From assembly GCA_002243285.1 (NCBI GenBank), contig CP022585.1:4328641-4392640 (forward strand): a stretch of DNA of 64,000 bases, in the 5' to 3' direction. Positions 1 through 64,000 of the stretch are shown here, one piece after another (within the stretch, counting starts at the first letter, position 1; each line of letters starts with the position of its first letter). The notes beneath the pieces were generated by a model. The model had not been told where the DNA came from and did no database searches. It saw only the letters and a list, made by a program, of their open reading frames with translations. Position numbers and translations under genes: made by a program. Source of the stretch: Candidatus Fluviicola riflensis. GTDB lineage: Bacteria; Bacteroidota; Bacteroidia; Flavobacteriales_D; Crocinitomicaceae.

Positions 1-497
1 AAAGTGGTTAGAAAATCAAGCATTCTTTAACACAAAATGAAGATCCAGTTTATACGGAACAACTTTTAACTTACCTAATCGAAATTTTCGGGCAACATTG
101 TAATATTACTATGGTTTTGAAAACCAACATGTTACAAATGATGTTTTCGAATTTAAGCACTGTTTAACCATTCTAATCGGTTGCTTAATCCCTGTTTTTG
201 ATGGTGTAGAAATTCCGCGATTCTTTTGCAAAGAGTTCTGAAACCCTTATTACTGTTGCATTTGTGGGAATTATCGCATCAATCCGTGAAATCCTTTTGA
301 GTCATTTTCTTAAAAAATCAATATTGCAATATTACTATGTGGTTGATTTAAAGCCAATTAGAATGACGCTTTAATTATTCCCGTTAGAGAACCCCATCAA
401 TCACCTAAAAAACTATAATCCTGATGATTAAAGCATTTTTTTACCTTTGCAGGGTAAGATAAACCATCTTACGCGCTACTAAATAAAGACTCAGCTT
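1..497. other. Gene-free AT-rich leader region
   Basis: I see no convincing coding region on either strand. The stretch is AT-rich and ends in a TAnnTTTG promoter box and a small hairpin (7-bp arms at 454-460 and 466-472) in the probable 5' untranslated region of the T9SS cargo gene that follows. The end of an upstream gene may lie just outside the window. Confidence 0.6.
442..449 (+). promoter_or_regulatory. Bacteroidota minus-7 promoter box (TACCTTTG)
   Basis: TACCTTTG matches the TAnnTTTG minus-7 element used by the Bacteroidota housekeeping sigma factor. It lies 48 nt upstream of the ATG at 498. No clear TTTG minus-33 element was identified. Confidence 0.6.
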
Positions 498-1442
498 ATG
501 AAAAAAATTGTACTTACTCTTAGTGTTATCGGCCTTACGCAGGCTTTTGTTGCGCAACAGCAAGTCGGCAATAGCGGTTTTGAATCTTGGGAAACTGTTG
601 CTTCAGGAGAAGAACCTGTGAACTGGAATAGCTTCCTAAACGCAAGTGGTGACTTTAGTTTTGCAGGTGGAGATCAATTAGAAAGCTCAACGGATGTTCG
701 TCCGGGATCAAGCGGCACCAAGTCTGCACATGTTTTCTCGAACAACGTATTCGGTGTGATTGCCAATGGAAACATGACTGTCGGACAAATCAATATGGGA
801 AGTACTACTCCCACGAGTTCAAGCAATTACAACTCATCCATTATTGCAGACGCAGATTTTTCGGAAATATTGACCGATTCACCCGATTCGTTAGTATTCT
901 GGGCAAAGTTCACGCCGGCAAATGGTGCAGGAAACGATTCTGCGCGTGTGCGTGCTGCTATTCATGACAATTATGCGTTCAGAGATCCTACTGATGCTGC
1001 TTCTGAACCGCATTTAGTAGCTTCCGCGACGAGAAATTACGCCAATACAAACGGACAGTGGGTGCGCATTTCAGTGCCATTTGATTATTCAGGCCCGGCG
1101 TCGACTCCGGCATTTTTGTTAATTACTTACACAACGAATAAAACTCCGGGCGGAGGAAGTGACAATGACCAGGTTTGGATCGACGATATGGAGTTGATTT
1201 ACAGCTCCTCTTCTGTTACTGAAAACGCAATAGATTTTGCACAAGTTAGCATTCAAAATCACCAATTGGTAATTAAAACACAAGAAAACGTAACCGGTGA
1301 AGTTGCTGTTTACCAGGCTAACGGTCAATTGGTACACGAAGGAACAATCGGAGAATCGTTCACCTTTGATCAATCAGGTGTTTATTTTGTGAAAGTTGCT
1401 TCCAGCCATGGAGTAATGACCAAAAAGGTAGTTAACTATTAA
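498..1442 (+). CDS. Secreted protein with T9SS type A sorting domain
   Basis: A 314-residue exported protein. Residues 1-19 form a signal peptide (MKK start, hydrophobic stretch, cleavage near AFVAQ). The middle resembles a beta-sandwich, carbohydrate-binding-like module (GFESWE near the start, many Ser/Thr/Asn and aromatic residues). The last ~75 residues form a type A sorting domain, seen as the VAVYQANGQLV strand, GVYFVKV and the basic MTKKVV end. In this family the C-terminal domain directs export through the type IX secretion system and attachment to the cell surface. The ligand or enzymatic role is not visible. It is followed at once by a TonB receptor gene, so the two may be co-transcribed. 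Confidence 0.8.
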   Translation: MKKIVLTLSVIGLTQAFVAQQQVGNSGFESWETVASGEEPVNWNSFLNASGDFSFAGGDQLESSTDVRPGSSGTKSAHVFSNNVFGVIANGNMTVGQINMGSTTPTSSSNYNSSIIADADFSEILTDSPDSLVFWAKFTPANGAGNDSARVRAAIHDNYAFRDPTDAASEPHLVASATRNYANTNGQWVRISVPFDYSGPASTPAFLLITYTTNKTPGGGSDNDQVWIDDMELIYSSSSVTENAIDFAQVSIQNHQLVIKTQENVTGEVAVYQANGQLVHEGTIGESFTFDQSGVYFVKVASSHGVMTKKVVNY

Positions 1443-1493
1443 TTGGCACTACAAAAAAGCACTTTCGGTTTTAAATTTGTCGGTTTCAAGCCT

Positions 1494-3893
1494 ATGAAAC
1501 ATCTTGTTTTACTGCTGCTCTTATTGGCGGTGAGTTCCGGTTTTGCCCAAACTGGAAAAGTGGTCGGGAAAGTCCGCGATACTGCCGGTGAAGAACTCAT
1601 CGGGGCGATTGTCGTATACAAAAAAGACGTGTCAATCGGGGCTGTAGCTGATGAATTCGGTAATTACGTAATCGAACTTCCGGCCGGAAAATGCCAGTTG
1701 ATTTGCCGGTTTACCGACATGAAAACCGATACGTTTGAGATCGCTGTTATTGAAAACCAAACGGTTCAGCGCGATATTATATTGGAAAGCATCATCGTTA
1801 CCGACCTCGAGGAGTTTGAGATCAAAGTAGGAAAATTTGATACACCGTACGAAGACCAAACGGTTTCGATGGAAATTCTGAAACCGAAAATCATTGAAAA
1901 CAAAAACACCAGAAGCATCGAAACGGCTTTGGATCAAACTCCCGGACTCAATATCCTGGACGGCGAGCCGCAAATCAGGGGCGGAAGCGGATTTACGTTT
2001 GGCGTAGGCTCAAAAGTGGCGGTAATCGTAGACGACATGCCTATGCTTTCAGGCGATGCCGGAAGGCCGGAATGGGGATTTATTCCTGTGGAAAACATTC
2101 ACCAGATTGAAGTAATCAAAGGTGCAGCTTCCGTATTATCGGGAAGTTCGGCGCTTTCAGGTTCCATTCACATTCGTACGGCTTATCCAACTTCAAAACC
2201 GCTCACGAAAGTGAATGTTTACAGCGGATTGTACAGCACTCCGGAAGGCCAAAACACTAATTGGTATTCGGATGTTCCGCTTATTTCAGGTGTAAATCTG
2301 CTGCATTCGCGTAAAATCAAGAACTGGGATGTGGTGTTGGGCGGAAATGTGAATTACGATCACGGGTATACGGGCCCGCCCATTACCGCTCCGCTTGTCA
2401 TCGAAGATTCGGTGACCAAATTCTCCAACAAAAACATGTCGAGCAAACGTGCGCGGGTGAACTTTAACCTACAGCACCGCTCCAAAAAATACAAAGGACT
2501 CGCTTACGGTGTAAACGGTAATTTCATGTATGCTCAAACGAACATGATTTTTGCCTGGCTGGATGACACTTCTGGTTTATACCGCGCTTATCCGGGGGCA
2601 ATGTTCTTGCAGAATCAGTTGATTTTTAACGTGGATCCGTTTGTTATGTTTTATACAGCAACTTCGGGCAAACATAGTTTTCGATCCAGGATGCTGCGAA
2701 CGGTAAACGACATGTCTGCCAATCAGTCGAATCAGTCTACAGTGATTTACGGCAATTACGAGTTCCAGAAAAAATATGCTGTCTTAAACGGATTTGAATT
2801 CATCGGCGGGTTGACCGGAACCAATACTCACTCCTACTCCAACATTTATGCTGGTTCAGGTAACGCAATCAACCAATTGCTCAACGTTTCAGCGTATGCG
2901 CAAGGTGAGAAAAAAATCAAAAAAACGGTCAACTTTTCTGTTGGCGGCCGCCTGGAATACTTTCAGCTCAATGACAGTATAACGGCACTGAAACCCATTT
3001 TTAGAGCAGGATCAAGTATCAAAATTTACCAGGAAACATACCTGCGTTTATCCTATGGACAAGGTTATCGTTTTCCGACCATCGCCGAGCGATTTATCAA
3101 AACCGGAATTGGAAATTTTGGCGTTTTCCCTAATCCGCAACTAAAGCCCGAAAGCAGTTGGAATGCAGAAGTCGGCGTGAAACAAGGATTAAAATTTGGG
3201 AAACTGATGGGCTACCTCGACGTGGCGGCTTTCTGGCAGGAATACGAAAACACAATCGAATACATGTTCGGAATTTGGGATGCGGCCAGCAACACTTCCT
3301 TTGCGGGATTCAAATTCCTGAACACCGGAAAATCGCGGGTTTTGGGAATCGACGTTTCATTTTCAGGAATTGCCAAAGCGGGTAAAAATCACGAAATCAC
3401 CTTCATGGCCGGTTATAACTACATTGTTCCGAAAACCCTAAATCCGGATTACGTATACGCGATTGACGATTTTAACCGTGTATTCAGCTACAATTCCACT
3501 TCGCTCGATTCGGCAAGCAAAGTGTTGAAATACCGTTTTCTGCATAACGTAAAAGCCGATATGGAATGGGCCTGGAAAAAGAAAATTGCGGTTGGCGTGA
3601 GCGTCAAATACTTCAGTAAGATTGTGAACATGGACAAGATTATCAAGGAGTTTGAAGATTTTACAGCCGATGCGCCTTACATTCAAAACATCCGCTACAT
3701 GGATTATTTTGACAATCATCGTTTTGGGAACATTGTTGTTGATGCACGGGTTTCTTACAGCTTCAACATTCACCACAAACTGGCGCTCATCGGCAGCAAT
3801 ATCCTGAACCGCAGTTACTCGTTAAGACCGTTGAAAATAGAGCCGCCGCGCACGATTATGGTGCAGTATACGTACAAGCTGGGTGGAGAGTGA
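1494..3893 (+). CDS. TonB-dependent outer-membrane receptor with carboxypeptidase-regulatory-like domain
   Basis: A 799-residue outer-membrane receptor that would take up a siderophore, metal complex or other ligand using TonB energy. The ATG at 1494 is chosen because it begins a clean signal peptide (MKHLVLLLLLLAV...GFAQ); an in-frame TTG at 1443 would add 17 unlikely residues. Order: signal peptide 1-18, carboxypeptidase-regulatory-like beta-sandwich ~20-105, plug ~125-240 (IRGGSGF, VIVDDMP, IEVIKGAASVLSGSSALSG), then a 22-strand-type barrel ending in YTYKL. It lies 51 nt after the T9SS gene. A paralogue sits at the right end of the window (62598 on), sharing FPNP.LKPE and QGEKK motifs. The substrate cannot be read from sequence. 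Confidence 0.88.
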   Translation: MKHLVLLLLLLAVSSGFAQTGKVVGKVRDTAGEELIGAIVVYKKDVSIGAVADEFGNYVIELPAGKCQLICRFTDMKTDTFEIAVIENQTVQRDIILESIIVTDLEEFEIKVGKFDTPYEDQTVSMEILKPKIIENKNTRSIETALDQTPGLNILDGEPQIRGGSGFTFGVGSKVAVIVDDMPMLSGDAGRPEWGFIPVENIHQIEVIKGAASVLSGSSALSGSIHIRTAYPTSKPLTKVNVYSGLYSTPEGQNTNWYSDVPLISGVNLLHSRKIKNWDVVLGGNVNYDHGYTGPPITAPLVIEDSVTKFSNKNMSSKRARVNFNLQHRSKKYKGLAYGVNGNFMYAQTNMIFAWLDDTSGLYRAYPGAMFLQNQLIFNVDPFVMFYTATSGKHSFRSRMLRTVNDMSANQSNQSTVIYGNYEFQKKYAVLNGFEFIGGLTGTNTHSYSNIYAGSGNAINQLLNVSAYAQGEKKIKKTVNFSVGGRLEYFQLNDSITALKPIFRAGSSIKIYQETYLRLSYGQGYRFPTIAERFIKTGIGNFGVFPNPQLKPESSWNAEVGVKQGLKFGKLMGYLDVAAFWQEYENTIEYMFGIWDAASNTSFAGFKFLNTGKSRVLGIDVSFSGIAKAGKNHEITFMAGYNYIVPKTLNPDYVYAIDDFNRVFSYNSTSLDSASKVLKYRFLHNVKADMEWAWKKKIAVGVSVKYFSKIVNMDKIIKEFEDFTADAPYIQNIRYMDYFDNHRFGNIVVDARVSYSFNIHHKLALIGSNILNRSYSLRPLKIEPPRTIMVQYTYKLGGE

Positions 3894-3949
3894 GACTGTT
3901 GTAAGCTCAGGACGCATCCCGAGCCAACACAGGATCGAATACGACTCGC

Positions 3950-4441
3950 CTACACACGCAACCATCGTTTCATTTTCGGAAACGCATCCTCAGAATCCTG
4001 CGGACCGGTAAGCCCCATCCATTCCAGCAGCGGCAAACCAACATACGTTCCCGATTCAAAACTTTCGATCAGCCAATCTGACTGGCCTTTATAACCATTC
4101 GGGTGAAAGAGCACATTCAGGGGCAAGTCAATGTGTTTGGCAGCCGCAAACGACCATAAAACCGCAACAATTTCTTCACCGTCGGTTGGCCAGGGCTGCT
4201 CAATAGCATCTGTTCCGATCAAAGTGCGTTGTTCCGGAGTTGTAACCGCCAAATGACCGGCTTCGTGCAGCAAATCCCCGGGATATTTTAATTGATTAAA
4301 ATCGACATGCAAACAACCCGGACCCAAATCCAGTCCGGGCAGAAACGTATCGGGAGGTAATGTTTTTTCGTGTACCGGAATGCCTATTTCTGACAGAAAA
4401 CTAAGAATTTTCGGCAAATAGTGGTGTTCATTTGTTGGCAT
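3950..4441 (-). CDS. Conserved hypothetical protein with HEXXH motif
   Basis: A 163-residue soluble protein. The sequence LLHEAGHLA places a zinc-protease-type HEXXH motif at residues 59-63, followed by acidic residues (DGEE, about 93-96) that could supply a third ligand. There is no signal peptide or membrane segment, so a cytoplasmic location is likely. It lies 4 nt downstream of the symporter gene on the same strand and is probably its operon partner. Whether it is a real peptidase or only a metal-binding protein cannot be decided here; no named family was recognised with confidence. Confidence 0.7.
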   Translation of the reverse strand: MPTNEHHYLPKILSFLSEIGIPVHEKTLPPDTFLPGLDLGPGCLHVDFNQLKYPGDLLHEAGHLAVTTPEQRTLIGTDAIEQPWPTDGEEIVAVLWSFAAAKHIDLPLNVLFHPNGYKGQSDWLIESFESGTYVGLPLLEWMGLTGPQDSEDAFPKMKRWLRV

Positions 4442-4445
4442 TGGT

Positions 4446-5681
4446 TTACAGTTTCGGTTCTACAAATTCTTTTTCACTTTTGGAAATTACAATCGTCGCC
4501 ACGGTATTCCCGATCAGGTTGGTAATGGACCGGGCTTCACTCATGAATTTATCCACACCAAAGAGGAAAGCCAGTCCTTCTATCGGAATTTCCGGGAAAG
4601 CAGTAAGTGTAGAAGCCAAGACAAGGAAACCGCTTCCTGCAACACCAGCCGCGCCCTTCGAGGTCACCATCAAAATTCCAATAATGCTCACTATCGCACC
4701 AAAAGACAAATCAACCTGGTAAAGTTGAGCGATAAAGATCACCGCCATCGAAAGATAGATAGAGGTTCCGTCGAGGTTGAATGAATAGCCTGTTGGAACC
4801 ACCAAACCGACCACCGATTTACTACAACCCATTCGCTCTAATTTTTGAATAATGGATGGTAGCGCTGATTCGGACGAAGATGTTCCCAGCACAAGCAGAA
4901 TTTCTTCCTTGATGTAACGAAGCAATTGCCAGATCTTGATTTTGTAGAACCACAAAATGCTTCCAAGAATCACGAAAATGAACAGGAACATAGTCCCGTA
5001 GACCGTTCCCATCAGTTTTCCAAGTGGAACCAAGGTATGCAGACCATATTTTCCAATTACAAATGCCATTCCTGCAAACGCTCCAATTGGTGCTAGGTAC
5101 ATCACGTATTTTAAACCTGTAAAGACGATTTTAGATCCTTGACTCAAAAGAACGATAGCTTGTTCCCTTTTTTTCGAATAGTTGAGTACAATACCGATGA
5201 TAATTGAACCCACTAATACCTGAAGCGTTATATTATCTAAGAAAAATGTCACCCAACTGAAAGCCTTTGCTTCCGGAATATCATTCACATCACCCATCGC
5301 AATGGAAGATCTGTCAATGTTTCCGGGTTGAATCCAATACGCCATTGCGATCCCGATAATCAGCGCGAAGGTTGAAACCACTTCAAAATACAACAGCGAT
5401 TTGATTCCGATCCGACCCACTTTCTTCATATCACCCATGCCACTGATTCCCAGAACAATCGTGAAGAAAATAATAGGCGGAATGAATATTTTGATGATAT
5501 CAATAAACCGCTTGCTTACCCATTCCATTTTTAAACCGATTTCCGGCGTAAAATGTCCGACCAAAATCCCGGTAATGATCGCGATCAACACCCAAAAAGT
5601 AAGGTTGGTGAGAATGCGTTTCCAAAATGGTTTTTTTGGTAAGTCCGGTTTTACGGTGTTGAAGTCGTGCAGTGCAGCCAT
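4446..5681 (-). CDS. Dicarboxylate/amino acid:cation symporter (DAACS family)
   Basis: A 411-residue inner-membrane carrier of the glutamate/dicarboxylate symporter family. The start is placed at MAALHDFNTV (5681), because the longer open frame to 5906 runs through the divergent xseA gene. Hallmarks: the serine-rich re-entrant loop TSSSESALPS, the NLDGTSIY substrate/cation motif after PTGYSF, and the GVAGSGF loop near the second hairpin, with about eight hydrophobic helices. Family members import glutamate, aspartate or C4-dicarboxylates with Na+ or H+. The SSSESALP loop is closer to DctA/GltP than to serine-type carriers, but the substrate is inferred. It shares a 117-bp divergent region with xseA. 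Confidence 0.88.
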   Translation of the reverse strand: MAALHDFNTVKPDLPKKPFWKRILTNLTFWVLIAIITGILVGHFTPEIGLKMEWVSKRFIDIIKIFIPPIIFFTIVLGISGMGDMKKVGRIGIKSLLYFEVVSTFALIIGIAMAYWIQPGNIDRSSIAMGDVNDIPEAKAFSWVTFFLDNITLQVLVGSIIIGIVLNYSKKREQAIVLLSQGSKIVFTGLKYVMYLAPIGAFAGMAFVIGKYGLHTLVPLGKLMGTVYGTMFLFIFVILGSILWFYKIKIWQLLRYIKEEILLVLGTSSSESALPSIIQKLERMGCSKSVVGLVVPTGYSFNLDGTSIYLSMAVIFIAQLYQVDLSFGAIVSIIGILMVTSKGAAGVAGSGFLVLASTLTAFPEIPIEGLAFLFGVDKFMSEARSITNLIGNTVATIVISKSEKEFVEPKL

Positions 5682-5786
5682 AGATGCTAATTTGTTGGCG
5701 CAATGTACACATTTTTGGATTTCTGCTATAGATTGCCATTCTTCTATCAGATCCAGACAACTGAAACGGCTCACAGGAATTTCTTG

Positions 5787-5794
5787 TAACTTTA
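5787..5794 (+). promoter_or_regulatory. Minus-7 box four bases from the xseA start
   Basis: TAACTTTA matches TAnnTTTG at 7 of 8 positions and ends exactly 4 nt before the xseA ATG (5799). If used, the transcript would be leaderless or nearly so, as proposed for three other genes in this window. Confidence 0.45.
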
Positions 5795-5798
5795 GCTC

Positions 5799-7292
5799 AT
5801 GCAAATTCCAGCCGAGCGTTTTACCCTGAAACAAGTGGCGGATTCGATCAGAAAAACCATCGAATCGCGCTACAACCGCACCTATTGGGTAACGGCCGAA
5901 ATGCACAAACTAAACCAAACCAAAAAAGGCCATTGTTATCCCGAATTGGTGCAAAAAGACAACGACCTTATTGTGGTTGAAATGCGTGGAACGATCTGGA
6001 AAGCACAGTTTGAAAACATTCAGCGACGTTTTATGGAAGTCGTTCAGGAACCATTGCGCGACGGCCTGGAATTGTTGTTCTTGGTGCGCGTGGTTTACCA
6101 TCCGATTTACAACCTTGGCCTCGAAATCATTGATATTGACCCGAATTATACGTTGGGAGCTTTGCAACGTGAACGCCAGGAAACTTTGGAGCGCTTGCTC
6201 AAAGAAGGTATTCTGAACGCCAACCAGGAATTGGAAATGGCCTTGCTTCCGAAACGGTTGGCAGTTATATCGCAAGCCGACAGCAAAGGTTATTCCGATT
6301 TTTCGTTACTGTTAAATGGTCATCCGAAACGCTACCATTTCAACACGTTTTTGTTTGAAGCAACATTGCAGGGCGACGCCGCCATTGGTTCCATTACCAA
6401 ACAACTGGAACGCATTCGTCAAATCCGGCATCACTTCGACGCAGTAGTGATCATTCGCGGCGGCGGTGGCGAAATCGGGATGCATTGCTACAACAATTAT
6501 GAGCTTTCCAAAGCCATTGCGACTTTCCCGTTGCCTGTTTTGACGGGAATCGGCCACTCGACCAATATGACGGTTTGCGAAATGGTCGCATTCAACAACG
6601 GCATCACACCCTCCGATTTAGCCTATTATTTCCTGCGCATTTTTGAAGAACTCGATGAACCGCTTGATGAAGCATTGCTGGTGTTGCCTACCGGTGTTCA
6701 GCGATTATTGCGTCAGCTGAAAACTGATTTTGAACGTACCACCAACGCATTTCAAACCGAAACCAAACGCGTGTTGCAAGCCCACCAAACCGTGAGTGGC
6801 TCGTTAGTAAAAGATTTCCAGCGCGTTACTTCCATGGCCGTTCAGCGCGAGCGAAATGAGTTGGTCAATCAGCAAAATCTCCTGCGTTCGTACGCCACAC
6901 AATCGGTTCAAACCGGTTTGCTGAAGGTTGGAAATTTGAGCACTACAATAGGCATTCACAGCAAAAATCAGTTGAACCAGCAAACCACCACGCTTAATTA
7001 TTTACAACAACAACTCGGTCCACGCATTTCACCATTGTTGCAGCGCGAAACAGTTCGTTTGGAAAACATTGAACGCAACCTGCAGCTCATCGATCCGATC
7101 CATGTACTCAAACGCGGTTATTCGATTGTGACGAATGAAAAAGGAGTGATTTCAACAGAAAACATTCCAGTTGATGGAAGTGAAATTCGCATTATTCAAG
7201 CGGATTTAACGGTAATTGCGGAGACGAAGAGTGTTTCAGTGGAGAATTCGTCTCCCTCCTTGAGGACTGGAAGAAGCAGCCATGGCTGGTGA
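5799..7292 (+). CDS. xseA: Exodeoxyribonuclease VII large subunit
   Basis: A 497-residue catalytic subunit of exonuclease VII, which degrades single-stranded DNA in both directions to oligonucleotides in repair and recombination. The N-terminal OB-fold (~1-105: FTLKQVADSIRK, YWVTAEM, GHCYPELVQKD) is followed by the catalytic domain, with the conserved VIIRGGGGE segment and the TGIGHSTN motif, then coiled-coil-rich helices and the C-terminal HVLKRGYSIV. xseB follows after 137 nt. The last ~13 residues (after SVENSS) look unlike the family. They are read from one arm of an intergenic inverted repeat, so the native stop was probably lost or displaced by that element. Confidence 0.93.
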   Translation: MQIPAERFTLKQVADSIRKTIESRYNRTYWVTAEMHKLNQTKKGHCYPELVQKDNDLIVVEMRGTIWKAQFENIQRRFMEVVQEPLRDGLELLFLVRVVYHPIYNLGLEIIDIDPNYTLGALQRERQETLERLLKEGILNANQELEMALLPKRLAVISQADSKGYSDFSLLLNGHPKRYHFNTFLFEATLQGDAAIGSITKQLERIRQIRHHFDAVVIIRGGGGEIGMHCYNNYELSKAIATFPLPVLTGIGHSTNMTVCEMVAFNNGITPSDLAYYFLRIFEELDEPLDEALLVLPTGVQRLLRQLKTDFERTTNAFQTETKRVLQAHQTVSGSLVKDFQRVTSMAVQRERNELVNQQNLLRSYATQSVQTGLLKVGNLSTTIGIHSKNQLNQQTTTLNYLQQQLGPRISPLLQRETVRLENIERNLQLIDPIHVLKRGYSIVTNEKGVISTENIPVDGSEIRIIQADLTVIAETKSVSVENSSPSLRTGRSSHGW

Positions 7293-7376
7293 GTGGGAGG
7301 TGACATTACCAAAATCACTTTATTTAGAAAAGATTACTCGCCACCCTCCTCGATCCTCCCTCAAGGGAGGAAGCTA
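7245..7376. repeat. GC-rich inverted repeat overlapping the xseA 3' end
   Basis: The segment around 7249-7302 (CTCCCTCCTTGAGG ... GTGGGAGGTG) and the segment around 7336-7372 (CTCGCCACCCTCCTC ... CCCTCAAGGGAGG) are imperfect reverse complements separated by about 35 nt. They can form a long interrupted hairpin between xseA and xseB. The first arm is inside the xseA reading frame. Role unknown: it could be a REP-like element or an mRNA stabiliser. Confidence 0.55.
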
Positions 7377-7429
7377 GATTCCACTCCACTTTCAAGATCT
7401 ATTCTCTATCTTTACACAAACAGCCAACA

Positions 7430-7621
7430 ATGACATACGAAGAAGCATATACCGAATTACAAGCCATTATTTCCGACATCGAATCGGGTGAAATCTCTGT
7501 TGACAGCCTTTCTGAAAAAGTTAAACGTGCAGCAGAATTGATTGCTTTTTGTAAAGAAAAACTCACATCTACGGAAAACGACGTGCAGAAAATTTTGGAC
7601 GACCTTTCTAAAAATGCTTGA
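7430..7621 (+). CDS. xseB: Exodeoxyribonuclease VII small subunit
   Basis: A 63-residue helical subunit of exonuclease VII. It matches the family over its whole length: TYEEAYTELQAIISDIESGEISVDSLSEKV, then a second helix rich in charged residues (AELIAFCKEKL). Normal family length is 60-80 residues. It partners the XseA subunit encoded just upstream. A TATCTTTA sequence about 20 nt upstream may be its own minus-7 box. Confidence 0.92.
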   Translation: MTYEEAYTELQAIISDIESGEISVDSLSEKVKRAAELIAFCKEKLTSTENDVQKILDDLSKNA

Positions 7622-7712
7622 TTTTTGATGTTTGATTAGGAAGCTCTTTTAAAAGTTATAACCGTTTCATGGAGCTTCACTGTTCCCGAAAACCCAATCA
7701 AACATTAAAAAT
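7621..7712. repeat. Nested AT-rich hairpin downstream of xseB
   Basis: Outer arms at 7621-7640 and 7694-7712 (ATGTTTGATTAGG against CCAATCAAACAT) enclose inner arms GAAGCTC (7640-7646) and GAGCTTC (7672-7678). The structure begins at the xseB stop codon and probably ends transcription or protects the 3' end. It belongs to the family of AT-rich gene-end hairpins also seen at 51339, 53101 and 62511. Confidence 0.6.
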
Positions 7713-7776
7713 TCAACATCAAACATCCGAGAAAAAATACCTTCTTCACGGTAGTTAACATTCTCTTCATTTCAGT

Positions 7777-7784
7777 TACTTTTG
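7777..7784 (+). promoter_or_regulatory. Minus-7 box of the feo operon (TACTTTTG)
   Basis: TACTTTTG is a full TAnnTTTG match 29 nt upstream of the feoA ATG. No iron-repressor operator could be recognised around it by eye. Confidence 0.55.
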
Positions 7785-7813
7785 CGCGCGACACTTGTCA
7801 TTACAACGGATCC

Positions 7814-8041
7814 ATGAAAACGCTCGCACAGGCTAAATTGCACAAACGCAGCACCATTACAGGCATTACGAATAGCGATCTCAAACCAAAATTACTGGAA
7901 ATGGGACTCTACACAGGCAAAGTTGTTTCTGTCTTGTTCAAAGCTCCATTTGGCGATCCGATAGCTGTTGATGTAGACGGATACGTGCTTTCGATGCGAC
8001 TCAACGAAGCCAGCCTTGTTCAAATAGAAGAAATTAATTGA
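7814..8041 (+). CDS. feoA: Ferrous iron transport protein A
   Basis: A 75-residue SH3-like cytoplasmic protein that supports FeoB-mediated Fe2+ uptake. It shows the family pattern: MKTLAQAKLHKRSTITGI, then LLEMGLYTGKVVSVLFKAPFGDPIAVDVDGYVLSMR. Its stop codon overlaps the feoB start by one base (TGATG), the usual sign of coupled translation. It is first in the feoA-feoB-Cys-rich operon. Confidence 0.93.
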   Translation: MKTLAQAKLHKRSTITGITNSDLKPKLLEMGLYTGKVVSVLFKAPFGDPIAVDVDGYVLSMRLNEASLVQIEEIN

Positions 8042-10005
8042 TGAAAAAAGTTGGACTCTTCGGCAATCCGAATACCGGAAAAAGTTCGCTTTTCAACCGT
8101 TTGACCGGATTGAAGCAACGCGTCGGGAATTTTCCGGGTGTCACCGTAGATAAACAACTTGGCAATCTCAAATTCGGGAACGAAACCGTTCAAATCATTG
8201 ATTTTCCCGGGACCTACAGCATTTATCCACGCTCAGCAGATGAACAGGTTGTTTACAATGTCATCAGTAACCCCAATCACCCTGATTATCCGGATCTGGC
8301 GCTCGTAATAGTGGATGCTTCGAACCTTGAACGGAATTTATTGCTTTTTACTCAGATTTATGACCTGAACATTCCAACTGTTCTGGTACTGAATCTCACT
8401 GATGTTGCCTCTAAAAACGGGCTCATTATCAATACAGATCACTTACAATCCCATTTTCCGAATACAACTATTGTTCGGAGCAATGCACGTATTGGACTGG
8501 GAATGAATGAAATCCATGAAGTGATTTCCAGATTGGGTGATTCGGAAAAATGGCAGAAACCAGCTGACTCCGAACCGCTTATTGCAATGGATGATCTAGT
8601 CAGCCAAAGTGCTGATACCACTGCTAGATTTGAGCGAATCAAACGTATTATTGAAGATATTGTCACAAAAAAAGAGAATCCGGTAAGTCAGCAATTTTCT
8701 TCGAAACTGGATCGCTGGCTGGTGCATCCGATTTTAGGTTACGTGATCTTTTTTTCGGTATTGCTGATCATTTTTCAAACCGTTTTTTCGCTGGCAGCTT
8801 ACCCGATGGATTGGATTGATCTGGGATTTGCCAATCTTTCGGAATGGACTTCTGCTACTTTGCCTGAAGGGTTATTTTCACGTTTACTTACCGAAGGAAT
8901 CATTCCCGGAATCGGCGGTGTATTGATTTTTATTCCGCAAATCGCGCTGTTGTTTTTTCTCATCAGCATCCTGGAAGAAACCGGGTACATGGCGCGTGTA
9001 GTGTTCATTATGGACAAACTCATGCGTCCATTCGGACTCAACGGAAAAAGTGTGGTTCCGCTTATTTCCAGCGCAGCTTGTGCCATTCCGGGAGTGATGG
9101 CAACACGAACCATTCAATCCTGGAACGAACGGCTTACAACAATTTTGGTGGCTCCGTTAATGAGTTGCAGCGCCCGGATTCCGGTTTATACTTTATTGAT
9201 CGCTTTGGTGATTCCCAACCAGAAAATCTGGGGATTTCTCAACCTGCAAGGATTGGTGCTTTTCGGTTTATACGCTTTGGGATTGGTAACCGCTTTATTA
9301 GTGGCACTTGTTATCAAACAATTTTTCAGAAAAAGCACCGAACGAAGTGTGTTTTTGCTTGAATTGCCGGCTTATAAAGGTCCGCGCTGGGCCAATGTCG
9401 GATTGGAAGTTTTTCAAAAAGTAAAGCTTTTTGTGGTGGACGCCGGAAAAATAATTCTTGCTATTTCGATCATTTTGTGGGCATTGGCTTCGTTTGGCCC
9501 TGGTGATGACATGGAAAAAGCAGCGGCTGCAATAACTGTTCCCGCTACCGAAAATGCTATAGCCGTAACCACTTACGAAGATCAGGTTGCAGCAGCAAAA
9601 CTGGAACATTCCTACATGGGAATTTTAGGGAAAACCATCGAACCGGTGATCAAACCCCTGGGTTATGATTGGAAAATGGGAATTTCGTTACTTACTTCTT
9701 TTGCTGCGCGTGAAGTTTTTGTAGGTTCATTGGCCACCATTTATTCGGTACACCAGGAAAACGATGATCCGAAACCTTTGATTGATCGCTTGCGTAGTGA
9801 AAAATATCCGGATGGAAAACCAGTTTATACACTCGCCAGCGGAGTTTCATTATTGGTGTTTTATGTTTTCGCGATGCAGTGTATGGCAACCCTTGCCGTT
9901 GTGAAACGTGAAACCAAATCGTGGAAATGGCCGCTCATTCAATTAGGATACATGGGTGTTTTGGCGTATCTTGGTGCTTTCATCGCTTATCAATTGCTGA
10001 AGTAA
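8041..10005 (+). CDS. feoB: Ferrous iron transporter FeoB
   Basis: A 654-residue inner-membrane Fe2+ transporter with an N-terminal GTPase domain. G-protein motifs: G1 GNPNTGKS near residue 8, a threonine-containing switch (FPGVTVD), G3 DFPGTYS and G4 NLTD. The membrane part carries the two inverted gate repeats and conserved cysteines in SSAACAIPGVMATR and MSCSARIPVY. The ATG at 8041 is used rather than the TTG at 8038. The stop overlaps the next gene (TAATG). At about 655 residues it is shorter than the ~770 of E. coli FeoB, as in many Bacteroidota. Confidence 0.95.
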   Translation: MKKVGLFGNPNTGKSSLFNRLTGLKQRVGNFPGVTVDKQLGNLKFGNETVQIIDFPGTYSIYPRSADEQVVYNVISNPNHPDYPDLALVIVDASNLERNLLLFTQIYDLNIPTVLVLNLTDVASKNGLIINTDHLQSHFPNTTIVRSNARIGLGMNEIHEVISRLGDSEKWQKPADSEPLIAMDDLVSQSADTTARFERIKRIIEDIVTKKENPVSQQFSSKLDRWLVHPILGYVIFFSVLLIIFQTVFSLAAYPMDWIDLGFANLSEWTSATLPEGLFSRLLTEGIIPGIGGVLIFIPQIALLFFLISILEETGYMARVVFIMDKLMRPFGLNGKSVVPLISSAACAIPGVMATRTIQSWNERLTTILVAPLMSCSARIPVYTLLIALVIPNQKIWGFLNLQGLVLFGLYALGLVTALLVALVIKQFFRKSTERSVFLLELPAYKGPRWANVGLEVFQKVKLFVVDAGKIILAISIILWALASFGPGDDMEKAAAAITVPATENAIAVTTYEDQVAAAKLEHSYMGILGKTIEPVIKPLGYDWKMGISLLTSFAAREVFVGSLATIYSVHQENDDPKPLIDRLRSEKYPDGKPVYTLASGVSLLVFYVFAMQCMATLAVVKRETKSWKWPLIQLGYMGVLAYLGAFIAYQLLK

Positions 10006-10142
10006 TGCAAACCGTAATTGTCATATTGATCATCGCAACCGCTGCAGGTTATTTAGGTCTGAGGGGCTATCGGCTTTGGTTTGGCAAGCAACAAAAAGGA
10101 TGCGAGAAATGTGCCGTTCATAAAGAAGCGTCAAACAGTTAA
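10005..10142 (+). CDS. FeoB-associated Cys-rich membrane protein
   Basis: A 45-residue single-pass membrane protein starting at MQTVIVIL with an ATG that overlaps the feoB stop by one base. One transmembrane helix (~3-20) is followed by a basic segment and a CEKC motif with a nearby His. Size, position and the CxxC tail match the short FeoB-associated cysteine-rich proteins found after feoB in many Bacteroidota and Firmicutes. Its role there is thought to be support of iron transfer, functionally like FeoC. A longer upstream start would only read feoB out of frame. Confidence 0.82.
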   Translation: MQTVIVILIIATAAGYLGLRGYRLWFGKQQKGCEKCAVHKEASNS

Positions 10143-10299
10143 TTCCCACAAAGCTTTATTGGGACATCGATCGTTCGTAACGGATAGCCAACACTTTTCT
10201 TTTCACCACGAATTCACGAATTACAGCTCGGCTAACGCACTCGCCAATAAAAAAGCGTGTCCGTTAGGCACGCAAAAAATTAGTGAATAAGTGGGAATT
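10141..10299. repeat. Dispersed palindromic repeat A1
   Basis: Perfect 9-bp ends (AATTCCCAC at 10141-10149 and GTGGGAATT at 10291-10299) enclose a second imperfect pair (CACGAATTCACGAATTA near 10206-10222 against TTAGTGAATAAGTGG near 10280-10294) and a CCGTTAGGCACGCAAA module. The internal module resembles those in repeats at 31458, 33731 and 38511, so it belongs to the same dispersed hairpin family. Confidence 0.6.
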
Positions 10300-10328
10300 C
10301 ATTTTGTAACGCGATGTGGGATAGGTTG

Positions 10329-10493
10329 CTAGCTTCTTGAGCGCGCGGCTATAATGATTGAACCGATGGAAAGCGGCAACGGAATCCACCACAAATCACC
10401 CAATGCAGAAAAATCTTCACTGTCTCTGAATGAATACATGACCGCTGCACCGATCAAAAAAAGAGCTCCAAGAATAATAAAAAGTAAGCGCAT
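10329..10493 (-). CDS. Small two-helix membrane protein (54 aa)
   Basis: A short reading frame on the minus strand, ATG at 10493 and TAG at 10329-10331. The product starts MRLLFIILGALFLIGAAVMY (first membrane helix), continues with a short charged loop (FRDSEDF), then a second hydrophobic segment from about residue 34 (LWWIPLPLSIGSIIIAA) and ends in a basic RSRS tail. The clean alternation of hydrophobic helices and polar caps argues for a real gene. No family was recognised. It lies alone between the feo operon and lemA, on the opposite strand to both. Confidence 0.7.
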   Translation of the reverse strand: MRLLFIILGALFLIGAAVMYSFRDSEDFSALGDLWWIPLPLSIGSIIIAARSRS

Positions 10494-10600
10494 GATTTTC
10501 TTTTAAAAATAAGATTTTTCCAGAATATGACGAAGTCAAAAACGTCCACAAATCACAACCTCTTCAATTTATACCCTATATTCGTACTAAAACCCACAAC

Positions 10601-11143
10601 GTGTTACTCATTTCCGGTATTTGTCTGCTTGTTTTATTGATGTTGATCGTCATCTTCATCGCATTATACAACCGTTTGGTGAAATCACGAAACCTGGTTC
10701 AAAGCGCTTTTGCAGATATTGACGTGAACCTGAACAAACGCTTTGTGTTGATTCCCAACCTGGTAGCGATTACCAAAAATTACGCGCAATACGAAAGCTC
10801 GTTGCTCGAAAAACTGGTGCAGGAACGCAGCGGGAACAGTGCCATTCAAGAAAAATCCGCGCTTGATGAGAAAGTGAGCAATGCGTTCAAAAAAATAAGT
10901 GTTGTCGTAGAAAATTATCCCGACTTAAAAGCCAATCATACGTTTTTGAAACTGATGGAAGACTTAGGAGAAATTGAAGATCATTTACTCTACGCACGCC
11001 GGTTTTACAATGGAACCACACGCGTTTATAACACAGATATTCAGTCATTTCCGGCAGTTATTGTTGCCAAACTATTTGGTTTTACACCCTCACCTTTTTA
11101 CGAAGTGAGCAAAGCCTCTGACCGTGATGTTCCCGTTATCTAA
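10601..11143 (+). CDS. LemA family protein
   Basis: A 180-residue membrane-anchored helical protein with a GTG start. An N-terminal transmembrane helix (ISGICLLVLLMLIVIFIALYN) leads into the conserved LemA core (LVKSRNLVQSAFADIDVNLNKRFVLIPNLV) and the later YNGTTRVYNTDIQSFPAVIVAKLFGF segment. Most of the protein faces away from the N-terminal anchor. The cellular role of LemA proteins is poorly known. The following gene encodes a DUF2207 protein, a very common pairing. Confidence 0.92.
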   Translation: MLLISGICLLVLLMLIVIFIALYNRLVKSRNLVQSAFADIDVNLNKRFVLIPNLVAITKNYAQYESSLLEKLVQERSGNSAIQEKSALDEKVSNAFKKISVVVENYPDLKANHTFLKLMEDLGEIEDHLLYARRFYNGTTRVYNTDIQSFPAVIVAKLFGFTPSPFYEVSKASDRDVPVI

Positions 11144-11172
11144 TTACATTTAATCCTTCAGGAAATACAATT

Positions 11173-12930
11173 ATGATCAAAACATTTTTTATCGCTACCC
11201 TTTTTGCCTGTTTGGGCGTTTTTCAGCTTTCAGCTCAACCTGAGGGCGAATCAACAGATCCGTACGTTTATCAAAATGAGCGGATTATGTGCTTTCACTC
11301 CATTATGCGTGTGCAAAAAGACTGTTCGGTAAAGATCACGGAACGCATTACGGTCTACTCGAAAGGCATTGATATCAATCACGGGATTTTTCGCGATTTA
11401 CCCTTGTATTACAATTACGAAGGTGGCAGAACAGACGTTGGTTTCACACTCAATAGTGTAACGCTCGATGGCAAAGCTGAAGATTATCATACCGAAAGCA
11501 TGGATAACGGAATCCGGATTTATGCAGGAAGTGAAGACCGCTTGGTTTCTGACGGAAAACACACTTACGAATTTTCCTACACTGTCGATCATGTGCTGGG
11601 TTTGAAAGACCCGAAATTCGATGAGTTTTACTGGAATATCAACGGAAACGGCTGGAATTTCACCATTGATACCATTCGCGGAGAACTGCATTATCCTTCT
11701 GACGCGAAGCTGGTTCAGTTCAGTGCCTACACCGGTCGTGCGGGTGAAATGGGATTGGCTTTCAAAGCAGACACACTGGAAGATGGTGTGTTATTCACTT
11801 CAACCAGGACTTTTCAAGCTCAGGAAGGAATGACCGTTGCTGTGGCATGGGAGAAAAATCACCTGACATACCCAACGGCGTTCGACAATTTCGTGTATTG
11901 GATGAAATCGCACTTTTTGTGGATCATTGGCTTATTGGGGTTTATCATCACATTGCTTTATAGCTACGTTACCTGGCTGCGTTATGGCCGCGATCCGAAA
12001 CCGGGTGTTATAATGCCACAATATGAAGCTCCGGAAGGATTTTCACCGGCAGACGCGGCTTACCTCAACAATTATGGGCGACGAACCACCAACATGTTTA
12101 CCGGCCAGTTAGTTGGTTTGGCAACAAAAGGGCGTTTGACCATTGACGTGCAAGACGGTGGCGGCATGTTTTCCAAAAAACTATACACCATCAAACAAAC
12201 GGAAAGCTCCGACTGGAAAAAAGATGCTTTATTGCCTTCGGAGGAAATGCTCTATGATAATTTGTTTGCTCATGGAGGTGTTGTTCACATTGCCCAGGGA
12301 TCGTACAACAAAAATCTGCAGCAAACGCAGCTCGATTTGATTTCAGACATAAAGGAAAATCACGGAGAAAAGTACATTCTCAAACGCAATAACCTGAAAG
12401 CAAAACAATACATTTTTCCGATTTTAATGTTGCTGCTCGGAATAGGTGGAAGCTTTCTATTTGGCGGAAACATTGCTATTTTGATAGTGTTTTTCGTAGT
12501 TACCGTGATCATGAATATCATTTTCGGATTGCTGTTTGAACAACCAACAGAATTAGGTCGACAACGTATGGACGAACTTGCCGGATTCAAAATGTACATG
12601 GAATATTCTGATCGCGAGCGCATTCGTTTGACCAATCCACCTACCATGAATTTCGAGCATTTTGAAAAGAATCTTCCCTATGCAATTGCTTTGGGTGTTG
12701 CTTCCGAATGGAGAGGACAATTTGATCAGGCGGAACTCGAAAGCCACATGTCGGGCGGACATTATTGGTATACCGGCGCCATGCTAATGGGGATGCATTC
12801 GTTTGATTTCGGCGATTTGTCCAGCACCATTTCTTCTGCCTCTACGCCACCAAGTTCTTCCTCGGGCGGCTCAGGTGGTGGTGGATTCTCCGGCGGTGGC
12901 GGTGGCGGTGGTGGCGGTGGCGGCTGGTAA
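11173..12930 (+). CDS. DUF2207 domain membrane protein with polyglycine tail
   Basis: A 585-residue membrane protein paired with LemA. A signal peptide (~1-21) is followed by the extracytoplasmic DUF2207 domain (~30-245: ITERITVYSKGIDINHGIFRDLP), a transmembrane helix near 250-268 (FLWIIGLLGFIITLLY), a cytoplasmic domain with YGRDPKPG, a further helix pair near 415-450, and a C-terminal low-complexity tail of Ser then almost pure Gly ending in GGGW. The tail is typical of this family (compare TPM-domain proteins). The exact function is unknown. Its stop lies 1 nt from that of the convergent S4 gene. Confidence 0.88.
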   Translation: MIKTFFIATLFACLGVFQLSAQPEGESTDPYVYQNERIMCFHSIMRVQKDCSVKITERITVYSKGIDINHGIFRDLPLYYNYEGGRTDVGFTLNSVTLDGKAEDYHTESMDNGIRIYAGSEDRLVSDGKHTYEFSYTVDHVLGLKDPKFDEFYWNINGNGWNFTIDTIRGELHYPSDAKLVQFSAYTGRAGEMGLAFKADTLEDGVLFTSTRTFQAQEGMTVAVAWEKNHLTYPTAFDNFVYWMKSHFLWIIGLLGFIITLLYSYVTWLRYGRDPKPGVIMPQYEAPEGFSPADAAYLNNYGRRTTNMFTGQLVGLATKGRLTIDVQDGGGMFSKKLYTIKQTESSDWKKDALLPSEEMLYDNLFAHGGVVHIAQGSYNKNLQQTQLDLISDIKENHGEKYILKRNNLKAKQYIFPILMLLLGIGGSFLFGGNIAILIVFFVVTVIMNIIFGLLFEQPTELGRQRMDELAGFKMYMEYSDRERIRLTNPPTMNFEHFEKNLPYAIALGVASEWRGQFDQAELESHMSGGHYWYTGAMLMGMHSFDFGDLSSTISSASTPPSSSSGGSGGGGFSGGGGGGGGGGGW

Positions 12931-12931
12931 A

Positions 12932-13324
12932 CTACTCTGTTTCTTCATCTTCCAGCCATTCGAAAAACGAATCGAAATTATCACGATCTTTTCTTGAAGG
13001 TCTACCCGTTCCGTATTCTCGGTAAACGCTTTGTGCCTGCTGGTAGGTTTTGAATTTTTCCAATTCCATCGGGTCAGTAACATCGATCAAATAATCTGCA
13101 ACGAGCTTTGCTCCTACCCGTCGTTCGAGTAAATCCTTGATTTTGTAGGAAAAAACGGCATTGTTTTTAATGATGGAAATCGTGTCGCCGACTTTTACGT
13201 CCTTGGAAGGTTTTGCGCCTATACCATTGAGTTTCACCTTACCCTTTTGCACCAATTCGGTGGCCAGCGTGCGGGTTTTACACAAACGCACAAACCAGAC
13301 AAATTTATCCAACCGACAACTCAT
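12932..13324 (-). CDS. RNA-binding S4 domain protein (Hsp15-like)
   Basis: A 130-residue protein starting at MSCRLDKFVWFVRLCKTR. The S4 RNA-binding fold (~1-65) contains the TRTLATELVQKGKVKLNG motif and GDTISI. The C-terminal half is charged and includes a KTYQQAQSVYREYGTGRPSRKDRD stretch usual for Hsp15-type proteins. Hsp15 binds free 50S subunits carrying nascent chains and helps recycle them; that role is inferred from family. Its start overlaps the end of the upstream MmcQ/YjbR gene by 20 nt, so they form an operon. Confidence 0.85.
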   Translation of the reverse strand: MSCRLDKFVWFVRLCKTRTLATELVQKGKVKLNGIGAKPSKDVKVGDTISIIKNNAVFSYKIKDLLERRVGAKLVADYLIDVTDPMELEKFKTYQQAQSVYREYGTGRPSRKDRDNFDSFFEWLEDEETE

Positions 13325-13658
13325 GCTGCAATTTTTTAGGAAGTGAGGCAACAACTAAATCGTAAGAGTGTACGATTAATTCCTGGATTTGGTTTGTGTT
13401 TAATTCATTGTTCAGTAAAACAGTGTTCCAATGTGTTTTGTTCATGTGAAAACCGGGTTGGACACTTGTATATCTTTCACGCAAATCGATAGCTCGTTCC
13501 GGATCGCATTTCAGATTAATTGAATCGGGAGTTTCAACATCGATCAGGGCATACATTTTTCCCATCACTTTGAATACAAGGGTTTTCTTATCGAACGGAA
13601 AATGTTCGGTTGTTCCTTTGAGCTGAAGGCAGAATTGGAGGATTTCGTCAAGATGCAT
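13305..13658 (-). CDS. MmcQ/YjbR family protein
   Basis: A 117-residue protein beginning MHLDEILQFCLQLKGTTEHFPF. The family pattern (LKGTTEHFPFDKKTLVFKVMGKMYAL, NLKCDPERAIDLRERY, PGFHMNKTHWNTV) is complete. MmcQ/YjbR proteins have a CyaY-like double-wing fold and are annotated as DNA-binding; the physiological role is uncertain. The ATG at 13658 is preferred over one 21 nt upstream because of family length. It overlaps the S4 gene downstream by 20 nt. Confidence 0.88.
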   Translation of the reverse strand: MHLDEILQFCLQLKGTTEHFPFDKKTLVFKVMGKMYALIDVETPDSINLKCDPERAIDLRERYTSVQPGFHMNKTHWNTVLLNNELNTNQIQELIVHSYDLVVASLPKKLQHELSVG

Positions 13659-13717
13659 GGTACGAAAATAAGGAATCATTCGTTTTCCCGCTTAACTTAG
13701 CGTAAACATTGATTGCG

Positions 13718-13725
13718 TACATTTG
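13718..13725 (+). promoter_or_regulatory. Minus-7 box of ispG (TACATTTG)
   Basis: TACATTTG, a full TAnnTTTG match, lies 19 nt upstream of the ispG ATG at 13745. This supports that start over an in-frame codon at 13709 that would lie upstream of the promoter box. Confidence 0.55.
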
Positions 13726-13744
13726 TTCTACAAACAAAAAGCAC

Positions 13745-15661
13745 ATGTCTGCCAGTGAAAATCTTCCGTTTTGCGACGATCTGTTCAACCGCAAGCGATT
13801 CAACACCCGGGAAGTCAAGGTCGGAATAACAGCTATTGGCGGCAATAACCCGATCAGGGTTCAGTCAATGACCACGACCGATACCATGGATACGGCAGGA
13901 TCGGTAGAGCAATCGATCCGAATGATTGATGCAGGTTGCGAATTGGTCCGGTTGACCGCACCAAGTAAAAAAGAAGCCGAAAACCTTGGAATCATCAAAG
14001 CCGAATTGGTCAAAAGAGGATACAATACACCTCTTGTCGCCGATATTCACTTTACGCCCAACGCCGCCGAAATTGCCGCCCGACTCATTGAAAAAGTGCG
14101 CGTTAATCCGGGAAACTACGCCGACAAGAAAAAATTCGAAGAAATCGATTACAACGATGAAAGTTACGCTGCCGAGCTGGTGCGCATCGAAGAAAAGTTT
14201 ACACCGCTTGTTCTCATCTGTAAAGAACACGGAACGGCCATGCGGATCGGAACCAATCACGGATCACTCTCAGACCGCATTTTAAGCCGTTATGGCGACA
14301 CTCCGGAAGGAATGGTGATCTCTGCTATGGAATTCATCGAAATCTGCCGCAAAAACGACTACCACGATCTCGTGATTTCCATGAAAGCGAGTAATACCCT
14401 GGTGATGGTACAAGCTTATCGATTGCTAGTTGCAACGATGAAGTCGAAAGGAATGAACTACCCGCTGCATTTGGGCGTAACCGAAGCAGGCGATGGTGAA
14501 GACGGAAGAATAAAATCGGCTGTTGGAATTGGTGCGTTACTCGAAGACGGAATTGGTGATACGATTCGTGTTTCGCTCACGGAAGATCCGGAGTTTGAAA
14601 TACCGGTGGCTCAAAAGTTGGTGGAGAAATTCAATCTGAATGAACAGATAAACCTAAACTATAGTTCAACTAATAAAACAACCTATTATTCACGCCAACG
14701 AAGAGAAAGCATTGGTCTTCAAATAATTGGAAACAAGCACGTGCCGGTTGTTGTGGCTGATTTTTCCCATAAAGCACAAATTAAACCAACTAATTTATTC
14801 GGAATAGGGTACAATTATTCAGTCGAATTGGACAAATGGAGCGTACAGGATCTTGCGGCTGATATATTGTACATCGGTAATCACAGACTCGATTTTGAAG
14901 TTCCCGGAATGCTTCGAATTGTACAGAACTATTCAACCTGGAAGGAACAATCGAATACCAGTATTTTACCTCTTTGCACATTGGAACAATACCAGGAATT
15001 GGGTATTGATCAGGAAGCATTCGTATTGCTTTCGTTGGATGAAGAATTCTCAATGGCGAACCTTCCTTCCAGGAATGTTGTGTTTGTCATATCAACAAGT
15101 GAGCAGCAGAGAACACAAAAAATACGCAAATTTCAATATGAATTAGCGGAAAACAACAATCATTCACCTGTTATTCTGCAATTTCAGTACAAACTGAATG
15201 ATGTTGAAACCACACAATTGTACGCTGGAAGCGATGCCGGAATTCACTTTATCGATGGTTTTGGAGACGGCATCTGGATCACAGCAAACATCCCAACCAT
15301 TGCCCTCAATTCACTTTCATTTGGCATTCTGCAGGCCACCAGAACGCGGATTTCCAAAACGGAATACATTTCCTGCCCTTCGTGCGGAAGAACGCTGTTC
15401 GATCTCCAGGAAACAACAGCTAAAATCAGATCGCGCACATCACACCTGAAAGGAATCAAAATAGGAATCATGGGATGTATAGTAAACGGTCCGGGCGAAA
15501 TGGCCGACGCCGATTACGGATATGTTGGAACCGGTCCTGGAAAAATCAATCTTTACAAGGAAAAAACGGTGGTGCGAAAAAATGTCTCGGAAGATGAGGC
15601 AGTCGACGCTTTAATCGAATTGATCCGTGAACATGGTGATTGGGTGGAAATTCAACCGTAA
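13745..15661 (+). CDS. ispG: 4-hydroxy-3-methylbut-2-en-1-yl diphosphate synthase
   Basis: A 638-residue iron-sulfur enzyme of the MEP isoprenoid pathway, converting MEcPP to HMBPP. The N-terminal TIM barrel (PIRVQSMTTTDTMD, ADIHFTPNAAEIAA, RVNPGNYAD) is followed by a ~250-residue insertion (about 280-520) and the C-terminal cluster domain with CPSCGRTLFDL and GIMGCIVNGPGEMADADYGYVG, which holds the three [4Fe-4S] cysteines. This long form with the inserted A* domain is known from Bacteroidota, Chlamydiae and plants; E. coli IspG is ~370 residues. The start is set by MSASENLPF and the promoter box just upstream. Confidence 0.94.
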   Translation: MSASENLPFCDDLFNRKRFNTREVKVGITAIGGNNPIRVQSMTTTDTMDTAGSVEQSIRMIDAGCELVRLTAPSKKEAENLGIIKAELVKRGYNTPLVADIHFTPNAAEIAARLIEKVRVNPGNYADKKKFEEIDYNDESYAAELVRIEEKFTPLVLICKEHGTAMRIGTNHGSLSDRILSRYGDTPEGMVISAMEFIEICRKNDYHDLVISMKASNTLVMVQAYRLLVATMKSKGMNYPLHLGVTEAGDGEDGRIKSAVGIGALLEDGIGDTIRVSLTEDPEFEIPVAQKLVEKFNLNEQINLNYSSTNKTTYYSRQRRESIGLQIIGNKHVPVVVADFSHKAQIKPTNLFGIGYNYSVELDKWSVQDLAADILYIGNHRLDFEVPGMLRIVQNYSTWKEQSNTSILPLCTLEQYQELGIDQEAFVLLSLDEEFSMANLPSRNVVFVISTSEQQRTQKIRKFQYELAENNNHSPVILQFQYKLNDVETTQLYAGSDAGIHFIDGFGDGIWITANIPTIALNSLSFGILQATRTRISKTEYISCPSCGRTLFDLQETTAKIRSRTSHLKGIKIGIMGCIVNGPGEMADADYGYVGTGPGKINLYKEKTVVRKNVSEDEAVDALIELIREHGDWVEIQP

Positions 15662-15777
15662 TTAGCAAAAACAACTCTTTTTGTTGAGAATTTCACTTAA
15701 ATAGCGCGCATTTCTCTCCTATTCCAAGGTGTTTCCATCTCACATGCCGCGAAAAGCTCAGAAAACAGCTAAAAAGC

Positions 15778-16656
15778 CTATTTCTTCCTGAAAACGTAGA
15801 TTTGAGAACTACATTTACCGTTCTTAGATCGTATATTGGATAACCAACCAATTCGAAGAGCGTTTAATAAAGATCCACCCTTGTATTTTTCACTCAGCAT
15901 CGAAACATAGTACGCATCAAATTTCATTGGGAGCTGTTCTTCCAATGTGAAGCCTAATTGTTCAATCAATGGAACAATCGTTTCCGGAGAAAAATGGTAC
16001 AAGTGTCGCGGAACATCATAGGCTGCCCAATACGATCCATAATAAGTACCATCAAATGAAGTATGATTCGGAACAGCGATAATCCACACTCCATTCTGTT
16101 TGATCAGCGAAGCAATCTGTTTGGTATCTTCCTGAAGATTGTAAACATGTTCGAGTACATGCCACATCGTCACACAATCATAAGAATCCGGTGCAAGCGT
16201 TGAAAGTGAATCCAGGGTTTGAAGCGTCACATTGTTTTGTTCGCGAGCAACTGTTCGCGCATCTTCATCGGGCTCCAAACCTAAAACAGTAAAACCATTG
16301 TCTTGTGCTCGTTTCAGAAAATGTCCCGTTCCAGCGCCAACATCCAACAAATCACGACCGGAAACCAATCTTTTTACCAGCTTCACCTTTTGGTTCAGCG
16401 TATAGTTTCGCACTTTGTTATAAATGCTATTCACCAATCCTTTTTTGGTAGAACTGTGTGAAACGTATTCCTCCGATTTATAATAATTACCAATGGTTTC
16501 CAATGACGGTCGCGGAGTTGTATACACCAAACCACAACCACCACATTTCAGCAATGTAAACGATTCTTTACTCAGGAAATGATCTGTTACTTCTAAAAAA
16601 GTAGCCGCTTGATTGTTATTGCAAGCCGGACAAATTTGTTCTATTGTATGTTCCAC
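15778..16656 (-). CDS. Class I SAM-dependent methyltransferase with N-terminal zinc ribbon
   Basis: A 292-residue methyltransferase. The N-terminus has two Cys pairs (CPAC near residue 9 and CGGC near 38) that may bind zinc. The SAM-binding motif I is LLDVGAGTGHFL near residue 104, and later motifs are LGLEPDEDA and DCVTMWHVLEHV. This resembles methyltransferases of surface-polysaccharide or small-molecule modification; the acceptor is unknown. The only plausible start is a GTG at 16656, because an in-frame TAA lies 12 nt upstream. That GTG lies inside a parS-like palindrome, 9 nt after the mnmG stop, and the gene is probably co-transcribed with mnmG. Confidence 0.85.
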   Translation of the reverse strand: MEHTIEQICPACNNNQAATFLEVTDHFLSKESFTLLKCGGCGLVYTTPRPSLETIGNYYKSEEYVSHSSTKKGLVNSIYNKVRNYTLNQKVKLVKRLVSGRDLLDVGAGTGHFLKRAQDNGFTVLGLEPDEDARTVAREQNNVTLQTLDSLSTLAPDSYDCVTMWHVLEHVYNLQEDTKQIASLIKQNGVWIIAVPNHTSFDGTYYGSYWAAYDVPRHLYHFSPETIVPLIEQLGFTLEEQLPMKFDAYYVSMLSEKYKGGSLLNALRIGWLSNIRSKNGKCSSQIYVFRKK

Positions 16657-16664
16657 GTGAAACG
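16649..16664 (-). promoter_or_regulatory. parS-like site 1
   Basis: TGTTCCACGTGAAACG matches the bacterial ParB-binding consensus TGTTNCACGTGAAACA at 15 of 16 positions. It spans the gap between mnmG and the methyltransferase and contains the GTG start of the latter. Confidence 0.75.
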
Positions 16665-16665
16665 T

Positions 16666-18537
16666 TTATCTTCCTAAATGAATTAATAATACCGAAATAT
16701 CGCTCGGTGAAACCCCACTCACACGTGAGGCCTGACCAATTGTAACCGGTCGGATCTTTGAAAGCTTTTCCTTTGCTTCGCTACTCAAGCTTCCTAATGA
16801 CTTATAATCTACAGAATCAGGAATTGCCAATGACTCCAAGCGTGACAGCTTTAATGCCACTTCTTCTTCACGCGCAATATATCCTTCATACTTCAACAAA
16901 ATTTCCGCTTGTTCTACTGCGTCTTCATGCTCCAACGTAAGTTGGGCGGCTAATTCTTTGACTGAATCGCTCATCGCCAACACATGATCCATGGTTACAT
17001 GTGGTCGCGTAATAACTGATGATAGTTTTACCTGCTGCGTTAATAATGAACTGCCAACACCTTCCAAAAAAGGATTCGCCACACTTGGTGAAACGCCCTC
17101 TTTTCTCAACGCACTCATTAGTTGATTCGCGGCAACGGTCTTTCTAGTTACTCGTTCCATCGCTGCACTATCCTGCAATCCTAACTTATGCGCCAACGGC
17201 GTCAAACGAACATCTGCATTATCCTGGCGAAGTAAAATTCGATATTCCGCGCGGCTCGTAAACATTCGGTAAGGTTCTTGAGTTCCTTTTGTAATCAGGT
17301 CATCAATTAACACACCAATGTAAGCTTCACTTCGCCCAAGAATAAAGGATTCGCGTTCCTGAACCTTCAGCGCCGCATTGATTCCGGCCATCAAACCCTG
17401 GCAAGCAGCTTCTTCGTAACCGGTTGTACCATTGATTTGACCAGCGAAATATAAGCCTTCAACCAATTTCGTCTCCAATGTATGTTTCAACTGGGTAGGA
17501 GGGAAGTAGTCATATTCGATCGCATAACCCGGGCGGAACATTTTTGCTTGTTCGAAACCAGGAATAGAGCGCAAGGCACGTTGCTGAACATCTTCCGGAA
17601 GCGAAGTAGAAAACCCATTTACATAGATCTCAATCGTATTCCAACCTTCCGGTTCCACAAAAATCTGGTGACGGTCACGTTCAGCAAAACGATTGATTTT
17701 ATCTTCAATACTCGGACAATAACGAGGCCCTGAACTTTTAATAGAACCATTGAACATCGGTGAACGGTCGAAACCTTCACGCAATAGTTCATGTGTTTGT
17801 TCATTAGTATAGGTAATGTGACAAGGTCTTTGAACCGACAACGGTTTGGTATCAGAATAAGAAAACTTCGAAGGGTTTTCATCACCTTCCTGTAATTCCA
17901 TCTTCGAATAATCCAATGAGCGGCCATCGATGCGTGGTGGAGTTCCCGTTTTCATTCGGCCGGCTTCAAAACCCAGAGCCAGCAAATCTTCCGTGATTCC
18001 GAAAGAAGCTTTCTCTCCAACACGCCCGCCTCCAAACTGTTTTTCACCGAGGTGAATCAATCCATTCAGGAACGTTCCATTAGTCAACACCACCGATTTT
18101 CCATAAATAGGCAACCCTAAACCTGTTTTGACACCAACAACTTTTCCGCCCTCGACGAGCAAACCATTGCTCATGTCCTGCCAAAAATCAACGTTCGGAT
18201 TCCGCTCCAACAGCAAGCGCCATTCTTCAGCAAATTTCATTCGGTCGTTTTGGGTGCGGGGAGACCACATAGCCGGTCCTTTTGAAAGATTCAGCATTCG
18301 AAACTGGATCGCGCTCAAATCGGAAACAATTCCGCTTCCACCTCCAAGCGCATCAATTTCCCGGACGATTTGTCCTTTCGCCACACCACCCATTGCTGGG
18401 TTACAACTCATTTGCGCAATCGTATTCATGTTCATTGTCACCAACAACACACTACACCCCAGTTTCGCGGCCGCATTCGCAGCTTCACAACCGGCGTGGC
18501 CACCACCCACAACAATTACATCATACTCTTTCAACAT
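16666..18537 (-). CDS. mnmG: tRNA uridine-5-carboxymethylaminomethyl(34) synthesis enzyme MnmG
   Basis: A 623-residue FAD enzyme that with MnmE modifies the wobble uridine of several tRNAs. The FAD-binding motif [19 protein letters not shown] is at residues ~10-28. Other hallmarks are [51 protein letters not shown] and the C-terminal helical MnmE/tRNA-binding domain. Length is typical. It is flanked on both sides by parS-like palindromes; mnmG (gidA) lies near the replication origin in many bacteria, which fits the oriC candidate ~8 kb away. Confidence 0.97.
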
Positions 18538-18545
18538 ACCAACAA

Positions 18546-18561
18546 TGTTTCACGTGGAACA
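18546..18561 (-). promoter_or_regulatory. parS-like site 2
   Basis: TGTTTCACGTGGAACA; its reverse complement TGTTCCACGTGAAACA matches TGTTNCACGTGAAACA at every position. It is 8 nt upstream of the mnmG start codon. Confidence 0.85.
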
Positions 18562-18593
18562 AAATTACAACTCAAATAAAGATCAATCAGAAA

Positions 18594-18609
18594 TGTTTCA
18601 CGTGAAACA
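18594..18609. promoter_or_regulatory. parS-like site 3 (perfect palindrome)
   Basis: TGTTTCACGTGAAACA is a perfect 16-bp palindrome and an exact match to the ParB-binding consensus. It lies in the 90-bp gap between ybeY and mnmG. Confidence 0.88.
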
Positions 18610-18627
18610 AAAATCAAAAAAGAAAGG

Positions 18628-19065
18628 CTAACTCAAATGTTTCACGTGGAACACGCGAAGCGCCAACATTTCATCTTCTTTTGAGCGCATCAACGATTCG
18701 TCTTCAGGAGATTTATCCTTATAACCACAGAGATGCAGGAGACCATGAACACACACGCGATTCAGTTCATCAATAAATGTATTCGACAGTTCTTTCGCGT
18801 TATCATCAACCCGATCAACGCTTATAAACAAATCACCACTCACTTCGCTTTCTTCAGAATAATCAAACGTGATGATGTCCGTATAATAATCGTGACTCAA
18901 ATGGGTTCGGTTCATCTCCAACAAATACTCGTCAGAACAAAAAATAACGGTGATTTCGCCAAGTGTCTTCTTTTCAATTTCACAAACATGGTTAAACCAT
19001 GCAAACAAAAATTCCGGGTTAATACCCGGAATTTCTTCAATATCTTCAATGTGTATTTCTACCAT
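18628..19065 (-). CDS. ybeY: rRNA maturation endoribonuclease YbeY
   Basis: A 145-residue metal-dependent RNase needed for 16S rRNA 3' maturation and ribosome quality control. The zinc motif HGLLHLCGYKD is present; the last ligand usually reads as D-H in Proteobacteria but is D-K here, a form I also expect in Bacteroidota. The start MVEIHIEDIEEIPG (19065) is chosen, since longer starts read back through the upstream gene. It is 1 nt from the stop of the upstream ATPase gene. The C-terminal FHVKH is imposed by a parS-like palindrome. Confidence 0.92.
   Translation of the reverse strand: MVEIHIEDIEEIPGINPEFLFAWFNHVCEIEKKTLGEITVIFCSDEYLLEMNRTHLSHDYYTDIITFDYSEESEVSGDLFISVDRVDDNAKELSNTFIDELNRVCVHGLLHLCGYKDKSPEDESLMRSKEDEMLALRVFHVKHLS
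18638..18653 (-). promoter_or_regulatory. parS-like site 4 inside the ybeY 3' end
   Basis: TGTTTCACGTGGAACA, again a full match on its reverse complement. It lies within the last codons of ybeY, where it encodes the residues FHVKH of the C-terminal end. Confidence 0.82.
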
Positions 19066-19066
19066 T

Positions 19067-19495
19067 TTACTTGTGGAATAAGACCAGCACTTCATTCCCG
19101 CGGTCATTGAATTCAACTTCATCAGCCAGATTTCGCATCAGAAAAACACCGCGACCGTGTTCCTTCTCAATGTTTTCCGGCGCAGTAGGGTCGGGGAGGT
19201 TCTTGTAATCAAAACCCGGGCCCGCATCTGCAACACTAAACCCAAAAGATTCAGCGTCATCAAAAACACTCAGCTCAACAGCAGCGTCTTTATTGGATTT
19301 ATTTCCGTGAATAATTGCATTGTTTACTGCCTCAGTAACCGCAATCAACACATTGCCATAAAGGTCTTCGTGCACACCTACCGACTGACAAACTTTGTCA
19401 ATCAGTGATTCTACTACAGGTAGATTATCAAGTTCAGAACGAATGGTTAACGAATCAATCAGAGTATAACCTTGCTTCATTGCCTCACAATACAT
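19067..19495 (-). CDS. RsbW-like ATP-binding protein (HATPase domain)
   Basis: A 142-residue GHKL-type ATPase domain protein. Visible motifs are the N box (VTEAVNNAIIHGN), the G1 box (VADAGPGFD) and a G2-like HGRGVFLMRNLAD. Anti-sigma-factor kinases such as RsbW and SpoIIAB have this architecture and phosphorylate STAS antagonists, so this may be part of a partner-switching pathway. The target is unknown, although a SpoIIE-type phosphatase occurs at 38659-40656. A second possible start, MKQGYTLIDSL at 19480, is preceded by GAGG and could be the true one. It lies between DUF4175 and ybeY with small gaps, likely one operon. Confidence 0.85.
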   Translation of the reverse strand: MYCEAMKQGYTLIDSLTIRSELDNLPVVESLIDKVCQSVGVHEDLYGNVLIAVTEAVNNAIIHGNKSNKDAAVELSVFDDAESFGFSVADAGPGFDYKNLPDPTAPENIEKEHGRGVFLMRNLADEVEFNDRGNEVLVLFHK

Positions 19496-19506
19496 TTAAA
19501 TAAGTA

Positions 19507-22500
19507 CTACTGAGCTCTGTTGAAATATTCACTTGCTTTATCCTTGTAATACTTTGATAACAGCGGATCCACATTGTGCAATAATTCGATTTGACCGAGC
19601 TTTTGACGATTATACTCATCAAATCGAATAAGGTTACCATAATTGCGCTCTTTTCCTGTTTCAGCTTCTCTTTTTTCCTCAAAGCCCCTTTCCTTCAGCG
19701 CTTTCTCACTTTCCAACAAACGGGTAAGTATATCTTGCTGACGACGAATCATCTCAGGGCTGAAGTTTTTATTGATCAAATCTTTCTCTTGTTGTTCCAG
19801 TTCCTTGATCAACGGATTCAATCCATTTCCTTTGCCCTGACCTTCCTTGTTCATTTCATTTCTGATCTGCTCGAGGCGTTGGCGAATTGCGGTTTGCTGT
19901 GCGGCCATTTTTGCAATCTCTTTATTGCCCAAGCCCGGCATTCCCTGATTACCCGGTTTACCATTTTGGCCCGGTTTATCTCCGGGTTCTTTACCACCCG
20001 GATTCTGGCCCTTCTTCATTTGCTCCAGTTGCTTTTTCAGCATTTCCTTCATGTCTTGTCCCGACATTCCATCACCGGGTTTTTTGCCGGAACCACCAGG
20101 ATTCTCACACGCACCGCTTCCTGGTTGCTTGCTTTGGGCTTGTGCCTGTTGCTGCATACTTTGTAAACTCTCGTTGAGCAACAAAGCAAGGTTGTTATAA
20201 GAGGTCATCACCAATTGCTGGTGCTGACTCAACTCCCGGCGACGGTGTTCATCCATTTCGTCGATCATCAAGCGAAAGTTGGATTTTATCTCATGTAATT
20301 CCTTATCAATAAAGGTCGCGATCTTCGGCTGACGTTTGGCGAGCGCCATCAGGCTGTCTTCAACAACCTTCGTGTCATCCATTATACTGCGCTGCTTACG
20401 CCCCAATCTGCGGTAAGCAGGGTCCGTATCACGCACTTCCGAAAAAGCCTGTAGGTTGCTTTCCTGGTCGAAACTCAGCGCCATTAAGTTCTCCAGAAGA
20501 ATGCGCAAAAGGCCCATATCTTCTTCGTTTTGCTTCTTATTGGCTTGCTCCTGAGCGTTATTCAACTGATCAGAAAGTTGCTTCATACCATCCGAAGCTT
20601 TTTGCTGATTTTCACCGGCTTTGGATTTCTTTTCTTTTTGCAGCTGCTCTGAAGCCTCCTGCATTTCCTGATCAATAGCGTCCTGCTGTTCCTGGAAATC
20701 TCCGAGTTCCATTGGTTTTTCCAAATCCTTATTCAGGTCATTGAGTTCCTTCAGATCTTCTTTCAATTCATCAAACTTCTTGTCGATTTCATCCTGCTTT
20801 TTAATACCTTCTTCTTTCGACAATTTATTCTCCTGGATATCCTCTTTCAATTCCTTTTGTTCTTCAGCCAGTTGGTCAAGTTCCTTTTCTATATCGTCAA
20901 TTTTTTCATTCACCTGCAAACGTTTCAGCATCTCCATGGTGCGATCCAATTGCTTTTTCATTTCTTCAGAAGACTGATCCAGTTCTTCAGATTCCTGTTT
21001 CAATTCATTTTGCTGATTGTTCTCAAGGAGTTTTTCGAGTTCTTCCAACAGCTTTTTCAGCTCGTCGTCCATTACTTCTTTCATTAGCTCATCGATCATT
21101 TCCTGCTGTTTCAAAAGCTCTTCATCTACTTCGGAAAGTTGATTTTTTTCTTCCATGCTTTCGCTCAGCTGTTCCTGAACATTCTCCAATTCTTCCTGCA
21201 ATGATTGCTGATCCTGCTGCAGTTGCTGAATCTGTTCCATCGTTTTGAAATCACCCTTTTTGTTGGCTAGCGATTTCTGCAATCTATCCACATCACGTTG
21301 AAACTTTTCCGCCTTTTTCATGATCTCACTCAAGTCCGCCTGTGCTTCTTTCTGAACGTCATCACGCTTTTCATTCAGATCTTCCAACGTCGGTAATTCA
21401 TACACAAACGACTGCGACCTTGTAGACTTGGAGCCGTTTACACCATCGTTGTCCGACACCACAAAATAGTACGTAATCTTGTCTTCCACATCCAGGTCTT
21501 CACGACTGAAATCAACAGCAAAACCAAACTTTTCAGAAGTCCCCGAAACACGTTGAACCGGCATACTGCGCTTGATCTCTTTTCCTGTTTTCTTCGTAAT
21601 CACGTAATGGAAGGTCAATGAGTTCAATCCGTAATCATCCGAAATGAGACCACCGAAAGCTTTCACACCAGCACGAACGCTGTCCGTTTCTTCGCTCACC
21701 ATGATAGAAGGATAAGCGTCTTTGATCACTTTTAGCTGAATCGTTGATGTATCAATTTTTGAAGTAACGCTGTTCTTCAACGCAAAGCTCATTTCACCGG
21801 AAGAACGGTATTTACCCGAGAAAGCGACGTCGGAAGAGTTGAACAAACGTGTTGAATCGTGCCAGGTAACCGCGATACTTTTTACGTTCTTCGCAGCGAT
21901 CCGCCAGTTGATTTGTGTTCCTTCCGGAATGTCCAGATCGGCAATATTGGAAACGACTTCCGGTTTTCTGTTCAGGTATTTCGGATAATTTAATTCTGCG
22001 ACAAGCTTTCCTAAAGATGATTTTCCAATCACATTTATGTGGAACGCATTTGATTCTACATCGCCCGATTCGAAACGGAAATCGGTGGATGATTTCATGT
22101 TATCGAACGTATATACAACTTCATTTTTGCGGGTTTTCTTCATCAGAAAACGGCCTCTTTCGGAAACAATATAAACTTTATCCGGAATTTCACGTCCGCT
22201 GATTGTTGCTTTTACTTCAACTGATTCTCCTTCGTTTACCGCATCCAAATCACTTGACAACTGAAAGCTGAACGGAGCCGGCTGGGCCTGTTCGTAATTC
22301 ACAATACTCGAAGATCCTTCTACCAACAATGCAGGTACAAAAACAGCAATCGACAAAAAGAATAGAGCAACCGGGATTACAAATTTCAGATAACGGCGAG
22401 ATTCTTCAAAACGAACAGCGTCTACAAACGGAACCGCTGTTAATTCATTCGAGCGCTGTGCAACACTTGCACGTAACAATTCAAAACTTCTGTCATTCGG

Positions 22501-22857
22501 ATTGTGTGCTTCATTGAGCTGAAGTGTGTTCAGCAAACGATCAGAAATTCCCGGGAAAAAGGAACCGATAATTCGCGCGGCCTGGTAACGATTGATTCGC
22601 TTTCCAAACGAATACAAACGCAGTAACGGCTTCATAAAATAGTTAAACAGGATGTAACTGTTTCCTAAAATGAAGGAAATCAATAGAATAAACCGAACAG
22701 TAGAACTAAACTGTCCGAAATACTCGAGCGCACTCACCAACAACCACGAGCTCAATAAGAACCCCACAAATACCAAAACGCCTTTCAGCATTTCATTTTT
22801 ATAGTATTTGCGTATGAAGGCGTCAATCTGCTCTATAAGGCGATCAAAAGCTGACAT
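19507..22857 (-). CDS. DUF4175 family membrane protein, coiled-coil rich
   Basis: A 1116-residue protein. Three hydrophobic helices lie near the N-terminus (~24-45, ~55-75, ~155-178), followed by an Ig-like extracytoplasmic region (~190-480). A very long Gln/Glu/Lys/Leu-rich coiled-coil region follows (~490-800), and the C-terminal third has Pro/Gly/Lys repeats (PGGKEPGDKPGQNGKPG) around 960-1000. Length and layout match DUF4175 proteins of Bacteroidota, whose function is unknown. A good Shine-Dalgarno (AGAGGAG) lies 8 nt before the ATG, rare in this window. It heads the DUF4175-ATPase-ybeY-mnmG run. Confidence 0.88.
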   Translation of the reverse strand: MSAFDRLIEQIDAFIRKYYKNEMLKGVLVFVGFLLSSWLLVSALEYFGQFSSTVRFILLISFILGNSYILFNYFMKPLLRLYSFGKRINRYQAARIIGSFFPGISDRLLNTLQLNEAHNPNDRSFELLRASVAQRSNELTAVPFVDAVRFEESRRYLKFVIPVALFFLSIAVFVPALLVEGSSSIVNYEQAQPAPFSFQLSSDLDAVNEGESVEVKATISGREIPDKVYIVSERGRFLMKKTRKNEVVYTFDNMKSSTDFRFESGDVESNAFHINVIGKSSLGKLVAELNYPKYLNRKPEVVSNIADLDIPEGTQINWRIAAKNVKSIAVTWHDSTRLFNSSDVAFSGKYRSSGEMSFALKNSVTSKIDTSTIQLKVIKDAYPSIMVSEETDSVRAGVKAFGGLISDDYGLNSLTFHYVITKKTGKEIKRSMPVQRVSGTSEKFGFAVDFSREDLDVEDKITYYFVVSDNDGVNGSKSTRSQSFVYELPTLEDLNEKRDDVQKEAQADLSEIMKKAEKFQRDVDRLQKSLANKKGDFKTMEQIQQLQQDQQSLQEELENVQEQLSESMEEKNQLSEVDEELLKQQEMIDELMKEVMDDELKKLLEELEKLLENNQQNELKQESEELDQSSEEMKKQLDRTMEMLKRLQVNEKIDDIEKELDQLAEEQKELKEDIQENKLSKEEGIKKQDEIDKKFDELKEDLKELNDLNKDLEKPMELGDFQEQQDAIDQEMQEASEQLQKEKKSKAGENQQKASDGMKQLSDQLNNAQEQANKKQNEEDMGLLRILLENLMALSFDQESNLQAFSEVRDTDPAYRRLGRKQRSIMDDTKVVEDSLMALAKRQPKIATFIDKELHEIKSNFRLMIDEMDEHRRRELSQHQQLVMTSYNNLALLLNESLQSMQQQAQAQSKQPGSGACENPGGSGKKPGDGMSGQDMKEMLKKQLEQMKKGQNPGGKEPGDKPGQNGKPGNQGMPGLGNKEIAKMAAQQTAIRQRLEQIRNEMNKEGQGKGNGLNPLIKELEQQEKDLINKNFSPEMIRRQQDILTRLLESEKALKERGFEEKREAETGKERNYGNLIRFDEYNRQKLGQIELLHNVDPLLSKYYKDKASEYFNRAQ

Positions 22858-22969
22858 AAAATACTCCTCTTAAATACAACAACATACTAAGTTACAAAAC
22901 GGCAACCGATTCAACACTATGAAATCTATTCCCGGTACACTTTTACAACAAATTGGCTCAATTAATCCT

Positions 22970-22977
22970 TACTTTTG
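22970..22977 (+). promoter_or_regulatory. Minus-7 box of gltX (TACTTTTG)
   Basis: TACTTTTG, a full TAnnTTTG match, lies 19 nt upstream of the gltX ATG at 22997. It supports that start against an in-frame ATG at 22919 upstream of the box. Confidence 0.6.
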
Positions 22978-22996
22978 CCTCCTAAATACAAATTTC

Positions 22997-24505
22997 ATGA
23001 ACTCAGGAGTACGTGTGCGTTTTGCACCATCACCGACAGGACCGCTTCACATGGGCGGGGTAAGAACTGCATTATATAATTACCTGTTTGCCAAAAAAAA
23101 CAACGGTACATTTATCATTCGTATTGAAGATACGGATCAGACACGTTTTGTTCCGGGTGCGCAGGATTATATCATGGATGCATTGGCATGGTGCGGCATT
23201 ATCCCAGATGAAGGTCCGGGAATAGGCGGTAAATATGGTCCTTACGTTCAAAGCGAACGCCAGGCGATGTATAAACCGTATGCGGAGGAACTGGTAAAAA
23301 ACGATAAGGCATATTACGCTTTTGACACGCCTGAAGAACTGGATAACGTACGTGAGCAAGCCAAACAAATGGGAATGCCCAACTGGCAATACAACAGCGT
23401 TACGCGTGCTTCATTGAAGAACTCGCTTACGCTTTCTGCAGATGATGTAAAAGCGCGTTTGGAAGCGGGTGAGCCATATGTGATCCGTATGAAAATGCCC
23501 CGTAATCACGACGTGCGTTTTGAAGATGTGATTCGCGGATGGGTCGTTGTGAATACCAATAACCTCGACGATAAAGTATTGTTCAAAAGCGACGGAATGC
23601 CTACTTATCACCTGGCGAATATTGTGGATGACCATACCATGGAAATTACCCATGTGATCCGTGGTGAAGAATGGTTACCATCGGCTCCACTTCATGTTTT
23701 GCTGTATGAAGCTTTCGGTTGGGAAGCTCCTAAATTTGCGCATCTTCCGTTGTTGTTAAGACCGGATGGTAATGGTAAATTATCGAAACGTGACGGTGAT
23801 CGTTTGGGCTTTCCGGTATTTCCAACCAACTGGATTACGGCAGAAGGTGAGTTGTACTCAGGTTACCGCGAAAACGGTTATTTCCCTGGATCATTCATTA
23901 ATATGCTGGCGTTTTTGGGATGGAACCCGGGAACAACTCAGGAGATCTTTAGTATGCAGGAATTGATCGACGCATTCTCTTTGGAACGTGTTGGTAAAGC
24001 GGGAGCGAAGTTTGATCCGGATAAAACAAAGTGGTTTCAACAACAATACCTCAAAGCAAGCAGCGATGAGGAACTCGCATCACTTTTCAGAAAAGAATTT
24101 GATGTTTCTGTAACGGATGCGCAACTGGCTTCTTTTTGTCATTTGATGAAAGAGCGCGCGACATTCGTAAAAGATATGATGACGGAAGGCGCCTACCTGT
24201 TTTCTCGTCCGGAAAGTTTTGACGAGCAAACGGTAGCCAAAAAATGGAAACCGGAATCAGCTGCTTTAATGACGGAATGGAAAGAACGATTGGTTAATCT
24301 TACTGACTTTGTACCGGTATCAATCGAAACGGCATTTAAAGCTTTCCTTGAAGAAAAACAATTGGGAATCGGTGCTGTATTGCCGTTGTTCCGTTTGTTG
24401 GTAACAGGAGCAGGAACCGGCCCAAGCATGTTTGAAATAGCAGCGTTCCTTGGAAAAGAAGAATGCCTGGCACGTATCGATAAAGGATTAACTGTTTTGG
24501 GTTAA
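22997..24505 (+). CDS. gltX: Glutamate--tRNA ligase
   Basis: A 502-residue class I aminoacyl-tRNA synthetase that charges tRNA-Glu. The HIGH-type signature is PSPTGPLHMGG (about residue 10) and the KMSKS-type loop is KLSKRDG. The anticodon-binding helical domain forms the C-terminal third. The start MNSGVRVRFAPSPTG agrees with the family N-terminus. folB follows after 3 nt, so the two are co-transcribed. Confidence 0.97.
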   Translation: MNSGVRVRFAPSPTGPLHMGGVRTALYNYLFAKKNNGTFIIRIEDTDQTRFVPGAQDYIMDALAWCGIIPDEGPGIGGKYGPYVQSERQAMYKPYAEELVKNDKAYYAFDTPEELDNVREQAKQMGMPNWQYNSVTRASLKNSLTLSADDVKARLEAGEPYVIRMKMPRNHDVRFEDVIRGWVVVNTNNLDDKVLFKSDGMPTYHLANIVDDHTMEITHVIRGEEWLPSAPLHVLLYEAFGWEAPKFAHLPLLLRPDGNGKLSKRDGDRLGFPVFPTNWITAEGELYSGYRENGYFPGSFINMLAFLGWNPGTTQEIFSMQELIDAFSLERVGKAGAKFDPDKTKWFQQQYLKASSDEELASLFRKEFDVSVTDAQLASFCHLMKERATFVKDMMTEGAYLFSRPESFDEQTVAKKWKPESAALMTEWKERLVNLTDFVPVSIETAFKAFLEEKQLGIGAVLPLFRLLVTGAGTGPSMFEIAAFLGKEECLARIDKGLTVLG

Positions 24506-24508
24506 ATC

Positions 24509-24877
24509 ATGAAGCACCTGATAGAAATTAACTCGATCAAGCTCTACGCTTTTCATGGTTGCCTGGAAGAAGAAGCCAGGATCGGCGGCCATTATACGGT
24601 AGATGTTTGTATGAAAACCGATTTCTCGAAAGCTGCTGCAACAGATGAATTGTCGGAAACAATTGATTATGTACAAGTAAATCAGATCGTTACTGAAGAA
24701 ATGGCAATTCGTTCCAAATTAATCGAACACGTTGGACAACGTATTGTGAATCGCTTGCAACAAGAGGTTCAACAACTGGAAGCTGTTCGTGTGAAGGTAG
24801 TTAAGATATGTCCGCCGATCAACGGTGATGTGCAAAACGTAGCAATAATCATCGAAGAAGGAAATTGGACAGCGTAG
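24509..24877 (+). CDS. folB: Dihydroneopterin aldolase
   Basis: A 122-residue enzyme of folate synthesis that cleaves 7,8-dihydroneopterin to 6-hydroxymethyl-dihydropterin and glycolaldehyde. Seen are IKLYAFHGCLEEEARIGGHYTVDV near the N-terminus, the ETIDYVQVNQIV segment, LIEHVGQRIVNRL, and VRVKVVKICPPINGDV with the catalytic lysine region. Length is typical. Directly downstream of gltX and upstream of tRNA-Cys. Confidence 0.93.
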   Translation: MKHLIEINSIKLYAFHGCLEEEARIGGHYTVDVCMKTDFSKAAATDELSETIDYVQVNQIVTEEMAIRSKLIEHVGQRIVNRLQQEVQQLEAVRVKVVKICPPINGDVQNVAIIIEEGNWTA

Positions 24878-24892
24878 AATAGAAAAATTTAG

Positions 24893-24900
24893 TATTTTTG
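24893..24900 (+). promoter_or_regulatory. Minus-7 box of tRNA-Cys (TATTTTTG)
   Basis: TATTTTTG, a full TAnnTTTG match, lies 16 nt before the mature tRNA 5' end, in the 39-nt gap after folB. Confidence 0.55.
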
Positions 24901-24916
24901 TCGCCCAAGCTCAACT

Positions 24917-24987
24917 GGTCTCGTGGCCGAGCGGCTAGGCAGCGGTCTGCAAAACCGCGTACAGCGGTTCGAATCCGCTCGAGACCT
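24917..24987 (+). tRNA. tRNA-Cys (GCA)
   Basis: A 71-nt cloverleaf. Acceptor arms GGTCTCG (24917-24923) and CGAGACC (24980-24986) pair fully. The anticodon stem CGGT/ACCG encloses CTGCAAA with anticodon GCA, and the T arm has GGTTCGAATCC. The discriminator base is T at 24987, as required for cysteine tRNAs. No 3' CCA is encoded. Confidence 0.96.
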
Positions 24988-24990
24988 CAA

Positions 24991-25020
24991 AACCTTCGTG
25001 TAAACCACGGAGGTTTTTTT
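24991..25020 (+). terminator. Rho-independent terminator after tRNA-Cys
   Basis: Arms AACCTTCGTG (24991-25000) and CACGGAGGTT (25006-25015) pair over 10 bp with one G-T pair, 5-nt loop, followed by T residues to 25020. Confidence 0.85.
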
Positions 25021-25050
25021 ATACCCAAAATAATTTTATATAGAAAACAA

Positions 25051-25206
25051 GTCCCGTAGGGACGAAATATGGTAACCGAACTACCACCTTTCACATCCGC
25101 CCCGTAGGGTCGGGACATAACGATATAAACCAGCCGGGTCCCACCCCTATGGGGTGAATGATAAAAACACAATCATGGTTTCTACTATATCCCGTCCCTA
25201 CGGGAC
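25051..25206. repeat. REP/MITE-like element with GTCCCGTAGGGAC ends
   Basis: The palindrome GTCCCGTAGGGAC (25051-25063) recurs as its reverse complement GTCCCTACGGGAC at 25194-25206. Between them are two further GC-rich hairpins: CCCCGTAGGGTCGGGAC near 25100-25115 and CCACCCCTATGGGGTG near 25141-25156. The ~156-bp unit is non-coding and looks like a BIME or small non-autonomous element of the kind moved by RAYT/IS200-type transposases. No transposase is present in the window. Confidence 0.7.
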
Positions 25207-25284
25207 TAATACGTAACCAAATCACCTTAAATAAAGGAATTCCGCAAAATTCAATAAAATAATAAGAAATTAAACCTTTTCAGG

Positions 25285-26046
25285 TTACAGCATCTTGATC
25301 CGGTTTGTCAGATCGTCTCTGTAAGAACCACCTATCGGAATCAGTTTACGGTCGTTTTCGAGCTGAAGATTCGGGAAATCGATTGCTGAAATTTTATCCA
25401 TACGAACGATGAATGAACGGTGGACACGAATGAATTGTTCATTCCCCAATTTAGACTCAATGTCTTTCATGGTAGAGTGAATCGTATAACGCGTTTCGTT
25501 GGTATTGATCACAACGTAATCTTTCAGCGCTTCGATAAAATAGATTTCGTTCATATTCAGCTTCACCAACTTGCTGTTTGACTTCACGAAGATAAAATCG
25601 TGTTGTGTTTCTTTTTCCTTGTTTTCCACAAGCGAGTAGAGCATGTCACGTTCACGTTCCACCTCTTGTTCCTTCTTGTGCTTGTACAACGCCATCTCGA
25701 TAGACGTGTGAAGGTCAATCTCTTTAAACGGCTTTAAAATGTATCCGTAAGGTTCTGTGACTTTCGCTTTGGCTAGTGTTGCTTCATCGGCGTAAGCGGT
25801 AAGGTAAATAACAGGAATGGCATATTCGACCCGAACGATCTCAGCTGTTTGAATTCCGTTCATTTCGCCTTTGAGCATGATATCCATTAACACGATATCC
25901 GGTTGCTCTTCAGCCAACAGCTCCAAGGCCTTTTCTCCGGAAGGAGCGGCTCCTATGACATTATAACCCAACTTCTTCAAGCTCGATTGAATATCCTTTG
26001 AAACAATAAATTCGTCTTCGACAACCAGTACATTGGCCTTTGTCAT
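25285..26046 (-). CDS. LytTR-family response regulator
   Basis: A 253-residue two-component response regulator. The receiver domain (~1-125) has acidic pocket residues E10/D11, phosphoacceptor D55 in VLMDIML, and the lysine in YILKPF. A linker helix leads to a LytTR DNA-binding domain (~150-250: FIFVKSNSKLVKLNMNEIYFIEALKDYVVINTNETRYTIHSTMKDIE, RVHRSFIVRMDKI). No cognate histidine kinase lies next to it. It borders the oriC candidate. The targets are unknown. Confidence 0.92.
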   Translation of the reverse strand: MTKANVLVVEDEFIVSKDIQSSLKKLGYNVIGAAPSGEKALELLAEEQPDIVLMDIMLKGEMNGIQTAEIVRVEYAIPVIYLTAYADEATLAKAKVTEPYGYILKPFKEIDLHTSIEMALYKHKKEQEVERERDMLYSLVENKEKETQHDFIFVKSNSKLVKLNMNEIYFIEALKDYVVINTNETRYTIHSTMKDIESKLGNEQFIRVHRSFIVRMDKISAIDFPNLQLENDRKLIPIGGSYRDDLTNRIKML

Positions 26047-26065
26047 AGCGTTTGGCTTTGTAAAT

Positions 26066-26073
26066 CAAAGGTA
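26066..26073 (-). promoter_or_regulatory. Minus-7 box of the LytTR regulator (TACCTTTG)
   Basis: The minus strand reads TACCTTTG, 19 nt upstream of the ATG at 26046. Confidence 0.55.
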
Positions 26074-26099
26074 TAGAAAAAAACGTTTTTACCTAACCT

Positions 26100-26460
26100 T
26101 TGTTTAAGTTTTCAATATTGTGGTTTCAGCTTGTCGAAAATACACTTTCAATTTCACATTTCCAATTAACTCGACTTTCCGGCAAAAACTAAATAATAAG
26201 AATAAAGAAAGTTTAAAGATTTAAAAAATATTTACTACTATTATTAAGGGTGTTAATAGCTGTAGAACTTTCCCGTATTTTCATTGCAAAAATGAGTTAT
26301 CCATAAAAATGACGATTTATTCACATCAGGTTATCCATCATCAGGCTGATTTTAGTGCGCTTAACCACTTATCCACAATTGTGTTAATAAAGGGTTATGT
26401 GAATAAGTAGTTATGTAAATCATATGTTAGAATTGAGTGAAACCTGTGTGAAAGTTCTCC
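26100..26460. other. Candidate chromosomal replication origin (oriC)
   Basis: This lies in a 658-bp gene-free, AT-rich gap between a minus-strand and a plus-strand gene. A very AT-rich tract (about 26180-26255) lies next to a cluster of DnaA-box-like nonamers: TTATCCATA (26297-26305), TTATTCACA (26317-26325), TTATCCATC (26331-26339), the perfect box TTATCCACA (26369-26377) and TTATTCACA on the minus strand (26398-26406). The AT-rich tract could be the unwinding element. Four parS-like sites 8-10 kb to the left, and gene orientation diverging from here, support the assignment. dnaA is not in the window. Confidence 0.65.
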
Positions 26461-26681
26461 GTAAATTTCGCTAACTTTTAGTGCTCAATCCAATAATTAG
26501 AACATATATGACGGGATGTTGAATTATGCAAGCTTTTCTTTTGAGTACTTGTAAACAGCTGCTAACAATTATTACATCTTTTGTGTTGAAAACGGATTTC
26601 ATAAATACCCTGTTTTACTGACAGTTGAAAACTACCTAAACAGGCCAATGTTTATATCTTGGTGGTTTTGTTGATAAGCGA

Positions 26682-26689
26682 TACCTTTG
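26682..26689 (+). promoter_or_regulatory. Minus-7 box of rpiB (TACCTTTG)
   Basis: TACCTTTG, a full TAnnTTTG match, 15 nt upstream of the ATG at 26705. An in-frame TTG at 26687 overlaps the box and is rejected as the start. Confidence 0.6.
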
Positions 26690-26704
26690 AAAAAAACAAC
26701 GACA

Positions 26705-27142
26705 ATGACTCAAATTATTCCCATAGGAGCCGACCACGCAGGCTTTCAGCTCAAAACAATAGTAATCGCGCATTTGCAGGCGAAAGGCTATGAAGTAAAA
26801 GATTACGGCTGTTATTCGGAAGATAGTATTGATTATGCCGATTTCGGACATCCGGTGGCTTCACATGTGGAAAATAACCTAGGAACATTGGGAATAGTCA
26901 TTTGCGGAAGCGGAAACGGGATTAACATGACAGTAAATAAACACCAGGGAATTCGGGGCGCATTGTGCTGGACACCCGAAATCGCAACTTTGGCCCGTAC
27001 GCACAACGATGCAAATATTCTCACAATGCCAGCCCGTTTCATAACCGAAGCTGCTGCGCTCGAAATGGTGGATGCGTTTTTCTCTACGGCTTTCGAAGGC
27101 GGACGTCACCAGAAACGAATCGAAAAAATCCCTGTTTGCTGA
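26705..27142 (+). CDS. rpiB: Ribose-5-phosphate isomerase B (RpiB/LacA/LacB family)
   Basis: A 145-residue sugar-phosphate isomerase interconverting ribose-5-phosphate and ribulose-5-phosphate. The start MTQIIPIGADHAGF gives the usual N-terminus. The active-site cysteine lies in VICGSGNGINMTVNK, and the conserved RTHNDANILTMPAR follows. Length is normal. An M28 peptidase gene starts 4 nt after its stop. Confidence 0.93.
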   Translation: MTQIIPIGADHAGFQLKTIVIAHLQAKGYEVKDYGCYSEDSIDYADFGHPVASHVENNLGTLGIVICGSGNGINMTVNKHQGIRGALCWTPEIATLARTHNDANILTMPARFITEAAALEMVDAFFSTAFEGGRHQKRIEKIPVC

Positions 27143-27146
27143 TCAT

Positions 27147-28658
27147 ATGAAAAAACTACTTCCTTTTTGTTTGGTGCTGATAACAGGATCTGTTTGCGCA
27201 CAAGCGGCCACCAAAGAACAAAAAAACAATCCCTTCGCTCAAACAGCTGAAAAAATCGACCTGGCGAAAAAATACATGACATATATAGATTCATCGGACT
27301 TGCGGAAGCATTTGACTGTTCTGGCAAGTGAAGAATACGAAGGCCGCGAAACCGGAAAAAAAGGCCAGCAACTGGCTGCTGCTTATATTCAACAATCTTT
27401 TAAAGAAGACGGTTGTTCGTATGTTCCGGGAATGAGTGAATTTCAGCAAACCTTTGAAGTGATCGAAACGACTCCCGGCGGAACCGTAACATTTGGCAAA
27501 AAGGAATTGGCATTTAAAACAGACTTTGTTTATATGAGCGCCAAACGAAAAGTGGATTTGAGTCAATTACCGGTTTATACATTGGTGACGGTTCCGGCTG
27601 AACCAACCTCAGATTTTGTATTGATTCACGCCTTAAAAGGAATGGATATTCGGGCTGAATTAGATGAAATCCGCAAAAATCAATCTAAAAAGGCGAAGGC
27701 GATTGTGTTGATAACGACTAATTACAAAGATTTATACGAATACCTGGAACACAATGTTACCACCAAAACCATGCGTCTGAAAGATGCGCCAGCGAAAGAA
27801 GAGGTGCCGGTGATTTTGGTCAGGGCGGAAGCTTTGGCCGGAACGATGAATAAAAAGTATGCTTATTTACTTGGAAAAGAAAAAGAGAAAAAAGCCAAAA
27901 AGGGAAAACAACTTGGGTTGTTAACAGTGAAACTAAATACCGAAGAAGCGGTTTTGAAAAGTTCCAATGTACTGGCTTACATTCCTGGAAGCGATCCTAT
28001 TTTGGCAAAAGAAGTAGTGGTACTCACAGCACATTACGACCATATTGGGATCGATGATAAAGGTGTTGTTTACAACGGCGCTGATGACGACGGAACCGGA
28101 ACCGTGGCTTTACTTGAAATTGCCGAAGCATTCATGGCGGCAAAAAGAGACGGAAATGCGCCGCGAAGGTCTATACTCATTATGACCGTTTCGGGCGAAG
28201 AAAAAGGATTGCTTGGATCTTCCTATTATGTCAATCACTCGATTGTGCCGTTGGAAAAAACTATTGCCGATTTGAATATAGACATGATTGGACGCAATGA
28301 TATTGCCCATGAAAAAGAATCGGATTATGTATATATTATTGGTTCCAACATGCTGAGCACCGACTTACACAATACCAACGAAAAAGCAAATGAGCGGTAT
28401 ACGCAGCTCAACCTTGATTATAAGTTTAACAGCAAAGAAGACCCGAATCAGTTCTATTATCGCTCAGATCATTACAATTTTGCGAAAAACAACATTCCCA
28501 GCATATTTTACTTCAGCGGAATCCACGAAGATTATCACCAGCCAACAGATGATATCGAGAAGATCAATTTTACAAAGGTAGAAAAGGTAGCTCGCTTGGT
28601 GTTTTCAACAGCATGGTTGCTGGCGAATGGGAATCAGCGCCCGGCGTTGGATTATTGA
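27147..28658 (+). CDS. Secreted M28-family metallopeptidase
   Basis: A 503-residue zinc aminopeptidase-type enzyme. Signal peptide 1-20 (MKKLLPFCLVLITGSVCAQA). A PA-like inserted region precedes the catalytic domain (~295-495), which carries the zinc ligands in TAHYDHIG, NGADDDGTGT, SGEEKGLLG, DMIGRND and the late HEDYHQPTDD. These are the di-zinc residues of family M28. It is exported to the periplasm or beyond. A basic Lys-rich insert (GKEKEKKAKKGKQ) lies near residue 260. The start at 27147 gives a clean signal peptide. Confidence 0.9.
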   Translation: MKKLLPFCLVLITGSVCAQAATKEQKNNPFAQTAEKIDLAKKYMTYIDSSDLRKHLTVLASEEYEGRETGKKGQQLAAAYIQQSFKEDGCSYVPGMSEFQQTFEVIETTPGGTVTFGKKELAFKTDFVYMSAKRKVDLSQLPVYTLVTVPAEPTSDFVLIHALKGMDIRAELDEIRKNQSKKAKAIVLITTNYKDLYEYLEHNVTTKTMRLKDAPAKEEVPVILVRAEALAGTMNKKYAYLLGKEKEKKAKKGKQLGLLTVKLNTEEAVLKSSNVLAYIPGSDPILAKEVVVLTAHYDHIGIDDKGVVYNGADDDGTGTVALLEIAEAFMAAKRDGNAPRRSILIMTVSGEEKGLLGSSYYVNHSIVPLEKTIADLNIDMIGRNDIAHEKESDYVYIIGSNMLSTDLHNTNEKANERYTQLNLDYKFNSKEDPNQFYYRSDHYNFAKNNIPSIFYFSGIHEDYHQPTDDIEKINFTKVEKVARLVFSTAWLLANGNQRPALDY

Positions 28659-29876
28659 TTATTCAGCCAATAACGCTTCAATCAACGCATTCGTTTTCTC
28701 AACGTATTCCGTGTAGTATTTTCCGGTACCCGGACCATTGAATCCGGTGTGGATCCGTTTCACGCTGCCATCTCTTCCAATGAAAATGGTAGTAGGAAAC
28801 GAAATGACTTCATTCAGCATTTCAAAATCCTCCGAAGCTTTTCCTTTGTTGGCTTTTCCGCCTACGAGGAATGTGAAATCAAGTTTGTGACGTTCCTGCA
28901 GCCGCTTGATTTTCGCAGCCTGTTCCTCGAATGTCTCTGCAGCTTCATAGCCGATTGAAATAATTTCCAATCCCTGGTCATGGTATGTCGCGTATAATTC
29001 TTTGTAGTACTTGGTTTCGTCCATGCAGTTCGGACACCAGGTTCCCATGATCTGAATGATCACTACTTTATCTTCGGTAGTTGAGTTCGGATAGCTGTAA
29101 TTGTTTCCTGCTAAATCTGACAGCGTGAATTTCACCTGTGATTCGTTCTCCTTTAAAAAGGTAAGTGAATCCGGATTGCTTAATTCGAATGTTTCGTTGC
29201 GGCTCGCCGACCAGGTTGTCTGGTAATGTTTCCCGCTGTAAAAAGTTCCCTGGATGGTTTCTTTCTCCACCGAACCGGTCATCAAAAAAGCATGCGAACC
29301 ATCGAAACAAGAAACATAAAAAGAAGATCCTTCGATCACGCCTTCCAGAAAGCGGTAATCGCCTGTTTCGGTCAAAAACGTTCCGGTAATCGTATTATTT
29401 ATTTGATTGAATAAACCAACTGCCGTTTCCTGGTCGTTTGTTTTGGGTGAAAAATAAGCCTCCCACTTTCCGCCGATATCTGTTCCTGCAGCTGCCGGTT
29501 GAGCAGAACTGCTTTGCAAATGGGCCTCGAAAGGAATCCGGTAATTGTTGGCTTTGTTGAAATTGATCCAATAACCTTTTAAATGACGTTTTTTGGTAGC
29601 AACCACTCGCAGTTCAGAATCGAAATTCGGAAAGGAAAACACCAGCGAATCACCGGCTTTTTTCGTCGCTTTCAGCTCGATACGCTCTTCTGCATTACTG
29701 ATAACCAACACCGTAGATTTCTGTTGTTTCTCCACTTTCAACCGCACAGGAAGCGCTGTGGTCTGGTTGAGTTGCAGACGCGCATTATAGACTCCCGTTT
29801 TGAGAGAAACCGACTGTGCAAGGAGAGCATTGGCGCTTATAAAAAGGGTGAAAGCACCAATTGTGATGAACTTCAT
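28659..29876 (-). CDS. TlpA-like thioredoxin-fold protein
   Basis: A 405-residue exported protein. Signal peptide 1-21 (MKFITIGAFTLFISANALLAQ). The N-terminal ~240 residues are beta-rich, and the C-terminal thioredoxin domain (~255-400) has the redox motif CPNC in IMGTWCPNCMDETKYY. The preceding DLAGNNYSYPN segment and the FPTTIFIGRDGSVKRIHTGF segment with its cis-Pro are typical of TlpA/ResA proteins. It likely reduces or exchanges disulfides in the periplasm. Its stop abuts that of the M28 gene (convergent, no gap). Confidence 0.87.
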   Translation of the reverse strand: MKFITIGAFTLFISANALLAQSVSLKTGVYNARLQLNQTTALPVRLKVEKQQKSTVLVISNAEERIELKATKKAGDSLVFSFPNFDSELRVVATKKRHLKGYWINFNKANNYRIPFEAHLQSSSAQPAAAGTDIGGKWEAYFSPKTNDQETAVGLFNQINNTITGTFLTETGDYRFLEGVIEGSSFYVSCFDGSHAFLMTGSVEKETIQGTFYSGKHYQTTWSASRNETFELSNPDSLTFLKENESQVKFTLSDLAGNNYSYPNSTTEDKVVIIQIMGTWCPNCMDETKYYKELYATYHDQGLEIISIGYEAAETFEEQAAKIKRLQERHKLDFTFLVGGKANKGKASEDFEMLNEVISFPTTIFIGRDGSVKRIHTGFNGPGTGKYYTEYVEKTNALIEALLAE

Positions 29877-29976
29877 TTTCTTTTCGATTGCAACGAAATT
29901 AGTTTTTTTATTTGTTACATAACACACCTGTGCAACCTTTTTCCTAAGTTTCAAGTCTAGATATTCAGCAAATGCT

Positions 29977-30510
29977 ATGGACGATTTTACATTGGTATCA
30001 GAATGCGCCAAAGGAAACACCAGAGCACAGCGAGCGTTGTTTGATAAATTTGCTCCTAAAATGTTGGCGGTATTAATGCGATACCTGCGCAATACGGAAG
30101 AAGCGGAAGACACACTTCAGGATGGTTTTGTGAAAATTTTTCAGAAAATCGGCGAATTTAAAATGGAGGGTTCACTCGAAGGCTGGATTCGCAGAATCAT
30201 GGTCAACACCGCTTTGGATATGTTGCGCAAGAACAAAAAACTGCTGGGCGACACACAACTAGACGATGTTTCGTACAAAGTGTCTTTTACCGACCATGGT
30301 TTTGATGAAATGAATGTAAATCATTTGCTCAAACTCATCGACGCGTTGCCCGACGGTTATCGTGTAGTATTCAACATGTTTGCTATAGAAGGTTATAGCC
30401 ATAAAGAAATAGCCGACACATTAGGAGTAACGGAGAATACCTCCAAATCGCAATACTCCCGTGCAAGGGCCTTTTTACGCAATCAATTAGAAAAGATAGA
30501 AAGTGATTGA
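29977..30510 (+). CDS. RNA polymerase sigma factor, ECF type
   Basis: A 177-residue sigma-70 family factor. Region 2 (~20-85) reads RALFDKFAPKMLAVLMRYLRNTEEAEDTLQDGF with FEGWIRR-like SLEGWIRRIMVN; region 4 (~120-170) has LPDGYRVVFNMFAIEGYSHKEIADTLGVTENTSKSQYSRAR. It would direct RNA polymerase to a specific regulon. The following gene overlaps its end by 8 nt and encodes a membrane protein placed like an anti-sigma factor. Confidence 0.93.
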   Translation: MDDFTLVSECAKGNTRAQRALFDKFAPKMLAVLMRYLRNTEEAEDTLQDGFVKIFQKIGEFKMEGSLEGWIRRIMVNTALDMLRKNKKLLGDTQLDDVSYKVSFTDHGFDEMNVNHLLKLIDALPDGYRVVFNMFAIEGYSHKEIADTLGVTENTSKSQYSRARAFLRNQLEKIESD

Positions 30511-31378
30511 AAAAGATAACATACAAGAACTGTTTTCCAAGACATTGGGAAACCACACCGCGCCGGTAAGGCCCGAGCTGTGGAACGGTTTGCAAGCCAA
30601 AATGGCTGCAGCCGGAGTTTCTTCCGTTGCTGCAACGAAGGGTGTTTCTTTGCTCGCTAAGTGGATCATCGGAAGCGCTGCAGTTGCAACTACAGCTGTG
30701 GTGACCACGATTACCGTTCTTAATTCGAACGAAGAACCGAAACAAAAAGCACCTGAGCAACAACAAATAAGCACACCTGCAGTTACCGATCAGTCGGTTG
30801 CTGAATCAACAACACCGATCGCTTCGGTGGAAAGTAATGTAACAACAAATTCGGTGGTGAAGCCGGATGGAAATCAGATTTCTCCGATGGGTGGACAAGT
30901 CGTATTAGATTCGTTTACACCGTTTATCCCCGTGGAAAGAACAATTACACCGAACGAGTTGCCAATTGTTCCCCCAACCATTTTACCAAAAAACACGTCA
31001 CCGACAGAGATAGAAGTAATCGGAATTCCGGAAGAATCCACAAATGATGTAACTCCCGCTGATGTGGTTGTTCCGAACACCGTTGTGAAAAACGACGAAG
31101 CAAGCATTGAATTCCCGAATGTATTTACTCCTTCGGTTCAGGACAACGCAAATGATGAGTACTTTATCAAATGCAAAAACATCGCCTCCATACACGTGAT
31201 TATTCAAAACACGGAAAACCGATTGGTTTATGAAACCACTGATTTGAATTTCAGATGGAACGGACGCATCAACGGAACAGAAGATTTCGTCGAAAAAGGA
31301 ACCTACGCATGTATAGCGGTTTACCAAGACTTAAATGGCAAAACCCACAAGAAGATAATACTGATTGATGTAAGATAA
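30503..31378 (+). CDS. Membrane protein paired with ECF sigma, C-terminal gliding-motility-type domain
   Basis: A 291-residue protein with a GTG start overlapping the sigma gene by 8 nt. A short N-terminal cytoplasmic segment (VRPELWNGLQAKM) leads to one transmembrane helix (~54-72: WIIGSAAVATTAVVTTITV), a long Pro/Thr/Val-rich linker (~75-200), and a C-terminal domain (~205-291) that begins FPNVFTPSVQDNANDEYFI. That opening is the hallmark of the gliding-motility-associated / type B sorting-like domain, ending TYACIAVYQD.NGK.HKK. The N-terminal half is placed like an anti-sigma factor; this role is inferred from position only. Confidence 0.75.
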   Translation: MIEKDNIQELFSKTLGNHTAPVRPELWNGLQAKMAAAGVSSVAATKGVSLLAKWIIGSAAVATTAVVTTITVLNSNEEPKQKAPEQQQISTPAVTDQSVAESTTPIASVESNVTTNSVVKPDGNQISPMGGQVVLDSFTPFIPVERTITPNELPIVPPTILPKNTSPTEIEVIGIPEESTNDVTPADVVVPNTVVKNDEASIEFPNVFTPSVQDNANDEYFIKCKNIASIHVIIQNTENRLVYETTDLNFRWNGRINGTEDFVEKGTYACIAVYQDLNGKTHKKIILIDVR

Positions 31379-31418
31379 AAGGAAAGGTGAGCATCGAAAT
31401 GCTCACCTTTCCTTTTTG
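31377..31418 (+). terminator. Rho-independent terminator after the sigma operon
   Basis: An 18-bp perfect stem (31377-31394 with 31399-31416; GGAAAGGTGAGCAT and its complement) with a CGAA tetraloop, followed by T residues. It overlaps the stop codon of the preceding gene. Because the stem also begins with A residues, it could act in both directions. Confidence 0.9.
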
Positions 31419-31457
31419 AAATCAGTTCTGGAACGAAAACCACAGAATTTTTCTTTT

Positions 31458-31550
31458 ACCATAGATGAACAGATTAGGCTCTCAGCCTAAGGCTGACTCG
31501 CTTAAATGTGCGCTGCCGTTAGGAGCGCAAAAAATCTGTGCATCTGTGGG
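31458..31550. repeat. Dispersed palindromic repeat A2
   Basis: Imperfect terminal arms ACCATAGATGAACAGATT (31458-31475) and AATCTGTGCATCTGTGGG (31533-31550) enclose CAGCCTAAGGCTG and a GCGCTGCCGTTAGGAGCGC module at 31510-31528. The latter is exactly the reverse complement of a module in repeat A4 (38532-38554). Confidence 0.75.
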
Positions 31551-31563
31551 AGACAAATAACAA

Positions 31564-33711
31564 TCAGACCACCAGCGCCAAATCGATCTGGCGTCTGCGC
31601 GGGTGAACCTCCGTTATTTTCACTTTTACCGTATCACCGAAGTTGTAAACCTTTCCGGTTTTCTGGCCCACGATTACGTATTTCTTCGGGTCGAAACTAA
31701 AGCGGTCGCCCGGAATTTCCTGTAGCGGAACCATTCCCTCACACGCGTTTTCGTTCATGCGCACAAACAACCCGAATTCGGCAACACCTGTAACAATTCC
31801 CTCAAATTCTTCCCCGATCTTATCGTGAACAAACACCACCTGGAAATACTTGTTTGATTCGCGTTCGGCCTCAGTTGCTTTGCGTTCCTGGCGGGAAATG
31901 CGTTTACACACATCATCCAACACCGAGTTGTATTTGTGGGGTTTGTTTTCCAGTGTTTCCAGCAAAATGCGGTGAACCATCAAATCGGCATACCGGCGAA
32001 TCGGCGAAGTAAAGTGAGAATAATACTCAAACGCCAAACCGTAATGACCGATATTGAGCGTTTCGTAAGTTGCTTTCGCCATACTGCGAATAGCCATTTG
32101 CTGAATGATACTGAATTCGTTTGTCAGGCGAATATCTTCAAGCAATTTATTGATGCTTTTGGCAACTTGTTCCGGAGTCGAAAACTCGAGTTCGTAACCG
32201 AAATGATCGATAAACACATTGAACAACGCAATTTTTTCCGGATCAGGTTTGTCGTGACAACGATAAACAAACGGAATAATATCCCGACCTTTTTTCGGTT
32301 CACCCACAAATGAAGCGACTCTTCGGTTGGCTAGCAACATGAATTCTTCGATCAGCTGATTGGCATCTTTTGACACCTTTACCATTACACCGATTGGCTC
32401 GCGTTTTTCATCGAGCTGGAAACGAATTTCCTCCGAAGCGATCATCAGTGCACCTTTTTTGAAACGTGCCTTGCGTAGTGTTTTAGCGATTTTATCCAGT
32501 AAATGCAATTCGGCTTTATATGGACCATCTGCTCCTTCCAGAATCACCTGCGCATCTTCATAAGCAAAACGATGGTCTGAATGAATCACGGTTTTCCCGA
32601 ACCATTCGTTATAGATCTTCCCGTTTTCATCCAGTTCGAAAACCGCCGAAAAGGTAAATTTATCTTCATTTGGTCTGAGTGAACACACCATATTTGAAAG
32701 CTGTTCCGGCAACATCGGAATCACACGGTCGACCAAATAAACCGAGTTTCCGCGCTTGAGTGCTTCTTTGTCCATGGCGCTTTCCGGACGCACATAATGA
32801 CTTACGTCAGCAATGTGCACACCAATTTCCCAGCGGCCGTTTTCGAGTTTTTTCACCGACAACGCATCATCAAAATCCTTGGCATCAACGGGGTCAATTG
32901 TAAACGTCAGAATGTCTCTGAAATCGCGACGTTTGGCAACTTCTTCCGGATCAAGAGCCATCGTTACCTGTTCGGCTTCCGACATGACAGTTGCATCAAA
33001 TTCGATATCCAAACCATGGCTAACCAAAATGCTCAGCATCTCATTGTCGTGGAGCGAATTTCCGCCCAGCGTTTGGATCACTTCACCAAACGGGTGTTCA
33101 GATGTTTTGGGCCAAACAGTGATTTTAACCAGCGCTTTATCCTTGTTTTTGGCGCCGTTGAGGTTTTCCTTTGCGATAATAATTTCTACACCTGTTCTGG
33201 AATTATCCGGTAGCAGCATGGCAAATTTATCCTTCATAACAATGGTCCCCACAAACTGCGTGCGTTCGCGCGAAACCACTTCAACAATTCTTCCTTCACT
33301 CCGGTCCGTGCCACGTTTGGTAATGACCACTTTTACCGTATCACCATGAATGGCTTGTCCGATAGCATGGGGCGGAATAAAAATGTCTGTTGATTTTTTG
33401 TCGATCACTACAAAACCCGATCCTCGCTGCGTCAGTTCCAGTTCACCCTGAACAATTTCCTGCGTGTTGGAATAACGATATGTAGCGTGGCCGTCTTGTT
33501 TTAAGAAACCTTCTTTATTGAGTTCGGTAAGGATGGTAACCACCAATTTTCGTGATTCACCATCTTTTATGTGCAGTAACATACATACCTGCTTGTAATT
33601 AAGCAAAGCATCGGGTTGTTGTTGGAAAAGTCTGCGGATAATATGAAAAAGACTCGTTTTTAATTTCTTGTCTTTCGTGTCTTTTTGCTTCTTCGGTCGT
33701 TTATAGCCCAT
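31564..33711 (-). CDS. rnr: Ribonuclease R
   Basis: A 715-residue 3'-5' exoribonuclease that degrades structured RNA. Cold-shock-type OB folds (~75-200) are followed by the RNB catalytic domain (~250-580) with DPVDAKDFDDALSV, whose aspartates bind Mg2+, and the conserved HYGLAFEYYSHFTSPIRRYADLMVHR. The S1 domain (~630-712) ends at KITEVHPRRRQIDLALV. The basic N-terminus (GYKRPKKQKDTKDKK) is unusual but common for RNase R termini. Length is slightly below E. coli RNase R (~810). Confidence 0.95.
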   Translation of the reverse strand: MGYKRPKKQKDTKDKKLKTSLFHIIRRLFQQQPDALLNYKQVCMLLHIKDGESRKLVVTILTELNKEGFLKQDGHATYRYSNTQEIVQGELELTQRGSGFVVIDKKSTDIFIPPHAIGQAIHGDTVKVVITKRGTDRSEGRIVEVVSRERTQFVGTIVMKDKFAMLLPDNSRTGVEIIIAKENLNGAKNKDKALVKITVWPKTSEHPFGEVIQTLGGNSLHDNEMLSILVSHGLDIEFDATVMSEAEQVTMALDPEEVAKRRDFRDILTFTIDPVDAKDFDDALSVKKLENGRWEIGVHIADVSHYVRPESAMDKEALKRGNSVYLVDRVIPMLPEQLSNMVCSLRPNEDKFTFSAVFELDENGKIYNEWFGKTVIHSDHRFAYEDAQVILEGADGPYKAELHLLDKIAKTLRKARFKKGALMIASEEIRFQLDEKREPIGVMVKVSKDANQLIEEFMLLANRRVASFVGEPKKGRDIIPFVYRCHDKPDPEKIALFNVFIDHFGYELEFSTPEQVAKSINKLLEDIRLTNEFSIIQQMAIRSMAKATYETLNIGHYGLAFEYYSHFTSPIRRYADLMVHRILLETLENKPHKYNSVLDDVCKRISRQERKATEAERESNKYFQVVFVHDKIGEEFEGIVTGVAEFGLFVRMNENACEGMVPLQEIPGDRFSFDPKKYVIVGQKTGKVYNFGDTVKVKITEVHPRRRQIDLALVV

Positions 33712-33730
33712 TCTTTTATTGTGTTTTTTC

Positions 33731-33838
33731 TTCCCACAGATGCACTCAGCCTCAGGCTAACTTGCCAATGTAATACAAGTGTTTTGGAAGAATTTATGTG
33801 TCTGCCTCAGGCGGACGCAAAATCTGTGTATCTGTGGT
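33731..33838. repeat. Dispersed palindromic repeat A3
   Basis: Terminal arms CCCACAGATGCA (33733-33744) and AATCTGTGTATCTGTGG (33821-33837), with an internal CTGCCTCAGGCGGACGCAAA module (33802-33821). Same layout as A2 and A4 with a different internal module. It lies just upstream of rnr (minus strand). Confidence 0.7.
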
Positions 33839-33966
33839 AAACAGTGTACCGGTCAGCCGATATACAGAGTTACCATCAGAGTTCCGGTAGTAAACCTAAT
33901 TATTTATACTATTGCTAAATTAAGATTAATTCCCTGATGAAGGGTGGAATACCATTAATAGAACGT

Positions 33967-33974
33967 TAACTTTG
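33967..33974 (+). promoter_or_regulatory. Minus-7 box of the ferritin gene (TAACTTTG)
   Basis: TAACTTTG, a full TAnnTTTG match, 32 nt upstream of the ferritin ATG at 34007. Confidence 0.55.
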
Positions 33975-34006
33975 AAGAAGTAAAAACATGAAAAACCAAC
34001 AATCTT

Positions 34007-34528
34007 ATGAATAAGCGAATAGAAGCAGCGTTGAATGATCAGGTTCAGAAAGAAAGTTCTTCTTCTCAATTTTACCTGGCGATGGCTTCGTGGGCCGAAA
34101 ATAATGGCTTGAACGGAACCGCAAAATTTATGTACCAGCACTCGGATGAAGAGCGTTTTCACATGCTGAAACTCATCAAGTTTATAAATGAGCGTGGTGG
34201 GGTGGCAGTAGTTCCGGCTGTGGAGCAACCACCAAAAACATTCAAATCATTAGAGCGTGTTTTTGAATTGTTGCTGGAGCACGAATTACTGGTAACAGCC
34301 AGTATCAATGATGTGGTAGACGCATGTCTGCAGGAAAAAGATTATTCCACACACAACTTCATGCAATGGTACGTTTCTGAGCAATTGGAAGAGGAAGCAT
34401 TGGCACGTGGTATCCTGGACAAATTACGTTTGATAGGAGGTGATAAAGGCGGATTGTATTTGTTTGACCGGGATCTTGAAAACCAGGCGGCAAAAGCAAC
34501 GGCGCCCGGAACAGATAGCAAGGCATAA
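34007..34528 (+). CDS. ftnA: Bacterial non-heme ferritin
   Basis: A 173-residue iron-storage protein of the four-helix-bundle family. Diiron ligands are visible: E16 in QKESSSSQFYLAMA, E49 and H52 in SDEERFHM, then ELLVTASINDVVD and MQWYVSEQLEEEAL for helices C and D. The typical WAENNGL segment is present. Length is normal. It would form the 24-subunit shell that oxidises Fe2+ and stores Fe3+, complementing the feo operon at 8 kb. It is followed at 34590 by a large sensor gene. Confidence 0.94.
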   Translation: MNKRIEAALNDQVQKESSSSQFYLAMASWAENNGLNGTAKFMYQHSDEERFHMLKLIKFINERGGVAVVPAVEQPPKTFKSLERVFELLLEHELLVTASINDVVDACLQEKDYSTHNFMQWYVSEQLEEEALARGILDKLRLIGGDKGGLYLFDRDLENQAAKATAPGTDSKA

Positions 34529-34589
34529 AATAATGCTGAAAACGAGCGGCCTGCGTTCCATGGAATAAAGGAATCATTATATTTATACA

Positions 34590-37500
34590 ATGATCAATCG
34601 GTTATTGGGTCTTACTACAATGCTCTTTCTGAGCGCACTGGTGCATAGCCAGCTTGCCTATCGTTTCCGTAATTTCAGTATTACCGATGGTTTGTCGCAA
34701 AGTTCCGTTACCTGTATTGTTCAGGATGACGTTGGAACGCTGTGGATCGGCACTCAAGACGGCCTCAACCGGTTCGACGGCCGACAATTCGAACTCTTTA
34801 CTTCCGATGATACCAAGGGGTTGGAAAGCGAATACATCCACTCTTCACTTAAAGCAAAAAACGGGAAGCTGTGGTTTGGTACTTCAAACGGACTTACGGG
34901 TTATGACCAGAACAAAGAGCAGTTTATTACTTATGGTGTAGGATCTAACAATCCGCTTTCCATCGAAGCAATCGCCGAAGCTGGTAATGGTGATTTGTGG
35001 TTGGGAACCTCTACACAGGGATTGGTGAAATGGGAAAACAAGACCAGGAAACTAAAGCTGGTGAATTCCAAGTTCCCCAGTAAACGCATTCTTTTTGTTC
35101 GTTTCCTGGATGATAACACGTTGTTGATCTCAACGGAAGATAAAGGCGTGTTCAGCTACAATATCAAAACAGGCCGTTGGTATAAAGTATTGACGAAAAA
35201 GAAAATTGAGAACTGGCTGGTAAACGATGCGGAATATTTCTCAGGAACCGTTTATATTCTCAGCACAAACAAAGGAATCTGGCTTTACGATTATACAACC
35301 AATACCGTTTCACCGTTTTTAACACAGATCGAACGAGATCTTGGTATCATTGAAATTGCGGACGTATTCCTGCGTTCAACCGACGAGATTTATATCGCTA
35401 CGCAGAATAAAGGTTTGCTGACCGTGTTGAAAAACAATGGTGTCTATTCCATTCATCAAAGCAAGCAGGATATTTTCCAGAAAAACGCCTTGCTGTATGA
35501 CGAAATCAACACGTTATTCCCGGACGAAAACGGCGCTATCTGGATCGGAACCTTGCGCGGACTGAGTTGTTTTGACCCGGTAAACCAGGGCTTTTTGGGA
35601 ATTGGACCTTCTGGAAACCTGAAACTGGGGTTGCCATCGGCTAGTGTTTGGGCATTTGCTGAAGATCCAGACCAAAAACAGTTGTTTGTAGCCACTGATT
35701 TTGCGGTTTCGGTATTGGACCGGTCAAAAGGGTCGTTCCAGCAATATTACCTGGCAAAAGGTTCTGAAAATGATGAATCAAGCATCATGTCGCTGCTCTA
35801 CATCAATGACCACGAGATCTTGGTAGGCTGCACCGACGGTTTGTATTTACTGTCCTACTTCGGTGCTGCGTACACCTTTAAAAAAGTCGAATACAAAAAG
35901 CTGGAAAACCCCACCAACTTTGACCGTATATACAAGATTCTACACTACAAAGACAGTCGTTATTTCTTAGCGACCAAAGGAGGTGTGCTCCTATACGATC
36001 ACGCCAAAAAAACAACGGTCAGTTTTGTACACGATTCCAAAAAACCAAAGAAAACACTTGGAGCAGGTGTATGCCGTTTGGCTTATAAAGGAATAGATGG
36101 CACCATTTATTTCGGAACAAGTACTGGCGGATTGCATGTGTTGAAAACAGATAATAACGGGGAACTTTCTATCGTTCCTTTCCGCTACAACGCACAGCTG
36201 GCGATTATTACGAAAGATTATGTTTCGGCGTTGTATCAGCCTACGAAAACCGATTTGTGGATCGCAACTACAGGTTCGGGCTTGCTCTACATGAACTTTA
36301 AAACGGGTAAAGTAGACAGCTTCTCGAAAAAGGACGGTATTCCCAATAACTTTGTATACGGAATTGTACCGGACGCCAACGGAGATCTATGGATTAGCAC
36401 CAACAAAGGGTTGGGTAAATTTGATCCGGACGACAATTCGTGCATTAACTTCTCGGAAGTCCACGGACTCATGAGCAATGAGTTTAATACCGGAGCATAT
36501 TTGGCTTCAAAAACGGGAGAATTGTATTTCGGAGGAATTGCCGGCTACAACTTTTTCAACCCGCTGACAATGAACAAGCAGCAGCGGCCGCTGGAAATCC
36601 GGTTTACCAAATTCAAGCTCGACAAAGACTGGTTGCACCCGGATGATAAAGATGCGCCGTTCAAAAAAACAATTTCAGAAGTAAACAGGATCGAGTTACC
36701 CTACGACCAGCGAAGTTTTACCTTGCACTTTGTCGCTTCCGACCTCATGAATCCGGAATTGCTGGAATACAAATACCGCCTGAAAGGTTCCGACGAAGAA
36801 ACCATCTTTTTGGGTAGCACCAACGAAATCCGGTTCAACTCACTTTCTCCCGGCACCTATACATTGGAAGTTTACGTGCGCCGAACGGATGGTGAATGGA
36901 TTTCTTCGCCCGCGACGCTCGATATTGAAGTAGCATCACCGTTTTGGTGGAAGTGGTGGTTTTGGGTGATTGCAGCCATTGTGATCGCACTGGTTACGTA
37001 TGGTGTCATTCGTGGCAGAATAGAACAGGCCCGCAGGGAACAGGTGCGGCTGGAAATGAAAATTGTGGAGCGGACCAAGGAAATCCGGGCGCAAAACGTG
37101 AAGATCGAATCGCAAAAACGGATCATCGAGGAAGAGAAGAACAAGGTTGAAGAACAAAAACGGTTGTTGCAGATCGAAAAGGACAAGTCGGAAAAACTCC
37201 TTCGGAATATCATTCCCGAATCTACAGCAGAAGAACTCAAAACAAAAGGCCGGGCATCGGCGCGAGCGTATAAAACTGTTTCGGTGTTGTTTACCGATTT
37301 TGTGGGTTTCACCAAAAGTGCCGAGCGGATGAAACCGACTGAGTTGGTGAACCGGTTGGATATTTATTTCCGGAAGTTCGATGAAATCATTGTGCGCAAT
37401 AACCTTGAAAAAATCAAAACCATCGGCGACGCGTATATGTGTGCCGGCGGAGTGCCCGTGCGCAATAATACCAATCCGATTGATGCGGTATTGGCCGCCT

Positions 37501-38495
37501 TACAGATCCAGGATTACATGCTGCTGCTGCGCAATGACGCCATTGCCAACAATACCGAATACTGGGAATTGCGCCTTGGAATTAACACCGGTGAAGTAAC
37601 GGCTGGTGTAATCGGATCAGAGCGTTTGGCATACGATATTTGGGGCGCGACCGTAAACCAGGCGCAGCGCATGGAAATGATGGGCGAGCCGGGCAGAGTA
37701 ACCATTTCGGGCGCGACCTTTAAGCTGATCGAACCGTATTTTGAATGTACGTTCCGTGGAAAAGTGCAGTCGAAAAGTAAGGGAATGATCGATATGTTTA
37801 CGGTTGAACGCATCAAACCCGAACTTTCGGTCAATGGAGAAGGCTTGTTGCCAAATGACCGTTTTCAGCAAATCGTGAACCTGCACTTATATAGTAGTAT
37901 CAATTACTACAAGGCAGAACGCCACATTATGAAAGTGCTTGAGCGCGGATTATCGTCAAAACTGCATTACCACAGTATCGCGCATACCAAAGATGTGGTG
38001 CGTGCCGTGGAACGTTATGCTTTATTGGAAGGTGTGACCGATGAAGGTTTATTCCTCTTGAAATCGGCAGCGACCTATCACGATGCGGGGTTTGTGGAAA
38101 ACTATGAGCTCAACGAACCGATCGGTGCGCGCATGGCCGAAGAGATCCTGCCGAAATACGGTTATTCCGAACAACACATTGCGCAAATCAAGGAACTGAT
38201 CTTCGTAACGCAGATTCCGCATAAGCCGAAAAATCACCTTGAGCAGATCATTTGCGATGCCGACCTCGATTATTTAGGACGGGATGATTTCCATGAAATT
38301 GCCGACAAACTGCGCCGCGAATTAAAAGAGCACGGTAAAATCGATAGTGACCGCAAGTGGGACCAATTGCAGGTTTCTTTCCTGCGCATGCATGTGTATT
38401 TCACACCGACAGCCATCGCCAGTCGCCAGGAAAAGAAGAACAAGAATCTACAGGAAGTGCTTGATCGTTTGGAACGCGATGAATATGAGGATTAG
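34590..38495 (+). CDS. Beta-propeller sensor fused to adenylate cyclase and HD domain
   Basis: A 1301-residue membrane signalling protein. Signal peptide 1-20; two-component-regulator propeller repeats ~25-690 (LWIGTQDGLNRFDG-type blades recur); Y_Y_Y-type beta domain ~700-780; a transmembrane helix ~787-808 (WWFWVIAAIVIALVTYG); coiled coil ~810-870; class III nucleotide cyclase ~890-1075; C-terminal HD domain ~1110-1290. The cyclase has metal aspartates in LFTDFVGFT and KTIGDAYM. Lys of KTIGD and Asp of YDIWG predict ATP rather than GTP, and NQAQRM supplies the transition-state Asn and Arg. The HD domain shows HSIAHT, YHDAGF and CDADLDYLG metal ligands. It probably makes cAMP in response to an external ligand; the HD domain may hydrolyse a phosphate compound. 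Confidence 0.88.
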   Translation: MINRLLGLTTMLFLSALVHSQLAYRFRNFSITDGLSQSSVTCIVQDDVGTLWIGTQDGLNRFDGRQFELFTSDDTKGLESEYIHSSLKAKNGKLWFGTSNGLTGYDQNKEQFITYGVGSNNPLSIEAIAEAGNGDLWLGTSTQGLVKWENKTRKLKLVNSKFPSKRILFVRFLDDNTLLISTEDKGVFSYNIKTGRWYKVLTKKKIENWLVNDAEYFSGTVYILSTNKGIWLYDYTTNTVSPFLTQIERDLGIIEIADVFLRSTDEIYIATQNKGLLTVLKNNGVYSIHQSKQDIFQKNALLYDEINTLFPDENGAIWIGTLRGLSCFDPVNQGFLGIGPSGNLKLGLPSASVWAFAEDPDQKQLFVATDFAVSVLDRSKGSFQQYYLAKGSENDESSIMSLLYINDHEILVGCTDGLYLLSYFGAAYTFKKVEYKKLENPTNFDRIYKILHYKDSRYFLATKGGVLLYDHAKKTTVSFVHDSKKPKKTLGAGVCRLAYKGIDGTIYFGTSTGGLHVLKTDNNGELSIVPFRYNAQLAIITKDYVSALYQPTKTDLWIATTGSGLLYMNFKTGKVDSFSKKDGIPNNFVYGIVPDANGDLWISTNKGLGKFDPDDNSCINFSEVHGLMSNEFNTGAYLASKTGELYFGGIAGYNFFNPLTMNKQQRPLEIRFTKFKLDKDWLHPDDKDAPFKKTISEVNRIELPYDQRSFTLHFVASDLMNPELLEYKYRLKGSDEETIFLGSTNEIRFNSLSPGTYTLEVYVRRTDGEWISSPATLDIEVASPFWWKWWFWVIAAIVIALVTYGVIRGRIEQARREQVRLEMKIVERTKEIRAQNVKIESQKRIIEEEKNKVEEQKRLLQIEKDKSEKLLRNIIPESTAEELKTKGRASARAYKTVSVLFTDFVGFTKSAERMKPTELVNRLDIYFRKFDEIIVRNNLEKIKTIGDAYMCAGGVPVRNNTNPIDAVLAALQIQDYMLLLRNDAIANNTEYWELRLGINTGEVTAGVIGSERLAYDIWGATVNQAQRMEMMGEPGRVTISGATFKLIEPYFECTFRGKVQSKSKGMIDMFTVERIKPELSVNGEGLLPNDRFQQIVNLHLYSSINYYKAERHIMKVLERGLSSKLHYHSIAHTKDVVRAVERYALLEGVTDEGLFLLKSAATYHDAGFVENYELNEPIGARMAEEILPKYGYSEQHIAQIKELIFVTQIPHKPKNHLEQIICDADLDYLGRDDFHEIADKLRRELKEHGKIDSDRKWDQLQVSFLRMHVYFTPTAIASRQEKKNKNLQEVLDRLERDEYED

Positions 38496-38510
38496 GGATT
38501 TCTCACTTTT

Positions 38511-38634
38511 TCTTCCCACAGATACTTGGATTTTTGCGCTCCTAACGGCAGCGCAGATGGTAATATTTTACTAATGATATTATTGTAAATAGCGAGTCCG
38601 TTAGGCGAGTCTTATCTGTGCATCTGTGGGAGAT
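38511..38634. repeat. Dispersed palindromic repeat A4
   Basis: Arms TTCCCACAGATA (38513-38524) and TATCTGTGCATCTGTGGG (38613-38630) enclose a GCGCTCCTAACGGCAGCGC module (38536-38554), which is the reverse complement of the module in A2, and a GAGTCCGTTAGGCGAGTC module (38594-38611). It lies between the convergent cyclase and SpoIIE genes. Confidence 0.75.
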
Positions 38635-38658
38635 CTTTTTACGAGATTTATGGTAGGA

Positions 38659-40656
38659 TCAAATCTCCACCCCCATAAAACAAACATCATCCACCTGATC
38701 TTCGGATCCTTTCCACTGAAAGAAAAAATCTTCCAGGAGCTGCTGCTGGCGAATCAACGATTCGTGACGAATGCTCAGAATATACTGACGCACGACGGGA
38801 GTTTTCATTTTTTTACCTTCACCTCCTCCAAATTGATCGGCATAACCATCGGTAAACAAGTAGAGGCGGTCACCGGATTTTAACGAAAGATCGTGTGTTG
38901 AAAAAGGTTCGTAACGATCAAATTTTCCAACTGGGGCTTTATTTCCTTTTACGATTTCAAAATCATCGGCATCGGGGCGCAAGATCCACAACGCGTGGTG
39001 CGCTCCGGCAAATTGAACGGCAGAGAGATCATTGGAAAACGATAAAATTCCGACGTCCATACCATCTCTTACCTGGCTTTCAGAAGTGTGCTGGTTAAAA
39101 TTTTCCACCACCAACCTGCGCGTTTCATCCAGTAATTCACCGGGAATGGTGTGCTTCATTTCGCGGACTGCCCGGTTCATCGCGTTGGAGCAAACAATAC
39201 TCACCATTGCGCCCGGAACTCCATGACCTGTGCAATCGCAGCACGCGAGGAGGTAACCCAAAGTGGTTTTTTCAAACCAATAAAAATCGCCGGCAACAAT
39301 GTCTTTTGGGAAATAACTCACAAACGACTTCGGAAAAACGCTCTTGATTCGTTCCTTTTCGGGAAGAATGGCTTCCTGCAAGCGCTTGGCGTAACGAATA
39401 CTTTGCAAAATCTCGGTATTCTGGTGTTCAATAATAGCGTTGGTGGCAGCAAGTTTATCGTGCGATTTTTTCTTGAACCGGTAGCGATTGAACACAAAAA
39501 ACACTGTGATGGAAAGCAACAGAATCCCGACACCTCCGGTAATGAGGTACAAACGAGTTGATTTCTCCGCGAATTTCTTGTCTTGTTCCAGCAGCATAAT
39601 TCGCTGATTGTTTTCCTTGATCGAAATAGCGGCTTCCATTTCAGCCATTTTTTTGGAAACCTTTTGGTTAAATAACTCCGTGCTTAATTGGACGTACTGA
39701 TTTTGGTAATAAAACGCGCTGTCGTACAAACCTCTTGTTGCCAAAATCTTTGAATACAAAAACGCCGCATTTTTGATTTCTTCCTTCGCGCCGATTTCGT
39801 TAGCTATGTTATAGGCCAGTAACGAAAAATAAGCCGCCGAATCGGGTTGTCCTGTTGCCCGCTTTGCCTTGGCCAGATCTACGTAACTGATCGCGAGGCC
39901 TTGTAGATCCTCCAGATACAGCTTTAGTTTGATCGCTTTTTGTAAATACCGTTCCGCGGCCCAAAAATTCCCGCGTTTCAGTTCAATTGTTCCAAGCACG
40001 TCATAAGCGGTTGATTGGACATATTGGTCCTCATTTTCTATACCGAGCCGCAAGGCGTTTTTTGCGCTTGATTTCGCGCCCGAATAACCTTCCATTTCCA
40101 GGTAAAGCTTCGAAAGGTTCGCATACGAATCGCCTTTCGTGATCTTATCACCATGTTTCAACGCTCCTTTGAAATAGGACATCGCTTTCTCGTAGTTTTG
40201 CTGCTGTAAATGAATAGCGCCCAAACCGTTCAGGCACATTGCCCTTCCTTTGGAATTATCGGTTTTATTAAACAGCGATTGTGCCCGGCTGATATGTTCT
40301 ACCGCAGAGCCATATTTTCCTTCCAGAATTTCCAGGTCACCGGTATAAAATAGCGCCCAGGCTTTTCCGTCTTCATCATGAATTTTTTCGGCTAATTTTT
40401 GAGCCTTTACCAAAAACTCCCGCCCGAGTTCATATTTATCCGAGTAATAATGGCATGTTCCCAAATCGAGCAATGCCTGAACGCGGGCCTCACTACTCGG
40501 GTTCGAAATTTTCAATTCGCGATTGGAAAACTCCAGCGCTTTTTCCGGATTACTAAAAATATACGTATCTACCGAATCGTGCAGTGAAACCGCAGCTTGC
40601 TGAGCTGATGCGCCCAAGCAAAAAAGAAGAAAGATACACGCTGGAAGACGCTTCAT
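38659..40656 (-). CDS. TPR-domain sensor with SpoIIE-type PP2C phosphatase
   Basis: A 665-residue membrane protein. Signal peptide 1-18; tetratricopeptide repeats ~20-340 (for example GLGAIHLQQQNYEKAMSYFKGAL); a transmembrane helix ~372-392 (LYLITGGVGILLLSITVFFVF); a coiled linker with the KRLQEAILPE motif typical of SpoIIE proteins; then the phosphatase domain ~430-660 with PKDIVAGDFYWFE, CDCTGHGVPGAMVS, RDGMDVGI and LFTDGYADQFGG, whose aspartates bind Mn/Mg. It likely dephosphorylates an STAS-type anti-sigma antagonist; the RsbW-like ATPase at 19067 could belong to the same pathway. Its ATG overlaps the upstream gene by 4 nt. Confidence 0.91.
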   Translation of the reverse strand: MKRLPACIFLLFCLGASAQQAAVSLHDSVDTYIFSNPEKALEFSNRELKISNPSSEARVQALLDLGTCHYYSDKYELGREFLVKAQKLAEKIHDEDGKAWALFYTGDLEILEGKYGSAVEHISRAQSLFNKTDNSKGRAMCLNGLGAIHLQQQNYEKAMSYFKGALKHGDKITKGDSYANLSKLYLEMEGYSGAKSSAKNALRLGIENEDQYVQSTAYDVLGTIELKRGNFWAAERYLQKAIKLKLYLEDLQGLAISYVDLAKAKRATGQPDSAAYFSLLAYNIANEIGAKEEIKNAAFLYSKILATRGLYDSAFYYQNQYVQLSTELFNQKVSKKMAEMEAAISIKENNQRIMLLEQDKKFAEKSTRLYLITGGVGILLLSITVFFVFNRYRFKKKSHDKLAATNAIIEHQNTEILQSIRYAKRLQEAILPEKERIKSVFPKSFVSYFPKDIVAGDFYWFEKTTLGYLLACCDCTGHGVPGAMVSIVCSNAMNRAVREMKHTIPGELLDETRRLVVENFNQHTSESQVRDGMDVGILSFSNDLSAVQFAGAHHALWILRPDADDFEIVKGNKAPVGKFDRYEPFSTHDLSLKSGDRLYLFTDGYADQFGGGEGKKMKTPVVRQYILSIRHESLIRQQQLLEDFFFQWKGSEDQVDDVCFMGVEI

Positions 40657-41015
40657 TTTTTACGCATTACAAAACGATTGACATAAAAATAGGTGATAAA
40701 CAGCAAGCCGAGGATAAAAAAACCGGTGGCATAAGGCCGGGTGGTATCATTGGCGAAAAACTCACCCAGCATCCATACCGAGTTGGCCAGGATCCAGCAA
40801 ACAACAGCCAGGTTATGAAATAGTTCCGAACGGTTTTTGCGTGTCATGATAGTGATGAAAATGGCCACCAGCACCGTTGGCACAATCATGATGGTACCCA
40901 TCAGTTTGAAATCGGCGACCCAGCAAAGGTCTTTTAACAACCACAACAGAATGTGGAAGTTTTCATAAGTGCGCACTTTCGTTGAAACAACAGATGGTGT
41001 ATCGTTTTCCTCCAT
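40653..41015 (-). CDS. Small multi-helix membrane protein
   Basis: A 120-residue integral membrane protein with about three helices (~40-56 MGTIMIVPTVLVAIFITIM, ~66-84 FHNLAVVCWILANSVWMLGEF, ~95-113 TGFFILGLLFITYFYVNRF), short polar ends and a basic C-terminus (RKK). It lies directly upstream of and overlaps by 4 nt (ATGA) the TPR-SpoIIE gene, so they are translated together. No family was recognised. Confidence 0.75.
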   Translation of the reverse strand: MEENDTPSVVSTKVRTYENFHILLWLLKDLCWVADFKLMGTIMIVPTVLVAIFITIMTRKNRSELFHNLAVVCWILANSVWMLGEFFANDTTRPYATGFFILGLLFITYFYVNRFVMRKK

Positions 41016-41193
41016 GTAACTTCAATTTTCACGTCGGGACGTAGTAGTTTTTCCAAAACCCCACAATCCGGTTTGGGATGTTTGCCCTAAATGTACTATT
41101 TTAGAGTAAACTACGTTTAGAATTTTAAACAACGTTCTAATACTTTGGCATTGGTTTTGCAAGTACGTTTTGACCTATTAATGAAAATTAGTC

Positions 41194-41985
41194 ATGAAAA
41201 AAGGAATGTATATTGTTGTGCTGCTCGTAATTGCAGCATTTATAACAAGTAGTCAACTGGTAACTTATCCAAGTGTTACCAACGAATCGTTTCAGGTGGG
41301 CGAGAAATTGCGCTACCGGATAACTTACGGTTTTGTGGATGCCGGTGAAGCGACACTGGAAGTAAAATCGACCACAAAAAAAGGAACAGGCTCACGCGAA
41401 TTGGTGCATGTAAAAGGAACGGGTAAAACACTCGGCGGATTTAATGCGGTATTCAAAGTGAATGATACATACGAAAGTTACATCGACAAGAAAGGAATCT
41501 TTCCATGGCAGTTTGTGCGTCGTGTAGATGAGGGCGGCTATAAGATCAACCAGGATTACACCTTCAAACACGATAAACTGAAAGTAGACAACGGCGACGG
41601 AAAAGAGTTTACCATTCCGGTGGGAATCCAGGACATGATCTCGTCTTTCTATTATGCACGAACACTTGATTTCAAGAACGTGAAGAAAGGTGATATTTTT
41701 GAGTTCAAGTGTTTCATGGACGACAAGGTTTGGCCGTTGAAAGTGAAATACGTGGGTGATGAGGTAATTCATATCCGCAAAGGGAAGTTCGCTTGTAAGA
41801 AGTTTGTTCCGGTGGTGCAAACAGGGCGTTATTTCAAGAGCGAAAACGATGTGAACTTCTGGGTAACGGACGACAAAAACCGCATTCCGATTCTGATTCG
41901 TGCTAAGATTCCGGTTGGAATCGTGAAACTGCACCTTGTGGAATGGTCAGGACTGAAAGAAGACCTGGTAAAAGTGAAGAAATAG
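41194..41985 (+). CDS. DUF3108 domain protein
   Basis: A 263-residue exported or membrane-anchored protein. The hydrophobic N-terminus (~4-20) is followed by the DUF3108 pattern: GEKLRYRITYGFVDAGEATLEVK, YESYIDKKGIFPWQFVRRVDEGGYK, and the late GDIFEFKCFMDDKVWPLKVKYVG. DUF3108 proteins are periplasmic beta-rich proteins of unknown function, widespread in Bacteroidota. Two hairpin structures follow the stop. Confidence 0.88.
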   Translation: MKKGMYIVVLLVIAAFITSSQLVTYPSVTNESFQVGEKLRYRITYGFVDAGEATLEVKSTTKKGTGSRELVHVKGTGKTLGGFNAVFKVNDTYESYIDKKGIFPWQFVRRVDEGGYKINQDYTFKHDKLKVDNGDGKEFTIPVGIQDMISSFYYARTLDFKNVKKGDIFEFKCFMDDKVWPLKVKYVGDEVIHIRKGKFACKKFVPVVQTGRYFKSENDVNFWVTDDKNRIPILIRAKIPVGIVKLHLVEWSGLKEDLVKVKK

Positions 41986-41993
41986 TACAACTT

Positions 41994-42031
41994 AAGAGCT
42001 TGTTTTTAGATCAAACTTCAAACAGGCTCTT
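41994..42031 (+). terminator. Hairpin after the DUF3108 gene
   Basis: Arms AAGAGCTTGTTT (41994-42005) and AAACAGGCTCTT (42020-42031) pair with one G-T, 14-nt loop. The T-run is weak, so it may be an mRNA 3' stabiliser rather than the main terminator. Confidence 0.6.
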
Positions 42032-42040
42032 ATTTCCAAT

Positions 42041-42079
42041 AAAGCCATCAATCGGTAACAATCCGGTTGGTGGCTTTTT
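42041..42079 (+). terminator. Rho-independent terminator after the DUF3108 gene
   Basis: Arms AAAGCCATCAA (42041-42051) and TTGGTGGCTTT (42067-42077) pair over 11 bp with one G-T; T residues follow to 42079. Confidence 0.8.
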
Positions 42080-42251
42080 CGTTTGGGGTTTTCGGGATAT
42101 CGTATCAGCCTCAAGATGATTCCGAACAGCCAAATTCCCGAACATTGTTTTCAAAAAGTAGTTTATTCCTATTCAACGGAACGATCCCAAAACAAATATA
42201 TTCACAAATCCAACCCCAATAAACAAAATAAAAACATCCTAAAAGTTTAGT

Positions 42252-42271
42252 TTTGTGATAAATTTCACAAA
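42252..42271. promoter_or_regulatory. Possible Crp/Fnr-type dyad
   Basis: TTTGTGATAAATTTCACAAA has half-sites TGTGA and TCACA with a 6-nt spacer (ATAAAT), which is the E. coli CRP consensus spacing. It lies ~30-50 nt upstream of the minus-7 box of the tryptophan dioxygenase gene, consistent with an activator or repressor site. The cyclase at 34590 is a possible cAMP source. A chance match cannot be excluded. Confidence 0.4.
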
Positions 42272-42301
42272 TTTGTTTACTATTTATACACCTGTTTGAT
42301 T

Positions 42302-42309
42302 TACTTTTG
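42302..42309 (+). promoter_or_regulatory. Minus-7 box of tryptophan dioxygenase (TACTTTTG)
   Basis: TACTTTTG, a full TAnnTTTG match, 17 nt upstream of the ATG at 42327. Confidence 0.6.
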
Positions 42310-42326
42310 TCTAAACGGCACATAGG

Positions 42327-43277
42327 ATGGAATTCTCACCTGAGGTACAGCAACGTTTGATGCTCCTCAAAGAAAAATATGACGCACAGGGCCAGGACCT
42401 GTTACCTTATCTTGATGGTTTATTGCACGCAAAAACGGTCACTTACTGGGATTATATCCAGGTAGACACCCTATTGTCGCTTCAGAAAACGTCGACTGAT
42501 TTTCCGGATGAAACCATTTTCGTGGTGTATCATCAGATTACGGAATTGTACTTTAAACTGGCATTACACGAGTTTAAGCAATTGGGCGAACTGGAAAACA
42601 TGACAGCTACGTTTTTCATCGCACGAGTGAAACGGATCAACCGTTATTTCGAAGCACTGACCAAAAGTTTTGAGATTATGATCGACGGAATGGAACGCGA
42701 ACAGTTCCTGAAATTCCGTATGACATTGCACCCGGCTTCGGGTTTTCAATCGGCGCAATACCGGAAAATCGAAATTTGTTCAACCGATTTCTTGCAACTG
42801 ACGCACAAAGATGTGCGCGGATCATTTACCGGCGACGAACCGATCGACCAAATGTTTGAACACGTTTACTGGAAGGAAGGCGCAACGGATGCTGAAACGG
42901 GTAAAAAAACCCTGGCTTTGGAAGATTTTGAACGTCGTTACAAAGATGAATTTATTGAACTGGCCGAAGAGCAGCGCACCAAAAATTTGTGGCAATGTTA
43001 CCTGCGTCTTTCACCTGAAGAACAAAATCAGATCGAAGTGATCCAGGTGATGAAACAAAACGATATCAATGTGAATGTAAACTGGCCGTTGATGCACTAT
43101 AAATCGGCAGTGAAATATTTGCAACATAACCAGGGTGACATTCCTGCAACGGGTGGAACCAACTGGCAAAAATACTTGCCTCCGCGCTTCCAAAAACGTA
43201 TTTTCTATCCGCTTTTATGGTCGGAAGAAGAAGTGGCTCAATGGGGAAAATCATGGGTAGAATCGGTATTGGCTTAG
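42327..43277 (+). CDS. kynA: Tryptophan 2,3-dioxygenase
   Basis: A 316-residue heme dioxygenase opening the indole ring of tryptophan to N-formylkynurenine, the first step of the kynurenine pathway. Family motifs are visible: TYWDYIQVDTLLSLQ, DETIFVVYHQITELYFKLALHEFKQL, RFKMTLHPASGFQSAQYRKIE (variant of the conserved PASGFQS loop), and the C-terminal TGGTNWQKYLPPRFQKRIFYP. Length is close to the ~300-400 of the family. No kynureninase or other pathway gene is adjacent, so the fate of the product is not shown here. Confidence 0.93.
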   Translation: MEFSPEVQQRLMLLKEKYDAQGQDLLPYLDGLLHAKTVTYWDYIQVDTLLSLQKTSTDFPDETIFVVYHQITELYFKLALHEFKQLGELENMTATFFIARVKRINRYFEALTKSFEIMIDGMEREQFLKFRMTLHPASGFQSAQYRKIEICSTDFLQLTHKDVRGSFTGDEPIDQMFEHVYWKEGATDAETGKKTLALEDFERRYKDEFIELAEEQRTKNLWQCYLRLSPEEQNQIEVIQVMKQNDINVNVNWPLMHYKSAVKYLQHNQGDIPATGGTNWQKYLPPRFQKRIFYPLLWSEEEVAQWGKSWVESVLA

Positions 43278-43369
43278 GCTGAACATTCTCAAAAGAAAAT
43301 GATTTTATAGTGGGGGCGTGATTAATCGCGCCCCCACTCATATACACCTGTCGCACCAACAAAAAGTCT

Positions 43370-43377
43370 TACCTTTG
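43370..43377 (+). promoter_or_regulatory. Minus-7 box four bases from the ATG at 43382 (TACCTTTG)
   Basis: TACCTTTG is a full TAnnTTTG match and ends exactly 4 nt before the ATG. Transcription from it would begin at or beside the start codon. Confidence 0.55.
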
Positions 43378-43381
43378 CCTC

Positions 43382-44233
43382 ATGATACGTTTGCTCTTGC
43401 TTTCGGGTGTTTTTGCAGTATTGTTGGCCGCAGGTAGTGTGGAACGAAAAGGACAATTGCCCAAGGAACTCAAAGAGGTTTCCGGATGGGTTTTCGTCAA
43501 CGACACCACATTGATCGCACACAACGACGGCGGTAACGAAGCAATTCTTTATGTACTCAACCTCGATGGAAGCATTCGCCACCAAACCCGTCTAAGCGGA
43601 ATCGAGAACATCGATTTTGAAGACATCACCACCGATGGAAAAACGCATCTCTACCTGGGCGATTTTGGAAATAATAACAACGACCGCACCGATCTGGCGG
43701 TTTATAAACTCAACATTCAGGAAGTTCTGACCAAAGAAGCAGTAACCGGCAAAGCCATTCGTTTTTCCTACGCAGAACAAAGCACCTTTCCAGCCGCTGA
43801 AAAGGAACGATATTTCGATGCCGAAGCCATGGCTTATTACAACGATTCGATCTGGATCTACACCAAATGCCGCGCGGTTCCTTTCGATGGAAAATGCATG
43901 ATCTACGGGCTTCCCACCGCACCTGGAACATACAAGGCCAAACGCAAAACGTATCTCAAAACCGGGAAACGCAGCTGGTTATTCGATTCGGTAACGGCAG
44001 CCGAGATTCACAAAAAAGAATTGCATTTGCTCACCTATTCCAAAATACTCATTTACACCATTGGCGCTGACGGAAAAGGAACCTTCAAAACCCAGATTTC
44101 CATCAATCCAGTTACGCAAAAAGAAGCATTGGCGGTGAAAAAGAACAGGAAAATTTATGTGGCTGACGAATACCAGAAAATCATTGGCGGCGGAACCATT
44201 TTCGTGGTGACCCAAAAGGAAAAGAAACTATGA
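43382..44233 (+). CDS. Exported beta-propeller-like hypothetical protein
   Basis: A 283-residue protein with an N-terminal signal (~1-18, LLLLSGVFAVLLAAG). The body has repeated aspartate-rich beta-strand segments (LIAHNDGGNEAILYVLNLDG, FEDITTDGKTHLYLGDFGNNNNDRTD, YFDAEAMAYYNDSIWIYTK) that resemble an NHL/SdiA-regulated or phytase-like propeller. No catalytic residues could be assigned. Its stop overlaps the HAD phosphatase start by 4 nt (ATGA), so these are translated together. Confidence 0.75.
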   Translation: MIRLLLLSGVFAVLLAAGSVERKGQLPKELKEVSGWVFVNDTTLIAHNDGGNEAILYVLNLDGSIRHQTRLSGIENIDFEDITTDGKTHLYLGDFGNNNNDRTDLAVYKLNIQEVLTKEAVTGKAIRFSYAEQSTFPAAEKERYFDAEAMAYYNDSIWIYTKCRAVPFDGKCMIYGLPTAPGTYKAKRKTYLKTGKRSWLFDSVTAAEIHKKELHLLTYSKILIYTIGADGKGTFKTQISINPVTQKEALAVKKNRKIYVADEYQKIIGGGTIFVVTQKEKKL

Positions 44234-44907
44234 ATTTACACGATTATGACGCGGTCATTTACGATATGGATGGCGTACTTACCGATTCGGAACCAATTTG
44301 GAAAATTGCCATGGAGGAAGTGTTTGCTTCGGTGGGCTGCACGCTTACCCGAAACGACTTTCAGCGAACCGTTGGTTTACGTATTGATGAGGTAGTTACG
44401 TATTGGTACTGCGTTGCTCCGTGGGAACTGGCCTCACCGCAAGAAGTGGAAAAACGGATCATCCAACGAATGATCGAGCTGTTGACGGAAAGAGCGGTGC
44501 CCTTACCCGGCGTGATCGAATCACTTGACTTTTTTAAAGCACAGGGAAAAAAAATAGGATTGGCGACCTCGTCGTATGAGATCCTGATCGAAACCATTCT
44601 CAAAACCCTTGACATCAAACATTACTTCGAGCAGGTGCATTCGGCCGAACGCGAACTATTCGGAAAACCGCATCCTGCCGTGTATTTAACTACTGCGCAG
44701 CAATTGGGAGTTCCTCCGCAAAAGTGCCTGGTAGTTGAAGATTCACTCAACGGGATCATTTCTGCAAAAGCGGCGCGTATGACGGTGATTTGTGTTCCCG
44801 AAAAAAGTCATTCACCCGAACCGAAACTGATGCTGGCCGACGTGCAATTTGATTCGTTAACCGATGCGGTTCATTATTTTCGACAACAAATTTCAGGCGT
44901 ATGTTAG
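44230..44907 (+). CDS. hxpB: HAD-superfamily hexitol/2-deoxyglucose-6-phosphatase
   Basis: A 225-residue HAD hydrolase of the beta-phosphoglucomutase-like group. The nucleophile D12 and acid/base D14 lie in YDMDGVLTDSEPIW; motif II Ser in ATSSYE; Lys in FGKPHP; and the metal acidic pair in VVEDSLNGI. The four-helix cap (~18-85) is present. The closest recognised relative is the HxpB/YniC type, which dephosphorylates hexitol and deoxyglucose phosphates, but HAD substrate calls are uncertain. It overlaps the genes on both sides by 4 and 7 nt. Confidence 0.8.
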   Translation: MNLHDYDAVIYDMDGVLTDSEPIWKIAMEEVFASVGCTLTRNDFQRTVGLRIDEVVTYWYCVAPWELASPQEVEKRIIQRMIELLTERAVPLPGVIESLDFFKAQGKKIGLATSSYEILIETILKTLDIKHYFEQVHSAERELFGKPHPAVYLTTAQQLGVPPQKCLVVEDSLNGIISAKAARMTVICVPEKSHSPEPKLMLADVQFDSLTDAVHYFRQQISGVC

Positions 44908-45473
44908 TACAAATCGACGATAAAATCCTCTCAACCGAGTTATTCGAACGCAAGTTTGTGTGCGATCTAAATGCTTGTAAAGGAGCGTGTTGCGTAGAAG
45001 GGGATGCCGGCGCGCCATTGACCATGGAAGAAGTGGATATCCTGGAAGAAATCTACGAAGATGTAAAACCGTATATGCGTCCGGAAGGAATTTCAGCCGT
45101 GGAAAAAGAAGGCGTTTTTTACATGGATATGACCAACGAACCGGCCACCACGCTTGTTAATGGTGCCGAATGCGCCTTTGTATATTTCGATGATCAGGGA
45201 ATTACGAAATGTGCTATCGAAAAAGCGTATTTAGAAGGAAAAACGACCTGGAAAAAACCGATTTCATGTCATTTATACCCCATTCGCGTAAAAGATCTGG
45301 GCGATTCCATTGCGTTGAACTACGACGAATGGCCGATCTGCAAACCCGCATGTGCCTGCGGTGAAGAATTAAATGTTCCGGTCTTCCGCTTTTTGAAGGA
45401 ACCGCTTATTCGTGCTTATGGCGAAGAATTTTACAACGATCTGCTGCAGGTGGAGAAAGAATTGAAGGGCTAA
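44901..45473 (+). CDS. DUF3109 family cysteine-rich protein
   Basis: A 190-residue protein with conserved cysteines: CDLNACKGACCVEGDAGAPL near the N-terminus, ECAFVYFDDQGITKCAIEKAY, ISCHLYPIR and CKPACACGE. These match the DUF3109 family, related to YkgJ-type putative iron-sulfur or zinc-binding proteins. Function unknown. The gene overlaps hxpB by 7 nt and is the last of a three-gene run. Confidence 0.88.
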   Translation: MLVQIDDKILSTELFERKFVCDLNACKGACCVEGDAGAPLTMEEVDILEEIYEDVKPYMRPEGISAVEKEGVFYMDMTNEPATTLVNGAECAFVYFDDQGITKCAIEKAYLEGKTTWKKPISCHLYPIRVKDLGDSIALNYDEWPICKPACACGEELNVPVFRFLKEPLIRAYGEEFYNDLLQVEKELKG

Positions 45474-45563
45474 AAACTTCGCTTCCTATTCAAAACGGAC
45501 AGACAAAAGTCATATTTTGTTATCATAGAGTCAGTATCTTTAGACAAGAAAGACGTCGTGATT

Positions 45564-46646
45564 ATGATTCAAAGAATTGCTGCCATTACCTTATTGCTGC
45601 TGCTGTTTGGTTGCTCGGGGGAACAAGAGGTTATTAAACCGTCGGTTGAAACCATTACAGAATCTATTTATGCTTCCGGGGTTATCAAAAGCGAAGGTCA
45701 ATACCAGGTTTTTGCCACCGTGAATGGAATTGTAGAAAAAGTGTTTGTGGAAGAAGGGGACACCGTAGTAATGGGCCAACCGCTTTTTTCACTGGCCAAT
45801 GCGGTACAGCAACTCAACAACGAAAACGCATTGCTCACGGCATCATTTTACGACCTCAACGCCAACCAGGAGAAAATCAACGATGCAGAGCAATTGGTTG
45901 GTTTGACACGTGATAAAATGCGAAACGACAGCTCGTTGTATGCGCGCCAACTCTCACTTTGGAAACAAAATGTGGGTTCAAAAGTAGAACTCGAACAACG
46001 CGAGCTAGCCTTCGAAAATTCGAAAAACACCTACCAGTCGGCAATTGTAAAATACAATGATCTCAAACGACAGTTAGCGTTCAACGCTTCTCAATCCAAA
46101 AAAAATCTACTCATCGCCCAACAAATCAACAACGATTATGTGGTGAGAAGTGAACTCAAAGGGATTGTTTACAATGTGTCGAAGCGGAAGGGAGAATTGG
46201 TAAGCCCGCAAACACCTATTGCCGTGGTTGGAGATGCCAGCAAGTTTATTCTGGAAATGCAGGTAGACGAATACGATATCACTCAAATCGAAAAAGGGCA
46301 ACAAGTGATTGTTTCAATGGATAGTTACCAGGGAAAAACCTTCGAAGCGCGGGTTACAAAGATCAACCCGATGATGAATGAGCGAACCAAATCGTTTACC
46401 GTAGAAGCCACTTTTGTAAAACAACCACCGGTGTTGTTTCCCAATTTCAGTTTCGAAGCCAATATCGTGCTGCGCTCCAGGAAAAATGCATTGCTCATTC
46501 CGCGAGCATTGTTGTTGCCTGATAATACGGTGCTTTTGGCGAACGGTGAAAAAAGAAAGGTGACGGTTGGCTTGAAAGATTACCAGCAAGTGGAAATCAC
46601 GTCCGGTTTGAAAGCAACGGATGAATTGATGCAACCGGAAGAATGA
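45564..46646 (+). CDS. Efflux periplasmic adaptor subunit (HlyD/MacA-like lipoprotein)
   Basis: A 360-residue membrane-fusion protein linking an inner-membrane exporter to an outer-membrane channel. The start MIQRIAAITLL gives a lipoprotein signal ending LFGC, with the Cys near residue 17. A split lipoyl domain (ATVNGIVEKVFVEEGDTVVMGQPLF, near residues 50-80, and VRSELKGIVYNVSKRKGELV) flanks a ~100-residue alpha-helical hairpin, followed by a beta barrel (ILEMQVDEYDITQIEKGQQVIV). The permease gene overlaps its stop by 4 nt. A GTG 6 nt upstream (45558) is a possible but less likely start. Confidence 0.88.
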   Translation: MIQRIAAITLLLLLFGCSGEQEVIKPSVETITESIYASGVIKSEGQYQVFATVNGIVEKVFVEEGDTVVMGQPLFSLANAVQQLNNENALLTASFYDLNANQEKINDAEQLVGLTRDKMRNDSSLYARQLSLWKQNVGSKVELEQRELAFENSKNTYQSAIVKYNDLKRQLAFNASQSKKNLLIAQQINNDYVVRSELKGIVYNVSKRKGELVSPQTPIAVVGDASKFILEMQVDEYDITQIEKGQQVIVSMDSYQGKTFEARVTKINPMMNERTKSFTVEATFVKQPPVLFPNFSFEANIVLRSRKNALLIPRALLLPDNTVLLANGEKRKVTVGLKDYQQVEITSGLKATDELMQPEE

Positions 46647-47902
46647 ACCTGAAACTCATCATAAGCGTATCGCGGTCTTTACTAATGGCGCGTCTGAAGC
46701 AAACCCTGATTGCCGCAATCGGCGTGACCTTCAGTATCACCATGTTTATTACACTGCTCAGTTTTATGGGCGGGCTGAACAGCATGCTCGACGGTTTGGT
46801 GATTAACCGGACGCCTCACGTGCGCCTGTACAACGAAATCCTTCCCGCCAAACACCAGCCGATCGATGCTTCATCCGATTATCAGGAAGGCTATAATTTT
46901 GTGAGTTCTATCAAACCGAAAAACGAACGACCCGATTTACGCAATAGCGGAGCCATTATTAACACGCTGCGGAACGACAAACGCGTACTGGGTGTTGCCC
47001 CGAAAATCAATGCGCAGGTGTTTTTCAACGTAGGATCAATCGACCTTACCGGTGTTATCAACGGAATAGATGTAGAAGAAGAAAACAGGCTGTTTACCTT
47101 CAGTGATTATGTGGTGGCCGGTGATTTTATGGATTTGAAAAACACACCCAACAGCATCATTCTGGGGAAAGCCCTGGCCGAAAAAATGCTGGCTTCCGTT
47201 GGTGACGTTGTACAGATAACCACATCACGGGGCGAACGCATCCAACTCAAAGTGGTGGGCTATTTTCAATCCGGATTGCAAGACATTGATAAAGTGCAAA
47301 GTTACGCTTCACTCAACACAACTCAGAAAATGCTGGGCGTTCCCAATAGTTATATTACCGACTTACAGGTCAAGCTCATCGACTTGAACGAAGCACCCGC
47401 TTTGGCCAAAGAAATGGAAGCAACCTTTGATGTGGAAGCCATCGATATTCAAACGGCCAATTCTCAATTCGAAACAGGCAGTTTTATCCGGACCCTTATT
47501 TCGTATGCAGTTGGAATCACCCTGTTGGTTGTGGCCGGGTTCGGGATTTACAATATTCTGAACATGATGATTTACGAAAAAATGGATTCCATTGCAATTT
47601 TGAAAGCGACCGGTTTTTCGGGCAAAGATGTTAACCGCATTTTTATAACCATCGCCATGACCATCGGTTTGGTAGGAGGTGTTTTCGGGCTGCTTTTCGG
47701 CTTGGGACTTTCAGCCATCATAGACCAAATTCCGTTTAATACGGAGGCTCTGCCAACCATTAAGACTTACCCGGTAAACTACAACCCGAAGTTTTATATT
47801 ATAGGTGGCATATTTTCATTGGTCACGACTTATTTTGCAGGTTATTTTCCTTCGCGTAAAGCTAGTAAGGTAGATCCTGTAGTTATTATTAGAGGCAAAT
47901 AG
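46643..47902 (+). CDS. MacB/FtsX-type ABC transporter permease
   Basis: A 419-residue inner-membrane permease with the four-helix FtsX/MacB layout: helix 1 ~20-42 (LIAAIGVTFSITMFITLLSFMGG), a large periplasmic MacB-PCD domain ~45-290, then three helices (~295-320, ~350-375, ~390-410: LLVVAGFGIYNILNMMIYEKMD, IGLVGGVFGLLFGLGLSAII, GGIFSLVTTYFAGYFP). It overlaps the adaptor gene and is followed after 1 nt by the ATPase. It probably exports lipoprotein, peptide or drug; the substrate is unknown. Confidence 0.9.
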   Translation: MNLKLIISVSRSLLMARLKQTLIAAIGVTFSITMFITLLSFMGGLNSMLDGLVINRTPHVRLYNEILPAKHQPIDASSDYQEGYNFVSSIKPKNERPDLRNSGAIINTLRNDKRVLGVAPKINAQVFFNVGSIDLTGVINGIDVEEENRLFTFSDYVVAGDFMDLKNTPNSIILGKALAEKMLASVGDVVQITTSRGERIQLKVVGYFQSGLQDIDKVQSYASLNTTQKMLGVPNSYITDLQVKLIDLNEAPALAKEMEATFDVEAIDIQTANSQFETGSFIRTLISYAVGITLLVVAGFGIYNILNMMIYEKMDSIAILKATGFSGKDVNRIFITIAMTIGLVGGVFGLLFGLGLSAIIDQIPFNTEALPTIKTYPVNYNPKFYIIGGIFSLVTTYFAGYFPSRKASKVDPVVIIRGK

Positions 47903-47903
47903 C

Positions 47904-48584
47904 ATGGAACAAATTATTCTTGAAACCAGGCATATCAACAAATACTTCCATGATCCGGTGACGGTTCAGGTGCTGAAGGATATTTCGTTTTCCATCCACA
48001 AAAGCGAGTTTGTTTCCATCATCGGAAAATCGGGTTGTGGAAAATCGACCTTGCTCTACATTCTTTCTACCATGGATACCGATTATGATGGGCAATTGTT
48101 CATTGACGGGCAATCAATCAGGGGGAAAAAAGAAGGTGAATTGGCCTTTATCCGCAATGAAAAAATCGGGTTTGTGTTTCAATTTCACTACTTACTCAAT
48201 GAATTTTCGGTCCTTCGGAATGTAATGCTTCCCGGATTAAAATTGGCGAAGTACTCTGAAAAGGAAATAGAGCATAGAGCCTATGAAAAACTCCGGGTTC
48301 TGGGGATCGAAAACGAAGCGCTCAAAAACCCCAATCAACTTTCCGGCGGACAAAAACAACGTGTTGCCATTGCGCGCGCGCTGATCAACGATCCACTCAT
48401 CATCATGGGTGATGAACCAACCGGAAACCTTGACAAAAAAAACAGTGAAATTGTTTTTGCTATTTTTAAGGAATTAGCCGAAGAATACCATCAATCGTTA
48501 CTCATTGTAACCCACGACAATAGCTTTGCAGAACGAACCCATCGCATTATCGAAATGGAAGACGGAAACATCATTCGGATGTAA
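47904..48584 (+). CDS. ABC transporter ATP-binding protein (MacB/LolD type)
   Basis: A 226-residue ATPase. Walker A is GKSGCGKST (~41-49), the Q-loop is [18 protein letters not shown], the signature [15 protein letters not shown], Walker [14 protein letters not shown] and the switch His in VTHDNSFAE. It belongs to the LolD/MacB/FtsE subfamily that partners FtsX-type permeases, here the gene just upstream. It completes an adaptor-permease-ATPase operon; no outer-membrane TolC-like gene is adjacent. Confidence 0.94.
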
Positions 48585-48695
48585 TAAATCATCCAAAAAG
48601 TCGATTAGAGCGTTCAAAACGAAACATTTATCGGGTTTTTCTTTCTCGTTTCCAAATAAATGCGTTTCTTCGTTCACCAATACAAAAACAACGAT

Positions 48696-49343
48696 ATGTC
48701 ACAAGAAACTGATCTACTAGACAGCAATTTTGTTGCCCCTGCTCAATACAAAGAGTTTGATTTCCCGATTGAATTTTCATTCAAAATCGGAACATTGGCC
48801 AATGATTTTATTGCTACCGATGCCAACGGAAAAACCATCGCTTATGTACGTCAAAAGATGTTCAAGTTCAAGGAAGCGATCATGATTTATACCAATGACA
48901 AGAAAACGGAGTTGTTGTATAAAATCAATGCCGACCGTATGATTGACTTCAACGCCAGTTATAGCTTTACTGATGCTAATGACAAAGTGTTGGGCCGCGT
49001 TGGTCGTCGTGGAATGCGTTCTTTATTGAAAGCACATTACGAGATTTTCGACAATGAAAACAAAACGGAATATTCGATCAAGGAAGAAAATCCGTGGAGT
49101 AAAGTATTTGATGCATTGCTGTGCGAAGTTCCGTTGTTGGGAATGTTCTCTGGGTACATGTTCAACCCGAAATATGGTGTATTTGACAACGACGGAAAAA
49201 TCTTTGCCCGTTTATCGAAAAAACCGTCGTTCTTCGGTCGTCGTTTCAAACTGGAAAAACTCGAAGAGCTTCCTGAAGGTGATGGCGAGCGCATGATGCT
49301 GGCTTTGATGATGATGATTTTGCTGGAACGCAGAAGAGGATAA
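48696..49343 (+). CDS. LURP-one/phospholipid scramblase-like protein
   Basis: A 215-residue soluble protein. The start MSQETDLLDSNF (48696) is chosen over an ATG at 48660. The sequence is beta-rich with the pattern of Tubby-C2-like proteins: FDFPIEFSFKIGTLANDFIATDANGKTIAYVRQKMFKFKEAIMIYTN, then LGRVGRRGMRSLLKAHYEIFD. LURP-one and scramblase domains share this 12-stranded fold. Role unknown; no lipid-scrambling function can be claimed. A hairpin terminator follows. Confidence 0.7.
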   Translation: MSQETDLLDSNFVAPAQYKEFDFPIEFSFKIGTLANDFIATDANGKTIAYVRQKMFKFKEAIMIYTNDKKTELLYKINADRMIDFNASYSFTDANDKVLGRVGRRGMRSLLKAHYEIFDNENKTEYSIKEENPWSKVFDALLCEVPLLGMFSGYMFNPKYGVFDNDGKIFARLSKKPSFFGRRFKLEKLEELPEGDGERMMLALMMMILLERRRG

Positions 49344-49364
49344 TTAAATTTCCCATGGGAAATG

Positions 49365-49400
49365 AAAGCTCATTCACGATTGGTGGATGGGCTTTTTTTT
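49365..49400 (+). terminator. Rho-independent terminator after the LURP-one-like gene
   Basis: Arms AAAGCTCATTCAC (49365-49377) and GTGGATGGGCTTT (49383-49395) pair over 13 bp with two G-T pairs; eight T residues follow. Confidence 0.85.
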
Positions 49401-49699
49401 GTTGAATTTTTGAAATTAATTTAAAGGACTCCAAACATTCTCTCTCTCCAATCAGCTACCCTTTTCACCAGAAAACCAGCCGTTTTTAATTTCCAAATAC
49501 CGTAAATAGGCGATTGCCGGTTCCCGGGTTTATGTCCAACTTTGTTTCTGTATTTAAATGATTAAAACAGTCATTTTGAAACAGGGATTTACTAACTGCT
49601 ACTTTCACTTAGGAAAAACCGCAAATTGGGTGTTTTTACGACAATCAGTTTGCGGTTTTGTTTTTCGGACTTAGCAGAAATTCAGCGACCTAAATTTTG
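49401..49699. other. Gene-free region with one further hairpin
   Basis: No credible reading frame is seen. The stretch is AT-rich with a possible AT-rich palindromic stretch TTTAAATGATTAAAACAG near 49553 and a second hairpin at 49615-49659. Confidence 0.5.
49615..49659 (+). terminator. Long-loop hairpin with T-run
   Basis: Arms AAAACCGCAAA (49615-49625) and TTTGCGGTTTT (49649-49659) pair perfectly over 11 bp around a 23-nt loop, with a G and further Ts after. It may be a second terminator or, because of the long loop, the end of an unannotated short RNA in the gap. Confidence 0.5.
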
Positions 49700-49707
49700 T
49701 ACTTTTG
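49700..49707 (+). promoter_or_regulatory. Minus-7 box four bases from the ATG at 49712 (TACTTTTG)
   Basis: TACTTTTG is a full TAnnTTTG match and ends 4 nt before the ATG, the same spacing as at 43370 and 59551. Confidence 0.55.
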
Positions 49708-49711
49708 CCCC

Positions 49712-51334
49712 ATGAAAAACGGACTTCTCGCACTGCTGCTCCTCGTTTCCGGAAACCTGAACGCACAAACCACCGAGTCTCTCACGCCTAAGTCAGAGTC
49801 TTTTGATGTCAACTATTATTCTGTGCAACTGAAACCCAAACAGATTCCTGGAATGATGGGAATTCAATCGTTTGCGTTCGGACAAGCGGAAGGCAAATGG
49901 GTACTGGTTGGCGGACGATTAGACGGTTTGCACCGCCGGCAACCTTTCGCGGCTTTTGATTCCATCGGTCACAACAATCACATCATTGTCATCGACCCGA
50001 AAAGCAACGAGTTGTGGAAAGCATCCGTAGATCAATTACCTGCAAACCTGCGCGATCAGCTGAAAGGAACGAATATCAATTTCGCCCAAAACGGCGATCA
50101 ATTAATTCTGGTTGGCGGTTACGGAATCGGTGAATTGGCGGATGATCACCAAACCTTTCCGTTTGTTACCACAGTACAACTTCCGGCACTGATCAAAGCG
50201 GTTCAGGCCAATCAACTGGAGGCATCGTTGTTTCACCAAACGTATGATTCACTGGCAGCAGTTACCGGCGGCCAGTTGCTTCGCATGGATTCTGTTTTTT
50301 ACCTGGTGGGTGGCCATCGTTTTGATGGCAGGTATAATCCTGCTGATCGGCCCACATTTGTGCAAACGTATACGAATAGCGTTCGTAGGTTTACACTCGA
50401 TGAGGTAGGAAACCCGACATGGTTGCCCGCTTTTACAGATTCGGTGAACATGCACCGCCGTGATTTTAATGTGGTACTCAATCAGCTTCCTTCAGGGAAA
50501 ACAAGCCTCACTGCATTCTCGGGTGTTTTCCAATACAATGTGGATTTACCGTTTCAAACGGCGATCGACATTACCGAAAACGGGTTGGCCGAACAGTCTG
50601 GTTTTTACCAATATTACAACCATTACCACTGCGCCGATGTGAGTTTGTTTGACCCTAAAACCAACGAAATGCACACCCTGTTGTTTGGCGGAATTGCGCA
50701 ATATTACGACAGTTTGGGAACCTTGGTCCAGGACAATGGCGTTCCGTTTGTGAGCACAATTTCGCGGGTAACTCGTCAACCCGACGGAAGCATGACCGAA
50801 TACAAATTCCCGGTAGAGATGCCAGCATTGCTCGGAGCAGGTTCAGAGTTTATAGCTTCGACTGATTTACCGCGAACCGATAACGGAGTTGCCATTTTCG
50901 AAGCTAGTGCAGACAGTTTGTTTTTAGGAACCATTGTTGGTGGAATTGCCAGCACGGGGCGGAATATTTTCTGGATCAACGACGATGAAGAAAGCAGTGC
51001 TTCCAGCGGAATGTTTGATGTTTACCTGGTAATGAATTCAGGGTTTCGGCGCCAAAATTTGGCCAGTAATAATCCGTTGCATTTACATGCTGTACGTCAT
51101 GCTAGTGAGCCGCGCTATCAAGTGCAATTCACATTGGAAAAACCAAGTACTGTAGCCGTTGAATGGACGAACCAAAAAGGAAAAGTGAAACACAAAGCGG
51201 TGATCAATGCTGCTGCCGGCAAACAAGTGTATCCTGTTTTTCTGCCAAAGAAACCGGGTTTTTGCCGCATTAAACTAACGGTTGAAAACCAAGGGCCGGT
51301 GGAGTTGTATTTTCTGATTCCGGAAGAAGACTGA
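49712..51334 (+). CDS. Secreted Kelch-like beta-propeller protein
   Basis: A 540-residue exported protein. Signal peptide 1-19 (MKNGLLALLLLVSGNLNAQ). Repeated blades contain the VLVGGRLDG, LILVGGYGIGE, FYLVGGHRFDGR and LLFGGIAQYY segments of the Kelch family. A C-terminal beta-domain (~470-540) resembles a fibronectin-like module. There is no clear T9SS sorting signal. Role unknown; possibly binds a surface ligand. The stop is followed by an AT-rich inverted repeat. Confidence 0.78.
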   Translation: MKNGLLALLLLVSGNLNAQTTESLTPKSESFDVNYYSVQLKPKQIPGMMGIQSFAFGQAEGKWVLVGGRLDGLHRRQPFAAFDSIGHNNHIIVIDPKSNELWKASVDQLPANLRDQLKGTNINFAQNGDQLILVGGYGIGELADDHQTFPFVTTVQLPALIKAVQANQLEASLFHQTYDSLAAVTGGQLLRMDSVFYLVGGHRFDGRYNPADRPTFVQTYTNSVRRFTLDEVGNPTWLPAFTDSVNMHRRDFNVVLNQLPSGKTSLTAFSGVFQYNVDLPFQTAIDITENGLAEQSGFYQYYNHYHCADVSLFDPKTNEMHTLLFGGIAQYYDSLGTLVQDNGVPFVSTISRVTRQPDGSMTEYKFPVEMPALLGAGSEFIASTDLPRTDNGVAIFEASADSLFLGTIVGGIASTGRNIFWINDDEESSASSGMFDVYLVMNSGFRRQNLASNNPLHLHAVRHASEPRYQVQFTLEKPSTVAVEWTNQKGKVKHKAVINAAAGKQVYPVFLPKKPGFCRIKLTVENQGPVELYFLIPEED

Positions 51335-51338
51335 CCAA

Positions 51339-51420
51339 TGTTGAATGCTTAATTTTGAATGTTGAATGAAGGTCGCGATCAGAACCAAAAGTCCAATTCA
51401 ACATTAAGCATTCAAAATTT
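51339..51420. repeat. AT-rich inverted repeat between convergent genes
   Basis: ATGTTGAATGCTTAATTTTG (51339-51358) and the segment 51394-51419 (TTCAACATTAAGCATTCAAA) are near-perfect inverses. The structure lies between the Kelch gene (plus) and thioesterase gene (minus) and probably ends transcription of the first. Confidence 0.65.
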
Positions 51421-51446
51421 ATCTTAAGAAAATCGCCTTAGCGATT

Positions 51447-51959
51447 TTAGTCCATGAATAGCGCCTTCAATTCCGTAGCATCCGACGGCTTCATTTTTCC
51501 GGCAAGGATCAGCGACAATTGTTTTCTGCGCAGCGCACTTTCGTAACGTTCTTTTTCTTCGTCAGTTTCAGGAATCAGTTCGGGAACCTGGATCGGTCCG
51601 CCGTTTTGGTCAACCGCCACGAACGTATAGATCGCTTCGTTTGATTTGGAACGTTTTCCACTCACATGATCTTCTACAAACACGTCTACGAAAACTTCCA
51701 TCGACGAGTTAAACGCACGTGAAACCTTAGCCTCCAATGTTACGATCGACGCATGGAAGATCGGTGAATTAAACGAAACGTTGTTTACCGAAGCCGTTAC
51801 AACTACTCTTCTGCTGTGACGATGTGCCGAAACGCTGGCAATCACGTCCATCCACGCCAACAACTGGCCTCCGAAAAGATTCCCCAGGGTGTTCGTGTCG
51901 TTTGGAAGTACAACTTTAGTAGTAATAGCAAGTGTTTCAGATGCTTTTCTTGCTTTCAT
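51447..51959 (-). CDS. Acyl-CoA thioesterase (hotdog fold, YciA-like)
   Basis: A 170-residue thioesterase. The hotdog motif with catalytic residues is seen in VLPNDTNTLGNLFGGQLLAWMDVIASVSAHRHS, and the rest includes SRVVVTASVNNVSFNSPI and VFVDVFVEDHVSGKR. YciA-type enzymes hydrolyse acyl-CoA esters. Length is slightly above the family mean. Confidence 0.88.
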   Translation of the reverse strand: MKARKASETLAITTKVVLPNDTNTLGNLFGGQLLAWMDVIASVSAHRHSRRVVVTASVNNVSFNSPIFHASIVTLEAKVSRAFNSSMEVFVDVFVEDHVSGKRSKSNEAIYTFVAVDQNGGPIQVPELIPETDEEKERYESALRRKQLSLILAGKMKPSDATELKALFMD

Positions 51960-52092
51960 GGGATGAAATTTGGTTCAAAATTACGGCTTATTTACGGGAT
52001 CGTGTGTGAACAGCCGAAAAAACGGAGATTTTACATTGAGACAACTTCCACAATAAATGGTAATAGCTATATTTACCGAATCAATTGACGTC

Positions 52093-53076
52093 ATGGAGAA
52101 ACTGATAACTGCTTTCCCGCAGAATATTACGGATGCGCTCAACATAGCAGCGAATATTAAATTGCAACCTTCCAAACACCGCATCGAAAATGTGGTGATT
52201 TGCGGAATGGGTGGCTCCGGAATTGGCGGAAAATTAGTTGCTCAGTGGACGCAGGCAGAATGTCCGGTTCCCGTATTTTCGTTCCAGGATTATCATTTAC
52301 CCGCTTTTGTTGGCCCGCACACGTTGGTGATCGGTTCTTCTTATTCGGGCAATACCGAAGAAACACTTATCGCGGTTGAGGAAGCGCATGAACGCGGAGC
52401 ACACATTGTGGCGATCTGTTCCGGAGGACAAATCCAGGAATTCTGCTCAGCTCACAACTATGATTGCATCGTTGTTCCGGGTGGAAATCCGCCACGTACT
52501 GCAGTTGGTTTCTCAATAGTACAATTAACCGCTATTTTCGTGCAATTGGGATTGGCTTCTGCTGACCGGATGACGGAAATCGAGTCGGGAAGAAAACTGA
52601 TCGTTTCCGAACTGGATGTCATTCACGCCGAAGCGAAAAAAATTGCGGCATTCCTTCATGGTAAAGTTCCTGCGATTTATGCCGGAGCCAATTACGAAGC
52701 GGTTGCCGTTCGAACGAAACAACAATTCAACGAAAACTCCAAAGAACTTTGCTGGCAACACGTGATCCCGGAAATGAACCACAACGAACTCGTTGGCTGG
52801 GGAGGTGGTGATGATCGTTTTGCGGCGTTGTTCCTGCAAACCGGTGATTTAACGCCACGCAACCAACGTCGTTTTGACATTTCGGTTGAGTTGGTGAGTG
52901 CCAAAACAAAACAGATTCACATTGCCCACGCCAAAGGCTCCAACCAGATCGAACGCAGCTTGTACCTGATTCACCTCGTAGATTGGGCTTCTTTATACCT
53001 TTCTGATCTGAAACACGGTGACCCTATGGAAATTCGTGTGATTGACTACTTGAAAGACGAACTCTCAAAATTGTAG
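52093..53076 (+). CDS. Bifunctional phosphoglucose/phosphomannose isomerase
   Basis: A 327-residue SIS-domain isomerase. The start MEKLITAFPQNITDAL (52093) matches the usual N-terminus, and a TATATTTA box lies upstream of it. Motifs: VICGMGGSGIGGKL, VIGSSYSGNTEETL, GGNPPRTAVGFSI and the hallmark PEMNHNELVGWGGG of the bifunctional PGI/PMI family. It interconverts glucose-6-phosphate or mannose-6-phosphate with fructose-6-phosphate. Confidence 0.9.
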   Translation: MEKLITAFPQNITDALNIAANIKLQPSKHRIENVVICGMGGSGIGGKLVAQWTQAECPVPVFSFQDYHLPAFVGPHTLVIGSSYSGNTEETLIAVEEAHERGAHIVAICSGGQIQEFCSAHNYDCIVVPGGNPPRTAVGFSIVQLTAIFVQLGLASADRMTEIESGRKLIVSELDVIHAEAKKIAAFLHGKVPAIYAGANYEAVAVRTKQQFNENSKELCWQHVIPEMNHNELVGWGGGDDRFAALFLQTGDLTPRNQRRFDISVELVSAKTKQIHIAHAKGSNQIERSLYLIHLVDWASLYLSDLKHGDPMEIRVIDYLKDELSKL

Positions 53077-53100
53077 ACAATTTTGAAATTGAAAAGTTAT

Positions 53101-53172
53101 AATTGAAAATTGAAAAGGGGAGTCTCAGTATAATCTGAACTCCCCTTTTCAATTTTACATTTTCAATTTACC
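53101..53172. terminator. Strong hairpin terminator with AATTGAAAAGGGGAGT arms
   Basis: A perfect 16-bp stem (AATTGAAAAGGGGAGT at 53108-53123 with 53139-53154), loop of 15 nt, flanked by further AATTGAAAAT and ATTTTCAATTTA extensions. It serves the convergent isomerase and lipoprotein genes. The arms recall the hairpin at 62511. Confidence 0.8.
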
Positions 53173-53190
53173 ATTCAATATCAAGCATTC

Positions 53191-53991
53191 TTACTCATCT
53201 GCAAACTCACCCCCAAGGTAAACCTGGAACTCAAACCCGCTTTGGTCGGTATGTTTCTGATAATTCACGCGTAGTTTTTTGCCGATGTATTTCTCCTGGT
53301 TGCTCGAAAGTGTCATGATCAACGGATCTTTAAAGTCGCAACGCAACGCACTGTGAAATCCGTCAGGATTGTTTTCGCCAACGCTCATGTAACTCATTTG
53401 GTCTGAATCGATGAAGCCCTGGAACGTTGTTTCGAATTCCTTTTCCTGGTTGAGTGCGCGCATGGCACGGGCCATACTGATTCCCGACAACCCAACAGGT
53501 TTGTATTTCATGGTTTCAACCACTTCCTGGTAATCACCTCTGCGCTCTTTGGTTTTGATCACTTTGCCTTTTTCGTCGTAATACGAAACGCGGTCAACGA
53601 ACTGAGGTTTGGCCCCGGTTACATCGTCGAATTGTTCAACGGTAACAAACGGTTTTCCATCGTTGAGGTAATACAATCTGCGGCCACTGTTTTTGCCGTT
53701 TCCTTCGCTGAAAAACTCTTCGATTTTCAGGATGTGATTTTCTGAGTTCATGTGGCCATCGACCTGGATACTTTCTCCGGCTTCTCCTTTGGAATAGTAC
53801 AACGAACTGGCAACGATTCCGGCCTGGTTGACGATTGCGTCAATTTCAACCACGCGGTTGTCCATTTCAACTTCGTTTTTAAAGCTGACAACCACTTCCG
53901 CCTTTTCCGTTTTTTTCGCGGGTTGTTCTTTCTCAGCTGCACCGCCACAAGCAGTAAGCACCAACATCAGGGGGAAAATATACTTTAACAT
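53191..53991 (-). CDS. Lipoprotein of unknown function
   Basis: A 266-residue lipoprotein. The start MLKYIFPLMLVLTACGG (53991) gives a lipobox LTAC with lipidated Cys near residue 15. The rest is polar and rich in Asp/Glu/Lys with long beta-type segments (FKNEVEMDNRVVEIDAIVNQAGIVASSLYYSKGE, GRRLYYLNDGKPFVTVEQFDDVT). No family was recognised. A longer frame to 54048 has no better start. Confidence 0.72.
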   Translation of the reverse strand: MLKYIFPLMLVLTACGGAAEKEQPAKKTEKAEVVVSFKNEVEMDNRVVEIDAIVNQAGIVASSLYYSKGEAGESIQVDGHMNSENHILKIEEFFSEGNGKNSGRRLYYLNDGKPFVTVEQFDDVTGAKPQFVDRVSYYDEKGKVIKTKERRGDYQEVVETMKYKPVGLSGISMARAMRALNQEKEFETTFQGFIDSDQMSYMSVGENNPDGFHSALRCDFKDPLIMTLSSNQEKYIGKKLRVNYQKHTDQSGFEFQVYLGGEFADE

Positions 53992-54124
53992 ATGCTTCGT
54001 TTTTTGACTAAATGCCATCGGATCGTAAAAGTAACAGGAATATAACAATAGTCCATGCGATTTTTCGGCAATTTAGCAGTGCCAGTGGCTGAAACCGTTG
54101 GTATTACTACCTGAAAATAGTTTT

Positions 54125-55018
54125 ATGGAAACAATTCTCATCGCCGGCGGAACCGGTTTAATCGGTCAGGAATTAACTGCTTACTGGCAACAACAAGGGC
54201 ATACCGTTCGCCTGCTGACACGACAAGCGTCCAACCCAAAAACTGGCCGTTATCACTGGAATCCGCAAACATCGGAAATGGATATTGCCGCTTTGGAAGG
54301 TGTGACGGTTTTGGTGAATTTATGCGGGGCAGGAATCACCGATAAACGCTGGACCAAATCCAGGATCCGGGAGTTGTTTGATTCGCGGGTCGGGACCACG
54401 GCTTGTTTGTGGCAGCACGCGCAGTCTTCCCCAACGCTGAAACGCTACCTATCAGCTTCGGGAGCGATTTGCTACGGTTTTGAAGACGATACAAAAACCT
54501 ACACCGAAACCGATCCGTTCGGCACCGATTTATTGTCGGTCATTACCCGCGACTGGGAGGCTGCAGCCGATCTTTTTGCCGAAAAATGCCCGGTCACCAA
54601 AATCCGCATCAGCGCGGTGATTTCCGGAAAAGGTGGCGCCGTTCCGACCATTGCCAAACCCATCCGTTGGGGATTCGGAACCATTCTCGGTTCGGGTAAA
54701 CAAGCCATGCCATGGATTCACATTCACGACCTGGTCCGCGTGTTTGACTGGACGCTTACCCACAACTTATCGGGCGCGTATCACGCCTGTGCAGACAATA
54801 CGGATAATGCTACGCTTACGCGTGCCATTGCGAAAGCGTTGGGCAAAAAGATTTGGCTTCCGAAAGCACCGGGATTTGTGCTGAAACTGGCGTTGGGGAA
54901 AATGTCAGTGATGGTGCTGAAAGGATTGAAGGTTTCGAATGGGAAGTTGGTGGGGACGGGGTTTGGGTTTGATTATCCAGAAGTGGAGAGAGCGGTGAGG
55001 GAGGTGATTTTGGGGTAA
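54125..55018 (+). CDS. TIGR01777 family NAD(P)-binding protein (YfcH-like)
   Basis: A 297-residue extended short-chain dehydrogenase-like protein. The nucleotide motif is LIAGGTGLIGQELTAYW near residue 4; other family segments are VNLCGAGITDKRWTKSRIREL, LSASGAICYG and PWIHIHDLVRVFDW. The substrate is unknown, as for the whole family. The start at 54125 is an ATG followed at once by the Rossmann strand. Confidence 0.9.
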   Translation: METILIAGGTGLIGQELTAYWQQQGHTVRLLTRQASNPKTGRYHWNPQTSEMDIAALEGVTVLVNLCGAGITDKRWTKSRIRELFDSRVGTTACLWQHAQSSPTLKRYLSASGAICYGFEDDTKTYTETDPFGTDLLSVITRDWEAAADLFAEKCPVTKIRISAVISGKGGAVPTIAKPIRWGFGTILGSGKQAMPWIHIHDLVRVFDWTLTHNLSGAYHACADNTDNATLTRAIAKALGKKIWLPKAPGFVLKLALGKMSVMVLKGLKVSNGKLVGTGFGFDYPEVERAVREVILG

Positions 55019-55077
55019 CGTTAAGTTCGAATTTAGGCTATAGAAGAAATAATCTATGTTCGATTAGGTTCTTTCAA

Positions 55078-55494
55078 TCAATTTGGTTTAAATACAAGAT
55101 TCTCTTCTAACACTCCTTTTAGACCAGATAAATTCATCGTAGGTAAAATAATTGAATTAAACCCGCTCAATGAAGTAAGTGCAGTGATATAAGATCTTAA
55201 GTATGGAAATAATATCGCGGGAGCATTCAAGCACAAAAATTGCTTGATTTCTTCCACTTCACCTTCAAATGAAAATAACCCCATGATATCAACCTCTATA
55301 GCAATTCCTTCTTTGTTATCTTCAAATTGAACAGATAATGTGAGTTGAAATTGATTTGCTTCTAGATTTATAACTCCAAAAGGTTGAATTGTGAATTTTT
55401 CGGATGGCTCTGGCTCATTGTCCTTATCAAATTTAATAAACATTGATTTTACAACAAGAGCCTCGTGAAACCGGAAACCAGAACTCTTAAGCAT
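55078..55494 (-). CDS. SecB-like chaperone of a toxin-antitoxin-chaperone module
   Basis: A 138-residue protein. The C-terminal half carries the SecB-like signature LNAPAILFPYLRSYITALTSLSG followed by SIILPTMNL, the region that in SecB forms the tetramer interface and substrate groove. The N-terminal half is beta-rich. Two features point to the TAC role rather than general secretion: it overlaps the upstream small gene by 8 nt (stop TAA of that gene past its start), and a toxin-like gene lies just before. In TAC systems the chaperone protects the antitoxin. The gene is AT-rich like the rest of the island. Confidence 0.85.
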   Translation of the reverse strand: MLKSSGFRFHEALVVKSMFIKFDKDNEPEPSEKFTIQPFGVINLEANQFQLTLSVQFEDNKEGIAIEVDIMGLFSFEGEVEEIKQFLCLNAPAILFPYLRSYITALTSLSGFNSIILPTMNLSGLKGVLEENLVFKPN

Positions 55495-55786
55495 AAGAAC
55501 AGTTATTAAAAAAAGAAAGGGCTTCTGAAACGAAACCCTTATTTACCTCTCTTACAAAAACTGGTCTACGTTCTTCAACAGGAAGCACATTAACCCAATT
55601 TTTATTTTGTGAATTAATTACTTCTTTAAATATACCAAGTAAGTCAAACACAAAATAATTATTCAAATCAGAATATGATGTTTTTGGAACGATCAACCCA
55701 ATTTGATTTGCTTTCAGTTTAACCTGCTCGGATGTCGAATTATTCAACTCTTCGAAAGCTTTTGAAATAAAATTGTATGTTTCCAT
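55487..55786 (-). CDS. Candidate antitoxin of the TAC module
   Basis: A 99-residue protein with no recognised family. It has mixed polar and hydrophobic segments (METYNFISKAFEELNNS, FVFDLLGIFKEV) and an aromatic, hydrophobic C-terminal tail (SEALSFFNNCSYA). In known TAC antitoxins a C-terminal stretch is the chaperone-binding, otherwise unstable, part, which would fit. It starts 13 nt after the toxin stop and overlaps the chaperone start by 8 nt. The antitoxin call rests on position, size and the neighbours, not on a domain. Confidence 0.65.
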   Translation of the reverse strand: METYNFISKAFEELNNSTSEQVKLKANQIGLIVPKTSYSDLNNYFVFDLLGIFKEVINSQNKNWVNVLPVEERRPVFVREVNKGFVSEALSFFNNCSYA

Positions 55787-55799
55787 ATTGCAAATATAT

Positions 55800-56351
55800 T
55801 TATATATTACTTGATATCTTTAAAAATTTGCTTTGATTGGCAATCTTGGTGTTGCATTTTACAGAGTATATTGTTTTTGGTCGATCATCAATCCAACTAT
55901 TCTTTCCAAGTTCATTTAAAAAAAGATGCTGTTTGATAGAACTATAATTACCTACACATTTAACAACCTTTATTTTACCAAGAGTACTAGAAAAATACTC
56001 AAACAGAGTATTTAAAATTGTTCCTAATGGTTGAATCATATCACAGCCTAACTTATTACAAAACGCACGCCACAAAATTTGTATCTCCGTTATTTTATCT
56101 TTATCTGTTAAATCTAAAATATCACTATCTAAGAGAATACTTGCTTTCGCTATCCAACAGTGGCTCAATATGGAATCTTTTATTTTTTTTTCCGCCCAAA
56201 ATTTGGCATTCGCTTGGTTATCCCAGAAATACATGCCTTTTCCCATATAATGAGTGTCTTTTGATATTTGTAAAATACGATCGTTCACAAAAGATTCAAT
56301 TTTATCATCATAGTTAGCATGATAACCCACAATATTTGGTATCAATTCCAT
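55800..56351 (-). CDS. Probable ADP-ribosyltransferase toxin of a TAC module
   Basis: A 183-residue protein with a PARP-like ART pattern. The N-terminal GYHANYDDKIESFV holds the H of an H-Y type core (the YHG/YHA element of strand 1). THYMGKGMYFWDNQANAKFWAEKK has the G.G.YF element with the Tyr and the A..WA helix typical of small bacterial ART proteins. Strand IAKASILLDSDILDLTD follows. The last catalytic position (E/D/Q) cannot be fixed by eye. The gene is first of toxin-antitoxin-chaperone order, reading leftwards, and is strongly AT-rich. An ART-toxin with a SecB-like chaperone matches the CmdTAC defence design, whose toxin modifies mRNA. Confidence 0.72.
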   Translation of the reverse strand: MELIPNIVGYHANYDDKIESFVNDRILQISKDTHYMGKGMYFWDNQANAKFWAEKKIKDSILSHCWIAKASILLDSDILDLTDKDKITEIQILWRAFCNKLGCDMIQPLGTILNTLFEYFSSTLGKIKVVKCVGNYSSIKQHLFLNELGKNSWIDDRPKTIYSVKCNTKIANQSKFLKISSNI

Positions 56352-56507
56352 ATTAAAATCTATACAGTGAAGAATTAAATAGTGTTTTTTGGTTTCTTAC
56401 TGTAAATCTATAATTAATTTGGTTTCTCATTTCAATTATAATCCACTATCTGAAAAATATGTGGTTTCCCGCAATAATTGTTGCGCTAAACCACAACAAT
56501 GCGTCTT
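56352..56507. other. Gap with strong hairpin upstream of the TAC module
   Basis: The segment 56461-56494 forms a near-perfect hairpin (GTGGTTT with AAACCAC outside, GCAA with TTGC inside). Read on the minus strand it follows the coiled-coil gene and could terminate its transcription. A TAGATTTT sequence close to the toxin start (minus strand) is one base off TAnnTTTG. Confidence 0.55.
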
Positions 56508-57239
56508 TCATTTCTTAAGATAAAGTTTAACCAAACCTAGAAATTCGTCCTCAATAGGTTTCACTTTAAAATATTCAATGTTTCGTAATTCCATATAATT
56601 ATTAAACAAATCACTTTCTTCGTTCTTATATCGTTTCATATCTTCCAAACTTTTGTTTAAATATTCATTAGTTTGATTCGTCGCCTTAGCTAATATCAAA
56701 TACTCCTCTAATATGTCTTTTTGATTCTCTAAATTGTGTTGTAGTTGTAAAAATTTTGCACTAGCCCAATTATGAAAACTAAGTATTTCGGAATAAAGTT
56801 TTCTCGAAAGATTAATCAATTCTTTATCTTCAACTAGCAATTCTACTTTTGATTTTGCAATTCCTGCTTTTGCAAAAAATTTCGAGATTTCAATTCTTGT
56901 TTGCTTTAAAGATTCAATATTTGCCGTAGAATAATTGCCAAATCCAACTTCAAGGATCGAATAGAGCCATTCGCTTGTGGTTCCATGAAAATTTACAATC
57001 GCATTTCTTTCTTCGGTACGATAAGAAATCTCATTATTTAATATCCTTTGCAATTCTATTTTAAGAATCTCTTGTTCTTGGATAAATTTATCTTTAACCG
57101 ATTCAACTTCTTTTGTTAGTTGCGATAAATCTTCCTGTAGAGCGGCACTTTTCCCCTTTTCAGTTAAATAACTTTTAAAAAAGGCCAAATAAACTGCCAC
57201 AACAAGTAATACTATTTCTAAAAATATCTCTGTATTCAT
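56508..57239 (-). CDS. Membrane-anchored coiled-coil protein in the island
   Basis: A 243-residue protein. One transmembrane helix lies near the N-terminus (~5-22: IFLEIVLLVVAVYLAFF), followed by a coiled-coil region (~28-75: LQEDLSQLTKEVESVKDKFIQEQEI) and a mostly helical C-terminal domain (~85-240). The topology is N-out or N-in single-pass with a cytoplasmic helical domain. No family was recognised. AT-rich codon use is like that of the TAC genes. It may be an accessory or separate defence factor; no function is claimed. Confidence 0.75.
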   Translation of the reverse strand: MNTEIFLEIVLLVVAVYLAFFKSYLTEKGKSAALQEDLSQLTKEVESVKDKFIQEQEILKIELQRILNNEISYRTEERNAIVNFHGTTSEWLYSILEVGFGNYSTANIESLKQTRIEISKFFAKAGIAKSKVELLVEDKELINLSRKLYSEILSFHNWASAKFLQLQHNLENQKDILEEYLILAKATNQTNEYLNKSLEDMKRYKNEESDLFNNYMELRNIEYFKVKPIEDEFLGLVKLYLKK

Positions 57240-57363
57240 AATAATGCTGAATAGATATTAACTTAAAAGAATCCCAATATTATCATTGACCGAACCTCCC
57301 GAAGCTTCACGCGCAATCGTTTGCTCGCTCCATCTTTCAACCTGAGTCCGAGAGAAGCGGGTT

Positions 57364-58002
57364 TTACTTCTTTTTTAAAAGCCTTTCAATCTCCTCTTTC
57401 GTCAGCCCTGTAACGCGCATGATCTTTTCTATGGAATCGCCTTCTTTCAATAGAACTTTCGCCATCTCATGCTTCACCTTCAGCTTTTCAATCTCCACCA
57501 TCATGGCTTTGAGTTCGGCTTCGTGCTCGCCTACAATGCGGTAGGTATCGTTGTTGCGGAGCTGCTGCATGTAGCCCAGGTCTTCGAAACTGATGTAGGT
57601 TTCTTCGGTGATGATGAGGTGATCAACGATTTTGATCTGAATGATTTCACCGGCTTTGAGCATGAGGTTGGTCATATCGAGGTCGGGTTGCGATGGGATA
57701 GTATCACCCGACGGATGGTTGTGGACCAATATGATTTTTACCGCTGTTTTATAAATCGCCATGCGGAATACTTCGGGTGCGTTGACCTGCACGCGGTTTA
57801 CCGCACCAAGGCTAATGAGCTCGATGAACAGAATCTTGTTGTTGGTATCTAACCCAATGACCCAAAAATGCTCCTGGTTGCGGCGAATCTTGTTTTCGCG
57901 CAACAGCACCTTTTGCATAATGGCGTAAAGGTCTTGTGAATTGAGTACCTGAATTTTTTGTTCTTGTGTGAGCTTCACATTCATAGCGGTAAAAATAAGC
58001 AT
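57364..58002 (-). CDS. RadC-like JAB/MPN-domain protein
   Basis: A 212-residue protein. The JAB domain (~35-150) shows the metal motif in LVHNHPSGDTIPSQPDLDMT, preceded by VLLRENKIRRNQEHFWVIGLD and ELISLGAVNRVQV. The C-terminal ~55 residues form a charged helix-turn-helix tail (EKIMRVTGLTKEEIERLLKKK). The N-terminal helix-hairpin-helix of full RadC is missing. Such short RadC proteins are frequent in mobile and anti-restriction regions; the enzymatic function is unproven. A second ATG is at 57984. Confidence 0.87.
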   Translation of the reverse strand: MLIFTAMNVKLTQEQKIQVLNSQDLYAIMQKVLLRENKIRRNQEHFWVIGLDTNNKILFIELISLGAVNRVQVNAPEVFRMAIYKTAVKIILVHNHPSGDTIPSQPDLDMTNLMLKAGEIIQIKIVDHLIITEETYISFEDLGYMQQLRNNDTYRIVGEHEAELKAMMVEIEKLKVKHEMAKVLLKEGDSIEKIMRVTGLTKEEIERLLKKK

Positions 58003-58400
58003 TCCGTGACAGGTTCTAAAAATACGGATGTTTTGAATGTGAGGAATGCGGGTTGAAAGAAGTATTCAAGATGAAGGTGTTGAGAGAATTCCAAAGCTCA
58101 TTATGCTATAAGAGAATTTTAAGGAAGAACCACCTTTTGGCATTAAGTAACAATCGCAAGAGAACAAGGTGCGTTAAGCGTAACCGTCCGCCTCAGGCGG
58201 ATGAGCACAGTCATCGGGTTGTTTGCAAAACAATCCGTTAATGACGTTAGCGAGTTGGGTTGAGGTAGCATAACAAGTCGTAGTTCTCAAGATTGGAACT
58301 TACAGCCTTGATTTTTTGCCTACTTTTTTATCAAGAAAAAAATAGGAGAAGATTTAACTTATTCACGAGCGGTTTAGAATGGTGCAAAAGCATGAACAGC
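58003..58400. other. Gene-free region between island and HU/SPOR gene
   Basis: No credible gene. It contains a GC-rich palindrome TCCGCCTCAGGCGGA (58187-58201; same core as in repeat A3), an indirect string ACAAGTCGTAGTTCTCAAGATTGGAACT near 58273, and an A/T hairpin CCTACTTTTTT/AAAAAAATAGG (58319-58346). It could mark the edge of the accessory island. No integrase or att site was seen. Confidence 0.5.
58319..58346. repeat. Poly-T/poly-A hairpin
   Basis: CCTACTTTTTT with AAAAAAATAGG around a short ATCAAG loop. Simple, low-complexity structure that may be a repeat unit or bidirectional terminator. Confidence 0.5.
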
Positions 58401-59546
58401 CTACTTCAACACCCAACCCGTAAAACCTTCGGCTTTTAACTTCGGATTGAGTTCGTTGAACTGAGCGCCATCACCCGCACTAACACGGGTTAAATTTCCG
58501 CCGGGAAGAATTTTGGCATCGAAGCCTTTTGAGCGCAATGTTTTCACCAATTGATTGGCGTTGTTGGCATCGCTGAAACAACCTACGATGATGTATGAAC
58601 CGGAAGAAGCAACAGGAGCTACCGAAACAGGGGTTGTTGGTTGTGAAACCGGTTCAGGATCTGTAGCAACAGTCGTATTTCCATCATTCACCCGAACAGG
58701 CACAAACGTTTCATCATCCAGCGAGAAGGAGAAAACCGAAACACCTTCCGGGATATTCTCCAATTGTGATTGTGGTGCGTCACTCTTCGGAATGGTATAT
58801 GTTTTTGTAGAAGGCTGATAAGCCGCAACCGATTTTTTATGGAACGGATTAAAATCGCTCAGTGAAAGCATTCCCGACTCCAACACATCGGTTTTCATCG
58901 GAATCCACAACGAATAAAAAGCAATCGGGAGGATGGCCGCTGCCGCTGCATAACGCCAAACACGTACCGGTTTTTTCGGCATCGCAATGGCAATGATCGG
59001 TGCTTCGTTTGGTGTTTCTTCTGCTACAACTTCTATTTGCGAAGGCTGAAATTCAACCAACGGTTCTGTTAATGTTTCGCGCACCAACTCCTGGATGGCT
59101 TCGTGCGCAATTTTAGCTTCCACATCTGCCGATGAAACAAAATGAATGGCACTTAAACCATACGATTCCATCAGCAGGTTGTAAAAACGGTCTTGCTCAA
59201 AACACAAGTTGCGTTCCTGATCGAGGTACAAAAATCCCACACGATCAATGGAAATGCGCCGGCCGAGTTTCAATTGGTTGTCCCAAAGCAACACCGCGTC
59301 TGAAATTGCTGACTGTGCTTCGTTGTAAGGAACGTTGTTCTGATGTGCGAAAGAAGCGATCAGTAAACCGTCGTTATTGATGAGCTGGCGGTTAAACAAG
59401 ATGGCTTTTCGCGGCGGAGTCATGGTGCCGTTTGCAACATCGATCTGTGCACCAACACGTTGGGTAACAAACCCACCGAACGTTGGCACAATCACACAAT
59501 TGTGCTGCAATAATAAATCACCAATAATTCCCTCAACTGTCAGCAT
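58401..59546 (-). CDS. HU-domain and SPOR-domain membrane protein
   Basis: A 381-residue protein. Residues ~5-150 resemble two Bacteroidota-type HU (CCDC81-like) domains (IIGDLLLQHNCVIVPTFGGFVTQ, PPRKAILFNRQLINNDGLLIASFAHQNNVPYNEA). A single transmembrane helix (~200-216) follows, and a SPOR domain (~305-381: GSYIIVGCFSDANNANQLVKTLRSKGFDAKILPGG) lies at the C-terminus. SPOR domains bind denuded peptidoglycan at division sites, so a role at the septum or envelope is likely. The minus-7 box is unusually close to the start codon. Confidence 0.88.
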   Translation of the reverse strand: MLTVEGIIGDLLLQHNCVIVPTFGGFVTQRVGAQIDVANGTMTPPRKAILFNRQLINNDGLLIASFAHQNNVPYNEAQSAISDAVLLWDNQLKLGRRISIDRVGFLYLDQERNLCFEQDRFYNLLMESYGLSAIHFVSSADVEAKIAHEAIQELVRETLTEPLVEFQPSQIEVVAEETPNEAPIIAIAMPKKPVRVWRYAAAAAILPIAFYSLWIPMKTDVLESGMLSLSDFNPFHKKSVAAYQPSTKTYTIPKSDAPQSQLENIPEGVSVFSFSLDDETFVPVRVNDGNTTVATDPEPVSQPTTPVSVAPVASSGSYIIVGCFSDANNANQLVKTLRSKGFDAKILPGGNLTRVSAGDGAQFNELNPKLKAEGFTGWVLK

Positions 59547-59550
59547 GTCA

Positions 59551-59558
59551 CAAAGTTA
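59551..59558 (-). promoter_or_regulatory. Minus-7 box four bases from the HU/SPOR start (TAACTTTG)
   Basis: On the minus strand TAACTTTG is a full TAnnTTTG match ending 4 nt before the ATG at 59546. Confidence 0.55.
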
Positions 59559-59638
59559 CAAAAACAACCTGAATGTTTACGCAAATAAGCGGAAAGGGTT
59601 ACGTGTGGAAGCGTAATTTATTCTTCGCATCAGGTCAT

Positions 59639-59665
59639 AAAAAAAGCCGGATGTAAGCATCCGGC
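59639..59665 (-). terminator. Rho-independent terminator of the T9SS cargo gene
   Basis: On the minus strand GCCGGATG (59658-59665) and CATCCGGC (59646-59653) pair over 8 bp with a 4-nt loop, followed by seven T residues (59639-59645). Confidence 0.88.
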
Positions 59666-59687
59666 CTCTTTATAAAAGATTGTATGA

Positions 59688-61640
59688 TTACTGTTTTACG
59701 AGCAACTTACTTTGATTGGTTGCCTGATCTATCAGCAGGTAAGTTCCCGGAGTGAGTGAACTCACATCTATTGTTGTAAACGTGTCATTCGTAACAAAGC
59801 TTAAAACAACTTGCCCGGTGATGTTTTTTATGGCAAAACGATTATTATTGTTCAACAGGTTGTGGATCGTCAGAACATCAGTCATCGGGTTTGGTGCTAC
59901 ACTGAAACTGTTGTCAAACTCATTCAATCCTGTGAAATTCAAATCAACCGTAACGGTCAAAACCGAATCACAACCTTCTGCGTTTGTTAAGGTTTGTGTG
60001 TAAATACCATCCTGGTAATAGGTTGTTCCGTTTACAATGACGCTATCCATTCCGGAAACAGAAGTTGCGCCAGCCGTAGTCTCATTCACAGTCACTGTAA
60101 AAGTAGCCTGAGCTGAACAGTTATTCGAATCAATGGTACTTGCAACGTAGCTGGAAGTTTGTGCAGGAGTAACAAGCGTTCCATTTACAAGCGTATCGTT
60201 CCAGAATACCGGATAGTCACTGGTTCCGTTTAACTGTACCTGATCGCCTCCACAAATGGTTACATCAGCAGGAATTGTTAACATAGGTAGTGCAGCTATA
60301 CTCACTGTGATCGTGTCAGTAGAAACACAACCATTCGTGTCAACTGTACTTGCAACAAAATCTTCTGTAAGTGCGGGGCTGATAATCGTTCCATTTGCAA
60401 TGGTATCGTTCCACAATACCGGATAATCGGCTGTGCCAAGTAATTGCGCCTGATCGCCGTCACAAACGGTTAAATCGTTTACGGTTAATGCGGGTAAGGC
60501 CCATACGTTCACCATCGCTGTGTCAGAAGAACTACAACCATTCATGTCGATATAGGTAACAATATACGTTCCGGTCTGGTCAACAGTAATAGTACTTGTA
60601 GTGTCGCCGGAATTCCAGTTGATATTGGTGGTTTGATCGGCCATTAAAACATCGGTGTCACCCATACAAAATGCTGTTTCAGAAACATTCAGGGAAACCG
60701 GAATTGCCGGAACAGACGTAATGGTTAATGTATCCATTGCAACACAACCAATATTGTCGGTAACAGTTAGCATGAACTGAAGTGTATCAAAAATCAAAGC
60801 AGTTGGATTACTCAACGTTGTATCACTGATTCCGACACCCTGCCATGCATAGGTTAACGGACTGCTTACAGAACTCGTTCCTGTTGGTGAACCCCCCAAA
60901 GTAGCTGTACTGTTTAAACAAACGGTTACATCGTTTCCGGCATCAGCAGTTACTGTAGTTGCTGTTCCAAACACTTTAAACGGTGCTCCCTGTGCCGGTG
61001 TTCCTGTTCCTCCGTCAAGCATGTTGTTCCAGATGCTGCCAATTCGCTGGCGACCATTTCCGGTAATTGCTTGTCCGGGAGGAACAACAGCTGGCTGCCA
61101 TGGTCCTGAAGCAAGAGATCCTGTAGTGGCCCAATCAAACCAGTAGGTTCCGGCAGGCAACGTGAATCCACCAACGTCAATGGTGTTTTGCATGATCGGA
61201 CGGGTTGAATTTCCGGTTGTTGTTTCAGTAACACGATAGGTGCCGCTGAATATTGTACGGAGCAAACGATTTGTAGTCGTATCACCCCAAACAACGTTCG
61301 ATCCTACGGCATCCGGAACACCATCCCAAATACGCAGCGTATAGCCGGTAAAGGTAGAGGTGGTTGTGGAGCCGGTTTGGTAACCATAGAAATAAATCGA
61401 GTCAATTGTCCAGGAACAATCAACGGTAAAGTCATCTGCAACGCGGTTAAAAGTTGCTTGCTGATGGCCAAAGCCAATGGTTCCCATTCCGAAAGTAGTG
61501 GTGTAAAGCACGCTTTCATTCATACCGCCGGCACCCGTTCCAACGCTGTTGAATACAGGGCCGTTGTCATAAATTTGAGCCTGGATGGTAAATGCTCCAC
61601 CGATTAGAGCGATGAAGGTGTAGAGTAGATTTCTGATCAT
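59688..61640 (-). CDS. Secreted T9SS type A cargo protein with repeated Ig-like modules
   Basis: A 650-residue exported protein. Signal peptide ~1-20 (MIRNLLYTFIALIGGAFTIQA). Residues ~30-215 form a unique N-terminal domain. Four or five repeats of ~80 residues follow, each with NGC.ATDTxTV-like or CNGD-type strands (for example TDNIGCVAMDTLTITS, DMNGCSSSDTAMVNV, DTNGCVSTDTITVS), i.e. Ig-like/PKD-type modules. The C-terminal ~75 residues are a type A sorting domain (FSVAPNPMTDVLTIHN...GTYLLIDQ...KLLVKQ). It is probably a surface adhesin or matrix protein. Confidence 0.86.
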   Translation of the reverse strand: MIRNLLYTFIALIGGAFTIQAQIYDNGPVFNSVGTGAGGMNESVLYTTTFGMGTIGFGHQQATFNRVADDFTVDCSWTIDSIYFYGYQTGSTTTSTFTGYTLRIWDGVPDAVGSNVVWGDTTTNRLLRTIFSGTYRVTETTTGNSTRPIMQNTIDVGGFTLPAGTYWFDWATTGSLASGPWQPAVVPPGQAITGNGRQRIGSIWNNMLDGGTGTPAQGAPFKVFGTATTVTADAGNDVTVCLNSTATLGGSPTGTSSVSSPLTYAWQGVGISDTTLSNPTALIFDTLQFMLTVTDNIGCVAMDTLTITSVPAIPVSLNVSETAFCMGDTDVLMADQTTNINWNSGDTTSTITVDQTGTYIVTYIDMNGCSSSDTAMVNVWALPALTVNDLTVCDGDQAQLLGTADYPVLWNDTIANGTIISPALTEDFVASTVDTNGCVSTDTITVSIAALPMLTIPADVTICGGDQVQLNGTSDYPVFWNDTLVNGTLVTPAQTSSYVASTIDSNNCSAQATFTVTVNETTAGATSVSGMDSVIVNGTTYYQDGIYTQTLTNAEGCDSVLTVTVDLNFTGLNEFDNSFSVAPNPMTDVLTIHNLLNNNNRFAIKNITGQVVLSFVTNDTFTTIDVSSLTPGTYLLIDQATNQSKLLVKQ

Positions 61641-61655
61641 TTTTATTTTTTGGTG

Positions 61656-61663
61656 CAAAGGTA
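61656..61663 (-). promoter_or_regulatory. Minus-7 box of the T9SS cargo gene (TACCTTTG)
   Basis: On the minus strand TACCTTTG, a full TAnnTTTG match, 15 nt upstream of the ATG at 61640. It supports that start over one at 61679, which lies beyond the box. Confidence 0.55.
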
Positions 61664-61728
61664 TGTAATTTCCAAACACCTGATCTAACTATTTGATAGT
61701 GAAAATAAAGCGGGGGAAGGGGTTCATT

Positions 61729-62463
61729 CTACAGAAACTCGAGCACTTTTACTACATCTTCGGGAACATCGATGTTGGGTGTTTCGATATCGGTTTCTAC
61801 CACTTTGATGCTGTAACCATAATACAACCACCGCAATTGTTCCAACGATTCTACCTGTTCGAGCGCCGTGGGCTTTAATTGGCTGATCTCACTTAAAACA
61901 GCAGACCGGTAGGCATACAGACCGATATGGCGTAAATAAGGATAGGTTTCCAGCGGTTTTCCCTTCGCATTGGCAAAATTGGGAACGGCACTTCTGGAAA
62001 AATAAAGCGCGCGGTGTTCGTGGTTCACCACCAGTTTAATGCGGTTCGGATTGATAAGGTCAACTTCTTCAATCGACCGTGAAGCCAGCGTTGCAATATC
62101 TACTGTTGAATCGTGAAACACAGTCAGCAGACTATCCAGTTGGAGCGGATTTACCAACGGTTCATCACCTTGAATGTTGATCACCACATCGTAGTTTTCC
62201 GGCAATGTAGCAATTACTTCTGCGCAGCGATCAGTTCCGGTTTGATGATGCGATGCAGTCATACAAACTTTTCCGCCAAAACGTTCCACTTCAGCAAAAA
62301 TGCGTTCATCGTCCGTGGCCACTACTAAATCAGTGAGCATGGTTGATTGTTTCGCGCCTTCATAAACACGTTGGATCATTGTTTTTCCCTTTAGGTCAAT
62401 GAGCGATTTCCCCGGAAAACGGGAAGAACCATAACGAGCGGGGATAACACCAAGAATACGCAT
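61729..62463 (-). CDS. kdsB: 3-deoxy-manno-octulosonate cytidylyltransferase
   Basis: A 244-residue enzyme that couples CTP to Kdo to give CMP-Kdo for lipopolysaccharide. The start MRILGVIPARYGSSRFPGKSL carries the nucleotide-binding loop; further motifs are VATDDERIF, VINIQGDEPLV and HIGLYAYR. Length is normal (245-255). It implies an outer membrane with lipid A-Kdo. Confidence 0.95.
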   Translation of the reverse strand: MRILGVIPARYGSSRFPGKSLIDLKGKTMIQRVYEGAKQSTMLTDLVVATDDERIFAEVERFGGKVCMTASHHQTGTDRCAEVIATLPENYDVVINIQGDEPLVNPLQLDSLLTVFHDSTVDIATLASRSIEEVDLINPNRIKLVVNHEHRALYFSRSAVPNFANAKGKPLETYPYLRHIGLYAYRSAVLSEISQLKPTALEQVESLEQLRWLYYGYSIKVVETDIETPNIDVPEDVVKVLEFL

Positions 62464-62478
62464 ACGATTGTTTTGAGG

Positions 62479-62486
62479 CAAATGTA
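62479..62486 (-). promoter_or_regulatory. Minus-7 box of kdsB (TACATTTG)
   Basis: On the minus strand TACATTTG is a full TAnnTTTG match 15 nt upstream of the kdsB ATG. Confidence 0.55.
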
Positions 62487-62510
62487 ATAATGTTTGATTT
62501 TGAATGTAAA

Positions 62511-62597
62511 ATTGAAAATGTAAAAGTGAAAAGGAAACTATCGAAACAGAGGTAAATCCCCTTTTCAATTTTCAATTAAACACTTTTCAATTTCAAG
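62511..62597 (-). terminator. AT-rich hairpin region after the TonB receptor gene
   Basis: ATTGAAAATGTAAAAGTGAAAAGG (62511-62534) can pair with CCTTTTCAATTTTCAAT (62560-62576) and the following CACTTTTCAATTTC. It follows the stop of the TonB receptor gene on the minus strand and resembles the hairpin at 53101. Confidence 0.6.
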
Positions 62598-64000
62598 TCA
62601 AAGTTTGTACTGCAACTGCACCAAAAACGTTCGTGGTGGCTGCACATCTCCGGGACGACTTGAATACTCGGCATTCAAAAGGTTGTTCACGATAAAACCG
62701 ATGCGGTAATGTTTTTTGTATTCATAACCGATCCGCACATCGAACACATACGTCATTCCGTTGTTTTCTTCGCGGTAACGCTTTATACCGGGTAAAATTT
62801 CAGTTCCCAAAACACCGTCTTCAAATGTAGCGTCGATGTTGGTCATAAAACTGTTCATCCGCATGGAAGCACCCAGGCTAATGCCTTTGTAAGTCGCCTG
62901 CATATCGAATTTGGCCATGTGGCGGAAACGGTATTTCAACATCGTGGAAGAACTGTCAGAGAAAGAAGCAAGGTAAACCGAATCTGTGTTTTTGGTCACC
63001 GGATTCATATACGTGTAACCCATGAGCGTTTGAATTTTCACGTTGCCAATGTCGCCTTCACCACTGATCGACAGTTCCATTCCTGAAATTTGTGCCGACT
63101 CAGCATTTTCAGCACGGAAGCCCAGCCATTTCATGATATAGCCCGGGCTGTCAGGATTAAAGCTCGGCGGAATACTATCCGGGATGTAATTTCCAAACGT
63201 GAATTCGGTCATGTTCTTGTAGTTGTTGACGAAACCGGCAAGGTCAACAAAACCTTTCCATCCACCGATTTTAACGCCTTGTTTGATTCCCAATTCCACA
63301 GCCCATCCGGTTTCGGGTTTTAATTCCGGGTTCGGGAAAACCAATAAACTTCCAACGTTGGTAGCCGTAAATCGCTCGGCAACGCTTGGGTAACGAACTC
63401 CTTGCCCGAAAGAAGCGCGCAAGTGTGTGTATTTGGCTACTTCGTAGTGAACACCGGCTCTCAAAATGGGTTTCACTGGCAATTTCAGCGAATCTTTTCC
63501 AAGATAGGTTTCCGAATCGCTGCGCAAATCGTCCATTTTGAAATACTCAAACCGAACGCCGGCCGTTATATCAAGTTTCTTCCACTTCTTTTCTCCCTGA
63601 GCATACGCCGAGGTATTAATAGAAGTATGATCACCGAAGAGAAAGGAATTCACCAACCCCCGATTGACAGAAGCCCCGGTAGTCAGCACCAGTGTATTGT
63701 TTTGCCAGCCGCGCTGAAACTGGTAATCACCGTAAAACACCTGTCCGATGGCATTTTGGCCCGGATTGCTGTAATTCAGGTTGTCCGTATAATAAAAGCG
63801 CGTTTTTAACTGGTGCTTGTTGCCGAATTTGTCGAAGTATTTGATTGACGGGTCGATGTTCAAACGAATTCCGCGGTTGAATGTAAGTGTTGATGCTGCC
63901 AAACTTGTATCTGCTCCACCCGAAGGCTGGTAGGCATTTGTATCGCTTTTCCAGATAATAAAAATGCCGGCTTTTCCATACTGCGCATTCCAACCCAGGC
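62598..64000 (-). CDS. TonB-dependent receptor, N-terminal part outside the window
   Basis: The C-terminal ~467 residues of an outer-membrane receptor; the reading frame is open to the window end. It consists of beta-barrel strands and ends VQLQYKL with a terminal hydrophobic residue, as outer-membrane proteins do. It is a paralogue of the receptor at 1494-3893: shared QGEKK.KK, SFGQGVRYPSVAERF and FPNPELKPETGW segments lie at matching places. The gene upstream of the barrel (plug, N-terminal domain) is missing here. The ligand is unknown. Confidence 0.88.
   Translation of the reverse strand, partial: LGWNAQYGKAGIFIIWKSDTNAYQPSGGADTSLAASTLTFNRGIRLNIDPSIKYFDKFGNKHQLKTRFYYTDNLNYSNPGQNAIGQVFYGDYQFQRGWQNNTLVLTTGASVNRGLVNSFLFGDHTSINTSAYAQGEKKWKKLDITAGVRFEYFKMDDLRSDSETYLGKDSLKLPVKPILRAGVHYEVAKYTHLRASFGQGVRYPSVAERFTATNVGSLLVFPNPELKPETGWAVELGIKQGVKIGGWKGFVDLAGFVNNYKNMTEFTFGNYIPDSIPPSFNPDSPGYIMKWLGFRAENAESAQISGMELSISGEGDIGNVKIQTLMGYTYMNPVTKNTDSVYLASFSDSSSTMLKYRFRHMAKFDMQATYKGISLGASMRMNSFMTNIDATFEDGVLGTEILPGIKRYREENNGMTYVFDVRIGYEYKKHYRIGFIVNNLLNAEYSSRPGDVQPPRTFLVQLQYKL

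Follow-up and report, generated by a model that had tools for sequence, protein, structure and literature searches.

The 658-bp non-coding gap at positions 26047-26704 is very probably the chromosomal replication origin (oriC) of this Fluviicola-like bacterium (Crocinitomicaceae), operating within a scheme of DnaA loading, two replication forks, a dif site and ParB that is set out below. The window examined is the whole 64,000-nucleotide stretch, bases 4,328,641-4,392,640 of a single-contig chromosome of 4,551,443 bp. This reading is favoured because several independent features agree: the gap holds a cluster of DnaA boxes and an AT-rich tract, and an origin here, already proposed in an earlier sequence-only reading of the window, gains support from a nearby parS cluster, a dif-like site placed symmetrically opposite, a core motif that occurs once per genome and the GC-skew minima of relatives.

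The gap separates a minus-strand gene for a LytTR response regulator (25285-26046) from the plus-strand gene rpiB (26705-27142), which encodes ribose-5-phosphate isomerase B and for which the ATG at 26705 is the likely start. Both the non-coding extent of the gap and the transcription of its flanking genes away from it were as the sequence-only reading had described them. RpiB is 75-89% identical to its counterparts in the nearest genomes labelled Fluviicola, a genus of Crocinitomicaceae. One genome that groups with this Fluviicola-like genus, CP034120.1 (L070, 4606342 bp), is titled Glaciecola amylolytica THG-3.7, and this title looks wrong. Further along the window, a 1301-aa protein at 34590-38495 combines a two-component regulator propeller and a Y_Y_Y domain with a following adenylate/guanylate cyclase domain. 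A low-GC island at 55078-57239 (GC 0.30 in one 2-kb interval, with short minus-strand ORFs) is possibly acquired DNA; it is adjoined by a RadC-like frame, read from its translation, at 57364-58002.

At least five nonamers near TTATCCACA within about 110 bp, one of them perfect, had been noted in the gap, and these are present at 26297-26406. On the plus strand are TTATCCATA (26297-26305) and TTATTCACA (26317-26325), each with one mismatch, the box-like TTATCCATC (26331-26339) with two mismatches, and the perfect TTATCCACA (26369-26377); on the minus strand is a second TTATTCACA (26398-26406), with one mismatch. A further minus-strand box, TTATCAACA (26669-26677, one mismatch), lies just upstream of rpiB. 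Clustering of DnaA boxes is a feature of bacterial chromosomal origins, and in the gap it is above chance: the best 200 bp holds four boxes with at most one mismatch, against a maximum of three in the best 200-bp stretch of 20 order-2 Markov simulations of the window. The cluster is unequalled by any other 250-bp stretch in the 2.0 Mb (44% of the chromosome) that was scanned for imperfect boxes, comprising evenly spaced samples and a continuous stretch around the candidate. Three-box clusters (at most one mismatch) at 104 kb and 3.275 Mb on the chromosome were considered as origins and set aside because both lie within coding frames. Genome-wide, perfect copies of TTATCCACA are not enriched, numbering 41 against 43 for the reversed control.

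Adjacent to the boxes is an AT-rich region of the kind found at origins. The sequence-only reading had remarked on a very AT-rich tract here, and the 60-bp maximum, at 26184-26243, indeed reaches 88.3% AT, a value attained by 0.001% of sampled 60-bp windows. By its composition this tract is a putative DNA unwinding element, and it is also matched upstream of rpiB in relatives. Its right-hand end passes into five plus-strand TAN triplets, TAC TAC TAT TAT TAA (26233-26247), which are candidate DnaA-trios. The last of these triplets, a GGG spacer and a weak box-like nonamer, TGTTAATAG (26251-26259), together form the core motif TATTAAGGGTGTTAATAGCTGTA (26242-26264, plus strand).

This arrangement recalls the basal unwinding system (BUS), which consists of DnaA-boxes, a GC-rich spacer and DnaA-trios (PMC6669920, PMC8287927) and for which the rule is at least three.A. 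trios and a box with no more than two mismatches within 16 bp (PMC8287927). The order of trios, GGG and box-like nonamer is the same here, (TAN)5-GGG-TGTTAATAG, and the five trios exceed the number that the rule demands. However, the nonamer nearest to the triplets has three mismatches where two are allowed, which rules out a strict assignment of the gap as a BUS. Five TAN triplets are present in 4 of 19 genomes and only two strict triplets in the remaining ones, with TAG (3'-GAT-5') adjoining the spacer in many relatives; G004 and G034 pass the BUS rule as applied in this analysis. Because the box rule fails here and most relatives have just two strict triplets, the gap is claimed only as BUS-like: unwinding of the origin may work like that of a BUS without being assigned as one.

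The general form of the core motif, TATTARGGSTGTKAATNNNTGTA, was derived from an alignment of genus members. With up to two mismatches allowed it occurs exactly once per genome in all 14 genus genomes, some 420-460 bp upstream of rpiB, and other matches in the present genome need three mismatches. Because some of these genomes, or near copies of them, went into the motif, its presence within the genus is to some extent built in; that does not apply to its uniqueness or to its occurrence in other genera. Of the 14 genus genomes, 11 have a box with no or one mismatch at +150 to +152 from the triplets, the minus-strand TTATTCACA lying at +150 from the triplet end in this one, and 11 likewise have a box at +421 to +424, which here corresponds to TTATCAACA. 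A sequence-only motif model built from 19 genomes has matches in 31 of the 59 genomes searched, those 19 included, and in G036 and G043, which belong to other families, the match is just upstream of rpiB. Core-motif matches with two mismatches in G023 and G045 were rejected, as they lie inside reading frames in unrelated contexts and look like chance. In G025 (G025:C29:157825, L254) the motif sits in a gap of about 1 kb, beside a PAS-like sensor frame and a zinc-peptidase-like frame, both read from their translations.

Closeness to parS is a further property expected of an origin. Three perfect parS sites, TGTTNCACGTGNAACA, begin at 18546, 18594 and 18638 (18546-18653), between mnmG (gidA; 16666-18537, minus strand) and the 3' end of ybeY. 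They are the only perfect copies on the whole chromosome and lie 7.6 kb from the gap. A fourth site with one mismatch is located at 16649-16664, and two-mismatch matches are scattered over the chromosome at near-background frequency. In the complete relatives G003 and G013, parS clusters are found no more than 14 kb from the same core motif.

The search for the terminus started with a pattern for proteobacterial dif, whose total matches were no commoner than those of the reversed control. Among these matches were three conspicuous, near-identical sequences, each from a different genome, which supplied a new 22-mer pattern. Allowing one mismatch, 32 of 59 genomes carry this dif-like 22-mer, 31 of them as a single copy and G021 as two, and its reversed control has no match in the 59 genomes. 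The site was picked after looking, and therefore its occurrence once per genome in the other genomes serves as its test. In the present chromosome it lies at 2,090,873, and the two arms between it and the core motif measure 2.264 and 2.287 Mb, so that the two elements split the circle 49.7/50.3% and the predicted origin would lie opposite dif, as origins do.

The GC skew of relatives points to the same place. In both G003 and G013, each sampled in 20 stretches of 20 kb, the core motif is located at the sampled skew minimum. In G013, where the motif is at 1.758 Mb and its antipode at 4.07 Mb, cumulative skew turns between the samples at 1.61 and 1.75 Mb and is highest in the one at 3.91 Mb. In G003 the minimum is at the 3.91-Mb sample, with a rise by 4.14 Mb and the motif at 4.108 Mb, and the maximum is at the 1.61-Mb sample, with the antipode at 1.805 Mb. 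The skew of the present genome is consistent with the candidate gap but does not confirm it, because its minimum is flat, its best fits fall elsewhere and its arm test could be passed by other origins. The skew maximum is sharp, near 2.07-2.12 Mb, whereas the minimum is broad. Mean skew is +0.018 in one of the arms set by the candidate and dif and -0.014 in the other (p=4e-11), though origins some hundreds of kilobases away would probably pass this two-arm test too. With the terminus fixed at dif, a density-weighted fit is best at 3.73 Mb and scores the candidate 1.6-1.9 log units lower. Thus, of the expectation that a skew minimum would mark the gap, the opposite sign of the arms stood and a sharply placed minimum did not; with fits that disagree on the place, this genome's own skew is too weak to pinpoint the origin. 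Nor did the strand bias of genes, put forward earlier as evidence for an origin, survive beyond about 25 kb. Among mechanically called ORFs, plus-strand genes to the right of the gap number 17 of 25 at 30 kb, 21 of 39 at 50 kb and 81 of 159 at 200 kb, minus-strand genes to the left number 8 of 15 at 20 kb, 15 of 39 at 50 kb and 67 of 144 at 200 kb, and 49.8% of the ORFs over the sampled genome are co-oriented with the proposed arms.

The skew could also be taken to place the true origin 150-260 kb clockwise (about 4.5 Mb to 0.06 Mb), at the switch in gene-adjusted skew, leaving the gap as an ori-proximal DnaA-binding site such as a DnaA-titrating locus. The raw cumulative-skew minimum (over 3.79-0.32 Mb) falls close to base 197, which puts it 197 kb from the candidate, and the gene-orientation-adjusted fit has its optimum at about 60 kb, with a lead over the candidate of 8.9 and 12.6 nominal log-likelihood units on two measures. 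However, the block-bootstrap 95% ranges, 3.30-1.00 Mb and 3.92-0.46 Mb (through zero), both contain the candidate gap, and a gap-free reading from 4.29 Mb round to 0.32 Mb revealed as the sole other three-box cluster the one at 104 kb in a coding frame. As the parS sites, the dif symmetry and the skew minima of relatives all favour the gap, a clockwise origin is very unlikely. It is more improbable still that the gap serves rpiB or the response-regulator gene as a promoter or regulatory region, with DnaA boxes there by chance or for DnaA-controlled transcription. The divergent arrangement of the flanking genes and the widely kept link to rpiB would suit such a role, but the core motif and rpiB are on different contigs in G014, where a similar response-regulator neighbour is kept, and in G025, where the motif lies between other genes and neither flanking frame resembles a response regulator. 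Because it is found away from rpiB in these two other genera, the core motif is not an rpiB promoter, and a regulatory role would also leave the parS and skew evidence unexplained.

If the gap is the origin and operates like those of E. coli and B. subtilis, DnaA encoded 1.89 Mb away would bind the box cluster at 26297-26406 and load onto the AT-rich tract at 26184-26250, with its TAN triplets and GGG spacer; melting of this tract would then permit helicase loading. Two forks would cover approximately 2.26 and 2.29 Mb before reaching the dif site near 2.091 Mb; there Xer action would resolve chromosome dimers, and ParB bound to the parS cluster 7.6 kb to the left would move the new origins apart. 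What can be read directly from the DNA is how the elements are arranged and conserved, and that parS, dif and relatives' skew agree; the steps just described would follow from the analogy with these two species. Like origins of the E. coli/B. subtilis type, the gap has a DnaA-box cluster beside an AT-rich tract in non-coding DNA, once per chromosome, with parS near the origin and dif opposite. It differs in not being beside dnaA and in its boxes, which are diverged and change position from species to species, with better conservation of the AT tract and core motif. It would thus be ordinary in kind, a well-supported further case of a bacterial oriC, yet one far from dnaA. For Bacteroidetes of the OMM12 gut consortium the origin was placed by a parS cluster and GC skew, with read coverage in support (PMC10197239); a parS cluster together with GC skew was used to place the origin in both studies, although those are other lineages and the placement here is from sequence alone. 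The literature searched, which did not extend to DoriC predictions, contained no mapped origin for this group. A predicted origin at the same place in a relative may already be listed in DoriC.

The gene usually taken as the origin marker is dnaA. Here it is found at chromosome position 2,465,711, its product carrying a Bac_DnaA domain, and the earlier remark that no dnaA lies near the gap is confirmed by the intervening 1.89 Mb. Both dnaA and parB are most of the way to the terminus: dnaA at 83% of the motif-to-dif distance in this genome, 77% in G003 and 73% in G013, and parB at 93%, 94% and 96%, respectively, figures that come from three complete genomes of one genus, which are not independent. 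The corresponding positions of parB and dnaA are 1922278 and 2465711 in this genome (G000:C1), 1763809 and 1353448 in G003:C1, and 4081209 and 454 in G013:C1. In all three, parB is 106-168 kb from the dif-like site, with parS at the origin. Terminus-proximal dnaA and parB raise a question of dosage. One speculative and rather doubtful answer is that the two genes are kept near the terminus, with their targets at the origin, such that their dosage follows the completion of replication and may help to time the next initiation.

A study that included Bacteroidetes reported that dnaA and the origin can lie apart (PMC10197239), and a genome project in the same order put the start of the chromosome at dnaA (PMC5219744). 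The position of dnaA here, most of the way to the terminus, urges caution against rotating such genomes to this gene. The gap upstream of rpiB provides a concrete, testable candidate origin for the group, and its motif points to the likely origin in 31 of the 59 related genomes.

Follow-up and report, generated by a model that had tools for sequence, protein, structure and literature searches.

The open reading frame at 34590-38495 (+) of the window, the whole 64-kb stretch of DNA that was analysed, probably encodes a membrane-signal-regulated bifunctional protein that both makes cAMP and degrades it, the latter through a previously undescribed HD-type phosphodiesterase (PDE) family of Bacteroidota. 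We infer both activities from sequence and predicted structure. The frame starts with ATG and runs for 1301 codons plus a stop, with no internal stop. A signal-peptide-like N terminus (aa 1-20, 34590..34649, assigned by eye from the sequence) precedes an extracytoplasmic β-propeller of Reg_prop repeats (about aa 21-700, 34650..36689; Pfam PF07494, 6.6e-29) and a Y_Y_Y domain (aa 721-781, 36750..36932; PF07495, 8.1e-16). A single transmembrane helix (aa 784-811, 36939..37022), located by a Kyte-Doolittle hydropathy scan, leads to a long signalling helix or coiled coil (aa 812-874, 37023..37211), which AF2, applied to the cytoplasmic part, models as an unbroken 63-residue helix (residues 2-64 of the model) running into a class III adenylate cyclase domain (aa 891-1073, 37260..37808; PF00211, 3.1e-43, with conservation and fold). 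The chain ends in an HD domain, the proposed cAMP phosphodiesterase (aa 1101-1301, 37890..38492), supported by a 54-member alignment, the AF2 model and the match to PDE folds. All these features lie on the + strand. The first-pass annotation had placed the same succession of parts in one 1301-aa chain, and Pfam, hydropathy, AF2 and the relatives bear it out.

The sensor and the single-helix membrane design are common to this protein and the hybrid two-component systems of Bacteroidota (propeller-Y_Y_Y-HK-RR), but the output is a cyclase and an HD domain rather than a histidine kinase, receiver and DNA-binding domain. Pfam detects no HisKA/HATPase_c, receiver or DNA-binding output in the 1301-aa protein, in agreement with the earlier view that the kinase had been replaced. 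The architecture is not a product of chance, because it recurs in nearly every Crocinitomicaceae genome sampled and the catalytic residues are kept in 57 of 57 full-length relatives. Of 100 genomes from this family, to which the window belongs, 99 carry the HD domain, mostly in frames of about 1300 aa. Named related loci likewise come mostly from Crocinitomicaceae, including Fluviicola and Brumimicrobium; 56 of their 71 complete frames are 1200-1399 aa long, and these 56 with the window protein form the full-length set of 57.

By sequence and predicted fold, the domain at aa 891-1073 belongs to the class III adenylate cyclases, and conversion of ATP to cAMP would be its expected reaction. It scores 147.9 bits against PF00211, for which the curated cut-off is 21.9, and its predicted fold matches class III cyclases at Z 22-27. 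The metal-binding aspartates D903 and D947 and the catalytic N1023 and R1027 are present, as is the ATP-selecting pair, identified in the first reading as a lysine and an aspartate and now located at K943 and D1016. All are retained throughout the full-length set (57/57) except R1027, which is arginine in 51 proteins and glutamine in 6.

Membership of the C-terminal domain in the HD superfamily is indicated by an H...HD...D metal motif (H1128, H1132, H1164-D1165, D1225) set on a predicted all-helical HD fold (AF2, pLDDT 97.4). The window protein's own HD domain has no Pfam match even at E ≤ 10; the assignment is made because 50 of the 54 aligned HD relatives match PF01966 at E ≤ 1 and because of the predicted fold. 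A YHxxxH motif (Y1127, H1128 and H1132; 37968..37985), proposed to supply a general acid and a metal ligand, is present in 54 of 54 aligned members and in all 57 full-length proteins. The metal pair H1164-D1165 (38079..38084) and the segment D1223-A-D1225 with the last metal aspartate (38256..38264) are invariant in both alignments. It had been suggested beforehand that the reading of the protein should fall if the HD residues varied among homologues; the set is complete, and the catalytic residues are invariant in the 54 diverse members, stand-alone homologues included, as in the 57. The full-length proteins share H1128, H1132, H1164, D1165, E1176, D1223, D1225, W1257, Q1261, F1264 and H1268 without exception, and the blocks DADLDYLG, W...Q..F and HxYFT are typical of the family. 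Q1261 and F1264 (Q1261-x-x-F1264, 38370..38381), marked by their conservation as a candidate nucleobase clamp, are at least 90% conserved in the 54-member alignment. When the HD domain was searched against the PDB as a single sequence, the only matches were chance ones, to troponin C, and a scan of viral contigs gave no relatives.

As modelled by AF2, the HD domain finds its best structural matches among class I PDEs. It matches PDE10A, PDE7A, PDE2A and PDE5A at Z 16.8-18.0 (PDE10A 18.0, PDE7A 17.5); the alignments take in 188-195 of its 201 residues, with rmsd 2.5-3.4 and 16-20% identity. Of the HD hydrolases outside the PDEs, 2pq7 comes highest, at Z 16.9 with 162 residues aligned; thus the two groups are nearly tied by Z on the predicted model, and coverage makes the difference. 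Foldseek orders the matches otherwise, with 2pq7 and YpgQ at the top and PDE4D and PDE5A next, all at modest E-values. The sequence profile is closest to the uncharacterised HD hydrolases 2pq7, YedJ and BH2835, with YpgQ, solved with ADP, lower, and PDEs at E 0.03-0.9. These bacterial hydrolases and B. subtilis YpgQ are the closest solved HD relatives by profile, yet they are stand-alone proteins. The profile score against PDE9A is 34.8, compared with at most 21.2 in 60 shuffles, and arises from the N-terminal half.

With PDE10A, PDE7A, PDE4D and PDE9A the domain shares the HD fold (Z 17-18), the YHxxxH motif, the HD pair and the metal aspartate, and possibly QxxF; the elements of the class I catalytic fold are thus found in the predicted model and its motifs. 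In class I PDEs, YHxxxH provides the general-acid histidine and one metal ligand, and the class signature is HD-x-x-H-x-[AG]. The window HD domain is about 100 residues shorter than these enzymes and lacks the signature: HDxxH occurs in 6 of the 54 members, and the full signature in 0/54. The window protein has no match to PF00233 (PDEase_I), and none of 247 genomes of the phylum has one over the curated cut-off. The family is therefore not class I PDE by sequence, and that membership is ruled out, since PF00233 is unmatched and the signature absent; its mode of action may nonetheless resemble that of a class I enzyme. That Q1261 and F1264 are counterparts of the glutamine and phenylalanine that clamp the base in PDEs is conjecture. 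Pairwise profile alignment was rejected as a means of equating them, since glutamine falls on glutamine for PDE4D and not for PDE9A, in a zero-confidence stretch; the PDE4D query was a provisional sequence, and the PDE9A query was identical to 2hd1.

The cyclase and HD domains recur together under different sensors. In 12 further relatives of about 530 aa the propeller is lost while the transmembrane helix, coiled coil, cyclase and HD domain are still joined, and the window's own genome encodes a REC-cyclase-HD paralogue of 565 aa. On these two observations the cyclase and HD domain are taken, from sequence, to be the functional core unit, and the sensor (propeller, REC, GAF, TPR or kinase-AAA-GAF) to be exchangeable. 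Beyond the family, the HD domain is present in 248 of 395 sampled genomes of the class Bacteroidia, where it may stand alone as a protein of about 200 aa, form part of GAF-cyclase-HD, kinase-AAA-GAF-cyclase-HD, HD-cNMP_binding-HisKA-HATPase-REC, HD-cNMP_binding-SpoIIE or HD-YitT proteins, or lie in a TIR-like TPR protein; the TIR-like part of the last and the GAF part of locus L090 were assigned by eye. A search of other Bacteroidota for the architecture, advised at the outset, thus finds it in nearly every genome of the family and finds HD-cyclase fusions of several forms across Bacteroidia. A tree of 54 HD domains requires about five changes of the fused-to-cyclase state, at least two of them forced by well-supported branches, so that the fusion has been gained or lost more than once.

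Pairings seen as fusions return as adjacent genes. The HD gene adjoins a cNMP_binding-SpoIIE gene at L069 and a cNMP_binding-HK-REC gene at L070 and L083, where a TPR-cyclase gene converges on its other side; at L078 a TPR-cyclase gene overlaps it, with a Usp gene next. In general, the stand-alone HD gene often adjoins genes for cyclases or cNMP-binding effectors. Usp genes lie near the HD gene at six loci, three of them confirmed by Pfam. These neighbours are weak evidence because cAMP-binding Usps are said to be restricted to mycobacteria and their close kin (PMC11107214).

Across the 395 genomes the HD family and the PF00211 cyclase occur together in 221 and are both absent from 134, with 27 genomes having only the HD family and 13 only the cyclase (40 discordant; phi 0.79, kinship ignored). 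Photolyase, taken as a control for lifestyle, gives phi 0.12 with the HD family over the same genomes, kinship again ignored, and the HD-cyclase link persists within both photolyase-positive and photolyase-negative genomes. The association is not an artefact of fusion, since among the matches listed the best HD match is stand-alone in 65 genomes, and 63 of these have a cyclase. The window's own genome has 5 PF00211 cyclase matches and 16 matches to the cNMP-binding domain PF00027, and gave no match in a search confined to the class I, class II and CpdA families of PDEs; another metallophosphoesterase PDE may be present. The absence of such matches beside 5 cyclases and 16 cNMP-binding domains leaves room for the HD domain as a cAMP phosphodiesterase.

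The fusions, the neighbourhoods, the predicted fold and the tendency to occur with cyclases together argue for hydrolysis of a cyclic nucleotide by the HD domain, and lend strong, though indirect, support to the original suggestion that one protein might both make and remove a nucleotide signal. In the mechanism that we propose, the periplasmic propeller and Y_Y_Y domain would bind a cue, perhaps a carbohydrate, and the resulting change would travel through the transmembrane helix and coiled coil. The coiled coil would dimerize and align the cyclase, which would turn ATP into cAMP, and the C-terminal HD domain, as a metal-dependent phosphodiesterase, would split cAMP to AMP, either as an off-branch or as a local sink. 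The same cyclase-HD core would have been grafted onto differing sensors. A cyclase and a PDE in one chain run the risk of a futile cycle unless they are reciprocally controlled. By analogy with SpoT and GGDEF-EAL proteins, reciprocal control of the opposed activities would be the economical design, but the data fit a local sink that is always on equally well. Both activities, cAMP as product and as substrate, and reciprocal control by the propeller are what we infer. The chances are about even that the HD domain represents one more class of cAMP PDE in bacteria, so far undescribed, a structural counterpart of the animal class I PDEs and perhaps the missing off-switch of Bacteroidota, and that a single external cue toggles synthesis and destruction within one receptor.

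Some observations run against the PDE reading: a PF00211 cyclase is missing from 27 of the 248 genomes that have the HD domain, the nearest solved structures by sequence are HD hydrolases rather than PDEs, and few members have HDxxH. The second of these invites the proposal that the HD domain is a YpgQ-like nucleoside-(tri/di)phosphate pyrophosphohydrolase or a (p)ppGpp hydrolase, which would adjust the substrate of the cyclase or couple it to nucleotide stress. The best matches by sequence and by Foldseek (2pq7, YedJ, BH2835 and YpgQ with its ADP) speak for it, but it leaves unexplained the fusions and operons with cNMP-binding effectors and the tie to the cyclase, and the HD model aligns over more residues with the PDEs than with 2pq7; we consider it unlikely. 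It is distinctly unlikely that the domain is non-catalytic, binding cAMP or another ligand as an HDOD-type allosteric regulator of the cyclase or of neighbouring effectors. Its N-terminal place in the HD-cNMP_binding-HK and -SpoIIE proteins would be a natural position for a regulator, but a domain that only bound its ligand should have lost some of the metal and acid/base residues, all of which are invariant in the 54 diverse members.

The genomes that have the HD family and no PF00211 cyclase could also be explained if the domain hydrolysed another cyclic nucleotide, such as 2',3'-cNMP, c-di-AMP, a cGAMP-type molecule or cGMP, and HD folds do take many substrates, with cGMP enzymes among the class I PDEs. 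That reading is very improbable: the linkage of the HD domain is to cyclases specifically, and the ATP-selecting lysine and aspartate are present in every full-length protein. GGDEF domains were found in just 5 of the 395 genomes of the class, so c-di-GMP is nearly excluded and, for the class at large, cannot be the usual HD substrate, a role in which it is rejected. Both c-di-GMP and (p)ppGpp, which had been listed among the substrates to be tried, are accordingly less likely. Hydrolysis of cAMP is the preferred reading of the HD domain.

Two elements of this design are already known, the pairing of cyclase and PDE in one chain from a plant enzyme and the propeller sensor from the hybrid two-component systems. 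The plant enzyme, which is the nearest precedent, is CAPE (COMBINED AC with PDE), known from Marchantia and further streptophytes, in which both the AC and the PDE are active in vitro (PMC5159850, PMC8115329). Mutation of H199 and H203 abolishes its PDE activity (PMC5159850), and on our own reading of their spacing these may be the histidines of YHxxxH. Like the window protein, CAPE joins a class III adenylyl cyclase to a metal-dependent PDE (predicted here) in one polypeptide. Unlike the window protein, it has its PDE at the N terminus, a true class I PDE, and two transmembrane helices separating its domains, and it lacks a propeller. Conversely, the HD domain of the window protein, at about 200 aa, fails the sequence tests for class I PDEs, and the protein is thus not a CAPE-type pairing of AC with class I PDE.

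To our knowledge, cAMP signalling in Bacteroidota has been little studied. A literature search, from whose scope most subscription journals were excluded, found no account of this HD family, of a propeller-cyclase-HD protein, of proteins in Bacteroidota that fuse a cyclase to an HD domain or of a bacterial cAMP phosphodiesterase of the HD type. There is a fair chance that the family deserves a PDE class of its own. Class III cyclases and proteins that bind cNMPs are numerous in the class Bacteroidia, from which c-di-GMP synthases are almost absent. If the HD domain is a cAMP phosphodiesterase, it would be an off-switch of the cAMP pathway in a major phylum, the protein would be a bacterial example of a self-contained receptor whose single chain carries both cyclase and PDE, and bacteria would be seen to have a compact counterpart of the class I PDE fold. 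The invariant residues and the small stand-alone HD proteins offer targets for assay.

A gene for a TPR-SpoIIE phosphatase (window 38659-40656, minus strand) lies convergent with the propeller-cyclase-HD gene. Because SpoIIE is elsewhere an output of this HD family, with cNMP_binding as the connecting domain in the fusion, at L095 and, by similarity, at L097 (L-numbers denote loci with relatives of the cyclase or of the HD domain), a functional link between the convergent gene and the propeller-cyclase-HD protein is possible.

Some stand-alone members of the HD family share a neighbor. At six loci (L067, L071, L077, L078, L079, and L082) a universal stress protein (Usp) gene, its identity confirmed by Pfam in three of the six, directly adjoins the HD gene, and this direct adjacency suggests an HD-Usp operon.

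Other fusions of the HD domain are also seen. The proteins of L088 and L089 join it to TPRs and to an N terminus that appears TIR-like by eye; a REC-cyclase-like gene adjoins the one at L089. A YitT/DUF2179 membrane protein is fused to the HD domain or adjoins it at L086, L091, and L098, and a REC-cyclase-like gene, Pfam-confirmed in L086, is close by. At L066, which belongs to a different family (f8), TPR repeats recognized by eye occupy the position of the propeller ahead of the same cyclase-HD core.

In six full-length relatives (L115, L125, L128, L144, L151, and L172) Gln replaces the catalytic Arg of the cyclase, R1027, and the HD residues are intact in all six. A cyclase homologue in the organism's own genome (L003, G000:C1:4152580-4153242) contains one in-frame TGA within the match. 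This codon could mark a pseudogene or a frameshift, could stem from an error in sequencing, or could be where a gene ends within the matched stretch.

Within the window, an ORF at 42327-43277 (plus strand) matches tryptophan 2,3-dioxygenase only partially, over positions 15-137 of the 346 in PF03301.
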